Shown here piece by piece: positions 1 to 64,000 of a stretch of DNA of 64,000 bases; position 1 is the first letter of the stretch; the number at the start of each line of letters is the position of its first letter. This DNA is from Phycisphaerales bacterium (GTDB lineage: Bacteria; Planctomycetota; Phycisphaerae; Phycisphaerales; UBA5793). Where the stretch lies: NCBI GenBank assembly GCA_020852515.1, contig JADZAS010000002.1, positions 62,001 through 126,000 on the forward strand, read 5' to 3'. The translations under genes and the position numbers were made by a program. The notes below the pieces were generated by a model. That model did no database searches. It was not told where the DNA came from and was given only the letters and a program-made list of their open reading frames with translations.

Positions 1-813
1 TACCGCGCGCCTTCGTATGCGGTGCACGGCCCGCTGGGGCCGGTGGAGGCCATCGCGCGAAGCTGCAACATGTACTTCTACACCATCGGGCACACGCTCG
101 GTCTGGAGCGATGCACGCAGGTCTACGAGGACTGGGGCCTCGGCCGCGACTTCGACATCGGTCTGCCGTTCTACAACCGCCCGGTTGAGTACAGCGCAGC
201 GCCCGGCCGCAACGAGCCGCTCATGCTCGCCATGGGCCAGGGCAGCGTGGCGTGGACGCCCCTGCACGCCGCGGCGGCTTATGCAGCGCTGGCGCGCGGC
301 GGGTACTACATCTCGCCGACGCTCATCCGCGATGATCCACGGGGGGTGCGACCGATTCGCGATGATCTCGAACTCGATGATCAAGCGATCTATCTCTCGC
401 TCAAGGGCCTGCACGAGGTCGTCAACAACCAGCAATACGGCGGCGCGCGGCATATCGAAACCGACCCCGCCAACCATCACTACGAGCCGATCTTCAACGC
501 TCAGAGCGTCAACGTCTGGGGCAAGACCGGCACGGCCCAGCAGCAGTGGCCCAGCCGGATCATCCAGTATGACTTGGGCGGCCGGCCGCTGGTGGATGCG
601 GCGGGAAGACTGCAGTTCGTGCAGCGGGCGCCGGCCATCGGATCGCACTCGTGGTTCGTCGGCCTCGTCGGGCCGGGCTCGGGCGACGGGCGCGGTCAGC
701 CGGAGTACGCCATCGCCGTCATCGTCCAGTGGGGCGGCTCAGGCAGCCGCTGCGCCGGGCCGATCGCCAACCAGATCATCCACGCACTCAAGGCCGAGGG
801 GTATCTGCCATGA
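1..813 (+). CDS. mrdA: Penicillin-binding protein 2 transpeptidase, 3' part only
   Basis: Elongasome-specific D,D-transpeptidase that cross-links side-wall peptidoglycan in the periplasm. The reading frame is open from base 1, so the N-terminus, membrane anchor and the SxxK active serine lie outside the window. The 270 visible residues hold the rest of the catalytic domain: the SxN motif as Ser-Cys-Asn at about residues 21-23 and the KTGTAQ motif at about 175-180. The gene overlaps the following rodA-like gene by four bases (ATGA), the classic mrdA-mrdB coupling, which separates it from division-specific FtsI. The class is secure; the choice of PBP2 over another class B PBP rests mainly on the RodA neighbour. 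Confidence 0.88.
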   Translation, partial: YRAPSYAVHGPLGPVEAIARSCNMYFYTIGHTLGLERCTQVYEDWGLGRDFDIGLPFYNRPVEYSAAPGRNEPLMLAMGQGSVAWTPLHAAAAYAALARGGYYISPTLIRDDPRGVRPIRDDLELDDQAIYLSLKGLHEVVNNQQYGGARHIETDPANHHYEPIFNAQSVNVWGKTGTAQQQWPSRIIQYDLGGRPLVDAAGRLQFVQRAPAIGSHSWFVGLVGPGSGDGRGQPEYAIAVIVQWGGSGSRCAGPIANQIIHALKAEGYLP

Positions 814-2135
814 GCAGCCATCCTTCGACGCGAACAATGCCCGGCGGCTCGACGTGGGCCCAGCAGCACCGCCTCACGCCCAACACGCTCAACCAGGCCG
901 CGCCGTCGTCGGCGATCCCGGGCGTGCTGTGGTGGAATCCGGCGTGGTTTTCCATCGCCGCGGCGCTGGCGCTCAGCGCCATCGGCATCGCCGCCATTAA
1001 TCTGACCGAGCCTCTCGGCGCCGGCACGATCTGGGTGAAGCAGTTCGTCTTCGTGGGCGTTGGGCTCGTCGCGTGCGCTGCGTGCGCCGCCATTTCGCCG
1101 CGCAGCTGGCGCTACATCGCCTATCCGTCGATGGTCGTGGCGATCCTGCTGCTGGTCTTCGTGCTCGTACCCTTCGTGCCGCACGAGATCGTCCGGCCGC
1201 GCAACGGCGCCCGCCGGTGGATCAACCTGGTCATCACCGATTTTCAGCCCAGCGAGGCGGCCAAGATCGTGCTCGTGCTGGCGCTGGCTCACTACCTGCG
1301 CTATCGCAAGAACTACCGCACGCTCACGGGCCTTCTCGTGCCGTTTCTGATCATGCTCATGCCGATGGGTTTGATCCTCGTCGAGCCGGACCTCGGCACG
1401 GCGCTGCTTTTTGGTCCAGTGCTTTTCGCGATGCTGCTCGCCGCCGGTGCGAAGTTGAAGCATCTGTTCACCATTGCCGGCCTGGGCGTGGCCACCATCG
1501 GCCTCATCGCGGTCATCTCGCTCATGGCGGCGCAGCGCCAGCCGCCCGCTTACCCGCTGCTCGAAAAGCACCAGGTGGAACGCATTCAGGGGCTTATCAA
1601 CCAGATCAAGGGCGACCGGCGCTTCGCCGACTCGATTACGTACCAGGCGGACAAGGCGATGACCGTCATCGGCTCGGGCGGGTTCTTCGGCCTCGGGCCC
1701 GAGCGCAGCCGGCTCATCATCCGCACGCAGCGGCTGCCGGAAGACCACAACGACATGGTCTTCGCCGTGGTTGTCAATCGCTGGGGCTTCGTCGGCGCCG
1801 CGTCGATGATCGGCATCTATCTCGTCTATCTCGCCGGGCTCACGATGACCGCGGCGACGACGATGAACCCGTTCGGCCGGCTCGTGTGCGTCGGGTTCGC
1901 CGCGATCATTGCGTCGCAGATGGTCGTGAACATCGGCATGAACATCGGCCTGCTGCCCATCACGGGCATGACTCTGCCGTTCGTGAGTTACGGCGGCTCG
2001 AGCCTCGTGGCCAACTTCGCCATGACCGGCATTGCGCTGAGCATCGCGCTGCGCCCCGCGACCTACTTCGCCCGCCCGTCGTTCGAGTTCGACGAGCAGG
2101 CCGAGTCGCTCGAACGCGTCGAGTACATCCGCTGA
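810..2135 (+). CDS. rodA: RodA/FtsW family peptidoglycan glycosyltransferase
   Basis: SEDS-family integral membrane protein that polymerises lipid II into glycan strands, working with the class B PBP encoded just upstream. The 441-residue product has about ten hydrophobic segments after a polar N-terminus of about 50 residues. Family signatures are visible: EPDLGTALLF near residue 195, LPEDHNDMVF before a transmembrane segment, and PFVSYGGSSL near residue 390. I chose the ATG at 810 because it overlaps the upstream stop as ATGA and is followed by the hydrophobic core at the right distance; an earlier in-frame start would lie deep inside the transpeptidase gene. Calling it RodA rather than FtsW rests on the PBP2 partner and is likely rather than certain. 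Confidence 0.9.
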   Translation: MSSHPSTRTMPGGSTWAQQHRLTPNTLNQAAPSSAIPGVLWWNPAWFSIAAALALSAIGIAAINLTEPLGAGTIWVKQFVFVGVGLVACAACAAISPRSWRYIAYPSMVVAILLLVFVLVPFVPHEIVRPRNGARRWINLVITDFQPSEAAKIVLVLALAHYLRYRKNYRTLTGLLVPFLIMLMPMGLILVEPDLGTALLFGPVLFAMLLAAGAKLKHLFTIAGLGVATIGLIAVISLMAAQRQPPAYPLLEKHQVERIQGLINQIKGDRRFADSITYQADKAMTVIGSGGFFGLGPERSRLIIRTQRLPEDHNDMVFAVVVNRWGFVGAASMIGIYLVYLAGLTMTAATTMNPFGRLVCVGFAAIIASQMVVNIGMNIGLLPITGMTLPFVSYGGSSLVANFAMTGIALSIALRPATYFARPSFEFDEQAESLERVEYIR

Positions 2136-2169
2136 TCGCCTCCGGGCTTTGTCGGAGCTGGATCGTGCG

Positions 2170-2206
2170 CAGAAGAAAGCGGCGCGATGCAGTGCACCGC
2201 GCCGCT
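2170..2206 (-). terminator. Intrinsic terminator after the superoxide dismutase gene
   Basis: A 9-bp GC stem (2178-2186 with 2198-2206) encloses an 11-base loop that can pair further as TGCA/TGCA. Read on the minus strand it is followed by CTTTCTTCTG, a U-rich tail, 22 bases past the dismutase stop. It sits between two convergent genes and may also slow transcripts from rodA, although the plus-strand tail is poorer in U. Confidence 0.55.
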
Positions 2207-2228
2207 CTGTTGGGTCGTGTCTCCGGGG

Positions 2229-2858
2229 TCATCCACCCTTGGCGGCGGAGTAGTACTTGCCGACCTGGTCCCAGTTGATGATGTTCCAGAACGCGTTGAT
2301 GTAATCCGGCCGGCGATTCTGGTAGTTCAGGTAGTACGCGTGTTCCCACACATCCAAGCCGAGGATGGGCTTGCAGGGGCACTCGACCAGTCCCTTCATC
2401 TGCGGGTTGTCCTGGTTGGGCGTGGAGCACACGCAGAGTTTGCCGTCGCTCTTGACGCCGAGCCACGCCCAGCCCGAGCCGAAGCGCGTCGCAGCGGCCT
2501 TGGTGAACTGTTCCTTGAACGCGTCAAACGAACCGAGGTCTTTGTTGATTGCATCAGCCAGCGCTCCCGAGGGTTTTCCGCCGCCCTTGGCGGTGAGGAT
2601 AGTCCAGAACAGGGAGTGGTTGGCGTGCCCGCCGGCGTTGTTGCGGACCGCTGTCCGCTTGGCGTCGGGGATCGCGTCGAGATGGGTGATGACCTCCTCG
2701 ACGGTCTTGTTGGCCCATTCCGTGCCTTCGAGCGCGGCATTGGCGTTGTTCACGTAGGCCGCGTGATGCTTGTCGTGGTGGATCTCCATGGTCCGGGCAT
2801 CGATGTGCGGCTCGAGGGCGTTGGCGGCGTAGGGCAGCGGAGGAAGCGTGAAAGCCAT
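2229..2858 (-). CDS. sodA: Superoxide dismutase, Mn/Fe family (Mn-type signature)
   Basis: Converts superoxide to oxygen and hydrogen peroxide. The 209-residue product has the four expected metal ligands at His27, His81, Asp169 and His173 (in DVWEHAYY). [10 protein letters not shown] and a Gln in the NQDNP segment (Gln149) favour manganese. There is no signal peptide, so it is cytoplasmic. The ATG at 2858 is preceded by GGAGAG at six bases; a TTG two codons earlier is less likely. Four cysteines (142, 144, 160, 162) bracket the segment before the Asp/His ligands, where standard enzymes are cysteine-poor and one or two residues shorter. The gene stands alone, with a hairpin terminator downstream. 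Confidence 0.95.
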
Positions 2859-3269
2859 GATCAACTCTCCTTCTGGCTGGCGGATAGTCTTGAGTCAGGG
2901 GGTGCGGACGGTGCGTCCGCCCCGGGTTCGGGCCAAGGTCTTCCGACCCGAGACGAGAACGATTCTACACGTTCCAGCCGGCCCAGCCGCGCGGTCGGGC
3001 GGGCGCGAAGTTCGGGACGTCGCGGCCCCGCCGGTGCGGGATGCCTGAAATCCGCCATGGTTCGGCGGGTTCTTGTCCGCATAATGTGGATGAACGCCGG
3101 GCATTTTTGATGTGCAGATAGGTAAAATGCCGTAGATACCGGCTTTCCGTGCCGTTCAGGCAAAAATTATGAGCATCTTTTGGGTTTTGGCGTATATTCG
3201 CGGGTGTGATCCCGGGGATTCCGTTAGAATTTCCCCAAGTTCCCAGCCAGTACCAGAGGGCTACCAGCC
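2859..3269. other. Intergenic region, divergent promoters expected
   Basis: About 410 bases without a supportable gene, lying between the divergent dismutase and sigma-factor genes. The part from about 3090 to 3240 is clearly AT-richer than its surroundings, as expected for promoters, but I could not identify a convincing -35/-10 pair. No repeat or RNA gene was recognised. Confidence 0.5.
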
Positions 3270-4370
3270 ATGAGCCGGATGATGTCGGCCGCCTCGCCTC
3301 TTGAACAGATTCAGAGGCGGACAGGTGTCAGTGTTACCAGCCGTTCCAAGGCGTCCGGTAAGGACGCCAAGACCCATGCGCGCGCCCGCCGCAGCCTCAG
3401 CGCCAAGGACCGGCAGGAACTCAAGCGCATCCTGCGTGAGCCGATGGACTTCATCGACAACGCGGCTTTCTACGAGCCCGACGCCGAGGAGAAGATCTAT
3501 CGCGAAGCGCCGGATATCCAGAAGCCGGATACCTCCTGGTACCACCCGGTGATGGACTCGCTCACGGCCACGTCCAAGACGCCCAAGCAGTCCACGCAGG
3601 TGCTGCTCAGCGCTGCCGAGGAGCGCGTGCTGTTCCTCCAGTTCAACTACGCCCGGCACCGCGTGCGCAAAGTGCAGATCGAACTCAACGGCCACGACCC
3701 GGCGCCCGAGCAGGCCGAGGACATCCTCCGCTGGAATCGGAAGGCCGAGCAGATGCGCGAGCAGATCGCCAATACGAACCTCGCGCTCGTTCTGGCCATG
3801 GCCAAGCGGACGCGCATGAGCGAGGTGGACTTTGCCGATCTCGTTTCCGAAGGCAACATGGCGCTGCTGCGAGCCGTGGACAAGTTTGACTGCGGCCGCG
3901 GGTTCAAGTTCTCGACCTACGCCTGCCGCGCCATCCTCAAGGCGTTCAGCCGCCAGGGCATGAAGCTGAGCAAGTACCGCCAGCGCTTCCCGGCGGACTT
4001 CGATCCCAAGCTCGAGCGGAGCGATTACCACGAGAAGCGCCGCGCGTCCCACGAGGAAGACTGCGCTGAAGAGGTCAAGAGCATCGTCGTGGCCAACCGC
4101 GCCAACCTCTCCAGCATCGAGCGCACCGTGATCCATCATCGCTTCGGCATCGACGTGGACAACCACACGCCGCTTACGCTCGAGCAGGTCGGCCAGATCA
4201 TCGGCGTCACCAAGGAGCGCGTGCGGCAGATTCAGAACAAGGCTCTCGAGAAAATCCGCATCGAACTCGAAGAGAAGTTCCTCACCCGCAAGATTGAAGA
4301 GGAAGGCGAAGGCGAAGGGGGCATCGAAGACCTGATCGTCGCCGACGCCGCCGCAGAAGCCCGCGCCTGA
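3270..4370 (+). CDS. RNA polymerase sigma factor, sigma-70 family
   Basis: Promoter-recognition subunit of RNA polymerase, 366 residues. Region 2 lies at about residues 165-230 (LVSEGNMALLRAVDKFD, then GFKFSTYACRAI) and region 4 at about 280-335, ending in the helix-turn-helix TLEQVGQIIGVTKERVRQIQNKAL. Between them region 3 is short and divergent. The first 110 residues are basic and not recognisable as region 1.1, and the C-terminus ends in an acidic Glu/Gly tail. It is shorter than a housekeeping RpoD and looks like the group 2/3 sigma factors common in planctomycetes, so it is probably an alternative factor. Start codon choice (3270 versus ATGs three and four codons later) is uncertain because the upstream GAGGG is weak. 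A strong terminator follows. Confidence 0.88.
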   Translation: MSRMMSAASPLEQIQRRTGVSVTSRSKASGKDAKTHARARRSLSAKDRQELKRILREPMDFIDNAAFYEPDAEEKIYREAPDIQKPDTSWYHPVMDSLTATSKTPKQSTQVLLSAAEERVLFLQFNYARHRVRKVQIELNGHDPAPEQAEDILRWNRKAEQMREQIANTNLALVLAMAKRTRMSEVDFADLVSEGNMALLRAVDKFDCGRGFKFSTYACRAILKAFSRQGMKLSKYRQRFPADFDPKLERSDYHEKRRASHEEDCAEEVKSIVVANRANLSSIERTVIHHRFGIDVDNHTPLTLEQVGQIIGVTKERVRQIQNKALEKIRIELEEKFLTRKIEEEGEGEGGIEDLIVADAAAEARA

Positions 4371-4399
4371 ATCAAAGCGGCCAATCAGCAACCTGAATC

Positions 4400-4430
4400 A
4401 GCCGGCCCCGTCTGGGGCCGGCTGTCGTTT
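4400..4430 (+). terminator. Rho-independent terminator after the sigma-factor gene
   Basis: Perfect 10-bp stem (4400-4409 with 4414-4423), tetraloop GTCT, then GTCGTTTT. It starts 30 bases after the sigma-factor stop and separates it from the next gene. Confidence 0.85.
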
Positions 4431-4507
4431 TGGATTTGCTTGCTGTTTTTGCCGATCTCATCGGAGAAACCCTGCGAATGGTGCTCGCGGCGGGAGGTAG
4501 AATCGCG

Positions 4508-4975
4508 ATGACCATGGCCAATCTGGACCCGCGCCTGCCAGGCACATCCACTCGGCTGAGCGCCGAGCCGGCCATCATCCAAACGGCGCCTCCCTCCATG
4601 CCCGAGTCCCCGCTGACTTTTCGCAGCATTCCGCCCCTGCGCTACCCGTACATCTACGCCATGTTCGTGCTCGTGTCGTCGCTGGATATCGTGCTCACCT
4701 GGCTCGTGCTCGATCAGCACGGGGGCTATGAAATCAACCCCATCGCGGCGTCGGTTATCGCCCATTGGGGCCTGCCCGGGGCCATCGGCTTCAAGTTCTC
4801 GCTCACGCTGTTCGTGATCGTGATCTGCGAAGTGATCAGCCGCCAGCGCGAGAGGACGGCCCGCCGGCTGGCGCGGTGGTCGGTGGCGGTGTCGGCGTTC
4901 CCACCGGTCTACACGACGATGCTCGTGGGTATGCACCTCCTGGGACCGCGGGCTCCGGCGCTTCTGGCCCAGTAA
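4508..4975 (+). CDS. Small membrane protein, DUF5658-like
   Basis: 155-residue protein of unknown function. After a polar N-terminus of about 45 residues there are three or four hydrophobic segments: one around YIYAMFVLVSSLDIVLTWLVL, one around GFKFSLTLFVIVICEVI and one near the C-terminus. The motif in which an Asp-containing first helix is followed by GGYEINPIA and a Lys-containing second helix resembles the DUF5658 family of small inner-membrane proteins. The ATG at 4508 is preceded by GGGAGGT at a good distance; an upstream in-frame start would overlap the sigma-factor terminator. No enzymatic role can be inferred. Confidence 0.7.
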   Translation: MTMANLDPRLPGTSTRLSAEPAIIQTAPPSMPESPLTFRSIPPLRYPYIYAMFVLVSSLDIVLTWLVLDQHGGYEINPIAASVIAHWGLPGAIGFKFSLTLFVIVICEVISRQRERTARRLARWSVAVSAFPPVYTTMLVGMHLLGPRAPALLAQ

Positions 4976-5177
4976 CGGGCCGTCGGCGCCCCCTCTGGCG
5001 CAGAAAGTGCTCAATCTCACGGGAATTGCCGGCGTTAGGGTTGCGTTCCCGAACGAATTGCGGTACATTAACGATCCCTCAGGGGATGCGGGGGTTTGCT
5101 GAATGTCCAGTAAGCCCAGTTTAACATTTGCCGGTTCTCCCCGAAGTACCGGCCCAAGCAAGGAAGAGGAAGGCAAG

Positions 5178-6059
5178 ATGAACAAGTTCAATGCAAAGGT
5201 GGGTATTTTTGCGGGGATTGCCGTCGCGGCTCTCGCGGGCGGCATCGCCAACGGCCAGACGTGGGCTGAGCAGGGCGACGCTCCCAATCTGCTTCCCGGC
5301 CAGGAAACGCAGGGCGCCGGCGCGCTGACCCAGATCACCGGCACGCACGACTCCAACGACGTCGATCTCTACAAGATCACCGTCACCGATACCGCCAACT
5401 TCAGCGCTTCGACCGTCGGCGTGACCAACTTCGACACCCAGCTGTTCCTGTTCGACAGCAACGGCAACGGCGTCACCCACAACGACGACGATCCGGCGGG
5501 CAGCGGCCTGCAGTCCATCATCACCGGCGTGTTCATCAACAGCCCCGGCGTGTACTACCTCGCTGTCAGCCAGTACAACGCGGACCCGAACTCCGCCGGC
5601 GGTCTCATCTGGGCCAACAGCCCCTTCAACGTCGAGCGCGCTCCCGATGGCCCCGGCGCCGGCAGCCCGCTGATCAGCTGGACGACCTCCGGCACCACCT
5701 CTGATGTCTACACGATCAACCTCACCGGCGCCGGCTTCGGCAACGCCGGCGGCTACTTCCTCAGCATCGCCGGCCAGTGCCCCGGCACGCTGACCGTCTC
5801 CTGGAGCGGCGCGACTCCCAGCGTCACGCAGGGCATCGTCTTCGCCCTCAACACCGGCGCGTTCGTCATTCCCACCGGCCCCTGCCAGGGCACCGCTCTC
5901 GGCCTGGGCACCCAGGGCCTGCGCCTCGTCAACACCATCAGCACCGGCAGCGGCAGCGGCAGCGTGAACGGCGCGGCCGGCACCGGCGCGTGCGGCGGAT
6001 ACCTCCAGCTCGTCGAAGTGCCTTCGTGCGACACGAGCAACGTCGCGCAGATTCCGTAA
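5178..6059 (+). CDS. Secreted protein with Cys-rich shared C-terminal domain
   Basis: 293-residue exported protein. Residues 1-26 form a signal peptide (MNKFNAKV, a hydrophobic core, then a cut near NGQ). Residues about 27-190 look like a pre-peptidase type beta-sandwich: DSNDVDLYKITVTD, FDTQLFLFDSNGNGV, then a calcium-loop-like NDDD and PGVYYLAVSQYN. The last 90 or so residues, from CPGTLTVSWSGA to the end, are a domain with four cysteines that also ends four other secreted proteins in this window. The ATG at 5178 follows GAGGAAGG; earlier in-frame starts lack a signal-like sequence. A UUCG-loop terminator follows. Function unknown; the domain layout suggests a cell-surface or exported binding protein. 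Confidence 0.85.
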   Translation: MNKFNAKVGIFAGIAVAALAGGIANGQTWAEQGDAPNLLPGQETQGAGALTQITGTHDSNDVDLYKITVTDTANFSASTVGVTNFDTQLFLFDSNGNGVTHNDDDPAGSGLQSIITGVFINSPGVYYLAVSQYNADPNSAGGLIWANSPFNVERAPDGPGAGSPLISWTTSGTTSDVYTINLTGAGFGNAGGYFLSIAGQCPGTLTVSWSGATPSVTQGIVFALNTGAFVIPTGPCQGTALGLGTQGLRLVNTISTGSGSGSVNGAAGTGACGGYLQLVEVPSCDTSNVAQIP

Positions 6060-6105
6060 TCGCGGCATCGCCTCCAGCCCCGCGCTGGAGCAGCAACGCT
6101 CAATC

Positions 6106-6144
6106 ACAGGGCTCGCGGATTCGTCCGCGGGCCCTGTCGCTTTT
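6106..6144 (+). terminator. Rho-independent terminator with UUCG loop
   Basis: A 14-bp stem (6106-6119 with 6124-6137, one G-T wobble) closes a TTCG tetraloop and is followed by CGCTTTT. It lies 46 bases after the stop of the secreted protein gene. Confidence 0.88.
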
Positions 6145-6213
6145 CTGCAGCGCACGGCGTCAGCGCCAGTCGCGAGGGCCGCGTACCGCCCGGCTCAACG
6201 TGCCACGCGGGAC

Positions 6214-6924
6214 TCAGCGCTGCGGCGCTTTGAGTTCATCGAGCCGCTGCTTCACTCGGATCATCTCCGCCGCGCCCTCGCGGTGCGCTTGATGGATGTC
6301 CGCCTCTGCGCCCGACTCGGCCGGCCGGATGAGAATGATTGAGAGCACGCACTCTGCCAGATAGGCGTCCAGCGGCTCAACCGTCGGCTTGGGCTGTAGC
6401 GAGTCGACGATGCGCAGATTGCCGCCCTCGATCGCATCGCAGAGCACCCAGTGCAGCCCGCCGGTTTCGCGGCGGCGGATGAGCAGCAGTGCCGCATCGC
6501 CACCCTGCAGGTGCGCCATCAGCGCTTCGCGCCCGCCGGCCGCGACAGCCGGCATCGAACAGTCAAAGCCGTCCTGCACGAGCACGCGGAGCAGATCGGG
6601 ATGCAGCGTGCCCGTCGAGGTTGAGTCGATCGGGCTGGCCGGCACATCGACTCCCAGGCGATAGCGGAGGTTCTTCTCCTCGGGCGAGAGGCCGTAGAGC
6701 GCATACGCGGCGGAAAGGCTCAGCAGGCCGCAGGTGTGGGATTCGAGTTGCGGGATCGGCTCGCCGTCGCCGCCGCGGGCGGCAGGCAGCGCCGGCGACC
6801 GCCAGGCGTCGGTTTTGCCGCCCACGCGGCTGGTGATGAGCGTGATCATAATCGCCGCCGGGCACGTGATCAGCAAGATCACCGCGCCGATCGCAGTCAT
6901 CCACGGATGGCGGAGCAGCCACAT
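6214..6924 (-). CDS. Membrane-anchored C39-like cysteine peptidase
   Basis: 236-residue protein with an N-terminal transmembrane segment (about residues 9-31) followed by a papain-like C39 domain. Candidate catalytic residues are Gln59 (oxyanion hole), Cys65 in SHTCGLLSL, His158 in GGLHWVLCD and Asp174 in RIVDSLQP, in the order and spacing expected for C39 peptidases. Family members cleave double-glycine leader peptides or act as stand-alone proteases. No ABC transporter or leader-peptide gene is nearby, so this is the stand-alone type and its substrate is unknown. The C-terminal 35 residues are charged and probably helical. It faces the preceding secreted-protein gene convergently. Confidence 0.72.
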   Translation of the reverse strand: MWLLRHPWMTAIGAVILLITCPAAIMITLITSRVGGKTDAWRSPALPAARGGDGEPIPQLESHTCGLLSLSAAYALYGLSPEEKNLRYRLGVDVPASPIDSTSTGTLHPDLLRVLVQDGFDCSMPAVAAGGREALMAHLQGGDAALLLIRRRETGGLHWVLCDAIEGGNLRIVDSLQPKPTVEPLDAYLAECVLSIILIRPAESGAEADIHQAHREGAAEMIRVKQRLDELKAPQR

Positions 6925-7498
6925 GGCAGCACACGATACGCTGCTGGTCCAGCAGCGGATGCCGGCTCGGACGGACGAGACGTGCAGGTGCGGCTCGGCC
7001 TACTCTTGCCGTTGAATGATTCACGCTCAGTCGCAGCGTCTTTCCAAGCGCGAGAATTCCACCCTGATCGAGAGCGTTGTGGGCGGATGCCGCTGGCTAT
7101 CAGCGCCTCGGCCGGTTCTACTTGCATCGACCAACCACCGCCCTGCCGCTGTGCGTTCGCCGGCGGCATCAGCCGGAACCGGTTGAGTCGCAAGGAGTGG
7201 AACGCTGAATCTGCAGCGAGGACAAGTCGGCGAGTCGGTGATCGAAAGCAGATGCACGAGGACCAGCGCGTGCATTCGCGCGATGAGCATGCTGGCTCTG
7301 GGCGGGGTGGCCGCAGTTGGGCCTTCGGCACGCCGGGAAGGCGGCGAGTCGGTCGCGAGTTTTTCGCAAACAATCGTACCAGTCCCGTTTTCCTGCCCGT
7401 TTTCCTGCCCCATTCGTACCACACCCCGATGCGCCTACGGCATCGTGTTCCTGCGTCACTCGGCCTTGAGCTTTCTGCAAGAACAGAAAGGACGACAC
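6925..7498. other. Long intergenic region, no gene supported
   Basis: About 570 bases between two divergent genes. No reading frame here has a recognisable protein, a plausible start with ribosome site, or planctomycete-like codon use. A short imperfect direct repeat (CCGTTTTCCTGCC twice, around 7385-7410) is the only structure I noticed. The promoter of the HAF-repeat gene must lie near its right end. Confidence 0.5.
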
Positions 7499-8896
7499 AT
7501 GCAATCCAACCTTGCAATGGCACCGGCCATGATCGTTGTGTCAGCATTGCTAAGTGGATTTGGAGTCTGCACTCAAGCGCGCGGCCAGGCGGCCGCGCGC
7601 TTCGCCATTGTTGAAATCGGCAATATCGGCTTCAGCTATTCCGCGACGCCGCGCGCCATTAACAACAACGGTGTTGTGGTCGGCGATACCTTCGATATCT
7701 CTATCGGTCGAGTGCGGTCCTTTGTCTGGCGCGATGGCGTGGTCGAGTTCCTGCCTCCACTGACTGAGGGGTTCAGCGCCACCGCGTACGACGTTAATGA
7801 GGAAGGCGAAGCGACAGGTGTAAGTTATGTTCAGATGAGCGTGCAGCACGCGGTGAAGTGGCTGGCGGACGGCACAGCAATCGACATGGGCACGTTGGGA
7901 GGCGAAGACTCATTTGGATGGGACATTAGTGATTCAGGGCAGATCGCAGGATCGTCTGATCGGCCGGATGGAGTCCGCCATCCTTGTTTGTGGGAGGATG
8001 GCCAGATGATCGATCTGGGGGATTTGGGTCGTCCGAGCGGCGGCGCCAAGGCGATCAACGAATCTCGCCAACTTGTGGGTGTCTCCGGTATTCAGCCCCT
8101 CAGTAGTCGCGCCTTTCTTTGGGAAGATGGCCAGATGATCAACCTCGGCACGCTGCCCAACGGCTCATTCAGCATCGCAGAGGACATTAATAATGGTGGC
8201 CTGATCGCCGGATACGCCACAGCCTCGACCGGAGAGCGCCAAGCAGTGGTTTGGGAGAACCGCGTTATCCGGAGCATCCACCGGTCCTCCATCGGATACG
8301 AGTCTCACGCTTATGCGATCAATTCAGTGAATCAGATCGTCGGTTACCTGGATGTGGATGGAGAATTCGATCACATCAGTGGATTTCTTTACGAGGGCGC
8401 GGGACCAATGGTCGATCTCCTTACCGTGCTTCCGCCTCGCCATACGTGGCGGCAGCTGTTGGCTCCACTCGACATCAACGACCGGGGCGAGATCGTCGCG
8501 TACGGCGATCGCATTGGGGGACTCAATCAGGAGTACACGGCCGTGCTTATCACGCCGGTCCATCCGACGCTCACGTTGCAAGGCCCGCAACCTGGCAACG
8601 CCGGCACGGTCAATGGCATGCGCGTGACGGGCTGCACCCCGGGCGAGCGCATCGCCTTCTTCTACAGCACCACCGGCGGCGGCACACTCGTGCCCGGCTG
8701 CAATCACACCGACGGCGTCACCCTCCAACTCGACGACCCGATCCAGATCGGGACTGCCGTCGCCAACCAGAACGGCGTCGCCACGTTGACGCGCTTCGTC
8801 CCCACGGCAGCCCGCAACCTCGGCGGCGTCCTCATCCAGGCCGTGCAACAGAATGGGTGCGCGATCAGTCAACTCGTCGTGCATGAGTTCGAGTAG
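7499..8896 (+). CDS. Secreted HAF-repeat protein
   Basis: 465-residue exported protein with a signal peptide (residues 1-30, MQSNLAMAPAMIVV... to ARGQ). Residues about 35-370 contain six or seven repeats of the extracellular HAF type, each about 45-50 residues with patterns such as A.AINNNGVVVGDT, AYDVNEEGEATGVS, LWEDGQMIDLGDLG and EDINNGGLIAGYA. These form a beta-propeller-like fold. The last 95 residues form another beta domain with cysteines (VTGCTPGER, VPGCNH, NGCAIS) that is only distantly like the tail shared by other secreted proteins here. The ATG at 7499 follows AGAAAGGA. No enzymatic residues are visible; a surface or extracellular role is inferred. Confidence 0.85.
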   Translation: MQSNLAMAPAMIVVSALLSGFGVCTQARGQAAARFAIVEIGNIGFSYSATPRAINNNGVVVGDTFDISIGRVRSFVWRDGVVEFLPPLTEGFSATAYDVNEEGEATGVSYVQMSVQHAVKWLADGTAIDMGTLGGEDSFGWDISDSGQIAGSSDRPDGVRHPCLWEDGQMIDLGDLGRPSGGAKAINESRQLVGVSGIQPLSSRAFLWEDGQMINLGTLPNGSFSIAEDINNGGLIAGYATASTGERQAVVWENRVIRSIHRSSIGYESHAYAINSVNQIVGYLDVDGEFDHISGFLYEGAGPMVDLLTVLPPRHTWRQLLAPLDINDRGEIVAYGDRIGGLNQEYTAVLITPVHPTLTLQGPQPGNAGTVNGMRVTGCTPGERIAFFYSTTGGGTLVPGCNHTDGVTLQLDDPIQIGTAVANQNGVATLTRFVPTAARNLGGVLIQAVQQNGCAISQLVVHEFE

Positions 8897-9082
8897 CGCC
8901 GGCGGGCACTTAGGGCCGGCGCCGACCAAGCCAGAAAAGACGGGCAGCCGGCGGTGGTTGGTGGCCGTCGGCTGCGCCGTCGGGCGGGTGGAAGCGCCCG
9001 TTGAAGTCGCGGATTGTCGCCGCACCCTCCAGGCAGGTGCGGCAGCACGGCGCCGCATGCCGCGGCGCCGCATCATGAGGCA

Positions 9083-10438
9083 TCAGAAGAGCATCTGCAC
9101 CTGCGTACGCAGCGCGACCTGGTCTTCATCGGTCGCCCCGTCGCTCAGCAGGCCCACGCCGCTGACGCTGAAGGGCACGCGGTCGAGGTTCCACACGAGG
9201 TCGGTGGTCCACTTCCAGTCGTGCTTGTGGAAGTAGTAGTTGAAGCCGATGGTGACGGCGTTGTAGTCGTCGGCGAAGGCGCCGTCGAAGTCGAACCACT
9301 CGTAGCGGCCGAAGATCTCGAACTTGTCGGGGACGATGTGGTAACCGCCCTGGACGACGAAGCCGTACTGGTCGACGTCGGTCGTGGTCGTCATGTTGGC
9401 GTCGCTGTGGCGTCCGACGACCGAGCCGAAGATGTTGGCCCCGCCGAACTCGGCCTGTGCGTCCACCGTCCACTGGAGCCACTGGACTTCGTCGGGCGCG
9501 CCGGTGCCGTATTCGCCGTCCTGCCAGAAGAGGCCGGCGCCGATCTTGAAGCCGGTTTCATCGCTGGACCACGAGGTGAAGTCTTCAAACTGCTTCCACG
9601 TGCCGGCGAGCAGGCCATCGATGCGGGCGTTGAGGGCCCACTCCGTGGTGTCGTTGCTGAAGTTGGTGTTGGCTCGATTTCCGGCAGCACCAGTGGCTGA
9701 AAGCGTGGCGCCGTCGGTGAAGCCTGCGGCGAAGGCGATGTTCTCGCTCTCGTAGTTCAGCTCGACGCCCTGCGAAAAGCCGAGGTTGGTGATCTCGTTG
9801 ACCACCGATCGATCGACGGCGAGCTGCTTTGATGAACTGATCGTCTCTTCGGTCATGAACGCGGGCTTGTACTGGCCCCACTTGAAGGACCAGCCGTTGC
9901 CGAGGATGTATTCGCCGTAGGCGTCTTCGAGGACGAAGGCGCCGCCGTTGCGTTCAAAGGCGCCCTTGATCTTGTACTTGAGATCCTTGGAGTAGATGTT
10001 GCCGGAGAACTCGAGCTTGGCGCGGCGCATCTCGAAGGATGCGACGTCGGTGTCGGGCGAGTCCTTGCTGTTCCAGACGTAGCGGAACTGCGTCTGCCCC
10101 TTGATCTTGAGCGAGAACGTGCCGTCGTCGTTCTTGAGGAAGAAGCCCTTGTCCCAGCCGGCGTTCATGCCCTCGGCCAAAAGGCTCGAGCGCGTTTCGC
10201 TTTCAGCCATGACTTCGCGCACGAGGGCGCGGACTTCTTCAGCGCGGGCTCCGCTGAGCCAGGCGCCTCGGTCGCCCTGCTTCATGGCGTTGATCTGCGC
10301 ATCGAGTTGATCGCGCTGCGATTCGAGCGCGGCGACGCGCGCATCGGCGTCGCCCGGGCCCTCGCCAGCGATGGCCACATGACCCATGGCGGCCATGGCC
10401 GAGCACACCAGGATCGATCCCTTCACGTGCTTGTTCAT
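9083..10438 (-). CDS. Outer-membrane porin, phosphate-selective OprP/OprO type
   Basis: 451-residue outer-membrane beta-barrel. A signal peptide covers about residues 1-24. Residues 25-60 are heptad-like and rich in Ala/Glu/Gln (VAALESQRDQLDAQINAM), a probable periplasmic coiled coil. The remainder consists of alternating aromatic/polar strands typical of Porin_O_P, for example KIKGQTQFRYVW, FEMRRAKLEFSG, YKIKGAFERNGG, and it ends in Leu-Phe, the C-terminal Phe expected for insertion into the outer membrane. The ATG at 10438 follows GAAGGAG; the upstream GTG is less likely. The protein supports an outer membrane with classical porins in this organism. Substrate selectivity cannot be read from sequence. 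Confidence 0.88.
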   Translation of the reverse strand: MNKHVKGSILVCSAMAAMGHVAIAGEGPGDADARVAALESQRDQLDAQINAMKQGDRGAWLSGARAEEVRALVREVMAESETRSSLLAEGMNAGWDKGFFLKNDDGTFSLKIKGQTQFRYVWNSKDSPDTDVASFEMRRAKLEFSGNIYSKDLKYKIKGAFERNGGAFVLEDAYGEYILGNGWSFKWGQYKPAFMTEETISSSKQLAVDRSVVNEITNLGFSQGVELNYESENIAFAAGFTDGATLSATGAAGNRANTNFSNDTTEWALNARIDGLLAGTWKQFEDFTSWSSDETGFKIGAGLFWQDGEYGTGAPDEVQWLQWTVDAQAEFGGANIFGSVVGRHSDANMTTTTDVDQYGFVVQGGYHIVPDKFEIFGRYEWFDFDGAFADDYNAVTIGFNYYFHKHDWKWTTDLVWNLDRVPFSVSGVGLLSDGATDEDQVALRTQVQMLF

Positions 10439-10737
10439 TTCGACTCCTTCAGGTTCGGGAGCGAGCAGCGCCGCTCCAACCACTCACCCATCGATCCGCA
10501 GAATTGACGATCAACGTGATCGAGCGGACCCACTCGACAGCGCCACTCTGGAAAGGAGTGCCGCCGCCGTCAACGAGACAATGTTTGCCGCATCTTGGCT
10601 TCCCGCCATGCCGCCGGGTGGAACTAACGCAAAAATCACGACATGAGGAACAGGTTTGCCGAACGTTTGAATGCTCGCCTGACGCTCACATGGCGCTCAC
10701 ACATCGCCGCCCATAGAATGCGTTCAGGAGGATGGCC

Positions 10738-11502
10738 ATGCTGCACAGGCCAACGGCGCAAGGCATCGTACTGTTGACGCAACCGGCGCATGCGTGGGTG
10801 AGCGGGCAGATGGCCCGCGCTTGGGCGGATGGGTTTGAGCCGCGCGAAGACGTCCTGCTGGCGGCCGAGCAGCACGACGTCGGGTGGACGGACTGGGAGC
10901 GGCAGCCGACCTTCAACCCGAAGACCGGCCTGCCGCGCACGTTTCTCGAACTGGAAACTGCGGAGCATCTTGCGATCTGGTCGAACGCCGGCCGGCGCGT
11001 TGAGAGTATGAGCACGCTGGCGGCGCTGCTCGTGTCGCGCCACGGCACCGGGCTCTACGAGCGCTTTCACACACTGGCGCAGGTGCAGAGCGAGCCGGAG
11101 GTGCTGGCGCACCTGGAGAGCGAGAAGCGGGCCCAATCGCGGTGGCTCGAACTGCTCCGCGCAGGGCGCGGCTGGAGCGCGGAGGTGAGCGACGAGGCGA
11201 TCGAGCGGGCGAGCCGGCTCATCGCCGCGTGGGACTGGCTATCGCTGATTGTGTGCATGAATGAGTCGGAGCGAGGCGAGGTGAAGTCGGCGCCATTGGC
11301 CGGGGGGTCGGTCGATCTCGAGGTCACGCGCCAGGACGAAACGGCGTGGTGCGTTGAGCCGTGGCCGTTTGTCGGCGATGCGCTGCAGGTCGCCGCCGAG
11401 GGACGGTTGGTTGAGGGGCGGGCTGCGGATGCGCGGCAGATGCAGAACATGCTGGAGTCGGCGCGGCTGGTGCGCGTCGAGATGACGCTGATGCGCGCGT
11501 GA
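10738..11502 (+). CDS. DUF3891 family protein
   Basis: 254-residue cytoplasmic protein. The pattern AWVSGQMARAW, then AAEQHDVGWTDWE, then ALLVSRHGTGLYERF matches DUF3891, a family with conserved His/Asp residues reminiscent of HD-type metal sites but without proven activity. I chose the second ATG (10738) because AGGAGG sits six bases before it and is too close to the first ATG at 10732. It converges with the aldolase gene, with one base between the stop codons. Confidence 0.75.
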   Translation: MLHRPTAQGIVLLTQPAHAWVSGQMARAWADGFEPREDVLLAAEQHDVGWTDWERQPTFNPKTGLPRTFLELETAEHLAIWSNAGRRVESMSTLAALLVSRHGTGLYERFHTLAQVQSEPEVLAHLESEKRAQSRWLELLRAGRGWSAEVSDEAIERASRLIAAWDWLSLIVCMNESERGEVKSAPLAGGSVDLEVTRQDETAWCVEPWPFVGDALQVAAEGRLVEGRAADARQMQNMLESARLVRVEMTLMRA

Positions 11503-11503
11503 T

Positions 11504-12136
11504 TCAGCGTTTCGCGCACGCCGCGAGCAGTTCGCGGCCGCGCTGCTCGATGCGATCGAAGCGGCCGGCGGCGAGGTCGTCCGCATCGAAAAGAGGCGCG
11601 ACGAACCCGACGGCGAAGGCGCCGGCGGCGAAGTACGCGGCCGCATTGGATGCATCGACTCCGCTGGTGGGCACGATCCGCAGAAACGGCATCGGGCCGA
11701 GGCAGGCCCTGACGTACGCGGGTCCGATGCCGGGCGCGGGGAAGAGCTTCTGCAGCGGAGCGCCCGCGCGGTGGGCGCGGAGCATCTCGGTGGGCGTGTG
11801 CGTTCCGGGCATGGCGGCCACACCGAGGCGGTGCGCCTCTTCGATCACCGCCTCATCGACGACCGGCGAGACGAGGAATCGCGCCCCGGCCTGCACCGCC
11901 CGGCGCGCATCATCGACTGTCAGCACCGTACCGGCGCCGACGACGATACCATCGCGCTTCGAGAACGCGGCGATGTGCTCGAAGACAGCGGGAACCGTGA
12001 GCGTGAACTCGCAGATGCGAAAGCCGGCGCGGATGGCGGCGTCCATCGCAGGAGCAACCGCGGCGGCGCGATCGGTGCGGAGGATCGCCGAGGCGCGCTG
12101 CTCGTGGAAGAATGCGGTGAATTCGTTGGGGGTCAT
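11504..12136 (-). CDS. eda: KDPG/KHG aldolase family protein
   Basis: Class I aldolase cleaving 2-keto-3-deoxy-6-phosphogluconate or 4-hydroxy-2-oxoglutarate to pyruvate plus a second product. 210 residues, the normal length. The Schiff-base lysine is Lys130 in PLQKLFPAPG, and Glu43 in the CEFTLTVP segment corresponds to the catalytic glutamate of the usual EVT motif. GAGTV and MPGTHTP follow the family pattern. The segment usually read IEVTLRT is ICEFTLT here, a mild deviation. No other Entner-Doudoroff gene lies nearby, so the physiological substrate is open; such orphan copies often serve sugar-acid breakdown. The start is ATG 12136 or GTG 12145; neither has a clear ribosome site. Confidence 0.87.
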   Translation of the reverse strand: MTPNEFTAFFHEQRASAILRTDRAAAVAPAMDAAIRAGFRICEFTLTVPAVFEHIAAFSKRDGIVVGAGTVLTVDDARRAVQAGARFLVSPVVDEAVIEEAHRLGVAAMPGTHTPTEMLRAHRAGAPLQKLFPAPGIGPAYVRACLGPMPFLRIVPTSGVDASNAAAYFAAGAFAVGFVAPLFDADDLAAGRFDRIEQRGRELLAACAKR

Positions 12137-12161
12137 GGGGAACACACGGACTGCCTCGTGG

Positions 12162-12422
12162 TTAGGGGCGAGGTGCGCGACTCAATCGTGAGTTAATTAT
12201 GAAGCAAATAGCTGCGATGACTCCCAGCACGACGGTCAGCGTGATGCCCAGACCGAGTCGCTGAGGGTTCACTCCCGTCAATTCGAGTCCGACGATGATC
12301 CCAAAGAAGACGGCGCCGAGTAATGCAAGCGGGAAGAGCAGTCCCGTGAGCACTTTGCACACATACGCCGCGAGTGACTGGTTGGGAAGTCGCTCGAAGA
12401 TGTCAACCACGAACTCGATCAT
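12162..12422 (-). CDS. Small two-helix membrane protein
   Basis: 86 residues with an amphipathic N-terminus, then two hydrophobic helices at about residues 25-50 (LTGLLFPLALLGAVFFGIIVGL) and 57-78 (GLGITLTVVLGVIAAICFII), and a short basic tail. I do not recognise the family. It starts at an ATG, keeps low-redundancy hydrophobic codons and is followed after a 25-base gap by the aldolase gene on the same strand, which makes it a plausible real gene. Confidence 0.55.
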   Translation of the reverse strand: MIEFVVDIFERLPNQSLAAYVCKVLTGLLFPLALLGAVFFGIIVGLELTGVNPQRLGLGITLTVVLGVIAAICFIINSRLSRAPRP

Positions 12423-12479
12423 GTCGCGCTATCCAGTGCGTCTTCGCACTGCCGGGCCTGCGCCGAGCCTTGTCCCGAC

Positions 12480-13898
12480 CTACGCCTTCATCAGATCAAT
12501 CAGCGCATCGACGTCGTTGTGCTCGTCGAGGCTCATGATGAGTTTGCGCAGTTGAGCGCAGCGCTCCTCCCCCACCACGTCCCGACCGAGTGCATTGAAC
12601 TTCACGGCGATCTCCTCTTCAGTCATCGGATCGCGCGGGTCGCCCTTGGGCACATCGACGCGCTTGGAGAAGGACTGTCCGTCGTTGAGCGTGATCGTCA
12701 CGCGGCTGGGCTGAAATTTGGGAAAGAGCGACTCAAACTCGTCATTGGGGACAACCTTGATCTTGTCCATCACCGGCCGCAGGTTCGGGTCATCGATGCG
12801 CTCCTGTTTGAACTGCAGCGGCGTCACCATGCCGTCCACCAGCCCCACTGCGAGTGAGTAGGGCAACGAGTGGTCCGCGGTCTCTTTGCCCGTCGGGCGA
12901 TACTTGGCCGGGTCGCCGAGGATGTCGGCGGCGCGGGCGATGACTTCGACTTTGATCTCGGCCACGTCGGCGGCGCTGATGTTGTTCTCGGCGACGCACT
13001 TCATCATGGCGGTGAGCGGCGCGTGGCTGAGGGCTTCGATGGGGAACGACTTCATGCCGCAGTCGATGATTTTGTAATGGCAGCCGCTGCACTTGGGCAG
13101 ACCGTCGGTGAGCATGTTGAGATTGAACTTGCCGCCGAACTTGCCAAAGCAGTGCGTCAGACCCTCTTTGCCGTCGATGACGTGCTCGGGCCCCGTGTAG
13201 CCGCGCTGCGCGAGCATGGCGGCCTCGACGCCGCAGCGCGTGGCGAGCGGATCGACGGTGTTCTTCATGTTGGTGAGTTTGCCGGCCGTGACGGCGCCGA
13301 GGCACATCGACGGGGCGGCACTGATGCCGATCGCCTGCTGAATCTTCTCGGGTTTGAGCCCGAGCATGCGCCCGGCGGCAATGGGCGAAGCGATGCTGGT
13401 GATCGTCGCATGGTGCCAGCCGTACTCGCGGATGCCTGGCTCGGCGAACTCGGCCAGGCGCATTTCCATCTCGTAGGCGATGACGATGCCGAGGATGAGA
13501 TCGCGGCCGCCCAGGCCCTTGAGTTCGCAGATCGCCAGCGGCGCCGGGATAATGTCAGAGGGGTGCGCCGGATCGGCTTTCCAGTAGATATCGTTGTAGT
13601 CCATCGCGCGGATCATCAGCGCGTTGAGGAACGCCGCGTCAACCGGGCTGGTGCGGAAGCCGTCCACGAACACGGTGCAGGCGCTGCGGCCGCCCATCTC
13701 TTTGAAGTGCTCGAGGGCGATGTGCACATCATGCTGCTGCGACCCGCCCAAGGCGCAGCCGAGGGAGTCGAAGAGGAAGAGTTTGGCGCTCTGGATAGCG
13801 TCGGGCGAGAGGCTTTCGTACGTCAGGCCGGCGGCCCAGGCTGCGAGGTTCCACGAGATGAAGTCGGTGTTCTTCTTTGAGGTGTCGTGCGAGGCCAT
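12480..13898 (-). CDS. prpD: MmgE/PrpD family protein (2-methylcitrate dehydratase-like)
   Basis: 472 residues, full length for the family. PrpD dehydrates 2-methylcitrate to 2-methyl-cis-aconitate in propionate breakdown; other members act on related tricarboxylates. Conserved stretches include LFLFDSLGCALGG, a MDYNDIYW motif with nearby PAHPSDIIPAPLA, GWHHATITS, and KCSGCHYKIIDCGMKSFPIE. It is cytoplasmic. No methylcitrate synthase or lyase is adjacent, but the window holds a citryl-CoA-lyase-like gene and a homoaconitase-like gene farther on, so tricarboxylate chemistry is a theme. Substrate assignment is therefore provisional. The region upstream contains a short CACCACGGAGCCACGGA sequence typical of dispersed tags in this phylum. 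Confidence 0.85.
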   Translation of the reverse strand: MASHDTSKKNTDFISWNLAAWAAGLTYESLSPDAIQSAKLFLFDSLGCALGGSQQHDVHIALEHFKEMGGRSACTVFVDGFRTSPVDAAFLNALMIRAMDYNDIYWKADPAHPSDIIPAPLAICELKGLGGRDLILGIVIAYEMEMRLAEFAEPGIREYGWHHATITSIASPIAAGRMLGLKPEKIQQAIGISAAPSMCLGAVTAGKLTNMKNTVDPLATRCGVEAAMLAQRGYTGPEHVIDGKEGLTHCFGKFGGKFNLNMLTDGLPKCSGCHYKIIDCGMKSFPIEALSHAPLTAMMKCVAENNISAADVAEIKVEVIARAADILGDPAKYRPTGKETADHSLPYSLAVGLVDGMVTPLQFKQERIDDPNLRPVMDKIKVVPNDEFESLFPKFQPSRVTITLNDGQSFSKRVDVPKGDPRDPMTEEEIAVKFNALGRDVVGEERCAQLRKLIMSLDEHNDVDALIDLMKA

Positions 13899-14191
13899 TG
13901 CCGATCCTTTTCACCACGGAGCCACGGAAATCACAAGGTGAATCAGGATAGGAGGATGGTTGTCGCGGTGCCCGGAGATCAGCTTCGAGGGCTCGCCACG
14001 ACCCGCCGCCACATTGCCACCGCCAGTGCGGCGCCGATGACGGGCGCGACGAGAAGATCCAGAGGCTGCCCGGGGCGCGGCCGGCGGCTACGGAGTGTCG
14101 CCGGCCGACTGGATCTAGACGGTTGCCAAACCCAGGACCCCCAGCGCCGGCAGCAGGATCGAAGTCGTCTCCACCTCATCCGTCTCCTCTC

Positions 14192-14941
14192 TCAAGGCAC
14201 CGGAAGCAGCGCCATTCTCTCGGCAATCTGGTTGTAGAGCGAATCGCGCCAGGCGCCTCTCAGATTATCGGGAAGTTCATTCAGGCGCAGATCGAGCGGT
14301 GCGATCAGCACCTCTACGTTCTCGAGCCCCGCATCTGCAACCCCGACAAACAGCAACTCGGCGACCGCATCACCCATGGCGACGCAGCCGACCGAGGCAT
14401 CGCCGCCGTGGATGAAGATGTCGCCGCCGAGGTTCGCGCGGCCGTCCGCCGCCGCGGCCCGGCGATCAAGTTCATTCGGGTAGTCGAGCTCCATCGAGAG
14501 ATGAAATCGGCTGTTGGGATTGAGGCTCACGATTCGGTACCACCCTTCGGGCACCTGGCGATCGCCTTCGCGCAGCTTTGGACCCAGCGAGCCGCTTGCG
14601 CCGAGGATCGGATAGATCGCGATGCATTGCGTTCCACCGGTGGCGGTCGGCGCGTAGACCTGGAGCATGCCTTCCTGTTTGAGCACGAGTAGTGTGAGCC
14701 TGGCCGGCGGATAGGGAACTCCCATCTCGCCACACTGCGCGATGAGGGTGTTGCGCACGCGTGGGCCGAGTTCCGCCAGCCGCTGTTCGACCGTCGCCCG
14801 GCCGCGCAGGCGCGTGTAAACGCCATAGGCGCGGCTGCGAACCGCGCTCGAAGACGCCAGGAGCGCCAAGCCGGCGAGTGCGAGCAGCACAAGGATGATG
14901 ATGGCTTTGCGGTTCAAAGGAAAGTCTCTGGACTCCTCCAC
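14192..14941 (-). CDS. L,D-transpeptidase (YkuD) family protein, membrane-anchored
   Basis: About 249 residues with an N-terminal transmembrane helix (residues 12-32) and a periplasmic YkuD domain. The catalytic signature is HGGDASVGCVAM with His178 and Cys186, corresponding to the HG...SxGC motif. Upstream, KLREGDRQVPEGWYRI matches the start of the catalytic fold. Such enzymes form 3-3 peptidoglycan cross-links or attach proteins to peptidoglycan; in shorter YafK-like forms they can be amidases. The start is uncertain: GTG at 14941 gives the full frame, but no clear ribosome site is visible. It lies 27 bases downstream of the following membrane-protein gene, probably in one transcript. Confidence 0.82.
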   Translation of the reverse strand: MEESRDFPLNRKAIIILVLLALAGLALLASSSAVRSRAYGVYTRLRGRATVEQRLAELGPRVRNTLIAQCGEMGVPYPPARLTLLVLKQEGMLQVYAPTATGGTQCIAIYPILGASGSLGPKLREGDRQVPEGWYRIVSLNPNSRFHLSMELDYPNELDRRAAAADGRANLGGDIFIHGGDASVGCVAMGDAVAELLFVGVADAGLENVEVLIAPLDLRLNELPDNLRGAWRDSLYNQIAERMALLPVP

Positions 14942-14968
14942 GTCATCGGCCGCCGCGGACCGCAGACT

Positions 14969-15775
14969 TCAAATCGGCGCCAATGAATCTCCGCGTTTGA
15001 CTTCACTCCACACGCATGATCCTTTCGGCTCCTGCCAGCCGAGGCGGCGCTCGTAGAGAAGATTGGCGATGAACATTTCGACGAAAGGGAGCGCTCCCAG
15101 CGCCACATCGAAGCGACCACAGACAACGCTCATCGGTAACAATGGAACCGCGAGCATTCCCAGCGCACAACAGATCAGTTCGGCCTTGTCGAGCAGATGA
15201 CGGCCCCAAGTCCAGGACGCGCGATGGCGCAGCCGCCGCTCTTCGAGGGTACCGTTGCTGAGGTCGAAGCGGTCGGCAAGTTGTGTGGCGATCAGGTTGC
15301 GAACGTCGGCGGCTCCCGCGCCTTGCCAATGCGTCAGTTGAAGGCTCCTCCGTTTCCGGCCAAGTCGCAGGTCGCACCGGCGGGCGCCCCACCTGAGCCG
15401 GTCGATGTCATTCCATCTGGCGGCCCACCTTCTGCTCGTGCCGGGTATGCGGCCGCATCGCGTCTGTGCATACCAGATGCCGCGCGGCGAAACGCGCATG
15501 ACCTTCTGGGGAATGAGCCAGCAGAGAAGCACGAGCATCCCTGGCAGCCACGAGATTACGTGAAGCATGGCGGCCCAGTCTGCTCTGGCGGCGACTGAAA
15601 CGCCTGGACTTCGCGAGATGATCAGCGCCCCTGCATTCAGCGCGAGCAGCACAACCAGACCGCCGACCACGCCCCTGCGGCGCTCCCCTGGCGACATGAC
15701 CGTGCGGAAGACACGCGCGTGGCGGCGCGGTTCCGCGCGTTCGTCGGGTGGGCAATGGAAGGTCGCAGGATTCAT
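14969..15775 (-). CDS. Hypothetical membrane protein
   Basis: 268 residues, not recognised. Two hydrophobic segments lie near the N-terminus (VVGGLVVLLALNAGALII and MLHVISWLPGMLVLLCWLI) and a second pair near residues 210-245. The polar middle contains a strand pattern with Trp/Arg (NDIDRLRWGARRCDLRLGRKRRSLQL) resembling the membrane-associated PH-like domains of small bacterial membrane proteins, but this is only suggestive. The ATG at 15775 is preferred to the GTG one codon earlier. Followed on the same strand by the L,D-transpeptidase gene. Confidence 0.6.
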   Translation of the reverse strand: MNPATFHCPPDERAEPRRHARVFRTVMSPGERRRGVVGGLVVLLALNAGALIISRSPGVSVAARADWAAMLHVISWLPGMLVLLCWLIPQKVMRVSPRGIWYAQTRCGRIPGTSRRWAARWNDIDRLRWGARRCDLRLGRKRRSLQLTHWQGAGAADVRNLIATQLADRFDLSNGTLEERRLRHRASWTWGRHLLDKAELICCALGMLAVPLLPMSVVCGRFDVALGALPFVEMFIANLLYERRLGWQEPKGSCVWSEVKRGDSLAPI

Positions 15776-15959
15776 CACACTTGTAGTATGCCCGCGCCGC
15801 GGCGAGCGTGCATGTCCGGATTGCGGCTCGAGGGGACATGCATTTACCGCCGCCGAAACAGGGCCGGATGCTCCATGTTCCGCGCACCGCTGCCCCGGCT
15901 AGCATCATCAAGCCGATCCGGCCCGGCGCATCTGATTGGGATCATCAAGGAGAGATGCC

Positions 15960-17243
15960 ATGTCACGCTCGATCACGCTTCTCACTGCCGCGGTCTGCGC
16001 GCTGGCGCTTTGTGCAACCGCACCAGCCCAGCGCGTCGATTCCCCCAACGACCAGGAGGTGCTGCTCGTCAAAGCGGCGCTGAGCGGCGAGAGTCTCGTC
16101 GAGGGCGAGAAGGCGCTGAGCGCCTATCTTGCAGAGCACCCGCGCTCCGATTACGTTCGGTTTGGGCTTGGGCTGACGCAGTTCTTCCACAGCGGCGAGG
16201 TGCTCTTCAGCAATCTGTACCGCTACGGCTTCCTGCACGGCGCGCCGTTCATGGAGTGGATTGTGCCCATCGATCCATCTTCGGTGCCGCAGAATCCCCA
16301 ACCTGAGCCGCTCACCTACGCCGCACTTAACGAGATGATCGAGTCATGGCAGGCGGCGGTCGCCAGGAGCGAAGCGACACTGGCCCAGATCACCGACGAT
16401 CACGTGAAACTCCGCGTCTACATCGGGCAGTTGCGCCTCGATATCAACGGCGACGGCCGAGGCGATGAGAGCGAGGCCATCTGGGCCCTGTTCAACCGCT
16501 TCCAGGGCCGCTTCGACGCAAGCGAGCAAGGCGCAGCGGAATTCGCCATCGCCTTCGACCGGGCTGACGTCTCCTGGCTGCGCGGCTACTGCCACTTCAT
16601 CATGGCGCTGACCGACGCCGCGCTGGCGCACGACCGCGAGGCGCTGTTCAACCACTGCTCGCACCTGGCGTTCGCCAAGCCGGAGACGCCGTTCCCCTTC
16701 CTGCAGAAGGAGTACGAGTACCGGGATTACGAGTGGATGCCGGTCTCCGATTGGGTTGCCTTCTTCCACCTCATGCAGTTCGAAGTGCGCGAGCCGAAGC
16801 GACTGCTCAGTGCGCATGAGCATCTCAAGATGGTGATCGCCATGGGTCGGGAGATGTGGAAGCACATCGACGCAGAGACGGACAACGATCGCGAGTGGAT
16901 TCCCAGTTCGATTCAGAATTCGGTCATTCCCGGCGCGGAGGTGACGCCGGCGATCCGCGACACCTGGCTCATGTTCCTCGACGAGGCCGATCTCGTGCTC
17001 GACGGCAAGCGGCTCGTGCGCTTCTGGCGCATGCCCGAGTGGGACGATCGGCCGGAGGGAATGGGAATCAATCTCAAGCGCGTGTTCACGGAGCCGCGTC
17101 GGTTTGACCTGGTGCTGTGGATCCAGGGGACGGCGGCGGCGCCCTATCTGGAGCAGGGCACGCTGACCAAGCCGGGACTGTGGAGCCGCATGGAGGATGC
17201 GTTCAACGGCCGCGTGTTCCGCTGGGGATTCTGGTTCAATTGA
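15960..17243 (+). CDS. Exported protein of unknown function
   Basis: 427 residues with a clear signal peptide (MSRSITLLTAAVCALALCATAPAQ, cut after AQ). The mature part begins with a helical, TPR-like stretch (ALSGESLVEGEKALSAYLAEHP) and includes a short DINGDGRGDE segment like a calcium-binding dockerin/EF-hand loop at about residue 165. The rest is rich in Trp, Phe and charged residues and predicted largely helical. No catalytic motif was recognised. AAGGAGAG precedes the ATG at 15960. It appears monocistronic. Homologues of this layout occur as hypothetical proteins in planctomycetes, as far as I can recall, but no function is known. Confidence 0.75.
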   Translation: MSRSITLLTAAVCALALCATAPAQRVDSPNDQEVLLVKAALSGESLVEGEKALSAYLAEHPRSDYVRFGLGLTQFFHSGEVLFSNLYRYGFLHGAPFMEWIVPIDPSSVPQNPQPEPLTYAALNEMIESWQAAVARSEATLAQITDDHVKLRVYIGQLRLDINGDGRGDESEAIWALFNRFQGRFDASEQGAAEFAIAFDRADVSWLRGYCHFIMALTDAALAHDREALFNHCSHLAFAKPETPFPFLQKEYEYRDYEWMPVSDWVAFFHLMQFEVREPKRLLSAHEHLKMVIAMGREMWKHIDAETDNDREWIPSSIQNSVIPGAEVTPAIRDTWLMFLDEADLVLDGKRLVRFWRMPEWDDRPEGMGINLKRVFTEPRRFDLVLWIQGTAAAPYLEQGTLTKPGLWSRMEDAFNGRVFRWGFWFN

Positions 17244-17343
17244 GTGCGGGGCGGAAGGCATCGAGGCATCGAGGCAGCAAGGCATCACGGCGGCGCGGCA
17301 GTACGGTTTGTACGGCCTCGGTGCGGCCGCGCGTATGGCGCGA

Positions 17344-17946
17344 CTATCGCCACTGCTCGCGCCGGCTGCGCCACGGGAAGGGCGCATCCGGGATCGGCAG
17401 GCCGAGCCGCTCGCAGATCGGCGCCCAACCGCCTGCAGCCTTCCATTCGAGCAGGCGATGCGGCGGGACGGCTGCGCGCACCGCCGCGTTGTGCCGGTCG
17501 TACGCCGCCATGAGCGTGGCGCGATCATCCCAGTTGCTCGTGCCGGCAAACTGCTCGAGCAGCGTGATGAGATCGCGCCCCTGCGACCAGTCGGGCGCGA
17601 ACGCCTGCCGCGCCACCGGCAGGATCGTGGCCTCGGCGCTTTCGAGCCACTACTTCGCCGAGTCGCGCAGCGACAGGAGCACGAGGGACTCGGGAAAAGC
17701 GCTGCTCAGGGGCCGCCAGAAGTGTGAAGCGGGCCAGTCGACCGCAGCGACGTAAGGCGCCAGGAGTTGTCGCCAGTCCGGATCGCCGCCGGCCAGGGCC
17801 GTGCGCCAGTCGGCGCCCAGATCGAACGGGTGTCGCCGAATGCTGCTCATGTGCAGCACGCGCCCGCCGAGCAGCATCGCCAGCGCCTGCTTGAGCGAAC
17901 TCGTGCCGGTGCGCGGCAGGCCGGCGCCGATGACCTGAAGCGCCAT
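17344..17946 (-). pseudogene. Sulfotransferase family gene with in-frame TAG stop
   Basis: One continuous frame encodes a sulfotransferase of the Sulfotransfer_4 type, interrupted by a TAG at 17647-17649. The first part (99 codons) has the PAPS-binding loop GLPRTGTSSLKQAL and DWPASHFWRPL, and ends in LSLRDSAK. The frame then resumes with WLESAEATILPVARQ and runs another 90 codons. Around the stop the family usually reads RD.x.x.WYxS, so removing the TAG codon restores the expected spacing, as if one codon had been inserted. ATG 17946 has a GAGG ribosome site. The nonsense codon probably inactivates the gene; a sequencing error is possible. The product would transfer sulfate from PAPS to an unknown acceptor. 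Confidence 0.75.
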
Positions 17947-17979
17947 GACTCGATCCTCACCGTCGTCGCGCTGCGGCAA

Positions 17980-18504
17980 TCACTCGATCTGAAACGCAGC
18001 GCGCTCGATATGGTACACGACATGCGGCAGGCCGCCCTCGATGTCGCGCGTGCCGGTGCGGATCGCGCCGATCTTTTCCATGGCGCGCTGGGAGCGGAGG
18101 TTGCTCGCGCCCACAAGGAACATGACGCGGTCGACGTACTTGAACGCATGTTCGAGCATGAGGCGCTTCATCTCGCGGTTGTACGATCCGCCCCAGTGCG
18201 AGCGAGCGAGGAAGGTCCAGCCGATCTCGAGGTCGCCGCCGTCCTGTTCATCGTGCGGATGGAACCGCGATGACCCGATGAGGAGGCCGGTTGCCCGGTC
18301 GATCACGACCAGCGCGCCGCCGGACTGCATGCCTTTGTCAAAGAACGCGCGGAACACCCCCGGCTGCCAGCGGTTGTGATGCGGATGCTGCTCCCAGATG
18401 AGCGGGTCGCGGGCCACCGCGTAGAGGTCGTCCCAGTCCTCCTCGCGCAGGGGGCGGAGCTGCACGAGTTCGCCTTGCAGAGTTGGCTGGAGATCGAAGG
18501 GCAT
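17980..18504 (-). CDS. GNAT acetyltransferase, RimJ/RimL-like
   Basis: 174-residue acetyl-CoA-dependent N-acetyltransferase. The fold is visible as VQLRPLREEDWDDLYA, then a beta strand pair LVVIDRATGLLIGSSRF, then EIGWTFLARSHWGGSYNREMKRLM containing the acetyl-CoA pyrophosphate loop (variant of Q/RxxGxG/A), and finally NLRSQRAMEKIGAIRTG. The best match is to the RimJ/RimL group that acetylates protein N-termini, but many members modify small molecules. It lies 33 bases upstream of the broken sulfotransferase on the same strand. ATG 18504 was preferred to a GTG four codons earlier. Confidence 0.85.
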   Translation of the reverse strand: MPFDLQPTLQGELVQLRPLREEDWDDLYAVARDPLIWEQHPHHNRWQPGVFRAFFDKGMQSGGALVVIDRATGLLIGSSRFHPHDEQDGGDLEIGWTFLARSHWGGSYNREMKRLMLEHAFKYVDRVMFLVGASNLRSQRAMEKIGAIRTGTRDIEGGLPHVVYHIERAAFQIE

Positions 18505-18620
18505 AGTGGAGTCCACGGATGAGTCGTAAAGGCGTCAACGGAGGGACGCGGCCAATGCTATATCGGCACCTGCGGATGGCAACGAGTGTTGCAGGGCGCT
18601 GCACGGCCCTGCCACACATC

Positions 18621-18710
18621 CAGACGCCGCGGAGGGTCAAGACAATTTGATCGTCGATCGCGCGCTCGCGTGGCCTGCGCTCGCGGAGCCTCGCTTGGAC
18701 CGCGGCACCC
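18621..18710. repeat. Intergenic direct repeat, copy 1
   Basis: A 90-bp unit beginning CAGACGCCGCGGAGG and ending CGCGGCACCC. It recurs at 18722-18811 with about five differences and a spacing of 101 bases, and its right half recurs again at about 33714-33764. Neither copy encodes a recognisable protein. Confidence 0.85.
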
Positions 18711-18721
18711 CGCCACTCGCC

Positions 18722-18811
18722 CAGACGCCGCGGAGGATCAAGACGATTTGATCGTCGATCGCGCACTCGCGTGGCCTGCGCTCGCGGAGCCTCGCTTAGA
18801 CCACGGCACCC
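18722..18811. repeat. Intergenic direct repeat, copy 2
   Basis: Second tandem copy of the 90-bp unit, separated from the first by 11 bases. It contains the conserved core CTCGCGTGGCCTGCGCTCGC and GCTTAGACCACGGCACC. The pair sits between the divergently oriented upstream region of the acetyltransferase gene and the 3' end of the desaturase gene. Confidence 0.85.
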
Positions 18812-18856
18812 AGCATAGCCATGCGAAGCGCAAGGCCGCGCCCCCCAGCGCCGCGC

Positions 18857-19975
18857 TTAGTCCGCCTTCACCAGCACCGGCTGGCCCATGTGGTGAATCC
18901 AGCGCGCATGGGATCGCAGGGCGGACCAGAAGGTTTCGTGTGAGGCGTAGCGCACGCCGAACTCGTTGCACACTTCCTCGACGACCTTGGAGAGGGCGGG
19001 GTAGTGGACGTGGCAGATCCTGCTGAGGAGGTGATGTTCGATCTGGAAGTTGAGGCCGCCGAGGAACCACGAGAGCACGCGGTTGCCGCGCGCGAAGTTG
19101 ACGGTGGTCTGGACCTGGTGCACGGCCCACTCGGAGTCCATGCGATGGACGCCGTCGGCGCCGATGGCGGGCGCGGGGAAGTTGGCCTCTTCCACGCAGT
19201 GGGCGAGTTGGAAGACGATGCTCAGCACGACGCCGCTGACGAAAGCCGCGATGGCGTAGACCCCCACCACCGCCCACCACGGGTGGAGCAGCATCGGAAT
19301 GACGAAGGCGAGGGAGAAGAAGGCGATCTTGCCGGCGACGAAGACGAGGAGATCCGCGCCGCGCGGCCGGGGGATCGCGTGGCCGCTGATGTGGCCCGCG
19401 GCGAGCTGGCGGAAGTCGTCGTAGAAGTGCCACTTGATGGCGAGGAAGCCGTAGAGCAGCCAGAGATAGATGCCCTGGGCGCGATGGAACCACAGGCGGC
19501 GCTGGTGGGGCGAGAGCCGGGCGAGCAGGCCGAGGTCGATGTCGTCGTCGTGGCCGTCGATGTTGGGGTAGGTGTGATGAAAGGTGTTGTGTTTCCAGGC
19601 CCAGAGGTATGAACTGCCTCCCATGAGGTCGAGGTTCATGGCCATGATCTTGTTGACCCAGGTGGATTCGCTGTAGCCGCTGTGTCCGCCGTCGTGCTGG
19701 ATGTTGAAGCCGATGGCGGCCATGGCCACGCCGAGCACCATCGCCAGCGGCACGATGATCCACCAGCTGGTCACGGCAAACAGGAGCAGGAAGTAGGCCC
19801 CGAAGAACCACGCGAGAATCGTCGCGGTCTTGAAGTACATCTGCGGGCAGTCGCGGCGGCGGCGGCCGGTCTGCTCGAAGTAGGCGTCCACGCGACGTTT
19901 GAGTTCGCGGACGAATCGATCGCTGCCGTTGAACTTGATTTTCGGCGCAGCGGGCGATGGGGATGAAATGGTCAT
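18857..19975 (-). CDS. Acyl-lipid fatty acid desaturase, front-end type
   Basis: 372-residue membrane di-iron desaturase that introduces a double bond into a fatty acyl chain. The three histidine boxes are present: HDGGHSG (residues 94-100), HNTFHH (129-134) and QIEHHL (311-316). The Gln in the third box is typical of front-end (delta-5/6-like) desaturases. Two pairs of hydrophobic helices flank boxes one and two (about 50-90 and 230-275). No fused cytochrome b5 domain is present, so a separate electron donor is needed. The ATG at 19975 has GGAG eleven bases upstream. Regioselectivity and acyl carrier cannot be read from sequence. Confidence 0.9.
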   Translation of the reverse strand: MTISSPSPAAPKIKFNGSDRFVRELKRRVDAYFEQTGRRRRDCPQMYFKTATILAWFFGAYFLLLFAVTSWWIIVPLAMVLGVAMAAIGFNIQHDGGHSGYSESTWVNKIMAMNLDLMGGSSYLWAWKHNTFHHTYPNIDGHDDDIDLGLLARLSPHQRRLWFHRAQGIYLWLLYGFLAIKWHFYDDFRQLAAGHISGHAIPRPRGADLLVFVAGKIAFFSLAFVIPMLLHPWWAVVGVYAIAAFVSGVVLSIVFQLAHCVEEANFPAPAIGADGVHRMDSEWAVHQVQTTVNFARGNRVLSWFLGGLNFQIEHHLLSRICHVHYPALSKVVEEVCNEFGVRYASHETFWSALRSHARWIHHMGQPVLVKAD

Positions 19976-20119
19976 GTGATGCGGAACTCCTGCCGACGGC
20001 ACGTCCACCTGACGGCGGAGCCGGGCAGATCGATCCATCTGAAGGATGGTAGGATGATTCGAGGAGGCGGGGGCGCAGGCAAAAGCCCGATCACTCGATG
20101 TCGTCAAGCCGGACCGACT

Positions 20120-20620
20120 TCACTCCGCCACGGCGCGCTGCAATGCGGCGATGTCGATCTTCTTCATCTGCATCATCGCGGTCATGGCCGGACCGGACTT
20201 TTTCGGATCGGGATCGCTGATGAAGTCCATGAGGACGCGCGGCACGATCTGCCAGGAGACGCCGAACTTATCCTTGAGCCAGCCGCATTGCTGCGCCTCG
20301 GGCGGCCCGCCTTGGCTGAGGCGGCCCCAGTAGTGATCGACTTCATCCTGATCATCGCACATGACCTGGAAGGAGATCGCCTCGCTAAACCTGAACTCCG
20401 GTCCGCCGTTGAGTGCGAGGAATTCCTGGCCGTTGAGCGTGAACGAAACCGTGAGCACCGAACCCGGCTCGCGGCGGTGATGCTCCTTGCCCGCCTCGCT
20501 GTAGCGGCTGATCTTGCCGATGCTCGAATTGGGAAAGATAGACGTGTAGAACTTCGCCGCCTGCTCGCCTTGGCTGTCGAACCAGAGGCAGGGGACGATG
20601 GGTTGGTTGAAGGTGGCCAT
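20120..20620 (-). CDS. VOC superfamily protein, PhnB/3-dmu-9_3-mt type
   Basis: 166-residue cytoplasmic protein of the vicinal oxygen chelate fold. It starts QPIVPCLWFDSQGEQAAKFYTSIFPNS, the standard opening of the PhnB-like group once misnamed 3-demethylubiquinone methyltransferase, and continues with LNGQEFLALNGGPEF, AISFQVMCDDQDEVDHYW and FGVSWQIVPRVLMDFI. The usual length is matched. These proteins are mostly uncharacterised and some relate to antibiotic-resistance glyoxalases; no specific substrate can be given. GGAGAGATCA before ATG 20620 fixes the start; the frame extends upstream but without coding character. Confidence 0.88.
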   Translation of the reverse strand: MATFNQPIVPCLWFDSQGEQAAKFYTSIFPNSSIGKISRYSEAGKEHHRREPGSVLTVSFTLNGQEFLALNGGPEFRFSEAISFQVMCDDQDEVDHYWGRLSQGGPPEAQQCGWLKDKFGVSWQIVPRVLMDFISDPDPKKSGPAMTAMMQMKKIDIAALQRAVAE

Positions 20621-20802
20621 TGATCTCTCCTTCCATAGCGAGTTTGAAACGCCACGGATCGACTCGAGGTTAGCACTGGATCCGTCGATAGTACCGCCAC
20701 CCCGGAGACGTTCGCCACTCAATGTTCCGTGGGCGCACCGCATCGCGCAGACGTACGGACTCGTCCGTCCCCCCGGAGATGATGGGGCACAACAATGTCA
20801 TG

Positions 20803-21225
20803 TCAGTAGCCGCGGATTGCGCAGTGAACAAGCACTCCCGCGGCATCGAACTCGAGCGAAACGAACGCGTCGTCCCAGCCGTGCAGGCTCCAGCTCCCGA
20901 TGTAGTACGAGTAGATCTGCTCGTTGGTGTATCGTCGCTGCTCTAGCCAGCCTTTGTCGTATGTCTCATCCGGCTGCCCGAGCAGCGTCACCACGGCAGC
21001 AGTCGCCATTCCCGCAGGCAGGTGGTGGGCGACGAGGTCATCGGCCATGGCGGCGCGATCCTCGGGTCGGCGCGCGGCCGCCCAGGCCGCTGGCGTAAAA
21101 ACCTCGTCATCAAAGGGGTTGGACCAATCGGCTGCGACCCGGACTCCCACTGCGATCAGCGCCAACAGAACTACAACGGCAACTGCAACGCACCCAATGA
21201 TGATCTTGTGCGACCGGCCGAGCAT
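20803..21225 (-). CDS. Small membrane-anchored protein with BamE-like domain
   Basis: 140 residues. An N-terminal transmembrane helix (residues 9-32) is followed by a globular domain. The segment GMATAAVVTLLGQPDETYD, an aromatic strand YSYYIGSWSLHGWDDAFVSLEFD, and the closing VLVHCAIRGY resemble the SmpA/OmlA (BamE-like) fold, in which a helix pair with a GxP turn precedes a beta sheet. This is a fold-level impression, not a function. It sits among several minus-strand genes but is separated by about 90 bases from the cysteine-hydrolase gene upstream. Confidence 0.65.
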   Translation of the reverse strand: MLGRSHKIIIGCVAVAVVVLLALIAVGVRVAADWSNPFDDEVFTPAAWAAARRPEDRAAMADDLVAHHLPAGMATAAVVTLLGQPDETYDKGWLEQRRYTNEQIYSYYIGSWSLHGWDDAFVSLEFDAAGVLVHCAIRGY

Positions 21226-21317
21226 GGTCAGGATCTGCCCTTCACCGATGCCCCCGGCCTGCGCGCAGCCTGCGGCTTGCTCACAGCACCCGGGATCTGT
21301 GGCGCGTCACGCATGGC

Positions 21318-21845
21318 TCAATCGAAGCACACATCCGACGCCGCGACGAGTGTCACGCGGTCCGCGAGTTCATCATTCACGGCCTGCGTGATCTGCTCGG
21401 CCGACTCCGTGTCACTGTTGTACGTGCCGTGGCCGTCTTGAATGAGCGTGACCCGCAGGCCGCGCTGCAGCGCGCCCAGCGTCGTGGCGCGAATGCAGTG
21501 CGGCCCCTCGAGGCCGGCGATGATGAGGCGCCTGATGCCGCGCTGCTCCAACTCCTCGGCCAGCGGCGTGGAGGCAAACGTGTCGCAGGTCGTCTTGTCA
21601 AAGTACGTGTCGTCCGGCCGGGCCCCGACATCGGGATGCACCTGCCAGCCGGGCGTGCCGTGTTCGAGCGGCGTGCCGGGACCCTCTCCGTGTCGGACGA
21701 AGAACACGGGCATGCCGGCGGCTCGGGCGCGCTTCAGCAGGTCCGTCCAGAGCGGGATGAGCCTGTCCGCGCCGACGACGGGCCAGTCGCCTTCGAGCAG
21801 GCCGACCTGGCAGTCGATGAGAGTGAAGGCAGCATTATGATCCAT
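21318..21845 (-). CDS. Isochorismatase-like cysteine hydrolase
   Basis: 175-residue hydrolase of the nicotinamidase/isochorismatase fold. The Asp-Lys-Cys triad is visible: Asp11 in TLIDCQVG, Lys84 in YFDKTTCDTF and Cys117 in GLEGPHCIRAT. Length and layout fit stand-alone family members that hydrolyse amides or N-carbamoyl compounds. The metal-binding signature of true nicotinamidases is not obvious, so the substrate is unknown. ATG 21845 follows AGGAGC and overlaps by 11 bases the end of the gene upstream, so the two are probably translated together. Confidence 0.88.
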   Translation of the reverse strand: MDHNAAFTLIDCQVGLLEGDWPVVGADRLIPLWTDLLKRARAAGMPVFFVRHGEGPGTPLEHGTPGWQVHPDVGARPDDTYFDKTTCDTFASTPLAEELEQRGIRRLIIAGLEGPHCIRATTLGALQRGLRVTLIQDGHGTYNSDTESAEQITQAVNDELADRVTLVAASDVCFD

Positions 21846-22293
21846 CTGACTGCTCCTGCGTGTAAGGTGACTGAACGACCGATCTGCCGCATTCCGGGCA
21901 CGCCTGGTGCGCTGCCCCGCGCAGGTCGTAGCCGCACGCTGCGCAGCAGCCCTTCGCAAACCCGCGCCTAGGCAGCAACAGCGCCACGCCGACCGATCCC
22001 AGCAGCGGCAGCCAGAGCGGCAGCACGCGGGCCGCGGTCGTCGTCGCGCCCGCCGTCAGCCGTGCGCCGGTAAACGACCAGTCCGTCCACCACAGCGTAC
22101 GAAGAAACCGCTGCGAGCCGTTGTACAGAATGCGGCTGTTGCCCAGCGGCCGGCTCGTCCAAACGAGCGCGCCGTCAATGAGTTGCACGCGATTCAGATC
22201 GCCCATCGGCTGCCGCGTGCCCGGCCGCCAGTAACTCGCGACCCAGCACAGGGCGATCACCACCGCCACGCCGAACATGATGCGCCTGCCCAT
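21835..22293 (-). CDS. Membrane protein with C-terminal zinc ribbon
   Basis: 152 residues. One helix lies at the N-terminus (residues 5-21) and another at about 88-108 (VLPLWLPLLGSVGVALLL). The C-terminus carries CAACGYDLRGAAHQACPECGR, a four-cysteine zinc ribbon that I associate with many small planctomycete membrane proteins. Its function is not known. It overlaps the cysteine-hydrolase gene by 11 bases. Confidence 0.75.
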   Translation of the reverse strand: MGRRIMFGVAVVIALCWVASYWRPGTRQPMGDLNRVQLIDGALVWTSRPLGNSRILYNGSQRFLRTLWWTDWSFTGARLTAGATTTAARVLPLWLPLLGSVGVALLLPRRGFAKGCCAACGYDLRGAAHQACPECGRSVVQSPYTQEQSDGS

Positions 22294-22421
22294 GCGTAGA
22301 TCATACCGCCGCGGCGCCGGTGCGACAGGTTGTACTGCGCCAGCGCCTGGCGACTTCGATGAGCACGAGAATCGGCGACCAACGCACGCCGATCGTCATC
22401 AACGCCTCTCATCCCACAGGA

Positions 22422-23015
22422 TCAGCAATCGCTTCTTCGCCGCTTCCAGTCGAGTGCAACGTGGATTCGCCGTTCGATCGAGCCGTTCCAGACCACACGC
22501 AGTCCCCGCGCCCGCATCGCGGCGACAATCTGGTGGCCGATCGCAACAGCGGGTCCTTCGCCGCAGAGGACCGAGCCGTAATTCAGATAGACACCCTCGC
22601 CGTCCAGGGCGCCGTCCGTGTCCTGCTCGTGGTAGAAGAGGTATCCGACGACCTCGCGCCCTGTGTCTCGCTGGGCCTCCATCTCCTGCATAATCGCGCC
22701 GCAACCGCACGTGCCGCAGCAGAGATAGTTCTGTCTGCACACGATACCGGCCTCCTCAAGATCCGCACAGGCTGCATCGAAACGATCACAGTCGGTCACG
22801 CCGGGCCACACAGCCATCTGTGACCGGTACTCGGCAAGCACCTCGTCGAAGATGCGAGACGCGATCGGCCGCAGCGTCTCGGTGTCGCACTCGTCGTCGA
22901 CCGTCTCGAGAGCGGCCGGCACAATCTCGTTCAGCGGCATGAACGCGGCGAACACTTCGCGCCGAATCTGCTCAGTCACGCTTTCGATAGCTTCCTGCAT
23001 GGATTCGTCGGTCAT
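22422..23015 (-). CDS. DUF6891-like protein
   Basis: 197 residues, cytoplasmic. The middle has a cysteine-rich stretch (CRQNYLCCGTCGCGAI) followed by GYLFYHEQDTDGALDGEGVYLNYGSV, and the end reads GLRVVWNGSIERRIHVALDW. This combination matches what I recall of DUF6891 and related immunity/SUKH-neighbour type proteins; no activity is known. GGAGG five bases before ATG 23015 fixes the start. The gene follows the DUF4287 gene after only 10 bases, so they share a transcript. Confidence 0.7.
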   Translation of the reverse strand: MTDESMQEAIESVTEQIRREVFAAFMPLNEIVPAALETVDDECDTETLRPIASRIFDEVLAEYRSQMAVWPGVTDCDRFDAACADLEEAGIVCRQNYLCCGTCGCGAIMQEMEAQRDTGREVVGYLFYHEQDTDGALDGEGVYLNYGSVLCGEGPAVAIGHQIVAAMRARGLRVVWNGSIERRIHVALDWKRRRSDC

Positions 23016-23025
23016 GACGTCCTCC

Positions 23026-23604
23026 TTAGCCGCTGCTGCTCTGTTCGTATGCCACCTTGAGCAGCTTCTTCACTTCGGCGGTGATCTCCGATGCCTTGCT
23101 CAGCGCCAGCTTGTGCGTCGCCTGGCCTGGCGCCTTGGCGGGAGTGAGCAGTGGGGACCTGGGCGCATCGGTGTACTTCAGCCCGATATCGATACGGGTC
23201 TTCGTCGTCGCGGCGATGGCGCAGAACTGCCGCCGGCGCACGAACGGCGTGTAGGATGAGCGCCCCTCGACGCTGACATCCTCGCCGAAGCCTTCGATGA
23301 TCGTGCGGAGTTTGTCAAAGATCGGTCGCAGCGCCGCCTTGTCGCCGGCGTATTGCGAATCGATGTACTGCTCCACATCCGGCCGCTTCCACCCCGCCGC
23401 CTGCGCGGCGGCGTCGGCGATCGCCCAGCGCGAATTCTGCGGCAGATCGTGCTCGCTCTTGAGCCACTTGCGCACCGCATTCTGATCCAGCGGATCGACG
23501 CCGCTCCTGCCCACGAGCATGACCCACTGCTCAACAGTGCGGCCGGTGCGCTTCTTCATCGACTCGGTCACGGCGGCGATCATGTCGTTGGGTGAGTGGG
23601 GCAT
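23026..23604 (-). CDS. DUF4287 / DUF5655 protein
   Basis: 192 residues. The N-terminal half (SPNDMIAAVTESMKKRTGRTVEQWVMLV, WLKSEHDLPQNSRWAIAD) matches DUF4287. The C-terminal half (IFDKLRTIIEGFGEDVSVEGRSSYTPFVRRRQFCAI, ending KASEITAEVKKLLKVAYEQ) matches DUF5655, a small domain often fused to DNA-related or transport proteins. It is not enzymatic by any motif I can see. First gene of a two-gene unit with the DUF6891-like gene. Confidence 0.8.
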   Translation of the reverse strand: MPHSPNDMIAAVTESMKKRTGRTVEQWVMLVGRSGVDPLDQNAVRKWLKSEHDLPQNSRWAIADAAAQAAGWKRPDVEQYIDSQYAGDKAALRPIFDKLRTIIEGFGEDVSVEGRSSYTPFVRRRQFCAIAATTKTRIDIGLKYTDAPRSPLLTPAKAPGQATHKLALSKASEITAEVKKLLKVAYEQSSSG

Positions 23605-23740
23605 GAAAAATGCTAGCCCGAACCACCCTCGCGGGTGAAGAGCGCTTCATCCCCTGCTTACCGCGGATTCACGTCGCCTCGATATGCTCAAGGTTCAGGC
23701 CCGCGCACATCGGCGCGGACGCAGTGAAAGGAAATCGACC

Positions 23741-24064
23741 ATGGCCAACAAAGCAGAGCGGATCGACGTTGAACAGGCCCGGCAGGACGTACAGTCCGGC
23801 CAGGCGCTGCTGGTATGCGGCTACGAGGAGCCGGAGAAGTTCGAGAACAATCACCTGCAGGGCGCGATATCGCTGCAGGATTTTGAATCACAGCGCGACT
23901 CCGTCCCCAAGGAGCAGGAGATCATCTTCTACTGCGCGTGACAGGAGGAACACACTTCTGCCGGTCTGGCAGAGCAATACGAAGATCGCGGCTACACCAA
24001 TACGAAGGCGCTCAAGGGCGGCGTCGATGCGTGGAAGGAAGCAGGCTTGCCCGTGGAGGCGTGA
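23741..24064 (+). CDS. Rhodanese-domain protein with in-frame TGA, probable selenoprotein
   Basis: Single-domain rhodanese, 107 residues when the TGA at 23939-23941 is read as selenocysteine (residue 67). Before it: ERIDVEQARQDVQSGQALLV, ENNHLQGAISL, then KEQEIIFYCA. After it: QEEHTSAGLAEQYEDRGY, then ALKGGVDAWKEAGLPVEA and a normal TGA. Both halves match the rhodanese consensus without a gap. Cysteine-containing relatives have FYC-x-C-x-x-E-x-x-S, so the TGA replaces the second Cys of a Cys-x-Cys active loop. A hairpin with a GGTCT apical loop lies 14 to 33 bases past the TGA, as in bacterial SECIS elements. GAAAGGAAA precedes ATG 23741. Likely role: persulfide or selenide sulfurtransfer. 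A nonsense mutation is the alternative. selA/selB/selC/selD are not in the window. Confidence 0.8.
23956..23974 (+). promoter_or_regulatory. Candidate bacterial SECIS hairpin
   Basis: Stem TTCTGCC (23956-23962) pairs with GGCAGAG (23968-23974), six Watson-Crick pairs and one G-U, around the five-base loop GGTCT. The loop GG is 22-23 bases after the TGA; in E. coli fdhF the loop contains GGUCU with the GG at about 19-20 bases. Both loop sequence and distance are those bound by SelB. Confidence 0.75.
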
Positions 24065-24250
24065 GGGGTGATGGGGTGACGCAGTGGGGTCCACCACCGA
24101 GCAGCACCGCCTCCGAATCCAAATCGCGCGTGAGTGATCGCGGCCCCGTCAGCGCATCGTATGTGCCAGGGTCCGTGTGGCACCGACGCGGAGCCCCGGC
24201 CCAGCAGCAACCCACGAAACATCCTTCGCCGGGCGCCAGCGCGCACCTGG

Positions 24251-25621
24251 TCAATTCCGTGTCGGGCCAGGCACGAATCTCCGCGTGAGCATGAGCGTGA
24301 TGATCCGATACAGGATGAGCAGGGCAAACAGCGCGCCAAGAGCGATGTAGACGCGCAGAAAGAAGCCGTCGATCACCGACTTGCTCTGCTCGGCTGCCAG
24401 CGCGATTCGGCCATCCGCTGCGCGCTTCCACTCGTCGATCCGGCTGCTCCAATCGGGCGACGCCAACAGGTCCGCCGACGATTGCAGCACCTCATCCAGG
24501 TCGTGCGCCGTGGTTCCCGTCTCCTTGATCATCTCGGTGTACTGGCGGATGTCGAAGCGCGGCCGCCCATTGGCGACGGCCCATCGGTGCCATGCGTCGT
24601 ACCGCGTGAACAGGGAATCGGCCGTCGCGAGCAACGGGCGGAGCGATTCACCGGTTTCTCGGAGCGCGACGACCAGCGACTCTGTTTCAGCAACGACATC
24701 CTCCGCCTTGTCAAAGGTCACGTCCAGGCGATTCATGCGGGCGTCAACCGCCGCCAGAATGGTTTCGCGTTCGGCGGCGACGTGCGCCGGCAACCCCTCG
24801 AGCTGACGAGTCATCCGATCGATATCGTCGAGCGCCAAGACCACTTCGGGGGTGGCCAGCAGGTCGGCTTTGGCCGCTTCGAGCTGCCAGCGCAGCAGGG
24901 TGGGCTCGCGCTTCAGTCGATAGAACACCCGCTCTCCCAGCAGGCGTGCTTCGTCAACCGCCTGGCCCACCGCCCCCACTTCGCTGAAGAGACCACGGGC
25001 GGCAAGCACCTCCGAAGCGGCCGAGCGACCCCGACCGATGGCGAAGTTTGAGAAGCGCACGAACGAGGCGTGGATCATCTCCGGATTGTCTCGTTGCCAG
25101 TCCACCAGCAGCGACTCGAGCACGGCGAGATGTTCGTCGGTGAGCACTCGCGCCGCCAGCGCCTGCGCTTCATCGCGCGAGTGGACCAGCGCGTCGACCA
25201 GCGGCGCAGCGCGATCGCCGAAGACCTGCTCCGCCCGGCCATCGTCCACCCAGACTTTGCTCATCAGCCGCGTGATCACGACAAGGTCGAGCACCCGCGT
25301 GAACGAGTCGGCATTGCTGGCGATGTCATACACATTGGTCGCACCGTCCAGCAGCAGCAGCTGCGCCTCACGCCGCTGCACCGGATCAGGGTTGTCCTTC
25401 TTCAGGGCTTCGCATGCGGAATAAAGAAGACCGACATATCGATCGGCGAACGCGCGGCTCAGTCCATCGAGTTCCTCCGCCGTCACGAACTGACCGGTTC
25501 CGGCGCCGCTCACCTGGCGCGGCGTTTCAGGGGCGGGCGGCCGTGGCGATGTCGCGCAGCCCGACCACACCACCAGACCGACCGTCACCCCCAGACCTGC
25601 AAGGCGCTTTCCAATACTCAT
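24251..25621 (-). CDS. Lipoprotein with long helical domain and C-terminal membrane helix
   Basis: 456 residues. The N-terminus is a lipoprotein signal with lipobox VWSGC (Cys22). Residues 45-400 are nearly all helical, with long heptad-like stretches (ALDDIDRMTRQLEGLPAHVAAERETILAAVDARM and DVTFDKAEDVVAETESLVVALRE) suggesting coiled coil in the periplasm. A transmembrane helix lies at about 420-443, followed by a short basic tail, so both ends may be membrane-attached. I do not recognise a family with known role; the layout resembles envelope-spanning scaffold proteins. GGAGG precedes ATG 25621 by ten bases. It is encoded convergently to the selenoprotein gene. Confidence 0.78.
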   Translation of the reverse strand: MSIGKRLAGLGVTVGLVVWSGCATSPRPPAPETPRQVSGAGTGQFVTAEELDGLSRAFADRYVGLLYSACEALKKDNPDPVQRREAQLLLLDGATNVYDIASNADSFTRVLDLVVITRLMSKVWVDDGRAEQVFGDRAAPLVDALVHSRDEAQALAARVLTDEHLAVLESLLVDWQRDNPEMIHASFVRFSNFAIGRGRSAASEVLAARGLFSEVGAVGQAVDEARLLGERVFYRLKREPTLLRWQLEAAKADLLATPEVVLALDDIDRMTRQLEGLPAHVAAERETILAAVDARMNRLDVTFDKAEDVVAETESLVVALRETGESLRPLLATADSLFTRYDAWHRWAVANGRPRFDIRQYTEMIKETGTTAHDLDEVLQSSADLLASPDWSSRIDEWKRAADGRIALAAEQSKSVIDGFFLRVYIALGALFALLILYRIITLMLTRRFVPGPTRN

Positions 25622-26029
25622 GATGCTGCACCTCCACTCGCCCACGCGGGGCTGCGAGCCCGCGACAACACAGGCCGGCGCAGGCAGTAGGCGGATGCGA
25701 CTGTGCGATCCCAAGGCGCTCGTCGGTGCACGAATGAACGGTCAGTGCCAACGTGGAATTCGGAGTACACCGGGTGCCTGCTGACCTGCCCCCAAGACTC
25801 ATGTCACCTCCAGCCTGAGTGTAGGGAGGTCAACGGTTGCCACGGTGGCCGCCCTCTGTGCCCTCTGTTTTTCTGCGGTAAATCACTTCTCTGCGCTACA
25901 GATCCTCAGGGCAGCGAAGCGCCGGAGTGATGCGGCGTTCTGACGACGCGCAGTGCCGTGGTGCGCAGGGTGGCTCCCTGGCCGGAGTCGGATCGACGCC
26001 GTCGCCGGGGCGCATGTTCGTGTCTTCTG
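25622..26029. other. Intergenic region with dispersed-tag remnant
   Basis: About 400 bases without a supportable gene. Around 25840-25890 there is GCCCTCTGTGCCCTCTGTTTTTCTGCGGTAAATC, a decayed version of the CTCTGTG/CACAGAG-type tags scattered in planctomycete and related genomes; a related CACCACGGAGCCACGGA occurs at 13913. Nothing else was recognised. Confidence 0.5.
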
Positions 26030-27166
26030 CTACAGACTCCGCGCCACTTCCTCAGCCACTTCGAGCGTTGAATCCGCCGCGGCGTCACCGGCTCTCACCT
26101 TTCGTACGTCGTATGTCGCCACCTTGCCGTCGCGGATCACCTTGGCGACCGCGCTCTCCAAACGGTTGGCCAGGTCCGCCTCGCCCAGCCAGTCGAACAT
26201 GAGTTTGACCGTCAGCAGCATCGCCATGGGGTTGACGACATACTTGCCGGCGTACTTGGGGGCTGAGCCGTGGGTCGGCTCGAAGACGGCGTATTTGTCC
26301 CCGATGTTGGCAGCGCTGGCGAAGCCGAGGCCGCCCACCAGGCCGGCGCAGAGGTCGGAGATGATGTCGCCGAACATGTTCTCAGCCACGAGCACGTCGT
26401 AGTCCTGCGGGTTCTTGATCATCCACATGCAGATGGCGTCGATGTTCGCCTCCCAGGCGGCGATACCCGGGTAGTCCTTCGCCACCTGGCGGAAGATGCG
26501 CGTCATCAGTCCGCCGGTCTCGCGCAGGACGTTGGGCTTTTCGACGAGCGTGACGGACTTGCGGCCGTGCGTCTTGGCATACTCGAACGACTGGCGGCAG
26601 ATGCTCTCGCAGCCCTGTTTGCTCATGATGCGCGTGGAGAGCGCGACATTCTCGAGGCCCTTGTCCTTCCACGGCTTCATCTTGGGATTGAGGCACAGGG
26701 CCTGGCAGACGGACTCGGGCAGCGGGAAGAACTCGACGCCGCCGTACATGCCCTCGGTGTTCTCGCGGAAGACGACGAGGTCGATGTCATCGCGATAGTT
26801 CAAAGGGTTGCCGGGATAGGCCTTGCAAGGGCGGAGGTTGGTGTGGAGATTGAAGAGCTGGCGCAGCTTGACGATGGGGCTGAAGTAGACCAGCCCCTTG
26901 CCGTGCAGCGATGGGTCGAGCTCGGTCTCGGCCTCCTCGCGCGGCTTGCTGGTGATGGCGCCGAACAGCGCGCAGTCGGTTGACTTGAGGATGTCGATCG
27001 TGCGCTGCGGCAGCGGGTCGCCCTCCTTGCACCAAAACTCCCAGCCGATGTCGGCGTGGGTGTAGCGAGCGTCGAACCTGAGGGCGTCGAGGACAAGTTT
27101 CGCGGCTTCCATGACGTCGTTGCCGACGCCGTCGCCGGGCATCCATGCGATGTGGTACTGGGGCAT
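26030..27166 (-). CDS. Isocitrate/isopropylmalate dehydrogenase family protein
   Basis: 378-residue NAD(P)-dependent beta-hydroxyacid oxidative decarboxylase. The start MPQYHIAWMPGDGVGNDVM, the substrate-binding NLRPCKAYPGN, the FRENTEGMYGG loop, and the signature NIDAICMWMIKNPQDYDVLVAENMFGDIISDL are all present, as is the closing EPTHGSAPKYAGK cofactor loop. Candidates are NAD-isocitrate, 3-isopropylmalate, homoisocitrate or tartrate dehydrogenase. Because the nearby hydratase is of the homoaconitase type, a homoisocitrate- or isocitrate-like substrate is favoured. Its first 43 codons are duplicated in the chimeric pseudogene at 28311-28824. ATG 27166 has only a weak GGA upstream; the frame stays open upstream for long but that part is antisense to the aspartyl protease gene. 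Confidence 0.88.
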   Translation of the reverse strand: MPQYHIAWMPGDGVGNDVMEAAKLVLDALRFDARYTHADIGWEFWCKEGDPLPQRTIDILKSTDCALFGAITSKPREEAETELDPSLHGKGLVYFSPIVKLRQLFNLHTNLRPCKAYPGNPLNYRDDIDLVVFRENTEGMYGGVEFFPLPESVCQALCLNPKMKPWKDKGLENVALSTRIMSKQGCESICRQSFEYAKTHGRKSVTLVEKPNVLRETGGLMTRIFRQVAKDYPGIAAWEANIDAICMWMIKNPQDYDVLVAENMFGDIISDLCAGLVGGLGFASAANIGDKYAVFEPTHGSAPKYAGKYVVNPMAMLLTVKLMFDWLGEADLANRLESAVAKVIRDGKVATYDVRKVRAGDAAADSTLEVAEEVARSL

Positions 27167-27241
27167 TGGTGAGTCCGTTTCGAGAGTTTGAGATGAGCCG
27201 CCGGGCCAGAATTCCCGGCGGCGTGAGTATAGTCCGCAGCC

Positions 27242-28255
27242 ATGCAAGACCTGCGTTGGTTCAGATCGGTTCAGCGCCGGCGAGGCGAGCCTCGCGCGGG
27301 CAGTGTGCCGGGTTGTTGCGTCGTGCTGATGGGCGCCGCGCTGCTGCTGGGCGGCTGCGCGCTGGGCTTCAATCCGCAGCGCGTGCCGGCATCGGTGGAG
27401 ATCCCTGCGGAGGGAGTAATCGTCCCCCTCGAAGTGGCGGACAACTTGCCGTTCGTCCAGGTGAGCGTCAACGGCTCTGAGCCGCTGTGGTTCATGATCG
27501 ACACCGGCGCGTTCACGGCGATCATCGATGACGATGCGGCGGCCGCGGCCGGAATGAAAGCCTCGATGCGTTTCGGCACGCACGCGACTTCGGCGGGCGA
27601 TCACTTCGGCCGCATGGACCAGGCGGCCTTTGATCGCCTGACCATCGGCGGCGCGACGTTTGCCGGGTTCGAGGGACTGGTGGCCGATCTGTCGCACCTG
27701 GAGGCCGCCGTGGACCACCCTTTCGACGGCGTGATCGGCATCCCGCTCATGTACGCGAGTGTGTGGACGATCGACTACCCGGGCCGGCAGCTGCGCATCG
27801 CACCGGCATCGGCCGAGCTGCCCGATGATGAGCACGTGCTGCCGTTTCTCTACAGCGGCGATGCGCCGGCCATCGAGATTCACGTCGGCGAGGTCGCCAT
27901 CCAGGCCGAGATCGACACGGGAAGCAGCAGCGGACTCGACCTGAGCCCCGAAGATGCCCAGCGGTTCCCGCGGGACGACGGGCCGTCGATCAGCATCAGG
28001 CATCAGACCTTGACGGGCGAGGTGTGGGAGGAACTGGTGCGGCTGAAAGGCACGGTGCGCATCGGCTCGCTCACGCGCGAGGGGCTCATGGTGAGCCTGG
28101 CTCGCGACACGATGCTGGGAGGCGAGATCCTCAGCAACTGCATCTTCACGATCGACTGCCCACGCCAGCGCGTGCGGATTGAAGAACTGGCGAAGGAATC
28201 GGCCGCCAAGCCGGCGGAAGAAGCTGAATCCAATGAAGCGGCGGCGGATCCGTGA
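27242..28255 (+). CDS. Retropepsin-like aspartyl protease, lipoprotein
   Basis: 337-residue protein with two aspartyl-protease half domains. The first active motif is MIDTGAF with Asp87; the second is EIDTGSSSG with Asp225, spaced as in single-chain bacterial pepsin-like/retropepsin-like proteins. The Gly-rich strand DHPFDGVIGIPLM between them is typical. A hydrophobic stretch VVLMGAALLLGGC ends in a lipobox-like Cys39, so export and lipid attachment are likely. Start at ATG 27242 or an internal ATG at 27329; the latter would leave too short a signal, so the first is chosen. It is divergent from the dehydrogenase gene with 75 bases between them. Confidence 0.8.
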   Translation: MQDLRWFRSVQRRRGEPRAGSVPGCCVVLMGAALLLGGCALGFNPQRVPASVEIPAEGVIVPLEVADNLPFVQVSVNGSEPLWFMIDTGAFTAIIDDDAAAAAGMKASMRFGTHATSAGDHFGRMDQAAFDRLTIGGATFAGFEGLVADLSHLEAAVDHPFDGVIGIPLMYASVWTIDYPGRQLRIAPASAELPDDEHVLPFLYSGDAPAIEIHVGEVAIQAEIDTGSSSGLDLSPEDAQRFPRDDGPSISIRHQTLTGEVWEELVRLKGTVRIGSLTREGLMVSLARDTMLGGEILSNCIFTIDCPRQRVRIEELAKESAAKPAEEAESNEAAADP

Positions 28256-28310
28256 CATCGAATCGCTTCTCGCTGTCAAATACGCAGTCGATCGATCCCG
28301 GGAACACTTC

Positions 28311-28824
28311 CTAACACGCTGTATTCAGTCGCCTCTTGGCCACATTCTCCGCGCCGCCGGCGACGATGAGTTCCTGAGCCGTCGGGCTGAGGGGGGGGGA
28401 ACGGAAACGACTTGCCATCACAAGTGATCTGCGACCTGCGGAAGTCGATCTCGACGTGGGGCCCGGCAATCGTCGCACCCTTTCGATCGGCCAGCGAGGC
28501 GCGCAGATCGTCGGAGAACGCCGGGCAGTCGATGAGAATAAACCCATTGTTGTACGCGTTGCGCGCGTAAGTCTCGCTGAACGACGCGGCGATGACGAGC
28601 TGGATGCCGCGCAGCGCCAGGCACGTCGCGGCCTGCTCGCGCGAAGAACCCGTGCCGAAGTTGCGGCCGGCGACGATGATGTCGCCCTTCTGAGAGTCCC
28701 AGCCGATGTCGGCATGGGTGTAGCGGGCGTCAAACTTGAGCGCGTCGAGGATGAATTTGGCGGCTTCCATGACGTCGTTGCCGACGCCATCGCCGGGCAT
28801 CCATGCGATGTGGTACTGGGGCAT
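28311..28824 (-). pseudogene. Chimeric pseudogene: dehydrogenase start fused to homoaconitase end
   Basis: Translated from ATG 28824, the first 43 codons nearly copy the neighbouring dehydrogenase (MPQYHIAWMPGDGVGNDVM with few changes). At a short shared Gly-Asp the frame switches to the last 120 or so residues of the homoaconitase-like protein, from GDIIVAGRNFGTGSS to the swivel-domain end. Near the 3' end a run of nine G (28391-28399) replaces GGGGCGGG of the intact gene and shifts the frame; reading through the shift restores SPTAQELIVAGGAENVAK. The result lacks both the dehydrogenase domain and the Fe-S domain, so it is not functional. The few substitutions imply a fairly recent duplication and deletion. 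The alternative, a true small LeuD-like subunit, is unlikely because of the frameshift. Confidence 0.88.
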
Positions 28825-28978
28825 TGGTGTCTCCGGGGGTGGGTTCGCGGAGACTAATAGGTGGAGAAGCGGGCGCGAATCTGCCTCGTCAATGCTCGAC
28901 GATCTCCCCTCGCGCGGCCGGGGAGACTTCTGAGCGAATCGCACAGCGCCGTGGGCGTGCGGCGGCGAACAGCGAGCG

Positions 28979-29422
28979 TCAGAGTTCCCCCGCCTGCGAC
29001 TTGCGGTAGGCGATGATGAACGCAACGGAGCCGGCGATTGCCAGGCCGCCCAGCGTCATCGGCCAGCGCATGCTGCGCTCCTCAGCGAGCACGGCGTCGT
29101 CTTCGCGGCCCTTGCGATAGACGACGGCGACCTGCTCACCGGGAGTGAGCGGCCGGGCGATGGTGATGGTCCGCTCGACATGCCGCGTCTTGCCGTCTTC
29201 ATCGACGTAGTTGAACAGAACGAATTGGTCGGACCTGTTGTAGAGGCTCGGCTCGGCGCGGGCGATGGTGCCGGTCGCATCGCGGCCCCAGATAGAGAGT
29301 TTGAGTTCGCTGCAGGATTTGAAGAGGGCCATGCAGGCGAACACTCCGATGAGCAGCGTCACGCGAAGCATGCGGATGCTGCCGCGCGTCTCGCGATCGA
29401 AGGCGTAATCGATGAGTGCCAT
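28979..29422 (-). CDS. DUF3592-like membrane protein
   Basis: 147 residues. A transmembrane helix at about residues 18-36, then a beta-rich domain (ATGTIARAEPSLYN, FVLFNYVDEDGKTRHVERTITIARPLTPGEQVAVVYRKGRED) typical of DUF3592, and a second helix near the C-terminus. Such proteins are widespread and uncharacterised. AAGGAG eight bases before ATG 29422 fixes the start. It lies between the pseudogene and the homoaconitase-like gene on the same strand, which suggests the duplication event inserted around it or moved it. Confidence 0.8.
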   Translation of the reverse strand: MALIDYAFDRETRGSIRMLRVTLLIGVFACMALFKSCSELKLSIWGRDATGTIARAEPSLYNRSDQFVLFNYVDEDGKTRHVERTITIARPLTPGEQVAVVYRKGREDDAVLAEERSMRWPMTLGGLAIAGSVAFIIAYRKSQAGEL

Positions 29423-29513
29423 AATGTGCTCCTTCCTGGCCCGGAGCACTCTTGCCACGCTCCGGTATTGGCCATGCTAGAACCGAATATGCACTCCGGC
29501 CATAGACCAGGCG

Positions 29514-31509
<1,996 letters not shown>

Positions 31510-31541
31510 GGGAAGGGTATCGGGTCACATTCAACTGGCGA

Positions 31542-31928
31542 CTACCAGGTCCCATCATACGAAAGCAGCAGATCTGTGCCGCCATTGGAATCGATCCATT
31601 GAGCCCAGCCGGTGGGATTCTGCACTAAAGGCTCGATCAGCCCCTCGACGTTGTCCCACCACGTCTGCTTGAGGAGCCAGGCGAATGATCCATCCCGCTG
31701 TTCCACGAGGCCCCGGTTCCAGTCGGCGATGCCGAGACTCAATCTGAACCCGCCGACGTTGGTCACCCACGGCTGCGCATGCAAATCGAACCGCTCGATC
31801 CGCCCGATGTGGAGCGCGTGGCAAGCCTCTTGCAGGCATGCCGCCTCTTCGGAAGTGAAGTCGTAAAGACGTATGAACGGACCGTGCGGCGAAGCGTCTG
31901 GAAGATACTCGACCTTCATCGCGATCAT
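31542..31928 (-). CDS. Hypothetical protein paired with nucleotidyltransferase
   Basis: 128 residues, not recognised. It is acidic and aromatic with patterns like VEYLPDASPHGPFIRLYDFT, ACLQEACHALHIGRIERFDL, and WLLKQTWWDNVEGLIEPLV, suggesting a compact alpha/beta fold without transmembrane segments. The ATG at 31928 overlaps the stop of the nucleotidyltransferase gene as ATGA, so the two are translationally coupled. Confidence 0.65.
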   Translation of the reverse strand: MIAMKVEYLPDASPHGPFIRLYDFTSEEAACLQEACHALHIGRIERFDLHAQPWVTNVGGFRLSLGIADWNRGLVEQRDGSFAWLLKQTWWDNVEGLIEPLVQNPTGWAQWIDSNGGTDLLLSYDGTW

Positions 31929-32527
31929 CCATCAGGATTGTCAAGAATCGACTGCAGCCGCTGAGCCAGCGTGGCCGGCATTTTCGTCGTCCACGACTGA
32001 TCGACAAGCCCCACCTCGATGAGGTCGCGCAGGTGGGTGCGATCTTTGTCGCGAAACGCGGTGAGTTTGATGCGCACGAGTGCATCGAGATTGAGGATGC
32101 GAATCGCGAGGTGACCGCCGACGTCTGTAGATTCCGCCACATCCGGATTCGCCGCAGGCTCGCCGGGTTTGACGAATTCGCCGGCGAAGACGAGATGGAC
32201 CGCCTGGCGCGGACCGGCATTCGCATCATCCAGAAACAGGTCGAGGTTCCGCGCGCGACGATGCACGAACCCGGCGGCCTCCAGCGCCGCTTTGGCGCGA
32301 TCGAAATCGCCGCGGCGGATCATGATGTCCACATCCTGCGTATTGCGCACGGCGGCCTGGTCCACCGTCGCCACCCAGGCGGCCACGGCGTTGCCTCCCA
32401 CCACGGCATACTCAACGCCGGCGTTCTTCAGCGCCGCCGCCGCACGAACCAATCGCTGTCGAACCTGTTCCACGGCGTCCACCATCCGTTGCAGAAGGGC
32501 CGCTGAGTCATAGCCTCCGATGGACAT
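31925..32527 (-). CDS. Nucleotidyltransferase, AbiEii/MNT-like fold
   Basis: 200 residues. The polymerase-beta-type signature is VEYAVVGGNAVAAW (the GG motif) followed by RNTQDVDIMIRRGDFD (the Asp-x-Asp metal pair), at about residues 38-75. The C-terminal half is helical and contains LDALVRIKLTAFRDKDRTHLRDLI, which resembles the family with DUF6036/AbiEii-like proteins that often carry a metal-binding Lys in this position. Such proteins transfer nucleotides to tRNA, proteins or small molecules, and some act as toxins. It overlaps the next gene by four bases. No obvious antitoxin is present, so a toxin role is only a possibility. Confidence 0.78.
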   Translation of the reverse strand: MSIGGYDSAALLQRMVDAVEQVRQRLVRAAAALKNAGVEYAVVGGNAVAAWVATVDQAAVRNTQDVDIMIRRGDFDRAKAALEAAGFVHRRARNLDLFLDDANAGPRQAVHLVFAGEFVKPGEPAANPDVAESTDVGGHLAIRILNLDALVRIKLTAFRDKDRTHLRDLIEVGLVDQSWTTKMPATLAQRLQSILDNPDG

Positions 32528-32533
32528 GCTGCA

Positions 32534-33535
32534 TCATAGACGCGTCTGCCCGCCGAGCAGTTCCGGCCTCGGGTGCGGGTGATTCCAGCGCTGCCAGAAG
32601 GCGATGAAGCCGGGGTCGGCCGGGGAAGAGAATCGGAACGATGCGATGCCGTGTTCGTGCACGATCCGAACGAGTAAGGAACCGCCGGAATCGCTCGAGA
32701 TAAGAGTCAGCGCCTGCCATGATCCGATGCGCTCGCCGCTGGGGGACTCGACAAAGCCGACGCCGGCGAAGTAGTTGATTCCAGCCAGTCCCACAGCTGA
32801 ACGGCCCGTGCGCCACACGTGCCGCAGAAGTTCGCCGACGACCGCGGGGATGAGCAGCAGATAGAAGAGTGGAGCCATCCCGGTGAGCCTGATGACCGCC
32901 ACCAACACCAGCAGCAGCACGATGGACATGATCCAGGCGCTGCGCTGCATCTGGCTCTCGATCGGTTCCGGCTCAATGAACTCTTCGGTCGTTTCGACAC
33001 TCAGCACCGCGCGCGCCAGCCGTCGATCGACGATGAGCCCTGGAGGACGAATGCCGTATGCATCGAGTTGCCGCCTGATCGCGCCCAGCGCATTGCGCGA
33101 CTGTGCAGCACGCGTGGCGGTCAATCCGGCGTCGCTCAATGCCGTGGCCAGGACGATTTCCGCATCGCCGCTCAGCCAACGGCGCGGATCAGGCTGGTTC
33201 ATGGCGCGCCTGCAGATCGCGCGACGTTCGATCGCATCACGGCGCATCGGCAGAATGCACAGCAGCGGGATGAGTACGGCCGCGCCTCCGAACACGACGG
33301 CGTATCCGACGATCCAGCGCATCGAGACGTACCCGCCGATGAAGCCTTCCCAGTTGACCGCGAGAACAACGCCGCCGCCGCCGAGCACGAGCAGGGCCAC
33401 GAGCCAGTACAGCCGCTCTGCATGAGGATCGAGCCACGTGATCGCAGCCTCGTGGCCGCTGTGTATGCAGTCGGCGGCAAATCGCTCGCGAGGCTCTTGC
33501 GCGATGCCGGAGTCAGGTTCGGCCATCGAGCGCAT
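32534..33535 (-). CDS. Hypothetical membrane protein
   Basis: 333 residues. Two helices near residues 42-62 and 70-97 (LYWLVALLVLGGGGVVLAVNW and MRWIVGYAVVFGGAAVLIPLLCIL), two more near 200-240 (AWIMSIVLLLVLVAVIRL and APLFYLLLIPAVVGELL), and a C-terminal cytoplasmic part with beta-strand character (YFAGVGFVESPSGERIG, LVRIVHEHGIASFRF). Not recognised. Start is ATG 33535 or ATG 33526; neither has a clear ribosome site. Its stop lies seven bases before the nucleotidyltransferase start, so these three genes probably form an operon. Confidence 0.65.
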   Translation of the reverse strand: MRSMAEPDSGIAQEPRERFAADCIHSGHEAAITWLDPHAERLYWLVALLVLGGGGVVLAVNWEGFIGGYVSMRWIVGYAVVFGGAAVLIPLLCILPMRRDAIERRAICRRAMNQPDPRRWLSGDAEIVLATALSDAGLTATRAAQSRNALGAIRRQLDAYGIRPPGLIVDRRLARAVLSVETTEEFIEPEPIESQMQRSAWIMSIVLLLVLVAVIRLTGMAPLFYLLLIPAVVGELLRHVWRTGRSAVGLAGINYFAGVGFVESPSGERIGSWQALTLISSDSGGSLLVRIVHEHGIASFRFSSPADPGFIAFWQRWNHPHPRPELLGGQTRL

Positions 33536-33713
33536 TGTAGTTGCAGGGCGAAGAATCGGTCAGGCGCCATGCACTGAAGCATTCACTTTTTGGCGGCGCA
33601 GCGGCGGTGCCGTAGTCCGGAGAGAGGCTTCCCGGCCTGAGCCTGCATCGAAGGCTGCGACCGGAGGGCCACGCGGTCGCGCGGGTGTACGACCAAACTG
33701 TCCGTATCTCATT

Positions 33714-33764
33714 CGCGCGCTCGCGTGGCCTGCGCTCCCAGAGCGTCGCTTAGACCACGGCACC
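33714..33764. repeat. Intergenic repeat, partial third copy
   Basis: Matches the right half of the 18621/18722 repeats: CGCGCTCGCGTGGCCTGCGC, a variable middle, then GTCGCTTAGACCACGGCACC. About 15 kb separates it from the tandem pair, so it is a dispersed family. Confidence 0.75.
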
Positions 33765-33868
33765 CGCGCTATGCACGCAGCCGGCTGCGACGAGTCCACG
33801 ACTCTCCTGCTCGGATGCCGCGCGAGAATCGTTCATAAAGCACATTGTAGTTGCCGAAGATCGGGCAT

Positions 33869-33926
33869 CATTCCTCGCTGGCGCGTCGGTCTGGCTGCAT
33901 TCATCCTCGCTGGCGCGTCGGTCTGG
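33869..33926. repeat. Short tandem repeat, about 32-bp period
   Basis: Two copies of CATTCCTCGCTGGCGCGTCGG(TCTGG) at 33869-33894 and 33901-33926, differing by one or two bases. Located immediately downstream of the tryptophanase stop (minus strand). Confidence 0.8.
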
Positions 33927-33949
33927 TTCATGCGTTGCTTCGCCGCTTC

Positions 33950-35308
33950 TCAGATCTCCTCAAACTGTGCCGTGAAGTGCCGCAGGACCGGCGGGGCCTC
34001 TTTGATGCGCAGGCCGCGCATTTCCTGGCGGCGCCCGAACTGCTCGATCGTCGCTTCGATGACGTAGTCGATGTGGCTCTGCGTGTAGACGCGGCGCGGG
34101 ATGGCGAGGCGCACGAGTTCCATCTTCGGCGCCGGCCGGCCGTCGCCGCCGAACATCACGCTGCCGATCTCGCAGCTGCGGATGCCGCCGGTGCGATAGA
34201 GGCCGCACACCACCGCCTGTCCCGGAAACTGTTCGACGGGGATGTGCGGGCAGAACGCTTTGGCGTCGATGTAGATCGCATGCCCGCCGGGCGGCTCGAC
34301 GATCTGGATGCCCGCCGCGAGCAACTTCTCGCCGAGATACTCGGTGCTGCGGATGCGATAGCCGAGGTAGTCATCTTCGACGACCTCGTTGAAGCCCTGG
34401 GCCATGGCCTCGAGGTCGCGGCCGGAGAGGCCGCCGTAGGTGATGTAGCCCTCGGTGAGGATGAGCAGGTTGCTCGCCTTCTGGAACAGCGAGCGGTCGC
34501 GAAAGAGCAGCACGCCGCCGATGTTGACCAGGCCGTCCTTCTTGGCCGAGATCGTCGCGCCGTCGGCGAGGTCGAACATCTCGCGCACGATGGCGCGAAC
34601 CGGCCGCTTGTGCTGCTGCGGCTCGCGCTGCTTGATGAACCAGGCGTTCTCGGCAAAGCGGCAGGCGTCGAGGAAGAAGCGCAGGCCGTGGCGGTCGCAC
34701 ACCTGCCGCACCTGCCTGATGTTCTCGAGGCTGACGGGCTGGCCTCCCCCGCTGTTGTTGGTGATGGTGAGCATGACCACGGGAATGCGCTCCGGGCCCA
34801 CGCGCCTGATGAGTGCATCGAGGCCGGCGACATCCATATTGCCCTTGAAGGGGTGGCGCGTGCGCGGGTCGCCCGCTTCGGGAATGGGCAGATCGACAGC
34901 CGATGCGCCGCTGTGCTCGATGTTGGCGCGCGTCGTGTCGAAGTGCGCGTTGCTGGGCACGACCAGGTCGGGAGCGCCGAGAATCTCGAAGAGAATGCGC
35001 TCGCTGGCGCGGCCCTGGTGCGTAGGCAGGATGTGGTCAAAGCCGGTAATCTCGTGCATGACGTGATGAAAGCGAAAGAACGACTCGGCCCCGGCATAGG
35101 ACTCGTCGGCCCGCATCACGCCAGCCCACTGCTCGCTGCTCATGGCCCCGGTGCCCGAGTCGGTCAGCAGGTCGATGAGCACGTGCCGGGCGTGAATGAG
35201 AAACGGGTTGAAACCGGCTTCGCGCAGATGCACTTCACGCTCGTCGCGCGTGGTCATGCGAATCGGCTCAACGGACTTGATGCGGAACGGCTCGATGATG
35301 GTCTTCAT
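33950..35308 (-). CDS. tnaA: Tryptophanase-like beta-eliminating lyase
   Basis: 452-residue PLP enzyme of the tryptophanase/tyrosine phenol-lyase family, which splits an aromatic amino acid to the aromatic ring compound, pyruvate and ammonia. The PLP lysine is Lys257 in ISAKKDGLVNIGG. Other family stretches are THQGRASERI, NNSGGGQPVSLENI, LDACRFAENA and IPRRVYTQSHIDYV. Two positions that distinguish the two activities carry the tryptophanase residues: Asp124 (Thr in tyrosine phenol-lyase) and Ile381 (Arg in tyrosine phenol-lyase), although the NIG after the lysine is more tyrosine phenol-lyase-like. Tryptophanase is favoured. It ends a minus-strand run that includes the CoA ligase genes. Confidence 0.88.
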   Translation of the reverse strand: MKTIIEPFRIKSVEPIRMTTRDEREVHLREAGFNPFLIHARHVLIDLLTDSGTGAMSSEQWAGVMRADESYAGAESFFRFHHVMHEITGFDHILPTHQGRASERILFEILGAPDLVVPSNAHFDTTRANIEHSGASAVDLPIPEAGDPRTRHPFKGNMDVAGLDALIRRVGPERIPVVMLTITNNSGGGQPVSLENIRQVRQVCDRHGLRFFLDACRFAENAWFIKQREPQQHKRPVRAIVREMFDLADGATISAKKDGLVNIGGVLLFRDRSLFQKASNLLILTEGYITYGGLSGRDLEAMAQGFNEVVEDDYLGYRIRSTEYLGEKLLAAGIQIVEPPGGHAIYIDAKAFCPHIPVEQFPGQAVVCGLYRTGGIRSCEIGSVMFGGDGRPAPKMELVRLAIPRRVYTQSHIDYVIEATIEQFGRRQEMRGLRIKEAPPVLRHFTAQFEEI

Positions 35309-35462
35309 GGTGCACCTCGACGGCTCTCTGGCGGCACGGTTCGACAGCGGCATGGTACACCCGACGCGGCAATTTCCGGTTCCGGCGATACCGGATTGGA
35401 GCAGAACCGGGGTGAGATTCGGGTGTTGGGCCAGTGACGACCCGCAAAGCCGCCAAGCGGCC

Positions 35463-36041
35463 TTACTTCTTTGCCGCCTTCGCGCCGAGGTACTTGGCGA
35501 TGTCGAAATCGACGAAGTCGGCGTGGTGGAAGATGATGCTCTCGATGCTCCGCTGGACCTTGTCGCCTTCGTGGCTGTGGGTGGCGATGATGTGCATCAC
35601 CTCGGGCGGCATCTCGTGCTTGTAGCACATCGCCACTCCGCTGAACGGATGACGGAGCATCTGCCCGAATGAACCCTGCACGATGCGGCCTGATGCGTCC
35701 TTGTCATACTCGAGCGGCTTGCCCACGTCAGCCAGCAGCGAACCCGCAAGCAGATGATCGCGATTGATCGGGATCATTCCCGGAAACATCGTCTCAAGGA
35801 CATCCGCGATGGCCTGGCACTGCTGCGCGCAGCTGCGGATGTGGTCAATGAAGGTCATCGGGATGTCGCCGGCGAGCAGGGTGAACTTCACCGCACGCAG
35901 CTCGTCAAACGTCCAGCCCTGGCCGCCGCAGCCGGTTGTGATCGCCTCGTTCCACACCGCGGCCACCTTGTCGCGCAGACTGGCGTCCTTGATGCGGTTG
36001 ATCTCAGGCAGTAATTCGGCGATGCGGTCGGTCGTACTCAT
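35463..36041 (-). CDS. HD-domain-like protein
   Basis: 192 residues. The order of motifs fits an HD phosphohydrolase (HIRSCAQQCQAIADVL, DHLLAGSLLADVGKPLEYD, LRHPFSGVAMCY, IIATHSHEGDK, IIFHHADFVDFD). The His of the central His-Asp pair is replaced by Ala (LADVGK), while Asp and the other His residues remain. Loss of one metal ligand may mean altered metal use or a regulatory role. ATG 36041 overlaps the preceding stop as ATGA, so it is coupled to the acetyltransferase gene. It is followed after about 150 bases by the tryptophanase gene; the pairing may be functional. Confidence 0.72.
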   Translation of the reverse strand: MSTTDRIAELLPEINRIKDASLRDKVAAVWNEAITTGCGGQGWTFDELRAVKFTLLAGDIPMTFIDHIRSCAQQCQAIADVLETMFPGMIPINRDHLLAGSLLADVGKPLEYDKDASGRIVQGSFGQMLRHPFSGVAMCYKHEMPPEVMHIIATHSHEGDKVQRSIESIIFHHADFVDFDIAKYLGAKAAKK

Positions 36042-36598
36042 GACTCGGTCTTCCTCTGCTCGTAGTCGCAGCGCAGGATGGCGTAGTGGACCACGTCGAT
36101 CAACTCGCCCCACTTGCAGATGCGCTGGCGCATGACGCCTTCGCGCCGCATGCCGATCTTCTCCATCACGCGCCCGGACGCGGGGTTGCTGGCCAGGTGA
36201 TGCGCGTGAATGCGATTCAGGCCAAGCGTTTCGAATCCGTATTCGACGATGGCGCTTGCGGCTTCAGTAACGTAGCCCCTGTTCCAGCAATCCGGATGGA
36301 TCGCGTAACCAATGTCGGCCAGCTGGTTGTCGGGTTCGAGGCGCAGGTCGATGGCGCCGATGAGCGCGGCGGAGTCGCGAACGACGATGGCGAAGTTGAA
36401 AGTCGATCCGCCGACAACGTTTCCGGCGACCGCCTCGATCCACTCAACCGCATCCTGCATGGTGTAGGGATGCGGGATGGTGGCCGTGGTCGCGGCGACC
36501 TGCTTGTGCCGGGCGTACTCGTAAACGGCCGGTGCGTCCTCCGCTGCGAACGGCCGAAGCGTAAGTCGCTGCGTCTGGATGGTCGGCGCGGTGGTCAT
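36038..36598 (-). CDS. GNAT acetyltransferase, RimJ/RimL-like
   Basis: 186-residue N-acetyltransferase. It opens with the RimJ/RimL-type TQRLTLRPFAAEDAPAVYEY, continues with FAIVVRDSAALIGAIDLRL and the CoA-binding region IGYAIHPDCWNRGYVTEAASAIVEYGF, and ends NPASGRVMEKIGMRREGVMRQ. The substrate (protein N-terminus or other amine) is unknown. It starts 25 bases after the citrate-synthase-like gene and overlaps the HD-like gene by four bases, placing it inside the operon. Confidence 0.87.
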   Translation of the reverse strand: MTTAPTIQTQRLTLRPFAAEDAPAVYEYARHKQVAATTATIPHPYTMQDAVEWIEAVAGNVVGGSTFNFAIVVRDSAALIGAIDLRLEPDNQLADIGYAIHPDCWNRGYVTEAASAIVEYGFETLGLNRIHAHHLASNPASGRVMEKIGMRREGVMRQRICKWGELIDVVHYAILRCDYEQRKTES

Positions 36599-36623
36599 GA
36601 CAAGTCCATTGCGTGCCGCGAAA

Positions 36624-37409
36624 TCAATGGAGTGAGCGGCTCGTCGGACCATCGTAGGAGTGATCGACCGGATCGATCTTGCGCATGGGTTTCATCCTCG
36701 ACTGCTCCTCGCGCACGTGAGCAACCAGGCCAGGCGTGCGGGCGATCATGAACAGGCCGTTCATGACTTCAAAATCAAATCCGAGTTGCGCCAGGATCAC
36801 GCCGATGGCCCCGTCCACGTTGATGGGCAGAGGCTTGCCCGCGGCGGCGAAGCAGCGTTCGACGGCCCGGGCGGCGTTGAAGAAGTCGCCGGCAACTCCG
36901 GCCTGGGCGGCGAGTTCAAAGAGCCGGGCCGTGCGCGGGTCGGCGGTGTGGTAGCGATGCCCGAAACCGGCCATGCGCTCGCCCTGCGCTTTGAGCCGGT
37001 CGAGCACCTGCCTGGCCGCGTCGTCCCAGTCGTCGCCGCCCTTGTGCGTCTGGATGACTTCGGCCAGAACCCGAGCGCAATTCTCGATCGCCCCGCCGTG
37101 GTGCACGTTGATGCTCATGATGCCCGACGCGACAGCAGCGCTGAGCGATGCGCCCGTCGAAGCGACGGTGCGCGCCGCCAGGGCCGAGGGCGGCGTGGCG
37201 CCATGGTCGATGCTCGCCACGAGCAGGGCGTCCATGAGTCGGCCAACCTCGGGCGTCGGAAGTTCGCCGCGCAGAATGAGATGCACCGCCTGGCCGAAGG
37301 AAATGCGGCCCATGAGATCGGCGATGTCGTAGCCGCGCACGGCGACGTGGTTGGGCTTGATCTCCGTGATCGCGGTGGTCCAGGCGTTGGGGTTGGGTTG
37401 AACAGTCAT
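36624..37409 (-). CDS. Short citrate-synthase-family lyase, citryl-CoA lyase-like
   Basis: 261 residues, far shorter than citrate synthase (about 430) but equal to stand-alone citryl-CoA lyase. The sequence tracks the C-terminal domain of ATP-citrate lyase: TAITEIKPNHVAVRGYDI, LMGRISFGQAVHLIL, GELPTPEVGRLM, TPPSALAARTVASTG. The catalytic residues expected are His103/104 (HHGGAIE), His151 (GFGHRYH) and Asp199 (NVDGAIG). It would cleave citryl-CoA (or a methylated analogue) to acetyl-CoA and oxaloacetate. The two CoA-ligase subunits lie directly upstream, 49 bases from the alpha subunit. ATG 37409 was chosen; a GTG six codons earlier is possible. Confidence 0.82.
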   Translation of the reverse strand: MTVQPNPNAWTTAITEIKPNHVAVRGYDIADLMGRISFGQAVHLILRGELPTPEVGRLMDALLVASIDHGATPPSALAARTVASTGASLSAAVASGIMSINVHHGGAIENCARVLAEVIQTHKGGDDWDDAARQVLDRLKAQGERMAGFGHRYHTADPRTARLFELAAQAGVAGDFFNAARAVERCFAAAGKPLPINVDGAIGVILAQLGFDFEVMNGLFMIARTPGLVAHVREEQSRMKPMRKIDPVDHSYDGPTSRSLH

Positions 37410-37458
37410 CGGAAATCCAATCTCCACCGCTACGCGCGCGTGACTTCATGGTGGAAGT

Positions 37459-38397
37459 TCATGGTTCGATGGCATATGGAATGCGGCACTGCTCCAATAC
37501 ACTGACCGTCGCCGCAGGGAGGTCGCCAAACGCGGGCACAACCGTGGCGCCGGCTTCGCGGAGCGCTTTGACTTTTCCGGCGTGCGTTCCCCTGCCGCCT
37601 TCGATGATGGCGCCGGCGTGGCTGAAGCGGGTGCCCTCCTTGGCCGCGGCGCCGCCGATGTAGGCAATGACGGGCTTGGTGACCTGCCGCGACGCGATCA
37701 ATTCGGCGAGCTGTTCTTCCTGGCTGCCGCCGATCTCGCCGAAGATGACGATGGCGCGCGTGTCAGGATCCTGCTCGAACATGAGCGCGACTTCGGGAAT
37801 GCGCAGGCCGAGCACCGAGTCGCCGCCGACGTGCACGAGCGTGGACAGGCCCACGCCCGCGCGGCCGAGGTAATAACCGCATGACGAAGTCATCCCGCCG
37901 CTGCGCGAGATGATGCCCACGTGCCCGATCCTGAACCACTCGCGCGCCGATTGGGCCCGGCCGCCGATCATGCCGATCACGGCCTTACCCGGGCTGAGCA
38001 CGCCCAGAGTGTTGGGACCGACGAAGCGAGCGCCGTTGCTGCTCGCGGCCGCGTAGATTTCCATTGCATCCCACACGGGCACGCGATCCGGCACGAGCAG
38101 CAGCATCTTCACGCCGGCTTCAATCGCCTCGATCGCCGCTGACTTGACGAGCGCCGCGGGAACGAAGATGACGGAGACATCGACCGTCTCGCCCATGTAC
38201 GACTCGGCGTAGTTGCACGCTTCGAGCACCGTGTCGTAGACGGGAAGATCGAGCACGCTGTCGCCGCCCTTGCCCGGCGTGCAGCCGGCGACGACGTTCG
38301 TGCCGAACTCCTTCATGAGTTTCGTGCGCGCGCGACCCTCACGGCCGGTGATGCCCTGAACGATGACCGATTTCTTTTCGTCGATGATGATGGACAT
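37459..38397 (-). CDS. CoA ligase alpha subunit (SucD / citryl-CoA synthetase type)
   Basis: 312-residue alpha subunit of an ATP-dependent, CoA-forming ligase. It has the CoA-binding Rossmann start [28 protein letters not shown], and the phosphohistidine His260 in [13 protein letters not shown]. In succinyl-CoA synthetase this subunit pairs with the beta subunit. Here the upstream beta subunit is longer than SucC, and the downstream lyase is citrate-type, so citryl-CoA formation is more likely than succinyl-CoA formation. In Hydrogenobacter the same trio (CcsA, CcsB, Ccl) cleaves citrate in two steps. Spacing to the beta subunit is 29 bases. Confidence 0.85.
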
Positions 38398-38426
38398 GGC
38401 TATTCAGGCATCAAGGGGTCGAGGCA

Positions 38427-39938
38427 TCAAGTGTCATCCAGACCCGGGATGGGCAGATCAACGAAAACCACCGGATGGCCGGCGCGGCGGCACTCGATTT
38501 CGCACGCGATCAACTCGCTGTCTTTGGTTGCAACTTCTTCCTCAGGCACGGCGAGCGCCGGCTTGGTGATCTCGTTCTTGAACAGCCCGGCGCTATGAAG
38601 CACCACCGCCTCTGTTACGACATCATCACAGCGGTCCACGTCGATCCAGACGCGACCGCCGCTGATGGGAAACGAGCGGGCTTGCGCCGAGCCGACGAAA
38701 TCGGGAACGCAGCGCCTCATCGCCGCTGGCTTGCCGCCGCATTGCTGCACGAGCTGGGCGAACGCCTCCGCGCACTTCGCCGGCGTGTCGTCCTTCTTGA
38801 AGCCGCGCACCTTGGCGGGAAGATCGCGGCACGCATCCTCGAGAATCTCGACGGCCCGGTCTTCGCTGTTGCCGCCAAGGCGGATGACCGCGGGAATGGC
38901 GAGGTTCATCTCGAGAAACGCCTTGGCGAGGCCGTAGGCGGAATGGAACTGTTCCTGGCTGGCGACGCCGCTGCCTGAGCCGAAGTAGCCCACGAGCCCG
39001 GACTGGGCGAGGATGATGCGCGCTGCGCGATACACCTTGGCAACGGATGGATTGCCGGAGGTGTCGGTGAAATTCGCGATCGAAAATCCAGCCGCAGTGA
39101 TGGCGTCCATCGACATCATCGATCCGCCGCCGCCCGCGCCGTGGAAGCCGATGAGCGGCTTGTCCGGATCGGGCGGGAGCTGCGCGAAGTAGAACGTGCC
39201 GCGATGATCATCCTGCTCGATGGCGTAGGCGATGCGCTCGAGCCTCGTCGGCGGATGATCGAGTTCACGGGCGATGTCGATGCCGAGTTCGCCGTGGCGG
39301 AACACGGCGTAGTCGTCGATGGTCATGCGGCAGTCCGCCGCGACCACGCGACCGTCGCGCGTCGTCACCAGCGGATTGACTTCAAGCGATCGCGCTTCGA
39401 TCTTCCGCGCCAAGGCCGCGATTCGGGCGATGGCTTCGACGACGGCCGGCTGCGCCTTGTCGCTTATGCACGAAGCGGCAAGCCTGGCGGCGACATCTGC
39501 TCGCTCGATTCTTCCATCCACTCCCACGCCGATGCGGGCTACGTCGGCAGCTCGATCTTCGATGCCCGAGCCGCCGGTCACGGCCAAGAGCAGCACCGGC
39601 CGGCGGACGGCGTCATCGATGCTCATCGAGACGAAGACTTCGTGCTCGATTGGCAGTTGTTCTTCGACGATCACCTGCTCAACTGGAAACGCGCCGACTC
39701 TCATCGCAAGCAGACGCTGGGCTGCTGCCGCCGCCTCGTCGGGCGTGTTGGCGAACGCCACGCCCCCCATCGCCTTGCGGCCCGTCGTCCACGCCTGAAT
39801 CTTGATTACGACCGGGCCGGCGAGTTTCACCGCCGCGCGATGCGCCTCCTCGGGCGAAGCCGCAACCGACCCGCGCGGTACGTTGAGGCCCGCTTGTGCA
39901 AGCAGCGCCTTTCCCTGGTATTCGTGCAGACGGGCCAC
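38427..39938 (-). CDS. CoA ligase beta subunit, long form (citryl-CoA synthetase type)
   Basis: 503 residues against about 390 for SucC. An ATP-grasp domain occupies residues 1-240 (RLHEYQGKALLAQAGLNVPRG, VVIKIQAWTTGRKAMGGV, SLEVNPLVTTRDGRVVAADC). Residues 260-410 carry GFHGAGGGGSMMSMDAI, NFTDTSGNPSVAKVYRAARIILAQ and GSGSGVASQEQFHSAYGLAKAF, resembling the citrate-binding part of ATP-citrate lyase. The last 85 residues, after the CoA-ligase core, are unlike anything I recognise. The GTG start at 39938 is supported by AGAGGTG eight bases upstream. It is the first gene of the minus-strand run down to 33950. Whether the acid is citrate, malate or succinate cannot be proven from sequence. Confidence 0.8.
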   Translation of the reverse strand: MARLHEYQGKALLAQAGLNVPRGSVAASPEEAHRAAVKLAGPVVIKIQAWTTGRKAMGGVAFANTPDEAAAAAQRLLAMRVGAFPVEQVIVEEQLPIEHEVFVSMSIDDAVRRPVLLLAVTGGSGIEDRAADVARIGVGVDGRIERADVAARLAASCISDKAQPAVVEAIARIAALARKIEARSLEVNPLVTTRDGRVVAADCRMTIDDYAVFRHGELGIDIARELDHPPTRLERIAYAIEQDDHRGTFYFAQLPPDPDKPLIGFHGAGGGGSMMSMDAITAAGFSIANFTDTSGNPSVAKVYRAARIILAQSGLVGYFGSGSGVASQEQFHSAYGLAKAFLEMNLAIPAVIRLGGNSEDRAVEILEDACRDLPAKVRGFKKDDTPAKCAEAFAQLVQQCGGKPAAMRRCVPDFVGSAQARSFPISGGRVWIDVDRCDDVVTEAVVLHSAGLFKNEITKPALAVPEEEVATKDSELIACEIECRRAGHPVVFVDLPIPGLDDT

Positions 39939-40086
39939 CGTTAGTCACCTCTCGACGTCGCGGCAACGCAGCGCGCTGTGCGCCGCGAGTGGGATCGTAT
40001 GCACCGCGGTCCGGCTGGATGATCGGCTCTGGTGCGCATAGCCTCCGAATCGCGGCCGGCCGAACGCAGCACACCGGGACGAATCC

Positions 40087-40596
40087 ATGACGCACCTGAT
40101 GCTCAGCAACTGCTCCATTGCACCAGTCACAACCGACGATCTGGAGGATATCTACCGGCTCATCGGCGACATCTATCGCGAGTATGGCATGACCCTGGTG
40201 CTTGCGGATGAAGCCGAACAGCACCTGGCCGACCCCGGCGCCTACTTTCGCAAAAACGGGGGCGAATTCTGGGTTGTGCGCGACGCCCGCGACGGGCGCC
40301 TCATCGCCACTGCAGCGGTCCACCTGCACGAGGAGGATCAGAACACCGCCGAACTCAAGAGCCTCTACGTGCATCGCGACCACCGGCGCGGCGGCTTCGG
40401 CCGGGCCCTGACCACGCTGGCGATGCGCTACGCCAGGTCGCGCGGCCGCAGGCGATTCGTTCTCTGGTCGGACACGCGCCTTACCGCGGCTCATGCCATG
40501 TACGAGTCCATGGGCTTTGTGCGCTGCGGCGAGCGCGACATCGTCGATTCGAACAACTCGCACGAGTACGGCTTCGAAATCGCGCTGAGCGACTGA
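40087..40596 (+). CDS. GNAT acetyltransferase
   Basis: 169 residues. The acetyl-CoA fold is visible: SIAPVTTDDLEDIYRLIGDIYREYG, then strands WVVRDARDGRLIATAAVHL, then ELKSLYVHRDHRRGGFGRALTTLAM with the RRGGFG pyrophosphate loop, then ARSRGRRRFVLWSDTRLTAAHAMYESMGF. It belongs to the broad family of small GNATs acting on amines or amino acids; no substrate is indicated. It is followed 33 bases later by miaE on the same strand. Confidence 0.88.
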   Translation: MTHLMLSNCSIAPVTTDDLEDIYRLIGDIYREYGMTLVLADEAEQHLADPGAYFRKNGGEFWVVRDARDGRLIATAAVHLHEEDQNTAELKSLYVHRDHRRGGFGRALTTLAMRYARSRGRRRFVLWSDTRLTAAHAMYESMGFVRCGERDIVDSNNSHEYGFEIALSD

Positions 40597-40628
40597 CGCC
40601 GGCCGCGCAGGCGCGCCAACAATACGCC

Positions 40629-41264
40629 ATGCCCACGTCGCCCCCCGCCGCCGAACTGCAGGCCCTGCCGCTTCGAATGAATACACCGCGGGCCTGGGCC
40701 GAGCAGGCGCTCGCCGGCGACCGCATGGCGCTGCTTAACGATCACGCCCATCTCGAAAAGAAAGCGGCGAGCAACGCGCTGGAACTGCTCCACCGCTGGC
40801 CCGATCCCGTCCCGCCGGAGAACTGGGTGAAGGCGATGGCAACCGTGGCCCGGGATGAAGTCGAACACCTCGCGCTGGTGACGCGGCTGATCTCGCGCCG
40901 CGGCGGGCGACTGACCAAGAACCACCGCAATCCCTACGCCAATGCGCTGCGCGAACTCGTGCGGCTTGGAGAAGGAACCGTCGAACTCATGGACCGGTTG
41001 ATGGTTTCGGCGCTCATTGAGGCGCGCAGTTGCGAACGCTTTGCGCTGCTGGCCGAAGCGTGCACCGACGATCGCGAGCTGCGCAAACTCTACGGCAACC
41101 TCTGGGCGTCAGAACACGGCCACTACCGCATCTTCATCGATCTCGCCGAACAGGTCGTGCCGGCGAAGATCGTCAAGAGCCGCTGGAACCAGATGCTCGA
41201 CGCGGAGGCGGAGATCATCCGATCGCAGTCGCCGGGCCCGCGCATGCACAGTTGGCCGGGTTGA
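40629..41264 (+). CDS. miaE: tRNA-(ms2io6A) hydroxylase MiaE-like
   Basis: 211-residue ferritin-like di-iron mono-oxygenase. MiaE hydroxylates the isopentenyl group of ms2i6A at tRNA position 37. Metal ligands are in HLEKKAASN, DEVEHL, EARSCERF and SEHGHY, spaced as expected. Length is normal. The presence of this gene implies that MiaA and MiaB work elsewhere in the genome. The gene for another tRNA-modifying enzyme, MnmG, lies 12 kb away without operon connection. Confidence 0.9.
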   Translation: MPTSPPAAELQALPLRMNTPRAWAEQALAGDRMALLNDHAHLEKKAASNALELLHRWPDPVPPENWVKAMATVARDEVEHLALVTRLISRRGGRLTKNHRNPYANALRELVRLGEGTVELMDRLMVSALIEARSCERFALLAEACTDDRELRKLYGNLWASEHGHYRIFIDLAEQVVPAKIVKSRWNQMLDAEAEIIRSQSPGPRMHSWPG

Positions 41265-41294
41265 GCCGCGCGCTGCAGCGTGCGGGGGTGGCCC

Positions 41295-42080
41295 TCAGCG
41301 CCCGTCGATCATGCGCCACACACCGCCGAGCACCGAGCCTTCGCCCGTCTGCTTACCGCCGCGACTGGGCGCGCAGGCGAGAATGCGATCGGCGAGCCGG
41401 CTGAAGGGCAGCGTCTGGAGCCAGACGGTGCCGGGTCCGCGGAGCACGGCGTGGAAGAGCCCCTCGCCGCCGAAGAGGGCGGTCTTGACGCCGCCGACGA
41501 ACTGGATGTCGTAATCGATCGTGGTTTCGAAGCCGACGATGCAGCCGGTATCGACGCGGAGCGTCTGACCGTGTTCGAGTCGGTGCCGGGTCACCGAGCC
41601 TCCCGCGTGGAGGAACGCATAGCCGTCGCCGGTGAGTCGCTGCAGGATGAATCCTTCGCCGCCGAAGAAGCCGGCGCCGAGGCGGCGGTTGAAGGCGATT
41701 TCGACGTTGGTGCCGTACGCCGCGCAAAGAAACGCGTCCTTCTGGCAGATGACGTGGTTGCCGTGCTCGCGCAGCGGCAGCGCCACAACGTGGCCCGGAT
41801 AGGGCGCGGCGAACGCGACGTTGCGCCGCTGGGCGCCCTTGTTGGCGAACATCGTGATGAAGAAACTCTCGCCGGCGATCATCCGCTTGCCCGCCTCGAA
41901 GAGCTTGCCGAACAGTCCTCCGCCGTCCTGCATCGACAACTGCGTGGCCATTTCGATGTCGTCTTCCATGTACATCATCGCCCCGGCCTCGGCCACACAG
42001 GCCTCCTGCGGATCGAGCGTGATGACCACGGCCTGGAGATCATCGCCGATGATCTCATAGTCAATCTCATGCGACTGCAT
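41295..42080 (-). CDS. AIM24 / TIGR00266 family protein
   Basis: 261-residue beta-rich cytoplasmic protein. The family pattern is clear: [38 protein letters not shown], then [24 protein letters not shown], then [22 protein letters not shown] and [22 protein letters not shown]. Members form trimers of beta-prism domains of unknown role; the yeast member AIM24 supports mitochondrial inner-membrane organisation. It converges with miaE with 30 bases between the stops. Confidence 0.9.
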
Positions 42081-42157
42081 TCGACTTCTCCTGCGGCAGG
42101 TTTCGTTGCGGCGCCGCCTCCGGCGCCAGGTGCGGTCATTCTACGGCTGCGGACGAA

Positions 42158-42202
42158 TCAAAAAATGACGCGGCTCCCCGGCAACGATTGCCGGGGAGCC
42201 GC
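42158..42202 (-). terminator. Strong intrinsic terminator
   Basis: Perfect 15-bp stem (42170-42184 with 42188-42202) around a three-base loop; the minus-strand continuation is GTCATTTTTTG. It lies 31 bases after the secreted-protein stop. Confidence 0.92.
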
Positions 42203-42232
42203 GACGTTGTGAGCCGAAGAACGGTCAGGCGA

Positions 42233-44020
42233 TCACGGGAGTTGAGCCACGTTGCTCAAGTTGCAGCCCGGGATGTCGTGCATCTGCAGGTAGCCGCGGC
42301 ACGCGGCCTGCCCCGCCGCTCCGCTGCGCTGGCCGCTGCCCGAGGCGCCGGATCCGAACGTGTTCACGAGCTGGATGCTGTTACTGCCCAGCCCAAGCAC
42401 CGTGCCTTGGCAGGGCCCGAAGGGAATCACGAACGAGCCAGTGTTCTTGGCGAACACCAGTGCGAGGGTGACGTTGGGAATCGCATTCGACCAGTTCACC
42501 GTCACCGTGCCCGGGCACGTGCCTGTAACTGAGAGGTTGAACCCGCCTCCAGCGCCGCTGTAGGTGCGGAACGTGTAGTCGTAGTTCGGGAACGGCTGGA
42601 AGCCGGCGTTGGCGAAGACCTGGCCGTGCGGGTAACCATTGCTCGTATCGCCGGAGATGCCCAGGGTGGTGTTGCCCTTGAACACGAGGTAGTACGTCCT
42701 GTTGGCGACGATGGACACGGGGTTCCAGTAGACATCGATCCACTGACCCTGCGTCCCGACGGCCGAACCGGAGGCCAGCCGCGTGCCGCCCGCGTTCGGG
42801 AGGCGGTCCCAGAGTTCGATCGTGACCGTGTCCTTCTCACCGATGCCGGAGCGCAGTTCGATCCCGGCGCCGCAGATTCTCGAGGCGCTCTGGTGCTGGA
42901 ACGACTGGGCGAGGTCAGCCTGGCTGAATCCGGCCATGTAGGAGTTGTTGGTGTCGGCGTTCTGGTCGATGTCGCAGGCGCCGCTGCGGAGCGAAACGAC
43001 GATGTTGTCCCAGGCCGTGTTGCCTTCGATCTGCCCGCCGCCATTAGCCGACGAGTCCATGACGATGCGCGAGATGCCGTTGCTGCTCGTCACGCTGTAG
43101 CGCTCACCGCTGCAGACATCATTGGTCCGCACGACGTCCGGGACGTTGAGGATGATGTTCCCGCTGGAGTCGTAGATGCGCAGGGCCTGCGCCGTGTAGG
43201 CCGACAGATCGAACGCGAAGTACTGGATTCGCGAAGCGAATGCGGCGTCGAAGACGATCTGGCACATCGTGCCGCCCACACCCGCGCCGCAGGTCTGCGT
43301 GTCGGTGATCCACACGCCGCAGGAGTTGTTGCCACGATTGTTCTCGTCGCAGTTGCCGGTGGAGACGTAGTAGTTGCCGGCGTTGCTGTTGAGATAGAAC
43401 CATCGCGAGGTCCAGCCGATCATGTCGTCGTTGAAGCGCTCGTAGAGGCTGTTGCCGCCGGAGTGCTCAAAGCGCAGGTCGTCGACGATGGTGATGAAGC
43501 CGTTTTCGTTGTCGCTGACGCGAACATAGCCGATGCCGCCCGTGGCGTGGAAGCCGATGAAGCATGCGTCCTGTGCGGCCGGCATCGTCACGGTGGCGGT
43601 TTCGATCAGGCTGAACGACGGGTTGTAGACCCGGACCGTCCACGTCGTCTGTACGCCGGTGGAGAGCAGCATGCCCACGCGGTTGGGATTGCCCGCGCCG
43701 GTAAAGTTGAAGAGCAGGTCCGACATACCCCAGCTGTCGGCCAGAGCCCGGCCTTGCGACGAGCCGGGAATGTTGTCGAAGTACGCACTCCAATCCGTGT
43801 TGCCGCGCCAGGCCCCGTTGCCCGTTCCGCCGCCGCTGTCGGTGACCGTCACGCCACTGCCAAGGTTCGCGGTGGGATGGCCCAGCGTCGTCATGTCCAG
43901 GGCATTGAACGTCAGCACGTTCTCGCCGCCCGAAAAGTCACTGCTGGCGATGAATCCGTCAGCATGCGCGGTTGCCGCGCAAGCCAACATCGCCATGGCT
44001 GCCACTGTAAAACGTCTCAT
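42233..44020 (-). CDS. Secreted protein with shared Cys-rich C-terminal domain
   Basis: 595-residue exported protein with a signal peptide (MRRFTVAAMAMLACAATAHA). Residues 22-180 resemble the choice-of-anchor/LamG-like jelly-roll found in planctomycete secreted proteins (FNALDMTTLGHP, SWGMSDLLFNFTG, TWTVRVYNPSFSLIETATVTMP, GIGYVRVSDNENGFITIVDDL). A second beta domain with a Cys-rich stretch (TGNCDENNRGNNSCGVWITD) follows. The last 95 or so residues, from CPGTVTVNWS to SNVAQLP, are the domain also present at the ends of four other proteins here. No catalytic motif. Monocistronic, with a strong terminator downstream. Confidence 0.85.
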   Translation of the reverse strand: MRRFTVAAMAMLACAATAHADGFIASSDFSGGENVLTFNALDMTTLGHPTANLGSGVTVTDSGGGTGNGAWRGNTDWSAYFDNIPGSSQGRALADSWGMSDLLFNFTGAGNPNRVGMLLSTGVQTTWTVRVYNPSFSLIETATVTMPAAQDACFIGFHATGGIGYVRVSDNENGFITIVDDLRFEHSGGNSLYERFNDDMIGWTSRWFYLNSNAGNYYVSTGNCDENNRGNNSCGVWITDTQTCGAGVGGTMCQIVFDAAFASRIQYFAFDLSAYTAQALRIYDSSGNIILNVPDVVRTNDVCSGERYSVTSSNGISRIVMDSSANGGGQIEGNTAWDNIVVSLRSGACDIDQNADTNNSYMAGFSQADLAQSFQHQSASRICGAGIELRSGIGEKDTVTIELWDRLPNAGGTRLASGSAVGTQGQWIDVYWNPVSIVANRTYYLVFKGNTTLGISGDTSNGYPHGQVFANAGFQPFPNYDYTFRTYSGAGGGFNLSVTGTCPGTVTVNWSNAIPNVTLALVFAKNTGSFVIPFGPCQGTVLGLGSNSIQLVNTFGSGASGSGQRSGAAGQAACRGYLQMHDIPGCNLSNVAQLP

Positions 44021-44237
44021 GATTGCCTCTCCTCATTCCAGGTTGACGGAGGGACGGCCGGTTGTGCCACGTGCAAACCGCCCCCTCCAAACTAGGTCCC
44101 ATAGTACCGGATATTTTGAGAGGACCCGGCCACCCGCGGCACTTTTGAACAACTTTCTTACCGGAATTAACCTCCTGTACGGCAGAATGCGAACAGCACT
44201 CCCTTGATTCGGGGAGGTAGCTCGCCGCCAAATGATG

Positions 44238-44266
44238 AGCCCCTCTCCGCTGGGCGGAGAGGGGCT
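44238..44266 (-). terminator. Hairpin after the metallopeptidase gene
   Basis: A 13-bp stem (44238-44250 with 44254-44266), three-base loop, 27 bases past the metallopeptidase stop. The downstream minus-strand sequence CATCATTTGG is only moderately U-rich. Confidence 0.6.
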
Positions 44267-44292
44267 CTCGGGGTTCCGTGCCGTGAGGTCGA

Positions 44293-47157
44293 TCAGGGGA
44301 TCTGATCCGGATTGCTCGTCTGGCACGAGCCAGCCTGCACGAGTTGCAGGTAGTGGCCGCACGCGCCCTGGTTGGCGTTGCCGTTGATCGAGCCGCCGCC
44401 GTTGCCGGTGCTGATCGTCTGGATCAGTTGCACCGACCCGGAGATGCCAAGCGAAGTGCCTTGGCACGGCCCGGTGGGGATGATCGTCGTGCCCAGGTTG
44501 TTGCCGAACACGATGCCCTGCTGCACGCTCGGCTGGGCGCCGCTCCAGGCGACGTTGACCGAGCCGGGGCACGAGCCGGTGACGTTGAGCGTGTAACCGC
44601 CGCCGCAGTCGATCTTGAAGATCTCGACGGCGTCGATACCGGCTTCGGTCACCGAGTCGTTCGGATTGTCCGTCGCGGTGAAGCGCAACTTCATCGTCGC
44701 GGTCGGGGCGACGTAGTTGCCGACCTGAACTTCGCGCAGGACCCACTGCTCACCCTGACTGGTGATGTTCTCGATGGTGGTCCAGTTGGCGCCGTTGTTG
44801 TTGGAGATTTCGACGGTGAAGCGATCGGTCACGCCGTTCACGCTGACGAACCAGCGGGCGTAGCGCAGCGTGCCGTCGCCGGCGCTCATGTCAAACGTGG
44901 GCGAGGTGAGCTGCGTGGGCCCGCCGTCCACGTCGGAATTGCCGCTGCGGTTGCCGGTCAGGAAGCACCGGCCGGAGCCGTCGTAGTCATTGGCGGGATC
45001 CTGTCGGCTGCCGTCGCCGGCCGGAACGCCGCGCTCCCAAGCGCCGTCGGTAAGGCTCTGGTTCTGAACCGTCCAACCCATGTCGGTCTCGAAGTTGTCG
45101 GCGAAGTAGGTGATGATCCCGTTGGCGGAGATCGTCGAGAAGCTGCCGACGGGAGCATTGTCCGGATCGGTGACCAGTTCGTTGTCCGTGGTTTCAGCGC
45201 TGACGTAGTAGCGCACCGTTCGGCCGCACTCGATAGCCGGGAACGTGGCGTCATAGATGTTCGGCTGAACTTCATTCATCGCCACGTCGAGCCAGCCGCT
45301 CGTGCCGTCGTTGTAGTGCAGCGTGCCGGTGCCGGACTGGGGCTGCGAGTTGAGTCCGGAGACGCTCACCCGGAACGTCGTTCCGCCCGCGGGATCGATC
45401 CGCGCCGGCTGGCCGTTGGGATAGCTGAAATCAAGCAGTTCGAGCGGCGGCGGATCCATGTTGTGCCGGCTGAAGCCGTCGTCGATTTCAGCATAGTGCG
45501 GCGTGCCGTTGCCGAGGTTGTTGTCATCATCATCGAGCGTCAGCCAGTCGATCGTGACGCCCGGCGTGATGCCTGACGGCCGGAAGAGCATCGAGTTGAT
45601 GGCGAGATCCGCGAGGATGTTGCGATACTCCGAAGGCTCAGTCACGCGGAGCGCTTCCTGAGTGAAGTACGCACAGCCTGAAAGGATCTGGCCGCAGAAG
45701 TGGATTTCACCCGAGCAGGGATACTGCCTGCCGGCGCGGGCGTCGCGGATGTCCTGGCCGCTCTCGAAGAAGTCTTCGCCGGTGATCGGGCTTTCAGTCA
45801 TGACGATGGCCATGACGTCGCCCATGCCTTCGCCGTAGGCGCCCTGGTTCGTGCCGGCGTCGCCGACGAGTTTGTGGCCGTATTCGTGGTGCACGACCGT
45901 CGAATAGGCCGTGTTCCAGCAGCCTCCGCCGCGACGGTAGAAGTTGATCGACGAGCCGTTGTAGAAAGCGTTGCAGGTATCCGTCAGATTGACGTTCGCG
46001 CGGAACGTGCGATTGATGTTTGGATACGAAGGGTTGATCTCAATGACGCGGCTGTGGATCATCGACGTCTGCAGCATCGCGTTGACCTGCGAGGTCACCA
46101 GTTCCGTCGGCACGTCGTTGTGGATGAAGTCGGCCGGGCCGGGCGGCAGAACATTCAGGTCGATCTGGATCGCCGTGCCCCCGGTCGGGAACACGCCCTG
46201 CAGCAGCGACGGGCCAACCATGCGGCTGCGCACGGTCACCTGCGTGTTGCCGCTGTGGGAGATGACGTAGTCGCCGGCCGCATCCGTATTGGCGCTGTTG
46301 CCGCCGACGACCTGGACGGTCACGTTGGGCAGGTCCACCGTCATCGGCACATTGTTCGTCTTGTCGGGAAGCAGACCGGGAGTCGCCTTGCCCTTCACGT
46401 TGCCGACCACGTCCACCGAGTGAACGAGCGTCTCTTCGTGAAGGGTCTGACCCGTCACGGCATCGACGATCAGCCGTCGCTTGTCGTAGGTTCCGTGGCG
46501 GTGCTCGCCGTTGATGCCGATGGCGATGCCGTCTTCAGGCGAGCCGGTCTCGCTGATGTACGTGAATGCCAGCCGGGCGACAGGCTGCTCGCCCGCCTTT
46601 TCATCGACGTAGATCACGCGGTCGAGCGCCTCCGTCACCGGATAGCCGTTGCGCAGCGACTTGACCTGCGACTCGTTCATCTGGCCCTGCGGCTGGACGT
46701 AGGTGCTCAGGTCCTTGAGGTTGTTGACGGCCAGCACGACGGGGTAGCCCGCGGCGCGGTCGTTGCGAACGACCAGCGTCAGGTTGCTGTCAAAGACCGA
46801 GACGCCGCCGCGAACCTGTGCAAAGTAGATCGCGAAGAACTTGTAATCGCCCGTCCCGCGGTTGTACATCACCGGCTGGTAGGCCAGGCCGTCGGCTGTG
46901 GCGAGCTGCTGAAGATCGGCCAGGTCAGCCCCAAAGGCGGCCGCATGCTGTTCGAGCAGATTCCACGCGCTGTCCTCGGGGTCCGAGCCCGTGGACATCG
47001 GCGCCCCGTACAGGCGCGACAGTTTCCCCTCCCAGTTGAAGGCTCGCACGCCCGGGCGCGAATCGAGCAGCTGCTGCAGTGGCGTGCTCGAGCCCAGCGC
47101 GCTGGCGCTGATGAAACCGGCCGCCAACAGCGCAGCCAACATGCCTCTCTTCTTCAT
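44293..47157 (-). CDS. Secreted zinc metallopeptidase with shared C-terminal domain
   Basis: 954 residues. Signal peptide 1-22; residues about 25-250 resemble the FTP/PepSY propeptide of fungalysin/thermolysin-like enzymes (FNWEGKLSRLYG, YFAQVRGGVSVFDSNLTLVV, RRLIVDAVTGQTL). The catalytic motif is HHEYGH (His424, Glu425, His428) with EGMGDVMAI (Glu443, Asp446) as the third-ligand region, the gluzincin arrangement. After the catalytic part come beta-sandwich domains, including one with a Trp-rich jelly-roll pattern (TDRFTVEISNNNGANWTTIEN). The C-terminal 90 residues carry the shared Cys-rich domain. Probably secreted, self-processed and kept at the surface. Confidence 0.88.
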   Translation of the reverse strand: MKKRGMLAALLAAGFISASALGSSTPLQQLLDSRPGVRAFNWEGKLSRLYGAPMSTGSDPEDSAWNLLEQHAAAFGADLADLQQLATADGLAYQPVMYNRGTGDYKFFAIYFAQVRGGVSVFDSNLTLVVRNDRAAGYPVVLAVNNLKDLSTYVQPQGQMNESQVKSLRNGYPVTEALDRVIYVDEKAGEQPVARLAFTYISETGSPEDGIAIGINGEHRHGTYDKRRLIVDAVTGQTLHEETLVHSVDVVGNVKGKATPGLLPDKTNNVPMTVDLPNVTVQVVGGNSANTDAAGDYVISHSGNTQVTVRSRMVGPSLLQGVFPTGGTAIQIDLNVLPPGPADFIHNDVPTELVTSQVNAMLQTSMIHSRVIEINPSYPNINRTFRANVNLTDTCNAFYNGSSINFYRRGGGCWNTAYSTVVHHEYGHKLVGDAGTNQGAYGEGMGDVMAIVMTESPITGEDFFESGQDIRDARAGRQYPCSGEIHFCGQILSGCAYFTQEALRVTEPSEYRNILADLAINSMLFRPSGITPGVTIDWLTLDDDDNNLGNGTPHYAEIDDGFSRHNMDPPPLELLDFSYPNGQPARIDPAGGTTFRVSVSGLNSQPQSGTGTLHYNDGTSGWLDVAMNEVQPNIYDATFPAIECGRTVRYYVSAETTDNELVTDPDNAPVGSFSTISANGIITYFADNFETDMGWTVQNQSLTDGAWERGVPAGDGSRQDPANDYDGSGRCFLTGNRSGNSDVDGGPTQLTSPTFDMSAGDGTLRYARWFVSVNGVTDRFTVEISNNNGANWTTIENITSQGEQWVLREVQVGNYVAPTATMKLRFTATDNPNDSVTEAGIDAVEIFKIDCGGGYTLNVTGSCPGSVNVAWSGAQPSVQQGIVFGNNLGTTIIPTGPCQGTSLGISGSVQLIQTISTGNGGGSINGNANQGACGHYLQLVQAGSCQTSNPDQIP

Positions 47158-47551
47158 GGTGGTCCCCTAGCAAAGTACCCATGCTCCTCGACCCGGTCGC
47201 TCCGGCGGCCGGCTTCGACCCCTGCCGCGGCGCGCACCGAAAGTACGCACCATACGCGCAGGCGTCGCCGAATGAACACGTTGCGGCTGGTTTTTCATCC
47301 CACGGGATCGGACCTGCGATCGATTTCGCGGGAAAGCCCGTGCATTCCAGACCGCCACCGCTCGCGCGGACGCGGCGGCCAGGCTGGCCGCCACTTCACT
47401 CCGATAAAGCAGGCAATCTCACCCAGCTCCGCGCATCGCCTTGCTCCTCACCCGTTTTCGATTACACTTGCTCAAGCGGACGGCAAGAGGCCGTCCGCGC
47501 AGCGCGCGAGCAGGGAGGCTCGATTCGTCTGACCCCGAAAGGGAAAGCGAT
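47158..47551. other. Intergenic region between divergent genes
   Basis: About 390 bases lying between the metallopeptidase start and the next gene. No supportable gene, repeat or RNA was seen. Promoters for both genes are expected here but I cannot pinpoint them. Confidence 0.45.
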
Positions 47552-48082
47552 TTGAACCTCCGTCCCGCCCCTGGTTCCTCGACCGTGCTCCGCCTGACCG
47601 GCGGGCCGTTGCGGCTCGTCGGCACGAGCCCGTCCGCCGCTGACTCGCCGGCGGCGAGGGCGATTGCGCGTGAGAATCGTGCGGCCTCGCTCGCGGCCGA
47701 CCTCGATCCGGCTGACCCCCGCTGGGTGCTCGCCGCCCGGACCCGCGCCGAATTGCAGGGCGCCTCGCTCACTGCTGACCGGCGCGAACGGCTCCTGGGC
47801 CTCGCCCATGACCTGGGCATGAGGCCGTTCGACGCCAACCTCGTCATCGCCATTGTGCAGGATGAAGCCCGCCTGGCGTCCGCCGGCGCCGACTCGGCCT
47901 GGGAACTGGCCGACCGGCTGCGCATCGTGCCAGCGTCGCCGACCCTCGGCGGGAAGTCGTCAGCCGATGTCGCGAATCACCTTTCAGCCTCATCCGGCCG
48001 GTCGGCGCTGGCGCTGCTCGTGATCAGCGCTTTGCTGGGCGTGCTTGGCGTCGCGGCGCTCATCCGCTGGCTGGGCGTGTGA
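47552..48082 (+). CDS. Hypothetical protein with C-terminal membrane helix
   Basis: 176 residues if translation starts at TTG 47552, which has AAAGGGAAAG just upstream; an in-frame alternative lies farther upstream (47441). The middle is helical and Ala/Arg-rich (ADSPAARAIARENRAASLAADLD, LTADRRERLLGLAHDLGMRPFDANLVIAIVQDEAR). A single transmembrane helix ends the protein (ALALLVISALLGVLGVAALIRWLG). Not recognised. It precedes purF by 75 bases on the same strand. Confidence 0.6.
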   Translation: MNLRPAPGSSTVLRLTGGPLRLVGTSPSAADSPAARAIARENRAASLAADLDPADPRWVLAARTRAELQGASLTADRRERLLGLAHDLGMRPFDANLVIAIVQDEARLASAGADSAWELADRLRIVPASPTLGGKSSADVANHLSASSGRSALALLVISALLGVLGVAALIRWLGV

Positions 48083-48157
48083 TCATTCTCTTGGACGGCA
48101 CTTGCGGTTCAAGCCTCGTTTGTCGCGGCCTCTCCCGCCGTTAAGATTGAGCAATCC

Positions 48158-50095
48158 ATGAGCGATCCCATCAAGCATGAATGCGGGCTGGCGGTGGTCC
48201 GGCTTCTCAAGCCCCTGAGCCACTACCGGGCCAAGTACGGCTCGGCCGCATGGGGCCTGGACAAACTCCAACTGCTGATGATCAAGCAGCGCAACCGCGG
48301 CCAGGACGGCGCGGGCGTCGCGGTCGTCAAGTTCGACATGCCCATGGGAGAGCCGTACATCTTCCGCAAGCGATCCGCCAAGAAAGACGCCGTTTCCGTC
48401 GTCTTCGAGGACATCCACAAGGATCTTTCCAAGATCGCCAAGCGCAAGCACACCGGGCGGCCCGACGAGCGGCTCAAGAAACGATTCGAGTTCATCGGCG
48501 AACTCTACCTCGGGCACCTGCGCTACGGCACCTTCAGCGACGACGGCGTGGCGACGTGCCACCCCTACGTGCGCCACAACACCGCCGCCACGCGCAGCCT
48601 CGTGCTCGCGGGCAATTTCAATCTCACCAACGCGGACCAGATCTTCTCCGAACTCATCGGCTACGGCCTGCGCCCCGTCGGCGTCTCCGACACGCTCACC
48701 GTCATGGAAAAGGTCGGCCACTACCTCGACCGCGAGAACGACCATCTGCTCGTCGAACTCGCCCGGCAGATGCCCGGCCTGGCGGGAGAGGACCTGGCGC
48801 GCGAAGTGAGCGACCGGCTCGACATTCCGGTCGTGCTGCGCCGGGCGAGCAAGGACTGGGACGGCGGCTACGTCTTCTCAGGCCTGATCGGCAACGGCGA
48901 CGCGTTCGTCTATCGCGACCCCAACGGCATCCGGCCGGTGTTCTACTACCAGGATGATGAAATCGTGGCGGTCGCCTCCGAACGGGCGGCGCTCACCACG
49001 GTCTTCGACGTCGAGCCCGAAGAGATCCGCTTCATCGGCCGCGGCGCTGCGCTGGTCATCCGGCACAACGGCGAAATCGCCGAACACCAGATCAAAGAGC
49101 CCGGCGAACTGCGCCAGTGCACCTTCGAGCGCATCTACTTCTCGCGCGGCAACGACAAGGCCATCTACGGCGAGCGAAAATCGCTCGGGCGGCAACTCGC
49201 CCAGCGCACCCTTGAAGCCGTGAACTTCGACACCGATCACACGGTGTTCAGTTTCATACCCAATACGGCCGAGACCGCGTTTCTCGGGCTCGTCGAGGAA
49301 ACCGAGCGCATCATGCGCCATCGCAACGCCGAGGAGATCTGGCGCCTGAGCCAGGCGGGCCGGCTGACGCGCGAGGACGTGCTGCGCCTGACCAACGGCA
49401 TCCCGCGCGTCGAAAAAGCGGCGCACAAGGACCAGAAAGTCCGCACGTTCATCACGCAGGACGTCCAGCGCAGCGATCTGATCAGCCACGTCTACGACAT
49501 CACGCGCGGCGTGGTCGGGCCGGACGATACGCTGGTCGTGCTCGACGATTCGATCGTGCGCGGCTCGACGCTGCGCAACTCGATCATCACGATGCTCTCG
49601 CGACTCAACCCGCGCAAGATCATCGTGCTCAGCAGCGCGCCGCCGATCATGTATCCCGACTGCTATGGCATCGACATGAGCGAACTGAAGCGCTTCGTCG
49701 CCTTTGAGGCGGCGATCTCCATCCTCCGCGGAGACGGACGACAGTCGCTCATCGACAACGTCTACGAATCGTGCAAGTCGCAGGTCGGCTTGCCGCTGGG
49801 CGCGTACCAGAACCACGTCGAGCGCATCTACGACGGCATCAGCCTCGAACGTCTCAGCGCCAAGATCGCCGAGATCATCAGGCCGGTGACGATCGACTGG
49901 CAGGGTGAACTGCAGATCATCTATCAGTCGATCGACGGGCTGCGCGCTTCGCTGCCGCGCCACACGGGCGACTGGTATTTCACCGGCCGCTATCCCACGC
50001 CCGGCGGCTATCGCGTGCTCAACAACGCGTTCATCAACTACTACGAGAACCGCACCGGCCGCAGTTACGAGACGTCGTGCGCGGTGGGCGGTTGA
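48158..50095 (+). CDS. purF: Amidophosphoribosyltransferase, long form
   Basis: First committed enzyme of purine synthesis: PRPP plus glutamine to phosphoribosylamine. 645 residues against about 505 in E. coli. The nucleophile is Cys9 in HECGLAVV, which becomes N-terminal after propeptide removal. Glutaminase motifs are RNRGQDGAGV, GHLRYGT and GNFNLTN. The phosphoribosyltransferase PRPP loop is VVLDDSIVRGST (461-472). Extra length comes from an insertion near residues 60-112 in the glutaminase domain and from about 90 residues at the C-terminus, as in the long Bacteroidetes-type enzymes. PurD is encoded seven kilobases away. The stop lies seven bases from the convergent foldase gene. Confidence 0.92.
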   Translation: MSDPIKHECGLAVVRLLKPLSHYRAKYGSAAWGLDKLQLLMIKQRNRGQDGAGVAVVKFDMPMGEPYIFRKRSAKKDAVSVVFEDIHKDLSKIAKRKHTGRPDERLKKRFEFIGELYLGHLRYGTFSDDGVATCHPYVRHNTAATRSLVLAGNFNLTNADQIFSELIGYGLRPVGVSDTLTVMEKVGHYLDRENDHLLVELARQMPGLAGEDLAREVSDRLDIPVVLRRASKDWDGGYVFSGLIGNGDAFVYRDPNGIRPVFYYQDDEIVAVASERAALTTVFDVEPEEIRFIGRGAALVIRHNGEIAEHQIKEPGELRQCTFERIYFSRGNDKAIYGERKSLGRQLAQRTLEAVNFDTDHTVFSFIPNTAETAFLGLVEETERIMRHRNAEEIWRLSQAGRLTREDVLRLTNGIPRVEKAAHKDQKVRTFITQDVQRSDLISHVYDITRGVVGPDDTLVVLDDSIVRGSTLRNSIITMLSRLNPRKIIVLSSAPPIMYPDCYGIDMSELKRFVAFEAAISILRGDGRQSLIDNVYESCKSQVGLPLGAYQNHVERIYDGISLERLSAKIAEIIRPVTIDWQGELQIIYQSIDGLRASLPRHTGDWYFTGRYPTPGGYRVLNNAFINYYENRTGRSYETSCAVGG

Positions 50096-50102
50096 GGACC
50101 GC

Positions 50103-52157
50103 TCAGCCGCCGGCTTCTTCGGATGAAGACTCGGGCTCGCCCTCAGACGGCGCGACGCCGTCGGCGGCCGGTTCCCGCTCCGACTCGGGCCGCTCATCCA
50201 CGTAATCGAAGCGGCGCTTCATCGACTCGAAGGTGAACGGCTCCATCTGCTCGTCGGCGAAGGTCCGATCCATGAGCACTTTGGTCGGCGAGATCGGACC
50301 CGGCGCCAGGCCGGAGATGCGCATGCCCGTGTCCAAGGCGCGCAGCCACGCCTGACGCGTGGGCGGGAAATGGCTCTCGAGGCGCACAAGGGCAAGGCCC
50401 AGCTGCTCAGGCACCGGCGTGGCCAGCAGCCGCTGCTCCATGGGCAGATCGTTGACGCGAGTGAGCGGCTCGAACGTCTCGACGCGGTCGAACACGGCCG
50501 CGACCATCGTCGGGCTGTTGACGCTGCCCACGCCGTTGGGCGCAAAGTCGCCGGGCTTGCTGTTGAAGTTGCCGTAGCGCGCGATCGATCCGCGGCGGAC
50601 GGTCGTGTCGATTGACTTGGCGAGTTCCTCGAGCGTCTCGTCGATGCCGCGCTGCCGCCAGGTGTCGAGGTTCGCCTTCAACTGCTCGAACGCCTGCTGC
50701 CGCTTGACGTCTTTGGCCACCTGATCGCGCACTTCGGCGAGCGTCTCGGGCGCGCGGGCGAGGTCGATGTCCAGAACGCGATAGAGGAACGCGTCGCCGG
50801 GATAGGCCGTCGGGCCCACGCGCGACGTGTTGTACACGTTGGAGCGAAGCAACAGGAAGTCGGCCAGACCCGCCTGCAGGCCGGGCACATTGCTCTTGCC
50901 CAGTTCGCGATGCGCCTGCACGAGCTGGCCGAAACTCATGTTGGTCACGCCGGCCGGGCGCACGGCGCCGCCGATGCCTTCGAGTTGACTCAGTTCCGAC
51001 ATCGTGTACCACTTGGTCGTATCTGCGTGATACTCGACATCCACGCCGAACTGCTGCTGGATCTCATCGCGGAGCTTCTCGAACGAGACTCTCTTCTGAG
51101 CCCAGTCTTCGGGCAGCACGCGGTAGCCGCCTTCGTGCGCGAGTGGCTGGACGTTCTTGAGAAGTTCGCCCTTGATGTAGCGCGAGATCTCGGTCAGCAA
51201 TTCCTCGGCCTTCGAGCGGCGGTAGGCGTCGATCGCCTCGTCGGCGACCTCGTCAAAAGTCGGCTGGCTGCCATCCGGATTGGCCCGGGCCTGGTCGGCG
51301 TTCCGCTGGAACCACTTGCGGGCCTCGAGCCCCGAGGCCTGCACCTGGTCGATCACGCTGTCGTAGTCGATGGTCAGGTACTCGACCTGCGCACGATCGG
51401 GCAGGCGATAGCCAAAGCCCTTCTCGCCTTCGCCAGGCGCGACGTGCTTGTACTTCTCGAACTGCTCGGTGAGCAGCGCTTCATCGGGTTCGGGCAGATC
51501 GGCGATGTGATCGGCGGCATCGACGAAGACCAGCGCGACGTTTACCTTGTCTTCAAACTTATCGAAGATGTGGCGCACGCGATTGTCCGAGGCGGGAGGA
51601 GCGCCAGCGTAGAGGTCGATGAGCCGGCCGATGCCGGCCAGTGCGGCGAAGGCGCGCTTGCCGTCGTCGAGAGACATGCTCGCCTGGCCGGCTTCGCTGC
51701 GCAGGATCTGGATCAGTCGCTGGTAGACTTCATCCACCTCGAGCCGCTGCTGGGCGGCAAAGTTCGCGGCCTGTTCCATCAGTTGCCGGTCGCCGTCCCC
51801 CACGCCGCCGAGCAGCCCGGCCAGTTCGGCCTCGCGCTTGAGCAGGATCCAGTGATCCGCACCCTGCAGCCCGCCGGATTTCGAATCAGCCTCGTCGTGC
51901 TCGGGGAAGTTGAGCAGCGGGCCGATGTCGCGCGTGTTGAACATCGCCTCGAGGATGGCCAGTTCGGAACTGGCCTTCTGCCATTCCATGGTCTCAATTG
52001 ATCGCGTCGACCCGTCCACCGAGATGCGAAAGACCGGCTTGTTGCGCGCCATGTTGCCAAATCGCTGAATCGCCTGAGGCAGGAGAAACGCGATCATCAG
52101 CAGCGATCCGCCGACAGCCATGATCCAGGCCTGGTACTTTCGCAGAAACTTCAGCAT
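50103..52157 (-). CDS. PpiD/SurA-like membrane-anchored foldase
   Basis: 684 residues. One N-terminal transmembrane helix (residues 10-30) is followed by a long periplasmic region, mostly helical at first (LEAMFNTRDIGPLL, MEQAANFAAQQRLEVDEVYQRLIQILR, RVRHIFDKFEDKVNVALVFVDAADH), like the chaperone arm of PpiD/SurA. A later part (residues 415-530) has FLLLRSNVYNTSRVGPTAYPGDAFLYRVLDIDLARAPETLAEVRDQV, similar to the region after parvulin domains in PpiD. I could not find a clear parvulin active site, so it may be chaperone only. The tail is Glu/Ser-rich. Proposed role: folding of exported proteins, of which this window has many. Confidence 0.72.
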   Translation of the reverse strand: MLKFLRKYQAWIMAVGGSLLMIAFLLPQAIQRFGNMARNKPVFRISVDGSTRSIETMEWQKASSELAILEAMFNTRDIGPLLNFPEHDEADSKSGGLQGADHWILLKREAELAGLLGGVGDGDRQLMEQAANFAAQQRLEVDEVYQRLIQILRSEAGQASMSLDDGKRAFAALAGIGRLIDLYAGAPPASDNRVRHIFDKFEDKVNVALVFVDAADHIADLPEPDEALLTEQFEKYKHVAPGEGEKGFGYRLPDRAQVEYLTIDYDSVIDQVQASGLEARKWFQRNADQARANPDGSQPTFDEVADEAIDAYRRSKAEELLTEISRYIKGELLKNVQPLAHEGGYRVLPEDWAQKRVSFEKLRDEIQQQFGVDVEYHADTTKWYTMSELSQLEGIGGAVRPAGVTNMSFGQLVQAHRELGKSNVPGLQAGLADFLLLRSNVYNTSRVGPTAYPGDAFLYRVLDIDLARAPETLAEVRDQVAKDVKRQQAFEQLKANLDTWRQRGIDETLEELAKSIDTTVRRGSIARYGNFNSKPGDFAPNGVGSVNSPTMVAAVFDRVETFEPLTRVNDLPMEQRLLATPVPEQLGLALVRLESHFPPTRQAWLRALDTGMRISGLAPGPISPTKVLMDRTFADEQMEPFTFESMKRRFDYVDERPESEREPAADGVAPSEGEPESSSEEAGG

Positions 52158-52254
52158 GGACGGTGAGCCTTCCTCGGGCGACGTTCTACATCAGGGACGA
52201 ATCGTAGGTTCGGTCCGGCGAGGGTGAAGTGTCTCGCCGGACCGTCGGGGCGTG

Positions 52255-52293
52255 TTAAAGACAGCGGTCGGCCGAGAGAGCCCGACCGACCGC
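52255..52293 (-). terminator. Probable terminator of rpsD
   Basis: Stem 52264-52271 with 52286-52293 (8 bp) followed on the minus strand by TGTCTTTAACACG, about 70 bases past the S4 stop. A second perfect 12-bp hairpin (52211-52222 with 52233-52244) lies next to it, without a U-run. Confidence 0.5.
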
Positions 52294-52361
52294 GGCGACT
52301 TTTCGATTCCACCCGTGAGCAGGATGGCGCGGGCCGCCGCCCCGATCCTGCCCGGCGTGGA

Positions 52362-52961
52362 TTACTTGTACAACTCGACGATCAGGTTCGGATCGACGTC
52401 GAACGGGATCTGGTCCGGCGTGGGAATGGAGACGATCTTGGTTGACAGTTCCGCAGGATTGAGATCCATCCAGCCGGGAACGACGTGGCCGGCAAGCGAT
52501 TCCATGTTCTCGCGGACGAGTTTGTGGAGGCGCTCCCTGACGGTGATCACGTCGCCCACGTTGACCTGGAAACTCGGGCGATCCACCTTGCGGCCGTTGA
52601 CCATGACGTGTCCGTGCACGACGATCTGGCGGGCGGCCCAGATCGTGCGGGCCAGGCCCGCGCGGCGCACGACGTTGTCCAGCCGGCGCTCGAGCGCCTG
52701 AAGCAGGATCTCGCCGGTGTTGCCCGTCTGGCGCGTGCACTCGGCCAACACGCGGCGGAATTGCTTCTCGAGCACCGAGTAGTGGTAGCGCAGTTTCTGC
52801 TTTTCATTCAGGCGCACGCCGTAGTCGCGCAGGCGCCGCCCGCGGAAGCCGTGCTGGCCCGGCGGATTCAACTGCCGCTTGGACGTGTGCTTGGGGATGT
52901 CCGCGATGGGCACGCCCACCTTGCGGGACAGTTTGACCTTCGGGCCGATGTAACGAGCCAT
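52362..52961 (-). CDS. rpsD: 30S ribosomal protein S4
   Basis: 199 residues. S4 starts assembly of the 16S rRNA 5' domain and in many bacteria represses its own operon. [40 protein letters not shown], and the S4 RNA-binding domain [36 protein letters not shown] are all standard. The ATG at 52961 is the normal start. The N-terminus lacks the four-cysteine zinc site. It is encoded alone, away from rpsM-rpsK-rpoA, with MnmG upstream on the same strand. Confidence 0.97.
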
Positions 52962-53078
52962 AGACGCCAATCCTCAAAAGACCTGTTCGGAGTGAGAACC
53001 TTCGGCCGCGGACCCACCCGCTCAGGCTGCCGACCGGTTCAGGATCGAACTGAATCAAAGGACGTTCAGGGCGAAACG

Positions 53079-55004
53079 TCAAGTTGGCCCGGTGCTCGGC
53101 TTCACCGGACCTGTCAGCGCCTGACGCCGCCCGTTGGTGGTCCCGGCCCCACTGTGGCGCCCGCGGATCGCGATCTCCAGCAGCGTCACATCCGCCGGAT
53201 TCACGCCCGCCAGCCGCCCGGCCTGTCCGAGCGTGGCCGGCTTGAACCGGCTCAGCACGTCGATGGCCTCGTTTCCAAGGCCGGGAACCCGGGCATACTC
53301 GAACATCGCCGGAATCGACCGCTGATCCATCTCTGCCAGGCGTCTGATTTCGGCGTGCTGCTTCTCCACGTAACCCTCGTACTGAATGTCGCTGATCACG
53401 ACGTCGATCAGCCGACGCTCAAGATCGCGCGGCAGATGGTCCGCCACCGACTCCTCGGCCAACGAGCGACTTCGGAGGTGCTGGTGCAGGCTCCGGCCAT
53501 CCACGCGGACTTCGTGCATGAGCGCGCCGATGCGCCCGAGTTGCGCCGCCCGACTCTGATGCAGTTCCCAGCGGCGCTCGCAGATGAGCCCCCACTCCCG
53601 CGCCATGGGCGTGAGGCGGTCGGGCGCGGTGTCGCCGCGCAGAATCAGTCTGAACTCCGCCCGGCTCGTGAACATGCGATACGGCTCGCGCGGCGTCTTG
53701 GTGACCAGGTCATCCATCATCACGCCGATGTACGAGCGGTCGCGCCCAAAGCGGATCGGCTCCTGCCGCCGCGCGTAGCGCACGGCGTTGAGGCCCGCGA
53801 CCACGCCCTGCCCCGCCGCCTCTTCGTAGCCGCTCGTGCCGTTGATCTGGCCCGCCAGAAACAGGCCCTCGATGCGCTTGGTCATGCAGGTGGCGTCGAT
53901 CTGGTGCGGCCAGACCATGTCGTATTCGACCGCATAGCCGTACTTGAGAATCGTCGCTCGCTCGCAACCGGGCATGAGCGGAACGATGGCGTCCTGCACG
54001 TCGCGCGGCAGCGAGGTCGAAATGCCGTTGCAGTAGATCTCGTTGGTGTTGAGCGACTCGGGCTCGAGGAAGACGTGGTGCGAGGCGCGGTCGGCAAAGC
54101 GCACGACCTTGTCCTCGATGCTCGGGCAGTAGCGCGGGCCGCATTCGGCTTCGATCTGACCGCTGTACATCGGCGCGCGGTGGATGTTGGCGCGGATGAG
54201 ATCGTGGATCGCGGCGTTGGTGCTCGTGGTATGGCAGCAGACCTGCCGCAGAACAGGAAACCTCTCGCCGGGCATGGAGTGAGGCGTCATCTCGCTGAAG
54301 GGGCGGATCTGCTCGTCGCCCGGTTGCGGCTCCAGGCCGGTGAAGTCGATCGACTCGGCGGCGAGGCGAGGCGGCGTGCCGGTCTTGAGCCGGCCGAGTT
54401 CGAAGCCCAGTTGGCGCAGCGCGAAGCTGATTCCCACGGCCGAGCCTTCGCCGACGCGGCCGCCTTCGGCCTTCTGCTCGCCGGTGTGCATGAGGCTGCG
54501 CATGAACGTGCCGGTGGTGAGCACGACGGCGCCGGCCGCGAGCCGCGCTCCGTTGACAACCGCCCCACAGCAGCAGCCGCGCTCGATAAGGAGTTCATCG
54601 ACGGTGCCCGCGATCACGGCGATGCCGCGTGAGGCGAGCAGCCGCTGCACCTCGGCGGCGTAGGCGTACTTGTCCGCCTGGGCGCGAGGCGCCTGGACGG
54701 CGGCGCCCTTGGAGGTGTTGAGAGTGCGAAACTGGATGCCGGTGGCGTCAATGGCCCGGCCCATGAGTCCGCCGAGCGCATCGATCTCGCGGACGATCTG
54801 TCCCTTGGCGAGCCCGCCGATCGCCGGATTGCAACTCATGGCCCCCACGCGACTTGGGTCCATTGTCACCAGCGCGACATCCGCGCCCAGACCCGCCGCG
54901 GCCCATGCCGCCTCAGCCCCTGCGTGTCCGCCGCCGATGACGATGATGTCGAAACGTGGATCGACCAATGGAACTGCCCCGTCCGGCACGTCAGCCCCGC
55001 TCAA
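53079..55004 (-). CDS. mnmG: tRNA uridine-5-carboxymethylaminomethyl modification enzyme MnmG (GidA)
   Basis: 641-residue FAD protein that, with MnmE, installs the cmnm5 group on wobble uridines. The N-terminal FAD motif is IIVIGGGHAGAEAA; CNPAIGGLAKGQIVREIDALGG, LNTSKGAAVQAPRAQADK, the GTFM motif and LFLAGQINGTSGYEEAAGQG are all diagnostic. The C-terminal helical domain that contacts MnmE is present (EIRRLAEMDQRSIPAMFEY, GLGNEAIDVLSRFKPATLGQAGRLAGVNPAD), followed by a short tail. A TTG start at 55004 is used because no ATG precedes the FAD motif; an internal GTG is possible. A DnaA-box sequence lies seven bases upstream of that start. Confidence 0.95.
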   Translation of the reverse strand: MSGADVPDGAVPLVDPRFDIIVIGGGHAGAEAAWAAAGLGADVALVTMDPSRVGAMSCNPAIGGLAKGQIVREIDALGGLMGRAIDATGIQFRTLNTSKGAAVQAPRAQADKYAYAAEVQRLLASRGIAVIAGTVDELLIERGCCCGAVVNGARLAAGAVVLTTGTFMRSLMHTGEQKAEGGRVGEGSAVGISFALRQLGFELGRLKTGTPPRLAAESIDFTGLEPQPGDEQIRPFSEMTPHSMPGERFPVLRQVCCHTTSTNAAIHDLIRANIHRAPMYSGQIEAECGPRYCPSIEDKVVRFADRASHHVFLEPESLNTNEIYCNGISTSLPRDVQDAIVPLMPGCERATILKYGYAVEYDMVWPHQIDATCMTKRIEGLFLAGQINGTSGYEEAAGQGVVAGLNAVRYARRQEPIRFGRDRSYIGVMMDDLVTKTPREPYRMFTSRAEFRLILRGDTAPDRLTPMAREWGLICERRWELHQSRAAQLGRIGALMHEVRVDGRSLHQHLRSRSLAEESVADHLPRDLERRLIDVVISDIQYEGYVEKQHAEIRRLAEMDQRSIPAMFEYARVPGLGNEAIDVLSRFKPATLGQAGRLAGVNPADVTLLEIAIRGRHSGAGTTNGRRQALTGPVKPSTGPT

Positions 55005-55010
55005 AGCGAG

Positions 55011-55019
55011 TTATCCACA
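55011..55019 (+). promoter_or_regulatory. Consensus DnaA-box sequence TTATCCACA
   Basis: One exact TTATCCACA at 55011-55019 whose CCACA is repeated inverted as TGTGG at 55023-55027. It lies in an AT-richer stretch next to mnmG, a gene often close to oriC. No further boxes were found within about 200 bases, so an origin is not established. Confidence 0.45.
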
Positions 55020-55197
55020 TTCTGTGGCCCGATTCGCGCCAATTTCTCAAAAATTCCCACCGGCTTATGGTAAACTATCCCCGCCCGAACGCAAGGGAGG
55101 TTGTCTCCGTCGCGTTGCGGCAAAGCCGATGCATGGTTATGCCCGAGTATCCGCTGAGGTTTTAAGTCGAACAGTTCTCGGGCAGGAATCAAGTATC

Positions 55198-55500
55198 GTG
55201 ACGAACATCTACGTAGGCAACATCTCGTTTCAGACTTCGGACGCCGACCTCGAACAACTCTTCGCGGAGTTCGGGCAGGTGGATCGCGCCAATGTCGTCA
55301 TGGATCGGCAGACCGGCCGCTCGCGCGGCTTCGGGTTTGTCGAGATGCCTAACGACGACGAGGCGCAGAAAGCCATCAGCGAACTCAACGGCAAGGAAAT
55401 CGAGGGTCGAACGCTCACGGTCAACGTAGCCCGGCCGCGAGCCGAGCGGCCCATGGGCGGCGGCATGCGGCGCGGCGGTGGTGGTGGTGGCCGCTATTGA
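55198..55500 (+). CDS. RRM-domain RNA-binding protein
   Basis: 100 residues: one RNA-recognition motif plus a Gly/Arg tail. RNP2 is IYVGNI (4-9) and RNP1 is RGFGFVEM (43-50), both with the aromatic residues that stack on RNA. The tail MGGGMRRGGGGGGRY is typical of cyanobacterial and planctomycete Rbp proteins linked to cold response or mRNA handling. The GTG at 55198 is the chosen start (AGGA about ten bases before); the frame is open far upstream but that part is antisense to mnmG. The 190-base leader between mnmG and this start may carry regulation. A strong terminator follows. Confidence 0.92.
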   Translation: MTNIYVGNISFQTSDADLEQLFAEFGQVDRANVVMDRQTGRSRGFGFVEMPNDDEAQKAISELNGKEIEGRTLTVNVARPRAERPMGGGMRRGGGGGGRY

Positions 55501-55537
55501 GGCGAGAGCCCGATGTGCGGGCTCAATTCGAGTGAGG

Positions 55538-55580
55538 ACGTCAGCAGGCCCGGCGCAACCGTCGGGCCTGCGGACGTTTT
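55538..55580 (+). terminator. Rho-independent terminator after the RNA-binding protein gene
   Basis: Nine-bp stem (55544-55552 with 55563-55571), extended past a one-base mismatch by ACGTC/GACGT (55538-55542 with 55573-55577), then TTTTCG. It lies 38 bases beyond the stop. Confidence 0.8.
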
Positions 55581-55592
55581 CGAGTGCTGCGG

Positions 55593-56933
55593 CTAGCGGA
55601 GCGCGCCGCTGGCGGCGCCGATGTCCCGCCGCAGCTGCGCGCCCTCGAACGAAATGAGATCGCACGCCTGCAGCGCGCGTTCGCGCGCTTCGCTCAGCGT
55701 CGGCGCCAGGGCGGTCACGCCGAGCACGCGCCCGCCGGTCGTCACGACCTCGCCGTCGGCTTTTTTCGTGCCGGCGTGGAAGATCTGCACGTCTTCAATC
55801 CGAGAGGCCTCGTCAAGGCCGCTGATGGGCAGGCCCCTTTTGTACGGGCCCGGATAGCCCGGCGCCGCCATGACGACGATGCAACTGGCGCGATCGTCCC
55901 ATGCGAGTTCGACTTCATCCAGCCGGCCCGCCGCCGTCGCCCAGAGCGCTGCGAGCACGTCGGACTGCAGGCGCGACATGAGCACCTGGCATTCGGGGTC
56001 GCCAAAGCGGCAGTTGAACTCAATGACCTTGGGCCCCGCGGCCGTCAGCATGAGCCCCGCGTAGAGCACGCCGCGATACTCGATCTCCTCGCGCACGAGC
56101 GCATCGACGGTGGGGACGAGGATCTCGTTTTCGATGCGACCAAGCATGTGATTGTCGAGCCAGGAGACGGGGCTGTAGGCCCCCATGCCGCCGGTGTTCG
56201 GACCGGCGTCGCCTTCGAGGAGGCGCTTGTGATCCTGGCACGGCTCGAGGACGTAGATGTTGCGGCCGTCGACGAGCGCGAAGATCGACACTTCCGGCCC
56301 GCTGAGGCGTTCCTCGATCACCACGGTTTCGCCGGCGCTCCCGAACACGCGCTGCTTCATGATCTGCGCCAGCGCTTCGATCGCCTCGTCGAGCGTGTCG
56401 GGCAGGATCACGCCCTTGCCCGCGGCCAGGCCTGAGGCCTTGATGACGGGCATCTCCTCGCGGCTTTGCACGTACTGCACGGCCTGTTCGTAGTTGGAAA
56501 AGATGCGGGCCTCGCCGGTGGGCACGGAGGAGGACCGCATGAGCTGCTTGGCCCACGCCTTGTTCGATTCGATCTGGGCCGCGGACTTGCTTACGCCGAA
56601 CACGAGCCGGCTCTCGGTGGCCAGCGCGTCGGCGAGCCCCTCGGCCAGGGGCCCTTCCGGCCCGATGACGACGAGATCGATCTTGTTCTGGTTGCACCAC
56701 TTGACCAGCCGCCAATGCTCGCGCGCTTCGGTCGGAGCCGTGCAGGGCTGGGCGAGCGCCGCAAGGCCCGGGTTCTCGTGGTGCGTCACGTAAAGGCTGG
56801 CCAGATGAGGCGACTGGGCGATGCGCCAAGCCAGCGCATGCTCGCGCCCGCCGCCGCCTACGAGCAGCACGTTGATCTTGTCTGGAATAGGCGGACCCTT
56901 GCGGCCGCGACGTGGCGTGGCAGACTGACTCAT
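55593..56933 (-). CDS. purD: Phosphoribosylamine-glycine ligase
   Basis: 446-residue ATP-grasp enzyme that makes GAR from phosphoribosylamine, glycine and ATP (purine step 2). INVLLVGGGGREHALAWRI, IDLVVIGPEGPLAEGLADAL, VIKASGLAAGKGV, EERLSGPEVSIFALVDG, GDAGPNTGGMGAYSP, and IEFNCRFGDPECQVLM are diagnostic. ATG 56933 is used; an upstream ATG would add seven residues. It follows the peroxiredoxin gene after 35 bases on the same strand. The N-terminal MSQSATPRRGRKGPP extension is longer than usual. Confidence 0.97.
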   Translation of the reverse strand: MSQSATPRRGRKGPPIPDKINVLLVGGGGREHALAWRIAQSPHLASLYVTHHENPGLAALAQPCTAPTEAREHWRLVKWCNQNKIDLVVIGPEGPLAEGLADALATESRLVFGVSKSAAQIESNKAWAKQLMRSSSVPTGEARIFSNYEQAVQYVQSREEMPVIKASGLAAGKGVILPDTLDEAIEALAQIMKQRVFGSAGETVVIEERLSGPEVSIFALVDGRNIYVLEPCQDHKRLLEGDAGPNTGGMGAYSPVSWLDNHMLGRIENEILVPTVDALVREEIEYRGVLYAGLMLTAAGPKVIEFNCRFGDPECQVLMSRLQSDVLAALWATAAGRLDEVELAWDDRASCIVVMAAPGYPGPYKRGLPISGLDEASRIEDVQIFHAGTKKADGEVVTTGGRVLGVTALAPTLSEARERALQACDLISFEGAQLRRDIGAASGALR

Positions 56934-56968
56934 CGCGCGAGTGTACCGCGGCAATCGGGCCGGGCAAC

Positions 56969-57490
56969 TCAGGGTTTGGCGCGCGGGGCCGACTTTGGCG
57001 CCGATTCGCCGCGCAATGCGGCCAACACCTGTGCGGCGTGCCCGTTGGTGCGCACCCGATCAAAGCGGTGTTCGACTTTCCCCGTCGGGCCGATCACGTA
57101 CGTTGTGCGAACGATTCCCATGTAGGTGCGGCCGAACATCTGCTTGAGGGCCCACACGCCGTACTTGTCGCAGACTTTCGGCACGCCATCTTTGCCCGGC
57201 ACGTCGGCGAGCAGTGTGAAGTTCAGGTCGTACTTGTCGGCGAAACGACAATGCGATTCGCTGTTGTCGGGCGAGATTCCGAGCACGACAGCGCCAGCCT
57301 TTTGGAATTCTCCCGCCGCATCTCGAAACTCCTTGGCCTCGATCGTGCAGCCCTCGGTGTCGTCCTCCGGATAGAAGTAGAGCACGACGCACTGGCCCCG
57401 GTACCCGGAGAGCCGGTGGTTCTCGCCATTCTGGTCAGGCAACTGGAACGCAGGCGCGCGCTGACCGGGTTCAACCAATGATCCACTCAT
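56969..57490 (-). CDS. bcp: Thioredoxin-dependent peroxiredoxin, BCP/PrxQ type
   Basis: 173 residues. Reduces hydrogen peroxide and organic peroxides. Peroxidatic Cys48 lies in PEDDTEGCTIEAKEF (the usual motif is TPGCT; Glu replaces Pro here). A candidate resolving Cys81 sits in ESHCRFADKYDLNF, but the classical position (Cys five residues after the first) holds Ala, so it may be a one-Cys or atypical enzyme. YFYPEDDTEG, VPKVCDKYGVWALKQMFGRTYMGIVRTTYVIG are typical. AGGAGGAG precedes ATG 57490. Same strand as purD. Confidence 0.9.
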   Translation of the reverse strand: MSGSLVEPGQRAPAFQLPDQNGENHRLSGYRGQCVVLYFYPEDDTEGCTIEAKEFRDAAGEFQKAGAVVLGISPDNSESHCRFADKYDLNFTLLADVPGKDGVPKVCDKYGVWALKQMFGRTYMGIVRTTYVIGPTGKVEHRFDRVRTNGHAAQVLAALRGESAPKSAPRAKP

Positions 57491-57550
57491 GGGTCGATGC
57501 TCCTCCTGAAATATGATTGGAGCATCGCCCTCCCAAGACAGATGGGAGAT

Positions 57551-60034
57551 TCACTCGATTCTCACGACGTTGCTCGTGCCACAGGTTGCGATATCGAGAA
57601 GCTGGAGATAGCCGCCGCAGGGGCCGGGGCCGGTGGTTGAGTTGACGGTGCGCGAGCCGCTCTGCCCGGCGCTGCCTTGATACGCGATCTGGATCTGGTT
57701 GCTGCCCAGGCCCGTTTGAGTTCCGGCGCAGGGGTTGCCGCTGGGGATGCGGAATGAGCCGGTGTTGATGGCGTAGAGCAGGACGATCGTCCCGCCGCCC
57801 GTCGCGCCGGACCATGAGACCTGGATGGGGCCGCCGGATGGGCAGGTGGCGGCGACCGAGAGTTGCAGCCCGGAGGAGACGCGGATCTTTACCAGAAACG
57901 CATCGTTCGGATCGCGTCCTCCGTGATGGTTGTTGACGCGGTGTTCAAAGTCCGTTGAGGCTGTCTGGCCAGATATCACTACAGTTCCAGCATTATCAAC
58001 CGCGATTCCCAAGCCGGAATCGATGTTGTTGCCTCCAACGTACCTCATCCACGCGATCGCCCCCGAAGTTGGAACTTGGGCCAGAAACGCATCTGGTCCG
58101 ATGTGGGGCTCGTTAACTCTGCCTTCAAAATCTTCCGAGTAGGTCTGGCCGGTTACGTATGCGTTTCCATCCTCGTCAACAGTGACGGCTCGGCCATCCT
58201 CACCGTTGGAGCCTCCCAAATACGTCATCCACTGAACCAGCCCCGTCGGAGTTACCTTGACCAGAAACGCGTTGTATTGGATCCCGCGAAGCGAGTTGTT
58301 TCGACCCTCAAAATCAGCCGAATACGTGGTTCCTGTCAAGAACGCATTCCCAGCATCGTCTGTGTCGATCGCATAGGCGAGGTCATCGGCCGTACCTCCA
58401 ACGTATGTCATCCACTGCAGTGCACCCGATGTGGTTAGTTTTGCGACGTACGCATCGTAGTACCATGGACCATGATGTGCGTTGATTCGCCCCTCAAAAT
58501 CGAGGGACACCGTGATGCCCGTAATGATCGCATGCCCCAAACCGTCGATGGATACCCCAAATCCCAGCTCGCCGCCGCTACCGCCAAGATAGGTCATCCA
58601 CTGCACTACGCCGTCACTACGCACGCTCGCGGCGAAGGAATCCGCAACTCCTCCGTGATGTTCATTGTTCCGATGTTCAAAATCGTTCGCGCCGGCTTCA
58701 CCCGATACCACCGAGTTACCTGTTGCATCTACGGCGATGCCAAAACCTAGGTCGTGCCCAGTACTGCCGAGATAGGTCATCCAATCCAGATCTCCCGATG
58801 AGGCGACCTTAGCGATGAATGCATCACCGCCGAAAGGATCTCCTCCATGAAACTCGTTGGTTCGCCCAGCGAAATCAACTGACTCTGTGCCGCCTGCGAC
58901 GTACGCATTGCCAGCACTGTCCAGCGCCACCCCGAAGGAGGCATCACTCATGCTGCCACCGAGATATGTCATCCATTCAAGCGTTCCCGTTGAGTTTACT
59001 TTTGCCACAAACGCGTCGTACGGTCCGAACGGACCGCCATGGTGGGAGTTGTTTCGTCCTTCAAAGTCGACAGACAGCGTAGCACCACTTACCAGTATGT
59101 TCCCGCCACGGTCGATAGCAACGCCGGGCCCATCATCAACGTCGCTTCCACCGAGATACAGAGCCCACTGCACATCAGGATCAATGACGAGTTCCCGGAC
59201 GGCATCGACCGGACAATCGAGCGCGATGCGGTAAGTATGGTCATCACAGAGTTCGAACCGCGCGGAAATGTCAGTACGACGTGTGCCGCTCGCCTGCCAC
59301 ACCACCGGTGCGCCGTCGGCGAGCGTGCCGAATGAGGTGTTGATCTGGAGATTGCCGGCCTCGTCGATGCACAGGGAATCAACGCCGTCGTAGGCGATGC
59401 GGATCTGCGCGTATTCGGCGCCGGGCGCGACGTGGAACTCGTACTTGAGCACGCCGTCGTCATTGCCCATCACGTGCAGATCAATGCCGTCGTAGAGATT
59501 CGCGTAGACGACTTCGCCAAAGGAGGGCACATCGCTGGCCGTGCTTCGCCCCTCGCCGCCGACGAAGTAGTTGAACTTCGCCGTTTGCGGGTTGCTGCCT
59601 TCGGGCAGCACGTCGTTGCTGCCGGGGAAGGTGATGGTGAGTGTGAGGTGGTTGAAGTCGGCGGATTCCCGCAGCGAGCCCGAAGCGTCAGCGAGGAATG
59701 CTTCGTGCGAAGCGCCTCCAACACCTCCTCGCTCACGCTTCGGGCTCGCTTTGGTCGTTTCGTTTGATTCGTTCGATTCGCGCGTCATGTGCATCGTCAG
59801 CGCCGACTCGCGGAAGGCGACGTCAAGGCCGCGCGAGCGCAGGCCGTAGTGGACGTCGCGATCGGACCACTGTCCCTGGTTGGGCACGAAGTAGACGCCG
59901 CGCAGGCCGAGTTTGAGCATTTCAGTGGCGGCGGGGTCGGAGCCTTCCGGGCCAGCAAGGGCCGACGCCGCCAAAGGAGTCGCACACATGATCGACAGCG
60001 TTGAAACACACGCCCACGATAGTCTGACTGCCAT
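57551..60034 (-). CDS. Secreted SBBP beta-propeller protein, paralogue 1
   Basis: 827 residues with a signal peptide (MAVRLSWACVSTLSIMCATPLAASALAG). Residues about 38-290 form the N-terminal region typical of SBBP proteins (VYFVPNQGQWSDRDVHYGLRSRGLDVAF, DGVLKYEFHVAPGAEYAQIRIAYDGVDSL). Residues 300-715 contain about eight SBBP repeats of 50-55 residues, each with the pattern WMTYLGGS, D.G.G.A.D..GN..V.G.T.S.DFEGR.N..HGG.DAF..K. They form beta-propeller blades. The C-terminal 95 residues carry the shared Cys-rich domain, here starting CPSGGPIQVSWSGA. GAAGGAAAG precedes ATG 60034. Tandem paralogue of the next gene. Confidence 0.9.
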   Translation of the reverse strand: MAVRLSWACVSTLSIMCATPLAASALAGPEGSDPAATEMLKLGLRGVYFVPNQGQWSDRDVHYGLRSRGLDVAFRESALTMHMTRESNESNETTKASPKRERGGVGGASHEAFLADASGSLRESADFNHLTLTITFPGSNDVLPEGSNPQTAKFNYFVGGEGRSTASDVPSFGEVVYANLYDGIDLHVMGNDDGVLKYEFHVAPGAEYAQIRIAYDGVDSLCIDEAGNLQINTSFGTLADGAPVVWQASGTRRTDISARFELCDDHTYRIALDCPVDAVRELVIDPDVQWALYLGGSDVDDGPGVAIDRGGNILVSGATLSVDFEGRNNSHHGGPFGPYDAFVAKVNSTGTLEWMTYLGGSMSDASFGVALDSAGNAYVAGGTESVDFAGRTNEFHGGDPFGGDAFIAKVASSGDLDWMTYLGSTGHDLGFGIAVDATGNSVVSGEAGANDFEHRNNEHHGGVADSFAASVRSDGVVQWMTYLGGSGGELGFGVSIDGLGHAIITGITVSLDFEGRINAHHGPWYYDAYVAKLTTSGALQWMTYVGGTADDLAYAIDTDDAGNAFLTGTTYSADFEGRNNSLRGIQYNAFLVKVTPTGLVQWMTYLGGSNGEDGRAVTVDEDGNAYVTGQTYSEDFEGRVNEPHIGPDAFLAQVPTSGAIAWMRYVGGNNIDSGLGIAVDNAGTVVISGQTASTDFEHRVNNHHGGRDPNDAFLVKIRVSSGLQLSVAATCPSGGPIQVSWSGATGGGTIVLLYAINTGSFRIPSGNPCAGTQTGLGSNQIQIAYQGSAGQSGSRTVNSTTGPGPCGGYLQLLDIATCGTSNVVRIE

Positions 60035-60100
60035 CTGTTCTTTCCTTCACTCGGCTCGATGCCGAACTGCCTCTTCTCCGCGTTGTGGCGGAGGCGAGAG

Positions 60101-62635
60101 TTATTCCACCAGCGCCACGTTGCTCGTGCTGCAGGTCGGCACGTCGAGGAGTTGGAGGTAGCCGCCGCAGGCGCCGGGGCCGGTGGTTGAGTTGACGGTG
60201 CGCGAGCCGCTGGGGCCGGCGCTGCCTTGATAGGCGATCTGGATCTGGTTGCTGCCCAGGCCCGTTTGAGTTCCGGCGCAGGGGTTGCCGCTGGGGATGC
60301 GGAATGAGCCGGTGTTGCGGGCGTAGAGCAGGACGATCGTGCCGCCGCGCGTCGCGCCGGACCAGGAGACCTGGATGGGGCCGCCGGATGGGCAGGTCGC
60401 GTTGACTACCAGTTGCGGGCCATCGGCGAGGCGGAGTTTGACGGCGAAGGCGTCAATGCCGCCGTGGTGTGCGTTGCCGCGACCCTCGAAGTCGGGCGAA
60501 GCGGAGTACCCGGAGATATATGCCCTGTTCCCTTCGGCTGCTGCGACACCGAAACCAATATCTTCAGCGATTCCGCCGAGATAGGACATCGACTGCAACG
60601 AGCCCGATGGACTCATCTTCCCGACGAACGCATCGTTCCCGCCGTGATTCCAGTTGCGTCGACCCTCAAAGTCGGTCGAGTCGGTTAGTCCGGTTACGAG
60701 ACAATCCCCCGTGGCGTCGACGGCGATGCCTAGCCCCTCATCGTCGCGAGCACCTCCGAGGAATGTGGCCCACGCGACGGAGCCCGCGGGATTCACGCTC
60801 GCGACAAAACAGTCCAGCCATCCATGGCTCTCATTGGTTCGCCTTGCAAAGTCGGTCGAGCTGGTTGACCCGACGACAAGCACGTTGCCGGCCCTGTCGA
60901 TAGCGATGCCCTGGCTGTAGTCGATGCCAGTTCCGCCGATGTAGGTCATCCACTGTACGATACCCGAGGAACTCACCTTTGCCGCAAAGGCGTCTTGCGG
61001 ACCATTCGTGGAGTTGTTTCGACCCTCGAAGTTGGTCGAATCAGTTGCTCCGCTGACGAAGGCGTTGCCGGCGGTGTCTACGGCAATCCCGGCGCCGTAT
61101 TCCTTCATGTCCCCGCCGAGGTAGGTGGCCCAGACAAGTGCTCCTGAATCGCCCACTCTGACGACCAGCGCTTCTTCGCTTTCGCCGTGATTCGCGTTAT
61201 TGCGCCCTTCAACATCGGTGGAGTTCGTTTCGCCAGTTACGAACGCATGGCCAGCGCCGTCGACAGCAATGCTCTGACCCATGTCGCCTTGCGTGCCCCC
61301 GAAGTAAGTCATCCACTGGAGCAAGCCGGTGGCGCTCACTTTTAGGACAAACCCGTCGCCCTCCAGTCCGCCGGGACCGCCTCCGTGGTACGCGTTGTTG
61401 CGACCCTCAAAGTTAGACGAGGCGGTTGCCCCGGCCACGAGAAGATTGCCTGCGCCGTCAACGGCAACGTCAAAGGCCAGATCTTCGTCGCTGCCTCCGA
61501 GGTAGGTCATCCACCGCAGTGCGCCGGCCGGGCTGAGCCTCGCGAGGAAGGCGTCGCCGAATCCTCCGCCTCCATGATTGGAGTTGTTACGCCCTGAGAA
61601 GTCGGTCGAAGTAGTCGCCCCCGAAATGAGGACATCGCCCGAAGCATCGATCGCCACGCCAGTGCCAAAGTCGTCACCGCTTCCACCGAGGTAGTACATC
61701 CACTCCACATCCGGATCGATGATGAGTTCGCGAGTCGGATCGACGGGGCCATCGAGGGCGATGCGGTAGGTGTGAGCACCGCAGAGTTCAAAGCGGGCGG
61801 GGATGGTTTGGTCAGACGAGCCGCGCGTGTGAGCGAGCGGCGCATCGCGCTCGACGGCGAATACCGCTTCCTCACGGGCGCGGTTCATTGAGGCATGGGC
61901 GCGGCTCGTTGAATCCTCCTGCCACACCACCGGCGCACCGTCGGCGAGCGTGCCGAACGATGTGTTGATTTGAAGATTGCCGGCGTCATCGATGCACAGC
62001 GACTCAATGCCGTCGTAGGCGATGCGGATCTGCGCGTAGTCCGCGCCGGGCGCGACGTGGAACTCGTACTTGAGCACGCCGTCGTCGTTGCCGCACACGA
62101 GCAGGTCGATGCCGTCGTACAAGTCTTCGTAGATCACCGCGCCGAATGAAGGCACATTGCTCGCCGTCTCGCGCCCCTCGCCGCCGACGAAGTAGTTGAA
62201 CTTCGCCGTTTGCGGCTGAGCGCCGATGGGCAGCACGGCGTTGCTGCCCGGGAAGGCGACGGTGAGGGTGAGGTGTTCGAGGTCAGCGGATTCGCCTGAC
62301 GAGCCGCGCGTGTCAGCAAGCGGCGTCTCGCGTCGCGCGTCCAACACCACTCCCTCACGGTCGGGGCTCGGTTCCGCCGTCTCCCGCGTCATGTGCATCG
62401 TCAGCATCGACTCGCGGAAGGCGACGTCAAGGCCGCGCGAGCGCAGGCCGTAGTAGACATCTGCATCGGACCACTGACCCTGGTTGGGGACGAAGTAGAC
62501 GCCGCGCAGGCCGAGGTTGAGCATCTCGGTTGCGGCGGGATCGCTCTCAACTGGGCCGGCGGTGGCGAGCGGCACGAAGAGGGCGCAGCACAAGAGCACC
62601 ACACCCATCGCCGACGACGTGGTGAAACGACGCAT
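60101..62635 (-). CDS. Secreted SBBP beta-propeller protein, paralogue 2
   Basis: 844 residues. Same architecture as its neighbour: signal peptide (about 25 residues), N-terminal SBBP-associated region, seven or eight propeller repeats (VDGAGNLLVAGATASSNFEGRNN style), and the shared Cys-rich C-terminal domain. The last 70 codons of the two genes are nearly identical, while the repeats are more diverged. Differences include an extra 25-residue insertion (residues about 265-290: SRAHASMNRAREEAVFAVER) and a different run in the N-terminal region. AGGAGGAGG precedes ATG 62635. Likely arose by tandem duplication, with later gene conversion at the 3' end. Confidence 0.9.
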   Translation of the reverse strand: MRRFTTSSAMGVVLLCCALFVPLATAGPVESDPAATEMLNLGLRGVYFVPNQGQWSDADVYYGLRSRGLDVAFRESMLTMHMTRETAEPSPDREGVVLDARRETPLADTRGSSGESADLEHLTLTVAFPGSNAVLPIGAQPQTAKFNYFVGGEGRETASNVPSFGAVIYEDLYDGIDLLVCGNDDGVLKYEFHVAPGADYAQIRIAYDGIESLCIDDAGNLQINTSFGTLADGAPVVWQEDSTSRAHASMNRAREEAVFAVERDAPLAHTRGSSDQTIPARFELCGAHTYRIALDGPVDPTRELIIDPDVEWMYYLGGSGDDFGTGVAIDASGDVLISGATTSTDFSGRNNSNHGGGGFGDAFLARLSPAGALRWMTYLGGSDEDLAFDVAVDGAGNLLVAGATASSNFEGRNNAYHGGGPGGLEGDGFVLKVSATGLLQWMTYFGGTQGDMGQSIAVDGAGHAFVTGETNSTDVEGRNNANHGESEEALVVRVGDSGALVWATYLGGDMKEYGAGIAVDTAGNAFVSGATDSTNFEGRNNSTNGPQDAFAAKVSSSGIVQWMTYIGGTGIDYSQGIAIDRAGNVLVVGSTSSTDFARRTNESHGWLDCFVASVNPAGSVAWATFLGGARDDEGLGIAVDATGDCLVTGLTDSTDFEGRRNWNHGGNDAFVGKMSPSGSLQSMSYLGGIAEDIGFGVAAAEGNRAYISGYSASPDFEGRGNAHHGGIDAFAVKLRLADGPQLVVNATCPSGGPIQVSWSGATRGGTIVLLYARNTGSFRIPSGNPCAGTQTGLGSNQIQIAYQGSAGPSGSRTVNSTTGPGACGGYLQLLDVPTCSTSNVALVE

Positions 62636-62861
62636 CACGGACCTCCTCCTGCTCGAATACGCCGGCGGCAAGGGTGATGTGGCAGTGCCGGCGTCGAGAG
62701 TGGAGCAAATTATCCTCTATCCCGGCCCGCAGGTGCAAACAAAACCTGGCCGGAGAGATGAAAAACGACGATTTTCTTGCTGCGGCCGGAGGCGAAGGCC
62801 TCTGGCTGGTGCGCCGACATCGGAATGAAGACGCCGCAGGGCCGAAGTAAGCCGCGGGATC

Positions 62862-63305
62862 TCAGCGGGGTGGGCTGGAGAGTGCGTCCACCGGCTTGCC
62901 CACGATGAAGAACTCGTGGACACCCGAGCCGCGCAGGCGGTTGACCAGTTCGATGAACACCGGCAGGCGGTCGGCGCGGCCTTGCATGTCAGCCGCGAGG
63001 TAGACGCGGGCGTCGGGCTTGGCCGCAAGCGCCTCCTGCAGCACGCCGATGACGGCGTCAAGATCGGTCGGCCGGGCATCGACAAAAAGTGAGCCATCGG
63101 CGTCGAGCGTAATGGAGATCGCATCCACGTTGCTTGCAGGTCGTCCCTGGCTCAATTCAGGAAGCTGCACCGGCAACACCTCGGCGCGGATCAGCAGCAC
63201 CATCGCGTAGATGAAAAAAGCCAGCAACAGGAAGATCACGTCCAGCAACGGCATGATTTCGAGGCGAGGCTCGAGCGAGGTGTCGCGGGCGATGCGCACG
63301 GCCAT
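62862..63305 (-). CDS. ExbD/TolR family protein
   Basis: 147-residue inner-membrane protein of the proton-driven ExbB-ExbD/TolQ-TolR type. A single helix (residues 20-42) contains Asp22 in MPLLDVIFLLL, the proton-path residue. The periplasmic domain follows (VDAISITLDADGSLFVDARP, RVYLAADMQGRADRLPVFIELVNRLRGSGVHEFFIVGKP). No exbB/tolQ partner lies within the visible sequence upstream; it may lie elsewhere. It is divergent from the metallophosphoesterase gene with 59 bases between starts. Confidence 0.9.
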   Translation of the reverse strand: MAVRIARDTSLEPRLEIMPLLDVIFLLLAFFIYAMVLLIRAEVLPVQLPELSQGRPASNVDAISITLDADGSLFVDARPTDLDAVIGVLQEALAAKPDARVYLAADMQGRADRLPVFIELVNRLRGSGVHEFFIVGKPVDALSSPPR

Positions 63306-63364
63306 GGAGAGGCATTGTAGGAGCCGGCGCCGGGGGCCGGTCAGGGAATGGGCTATGGTTGGCC

Positions 63365-64000
63365 ATGCAGTTTCAGACGGATTTCACCAACGCCGCGGCG
63401 GTGATCCAATTGCTCGGGCAGGCCGCCCGAACGCTTCGCGAATCGCCCTTGCGGCGCGGCTCGACCGTCCATCTGCCCCGCCGAGGCAGGCTCGTCGCCA
63501 CCGGCGATCTGCATGACAACCCCTACCACCTCGAGAGCATTCTTGCGCTGGCGCGGCTCGATGCGTCGATCGACCATCACGTCACGCTGCACGAACTGAT
63601 CCACGGCGAGAACCTCATCAACGGCATGGACTTCAGCCATCGCATGCTTCTTCGCGCGGCCGAACTCGTCGTGCGCTATCCGCTGCAGGTGCACCCCTTG
63701 CTGGCCAACCACGAGATGTCGCAAATGACCGGCCGCGGCGTGAGCAAAGGTGCGGGCGACTCGGTCATCCTCTTCAACGATGCGATCGAGTTCACCTTCG
63801 GCGATGACGCGGCCGCTGTCATTGACGCCATCAACGGCTTTCTGCGTGCCTGGCCGCTGGCGCTGCGGACCGACTCGGGCATCCTCTGCTCGCACAGCCT
63901 GCCGGCCGAGCACGTCATGAAGACGTTTGATCCCGGCGTGCTCGATCGGGAACTCGAAGCCGCCGACTTCGAGCCGCGAACAGGTTCGGCATACCTCCTG
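63365..64000 (+). CDS. Metallophosphoesterase, 5' part
   Basis: The frame runs off the window at codon 212. The calcineurin-like pattern is RLVATGDLHDNPYHLESILAL (the Asp and His of GDxH), later LLANHEMSQMTGRG (the NHE motif). In between, HHVTLHELIHGENLINGMDFSH may provide further ligands. The missing 3' part should contain the GxxH/GH ligands. Such enzymes hydrolyse phosphomonoesters or diesters; some dephosphorylate proteins (Ser/Thr). ATG 63365 has no strong ribosome site. Codon use agrees with the neighbours. Confidence 0.75.
   Translation, partial: MQFQTDFTNAAAVIQLLGQAARTLRESPLRRGSTVHLPRRGRLVATGDLHDNPYHLESILALARLDASIDHHVTLHELIHGENLINGMDFSHRMLLRAAELVVRYPLQVHPLLANHEMSQMTGRGVSKGAGDSVILFNDAIEFTFGDDAAAVIDAINGFLRAWPLALRTDSGILCSHSLPAEHVMKTFDPGVLDRELEAADFEPRTGSAYLL

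Follow-up and report, generated by a model that had tools for sequence, protein, structure and literature searches.

Escherichia coli GlpE is a single-domain rhodanese that, to our knowledge, contains no selenocysteine (Sec) and no second Cys or Sec two residues on from its catalytic Cys. Rhodanese selenoproteins with a CxU motif have been listed in two reviews (PMC9312934, PMC13188914), and NCBIfam describes a family with a Cys-x-Sec loop and a rhodanese domain, NF041203 (rhodanese_LYCAU, 'rhodanese-related (seleno)protein'; rhodanese-like form 3, CxU, in PMC13188914). A Sec-containing rhodanese domain is also found in the TsoB rhodanese/DsbD fusion-like selenoproteins (NF045694), where the Sec spacing is UxxxxU.

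The window, which is the whole 64,000-nucleotide stretch of DNA that was analysed, carries a gene of this general kind on its forward strand. From our comparative and genomic analyses, we conclude with high confidence that the UGA at codon 67 of this gene is read as Sec. This conclusion is drawn from sequence data: TGA and Cys are equivalent among relatives, the coding sequence stays conserved beyond the TGA, a SECIS hairpin follows it, and the host genome has a complete Sec pathway. The features of the gene are the following.

23727..23734, + strand: purine-rich ribosome-binding site AAAGGAAA, 5' of the ATG, seen in the sequence; AAAGGAG is at the equivalent place in the gene of G009, a genome of the same genus
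23741..24064, + strand: predicted rhodanese selenoprotein gene, 107 residues with read-through (coordinates include the stop)
23933..23935, + strand: codon of Cys65, the predicted catalytic (persulfide) cysteine, from the end of model strand 60-64 and from relatives
23939..23941, + strand: in-frame TGA, codon 67, predicted Sec67, from TGA or Cys in relatives (one remote Ser) and the full sel gene set
23956..23974, + strand: predicted bSECIS hairpin with a 7-bp stem (TTCTGCC/GGCAGAG) and loop GGTCT, from its fold and, across 17 genes, its constant position and paired changes in the stem
24062..24064, + strand: true stop codon TGA, seen in the sequence; the G009 gene has TAA at the equivalent place

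The locus and its relation to described rhodaneses

The initial annotation described a rhodanese frame interrupted by a single TGA, and the start at ATG 23741, the interruption at codon 67 and the terminal TGA at 24062-24064 all agree with that description. The frame reads MANKAERIDVEQARQDVQSGQALLVCGYEEPEKFENNHLQGAISLQDFESQRDSVPKEQEIIFYCA-U-QEEHTSAGLAEQYEDRGYTNTKALKGGVDAWKEAGLPVEA and contains no stop other than the TGA at codon 67; the active loop is Cys65-Ala-TGA, that is, CAU at residues 65-67. Automatic annotation would cut the protein at residue 66. A truncated product of 66 residues, as originally proposed, is correct for ATG 23741, but ATG 23684 in the same frame gives an ORF of 85 residues up to the TGA. 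The terminal stop of the gene is itself TGA, and the genome therefore uses TGA as a stop. No match was obtained in an Rfam scan of the whole window, and ARAGORN detected no tRNA in it.

The divergent neighbour (window 23026-23604, - strand) contains DUF4287 and DUF5655, and the G009 gene has this DUF5655 neighbour next to it as well. Apart from DUF5655 within the genus, the neighbours in six relatives included no common functional partner, and no pathway is indicated. In an ORF of 749 residues elsewhere in the window (26030-28279, - strand), the match to isocitrate/isopropylmalate dehydrogenase does not begin until residue 376, and translation therefore probably starts at an internal site.

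With its CAU loop, the window protein belongs to the CxU rhodanese-like selenoproteins of the reviews, which have Cys-x-Sec in the active loop; the likeness to these is by motif only. With NF041203 it has the Cys-x-Sec loop and the rhodanese domain in common, and this family is its best NCBIfam match (E 6.3e-20). However, the score of 71.1 bits is below the equivalog cut-off of 115, as are the scores of proteins from a Desulfobacterales MAG (L056, 73.4 bits) and the isolate Desulfoluna spongiiphila AA1 (L057, 60.1 bits), both Thermodesulfobacteriota with CAU at the site. None of 392 genomes of the host phylum passed this cut-off. The window protein differs from NF041203 in starting near profile position 19 and in having an LVCAY motif, and the GG of its SECIS loop is at +22, whereas the NF041203-like L065 and L076 have less uniform hairpins. 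A tree that also included three rows that were NF041203-like or outlying grouped the LVCAY rows to one side of a 99/99 branch. On the basis of this branch and the score of 71 bits against a cut-off of 115, sequence comparison places the window protein adjacent to, not inside, the NF041203 equivalog, in an 'LVCAY' subfamily that goes undetected at the curated cut-off.

TsoB likewise has a Sec-containing rhodanese domain, but its Sec spacing is different and the protein is far longer, and the window protein reaches only 19.6 bits against NF045694. Other rhodaneses of the phylum with an in-frame TGA were also observed (L106, G427:C82; L108, G326:C9; L100, G326:C71); the loops in this group are FYUAGYSUNAS (UxxxxU, as in TsoB), LTUGGGSRS (TGA at the catalytic Cys) and YCWHRTUQLS. 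CxU rhodanese selenoproteins are already catalogued, and the window gene is a new example of modest novelty.

The active loop and the predicted role of residue 67

The read-through frame matches Pfam PF00581 (Rhodanese) over residues 29-101 (E 4.8e-10; 40.2 bits, gathering cut-off 22.2). This match spans codon 67, in line with the initial claim that the rhodanese consensus continues uninterrupted past the TGA. AlphaFold2, run with 17 relatives, gave a model of rhodanese fold with a mean pLDDT of 91 and a TM score of 0.80 to E. coli GlpE (PDB 1GMX), which is also a single-domain rhodanese. Cys65 immediately follows strand 60-64 of the model, and a helix begins at residue 71; by our reading of the alignment, the catalytic Cys of GlpE is at the same strand end. 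The position of Cys65 in the model thus puts the TGA in the catalytic loop, two residues past the predicted persulfide Cys. Cys65 is invariant in the A1 alignment, in which U is written as C; in five relatives of the UxU form this position is TGA. The window protein is probably a cytoplasmic single-domain rhodanese.

As in other rhodaneses, Cys65 would accept sulfane sulfur. The selenolate of Sec67, built into the loop, would resolve the Cys65 persulfide by attacking it. Sulfide would thereby be released, or the sulfur handed on, and a thiol system would then reduce the Cys-Sec bond left behind. In that case the activity of the protein would be that of a sulfane-sulfur reductase or transferase coupled to redox chemistry, and it would not be an ordinary rhodanese acting on cyanide or thiosulfate. 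The series of CxC, CxU and UxU loops found among the relatives would be consistent with a redox pair in the active loop. We propose this resolving chemistry at residue 67 tentatively, as a serious possibility that falls a little short of being probable.

Alternatively, Sec67 may be real but serve in selenium handling, such as the delivery of Se to SelD or the binding of perselenide, and not in sulfane-sulfur reduction. Rhodanese folds are able to handle selenium, and the window protein has LVCAY in place of the DVR-type motif of ordinary rhodaneses. Nevertheless, selA is above cut-off in all six genomes of the window's family, whereas the window-type rhodanese gene is patchy, being found in two of the six at E <= 1e-4. 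Since most genomes of the family that have the Sec pathway do without the gene, Sec synthesis does not depend on it. In addition, the complete genome G285, where searches for selA and tRNA-Sec found nothing, keeps a Cys form. We therefore regard a selenium-handling role as unlikely, and retain the resolving role of Sec67 as the working proposal.

Decoding of codon 67

A subfamily profile search of the 392 genomes of the phylum gave 25 matches in 24 genomes, with active loops of the types CxU (15), CxC (5), UxU (4) and CxS (1). The CxU matches include three of family f50, L130-L132, that are apparently damaged upstream of the TGA: L130 (G553:C229) and L131 (G409:C1) have an extra TAA upstream of the Sec codon, and L132 (G348:C5) lacks the usual N-terminus there. 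These copies suggest recent gene loss in some lineages. The subfamily tree is poorly resolved, so that the number of Cys-to-Sec changes is not fixable from it.

The TGA was initially said to stand exactly where relatives have their second Cys, and this is borne out: near relatives have TGA at the site, and distant ones have TGA or Cys. The protein of G009 is 81% identical and has TGA at the same codon. A different sense codon in close relatives, which would have spoken against Sec, was not seen in near relatives; a single remote relative (L135) has Ser at the position (CxS). Beyond the site, where UGA aligns with the Cys of homologues, coding conservation continues. Between the window gene and that of G009, 22 of the 40 codons after the TGA differ, 17 of them synonymously and 5 nonsynonymously, through 17 third-position and 6 first- or second-position substitutions. 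The dN/dS ratio after the TGA is 0.042 (NG86) or 0.066 (YN00), which indicates constraint no weaker there than in the part before the TGA. Purifying selection on the 40 codons past the TGA is strong.

These data bear on the possibility that the TGA is a real stop, leaving a decayed rhodanese or a functional fragment of 66 residues. TGA is also the genuine terminator of the window gene, and the f50 relatives, with their extra TAA codons or missing N-terminus, do look damaged. However, the purifying selection past the TGA, the lack of any other stop in frame, the recurrence of the TGA at this codon in distant genomes, the conserved hairpin and the presence of the sel genes make a real stop very improbable.

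The selenocysteine reading is further supported by the hairpin, whose loop GGTCT, start 14 bases past the TGA and loop GG at 22-23 bases had been given exactly in the initial annotation. The stem pairs 23956-23962 with 23968-23974 around the loop at 23963-23967, with 14 bases from TGA to stem and 21 from TGA to loop, which places GG at +22/+23. We take the loop GGUCU to be that of E. coli fdhF. Published bSECIS constraints are a loop of 3-9 nt, a stem of 4-16 bp and a spacing of 16-37 nt (PMC13188914, Fig. 2A legend), together with G in the first two loop positions and an energy of at most -7.5 kcal/mol (PMC13188914). The window hairpin lies within all of them (loop 5, stem 7 bp, GG first, spacing 21 nt). 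In isolation it has an energy of -9.6 kcal/mol (about -9.2 to -9.9), and none of 200 shuffles was as good. When a 52-base stretch was folded unconstrained, a competing structure was preferred, and for this reason thermodynamics alone is not taken as proof. Against random synonymous recoding, the window hairpin on its own was not significant (p = 0.073). Fisher's combined value, 2e-9, covers 21 genes, two of them from outside the subfamily, and is overstated because the genes are related.

Given this weakness of the single hairpin, the argument depends on comparison among genes. All 19 subfamily TGA genes have the loop GG at +22/+23, and the hairpin is at or below -7.5 kcal/mol in 18 of them. 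In an alignment of 17 genes, 90.8% of cells are paired and both sides have changed at four of the seven pairs. The covariation score of these genes is 0.263, against 0.125 +/- 0.023 in shuffles (as high in 0 of 500), and is also unmatched by the structure slid one to three bases; as the stem is coding sequence, part of the stem conservation is due to protein constraint, and the sequences are also related. SelB would be recruited by the GGUCU hairpin just 3' of the UGA and would direct tRNA-Sec to codon 67.

The absence of selB or tRNA-Sec from the genome had been named in advance as fatal to a Sec reading. Both are present, together with selA and selD, in a single cluster of about 5 kb (G000:C16:98.6-103.3 kb). 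The scores of selA (531 bits), selB (363 bits) and selD (348 bits) all exceed the curated cut-offs, and the tRNA-Sec (68 bits) is called SeC with anticodon tca by ARAGORN. The selD gene has a TGA in its own active-site motif, CAGUAGK.

Because conservation past the TGA requires read-through of some kind, UGA might also be read by a near-cognate tRNA, or be recoded, without selenium. This is contradicted by the terminal TGA of the window gene and by the presence of a tRNA-Sec (anticodon TCA) and a sel cluster, and the partners at the site are Cys, not Trp or Gly. Furthermore, the complete genome G285 has Cys, in a CxC form (L129, G285:C1:1943413-1943727), and searches of this genome for selA and tRNA-Sec gave no match. 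Among TGA-bearing genomes from the same family, selA was found in all five tested and tRNA-Sec in both of those tested. Decoding of UGA without selenium is accordingly given hardly any weight. L129 is a natural Sec/Cys switch, as the other matching members of its family are CxU. A sequencing or assembly error in a Cys codon (TGC/TGT), although Cys is one base away and the assembly is a draft of 39 contigs, is ruled out in practice, because the same TGA and hairpin recur in independent genomes, namely G009, closed genomes such as G437/G446, and the isolate L057 from another phylum.

The UxU form and the LVCAY subfamily

The UxU form was detected at five loci in five families: L028 (G162:C814), L127 (G466:C534), L128 (G341:C168), L133 (G224:C5) and L137 (G219:C96). 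Four come from the phylum profile search and the fifth, L028, from the window's order. Both active-loop Cys codons are replaced by TGA (TGAGSCTGACC), and there is one conserved GGTC hairpin, the loop of which begins 22 bases past the second TGA. Genomes G162, G341, G224 and G219 have selA and tRNA-Sec. In G466, an incomplete MAG, selB is above cut-off, selA is present only as a fragment at a contig edge, and a search for tRNA-Sec gave no match. The UxU form is the newest side observation of this study; it is unnamed in the reviews PMC9312934 and PMC13188914, although absence there is no proof of being unreported.

A reading that we consider fairly likely is that the window gene is a member of a separate 'LVCAY' subfamily, as yet without a name, with CxC, CxU and UxU loops, in which the UxU form would combine a catalytic with a resolving Sec, its two UGAs apparently sharing one GGUC hairpin. 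If so, UxU would be a sulfurtransferase that forms a diselenide, and it would offer a natural test of whether one SECIS can serve two adjacent UGAs. A group of selenoproteins of this phylum probably goes misannotated, since a protein such as that of the window would be truncated by automatic annotation and falls short of the cut-off of the curated NCBI model. The UxU form raises a testable question on double Sec insertion, and the series of CxC, CxU and UxU loops with one fixed hairpin provides a clean comparative system for the contribution of selenium to rhodanese chemistry.
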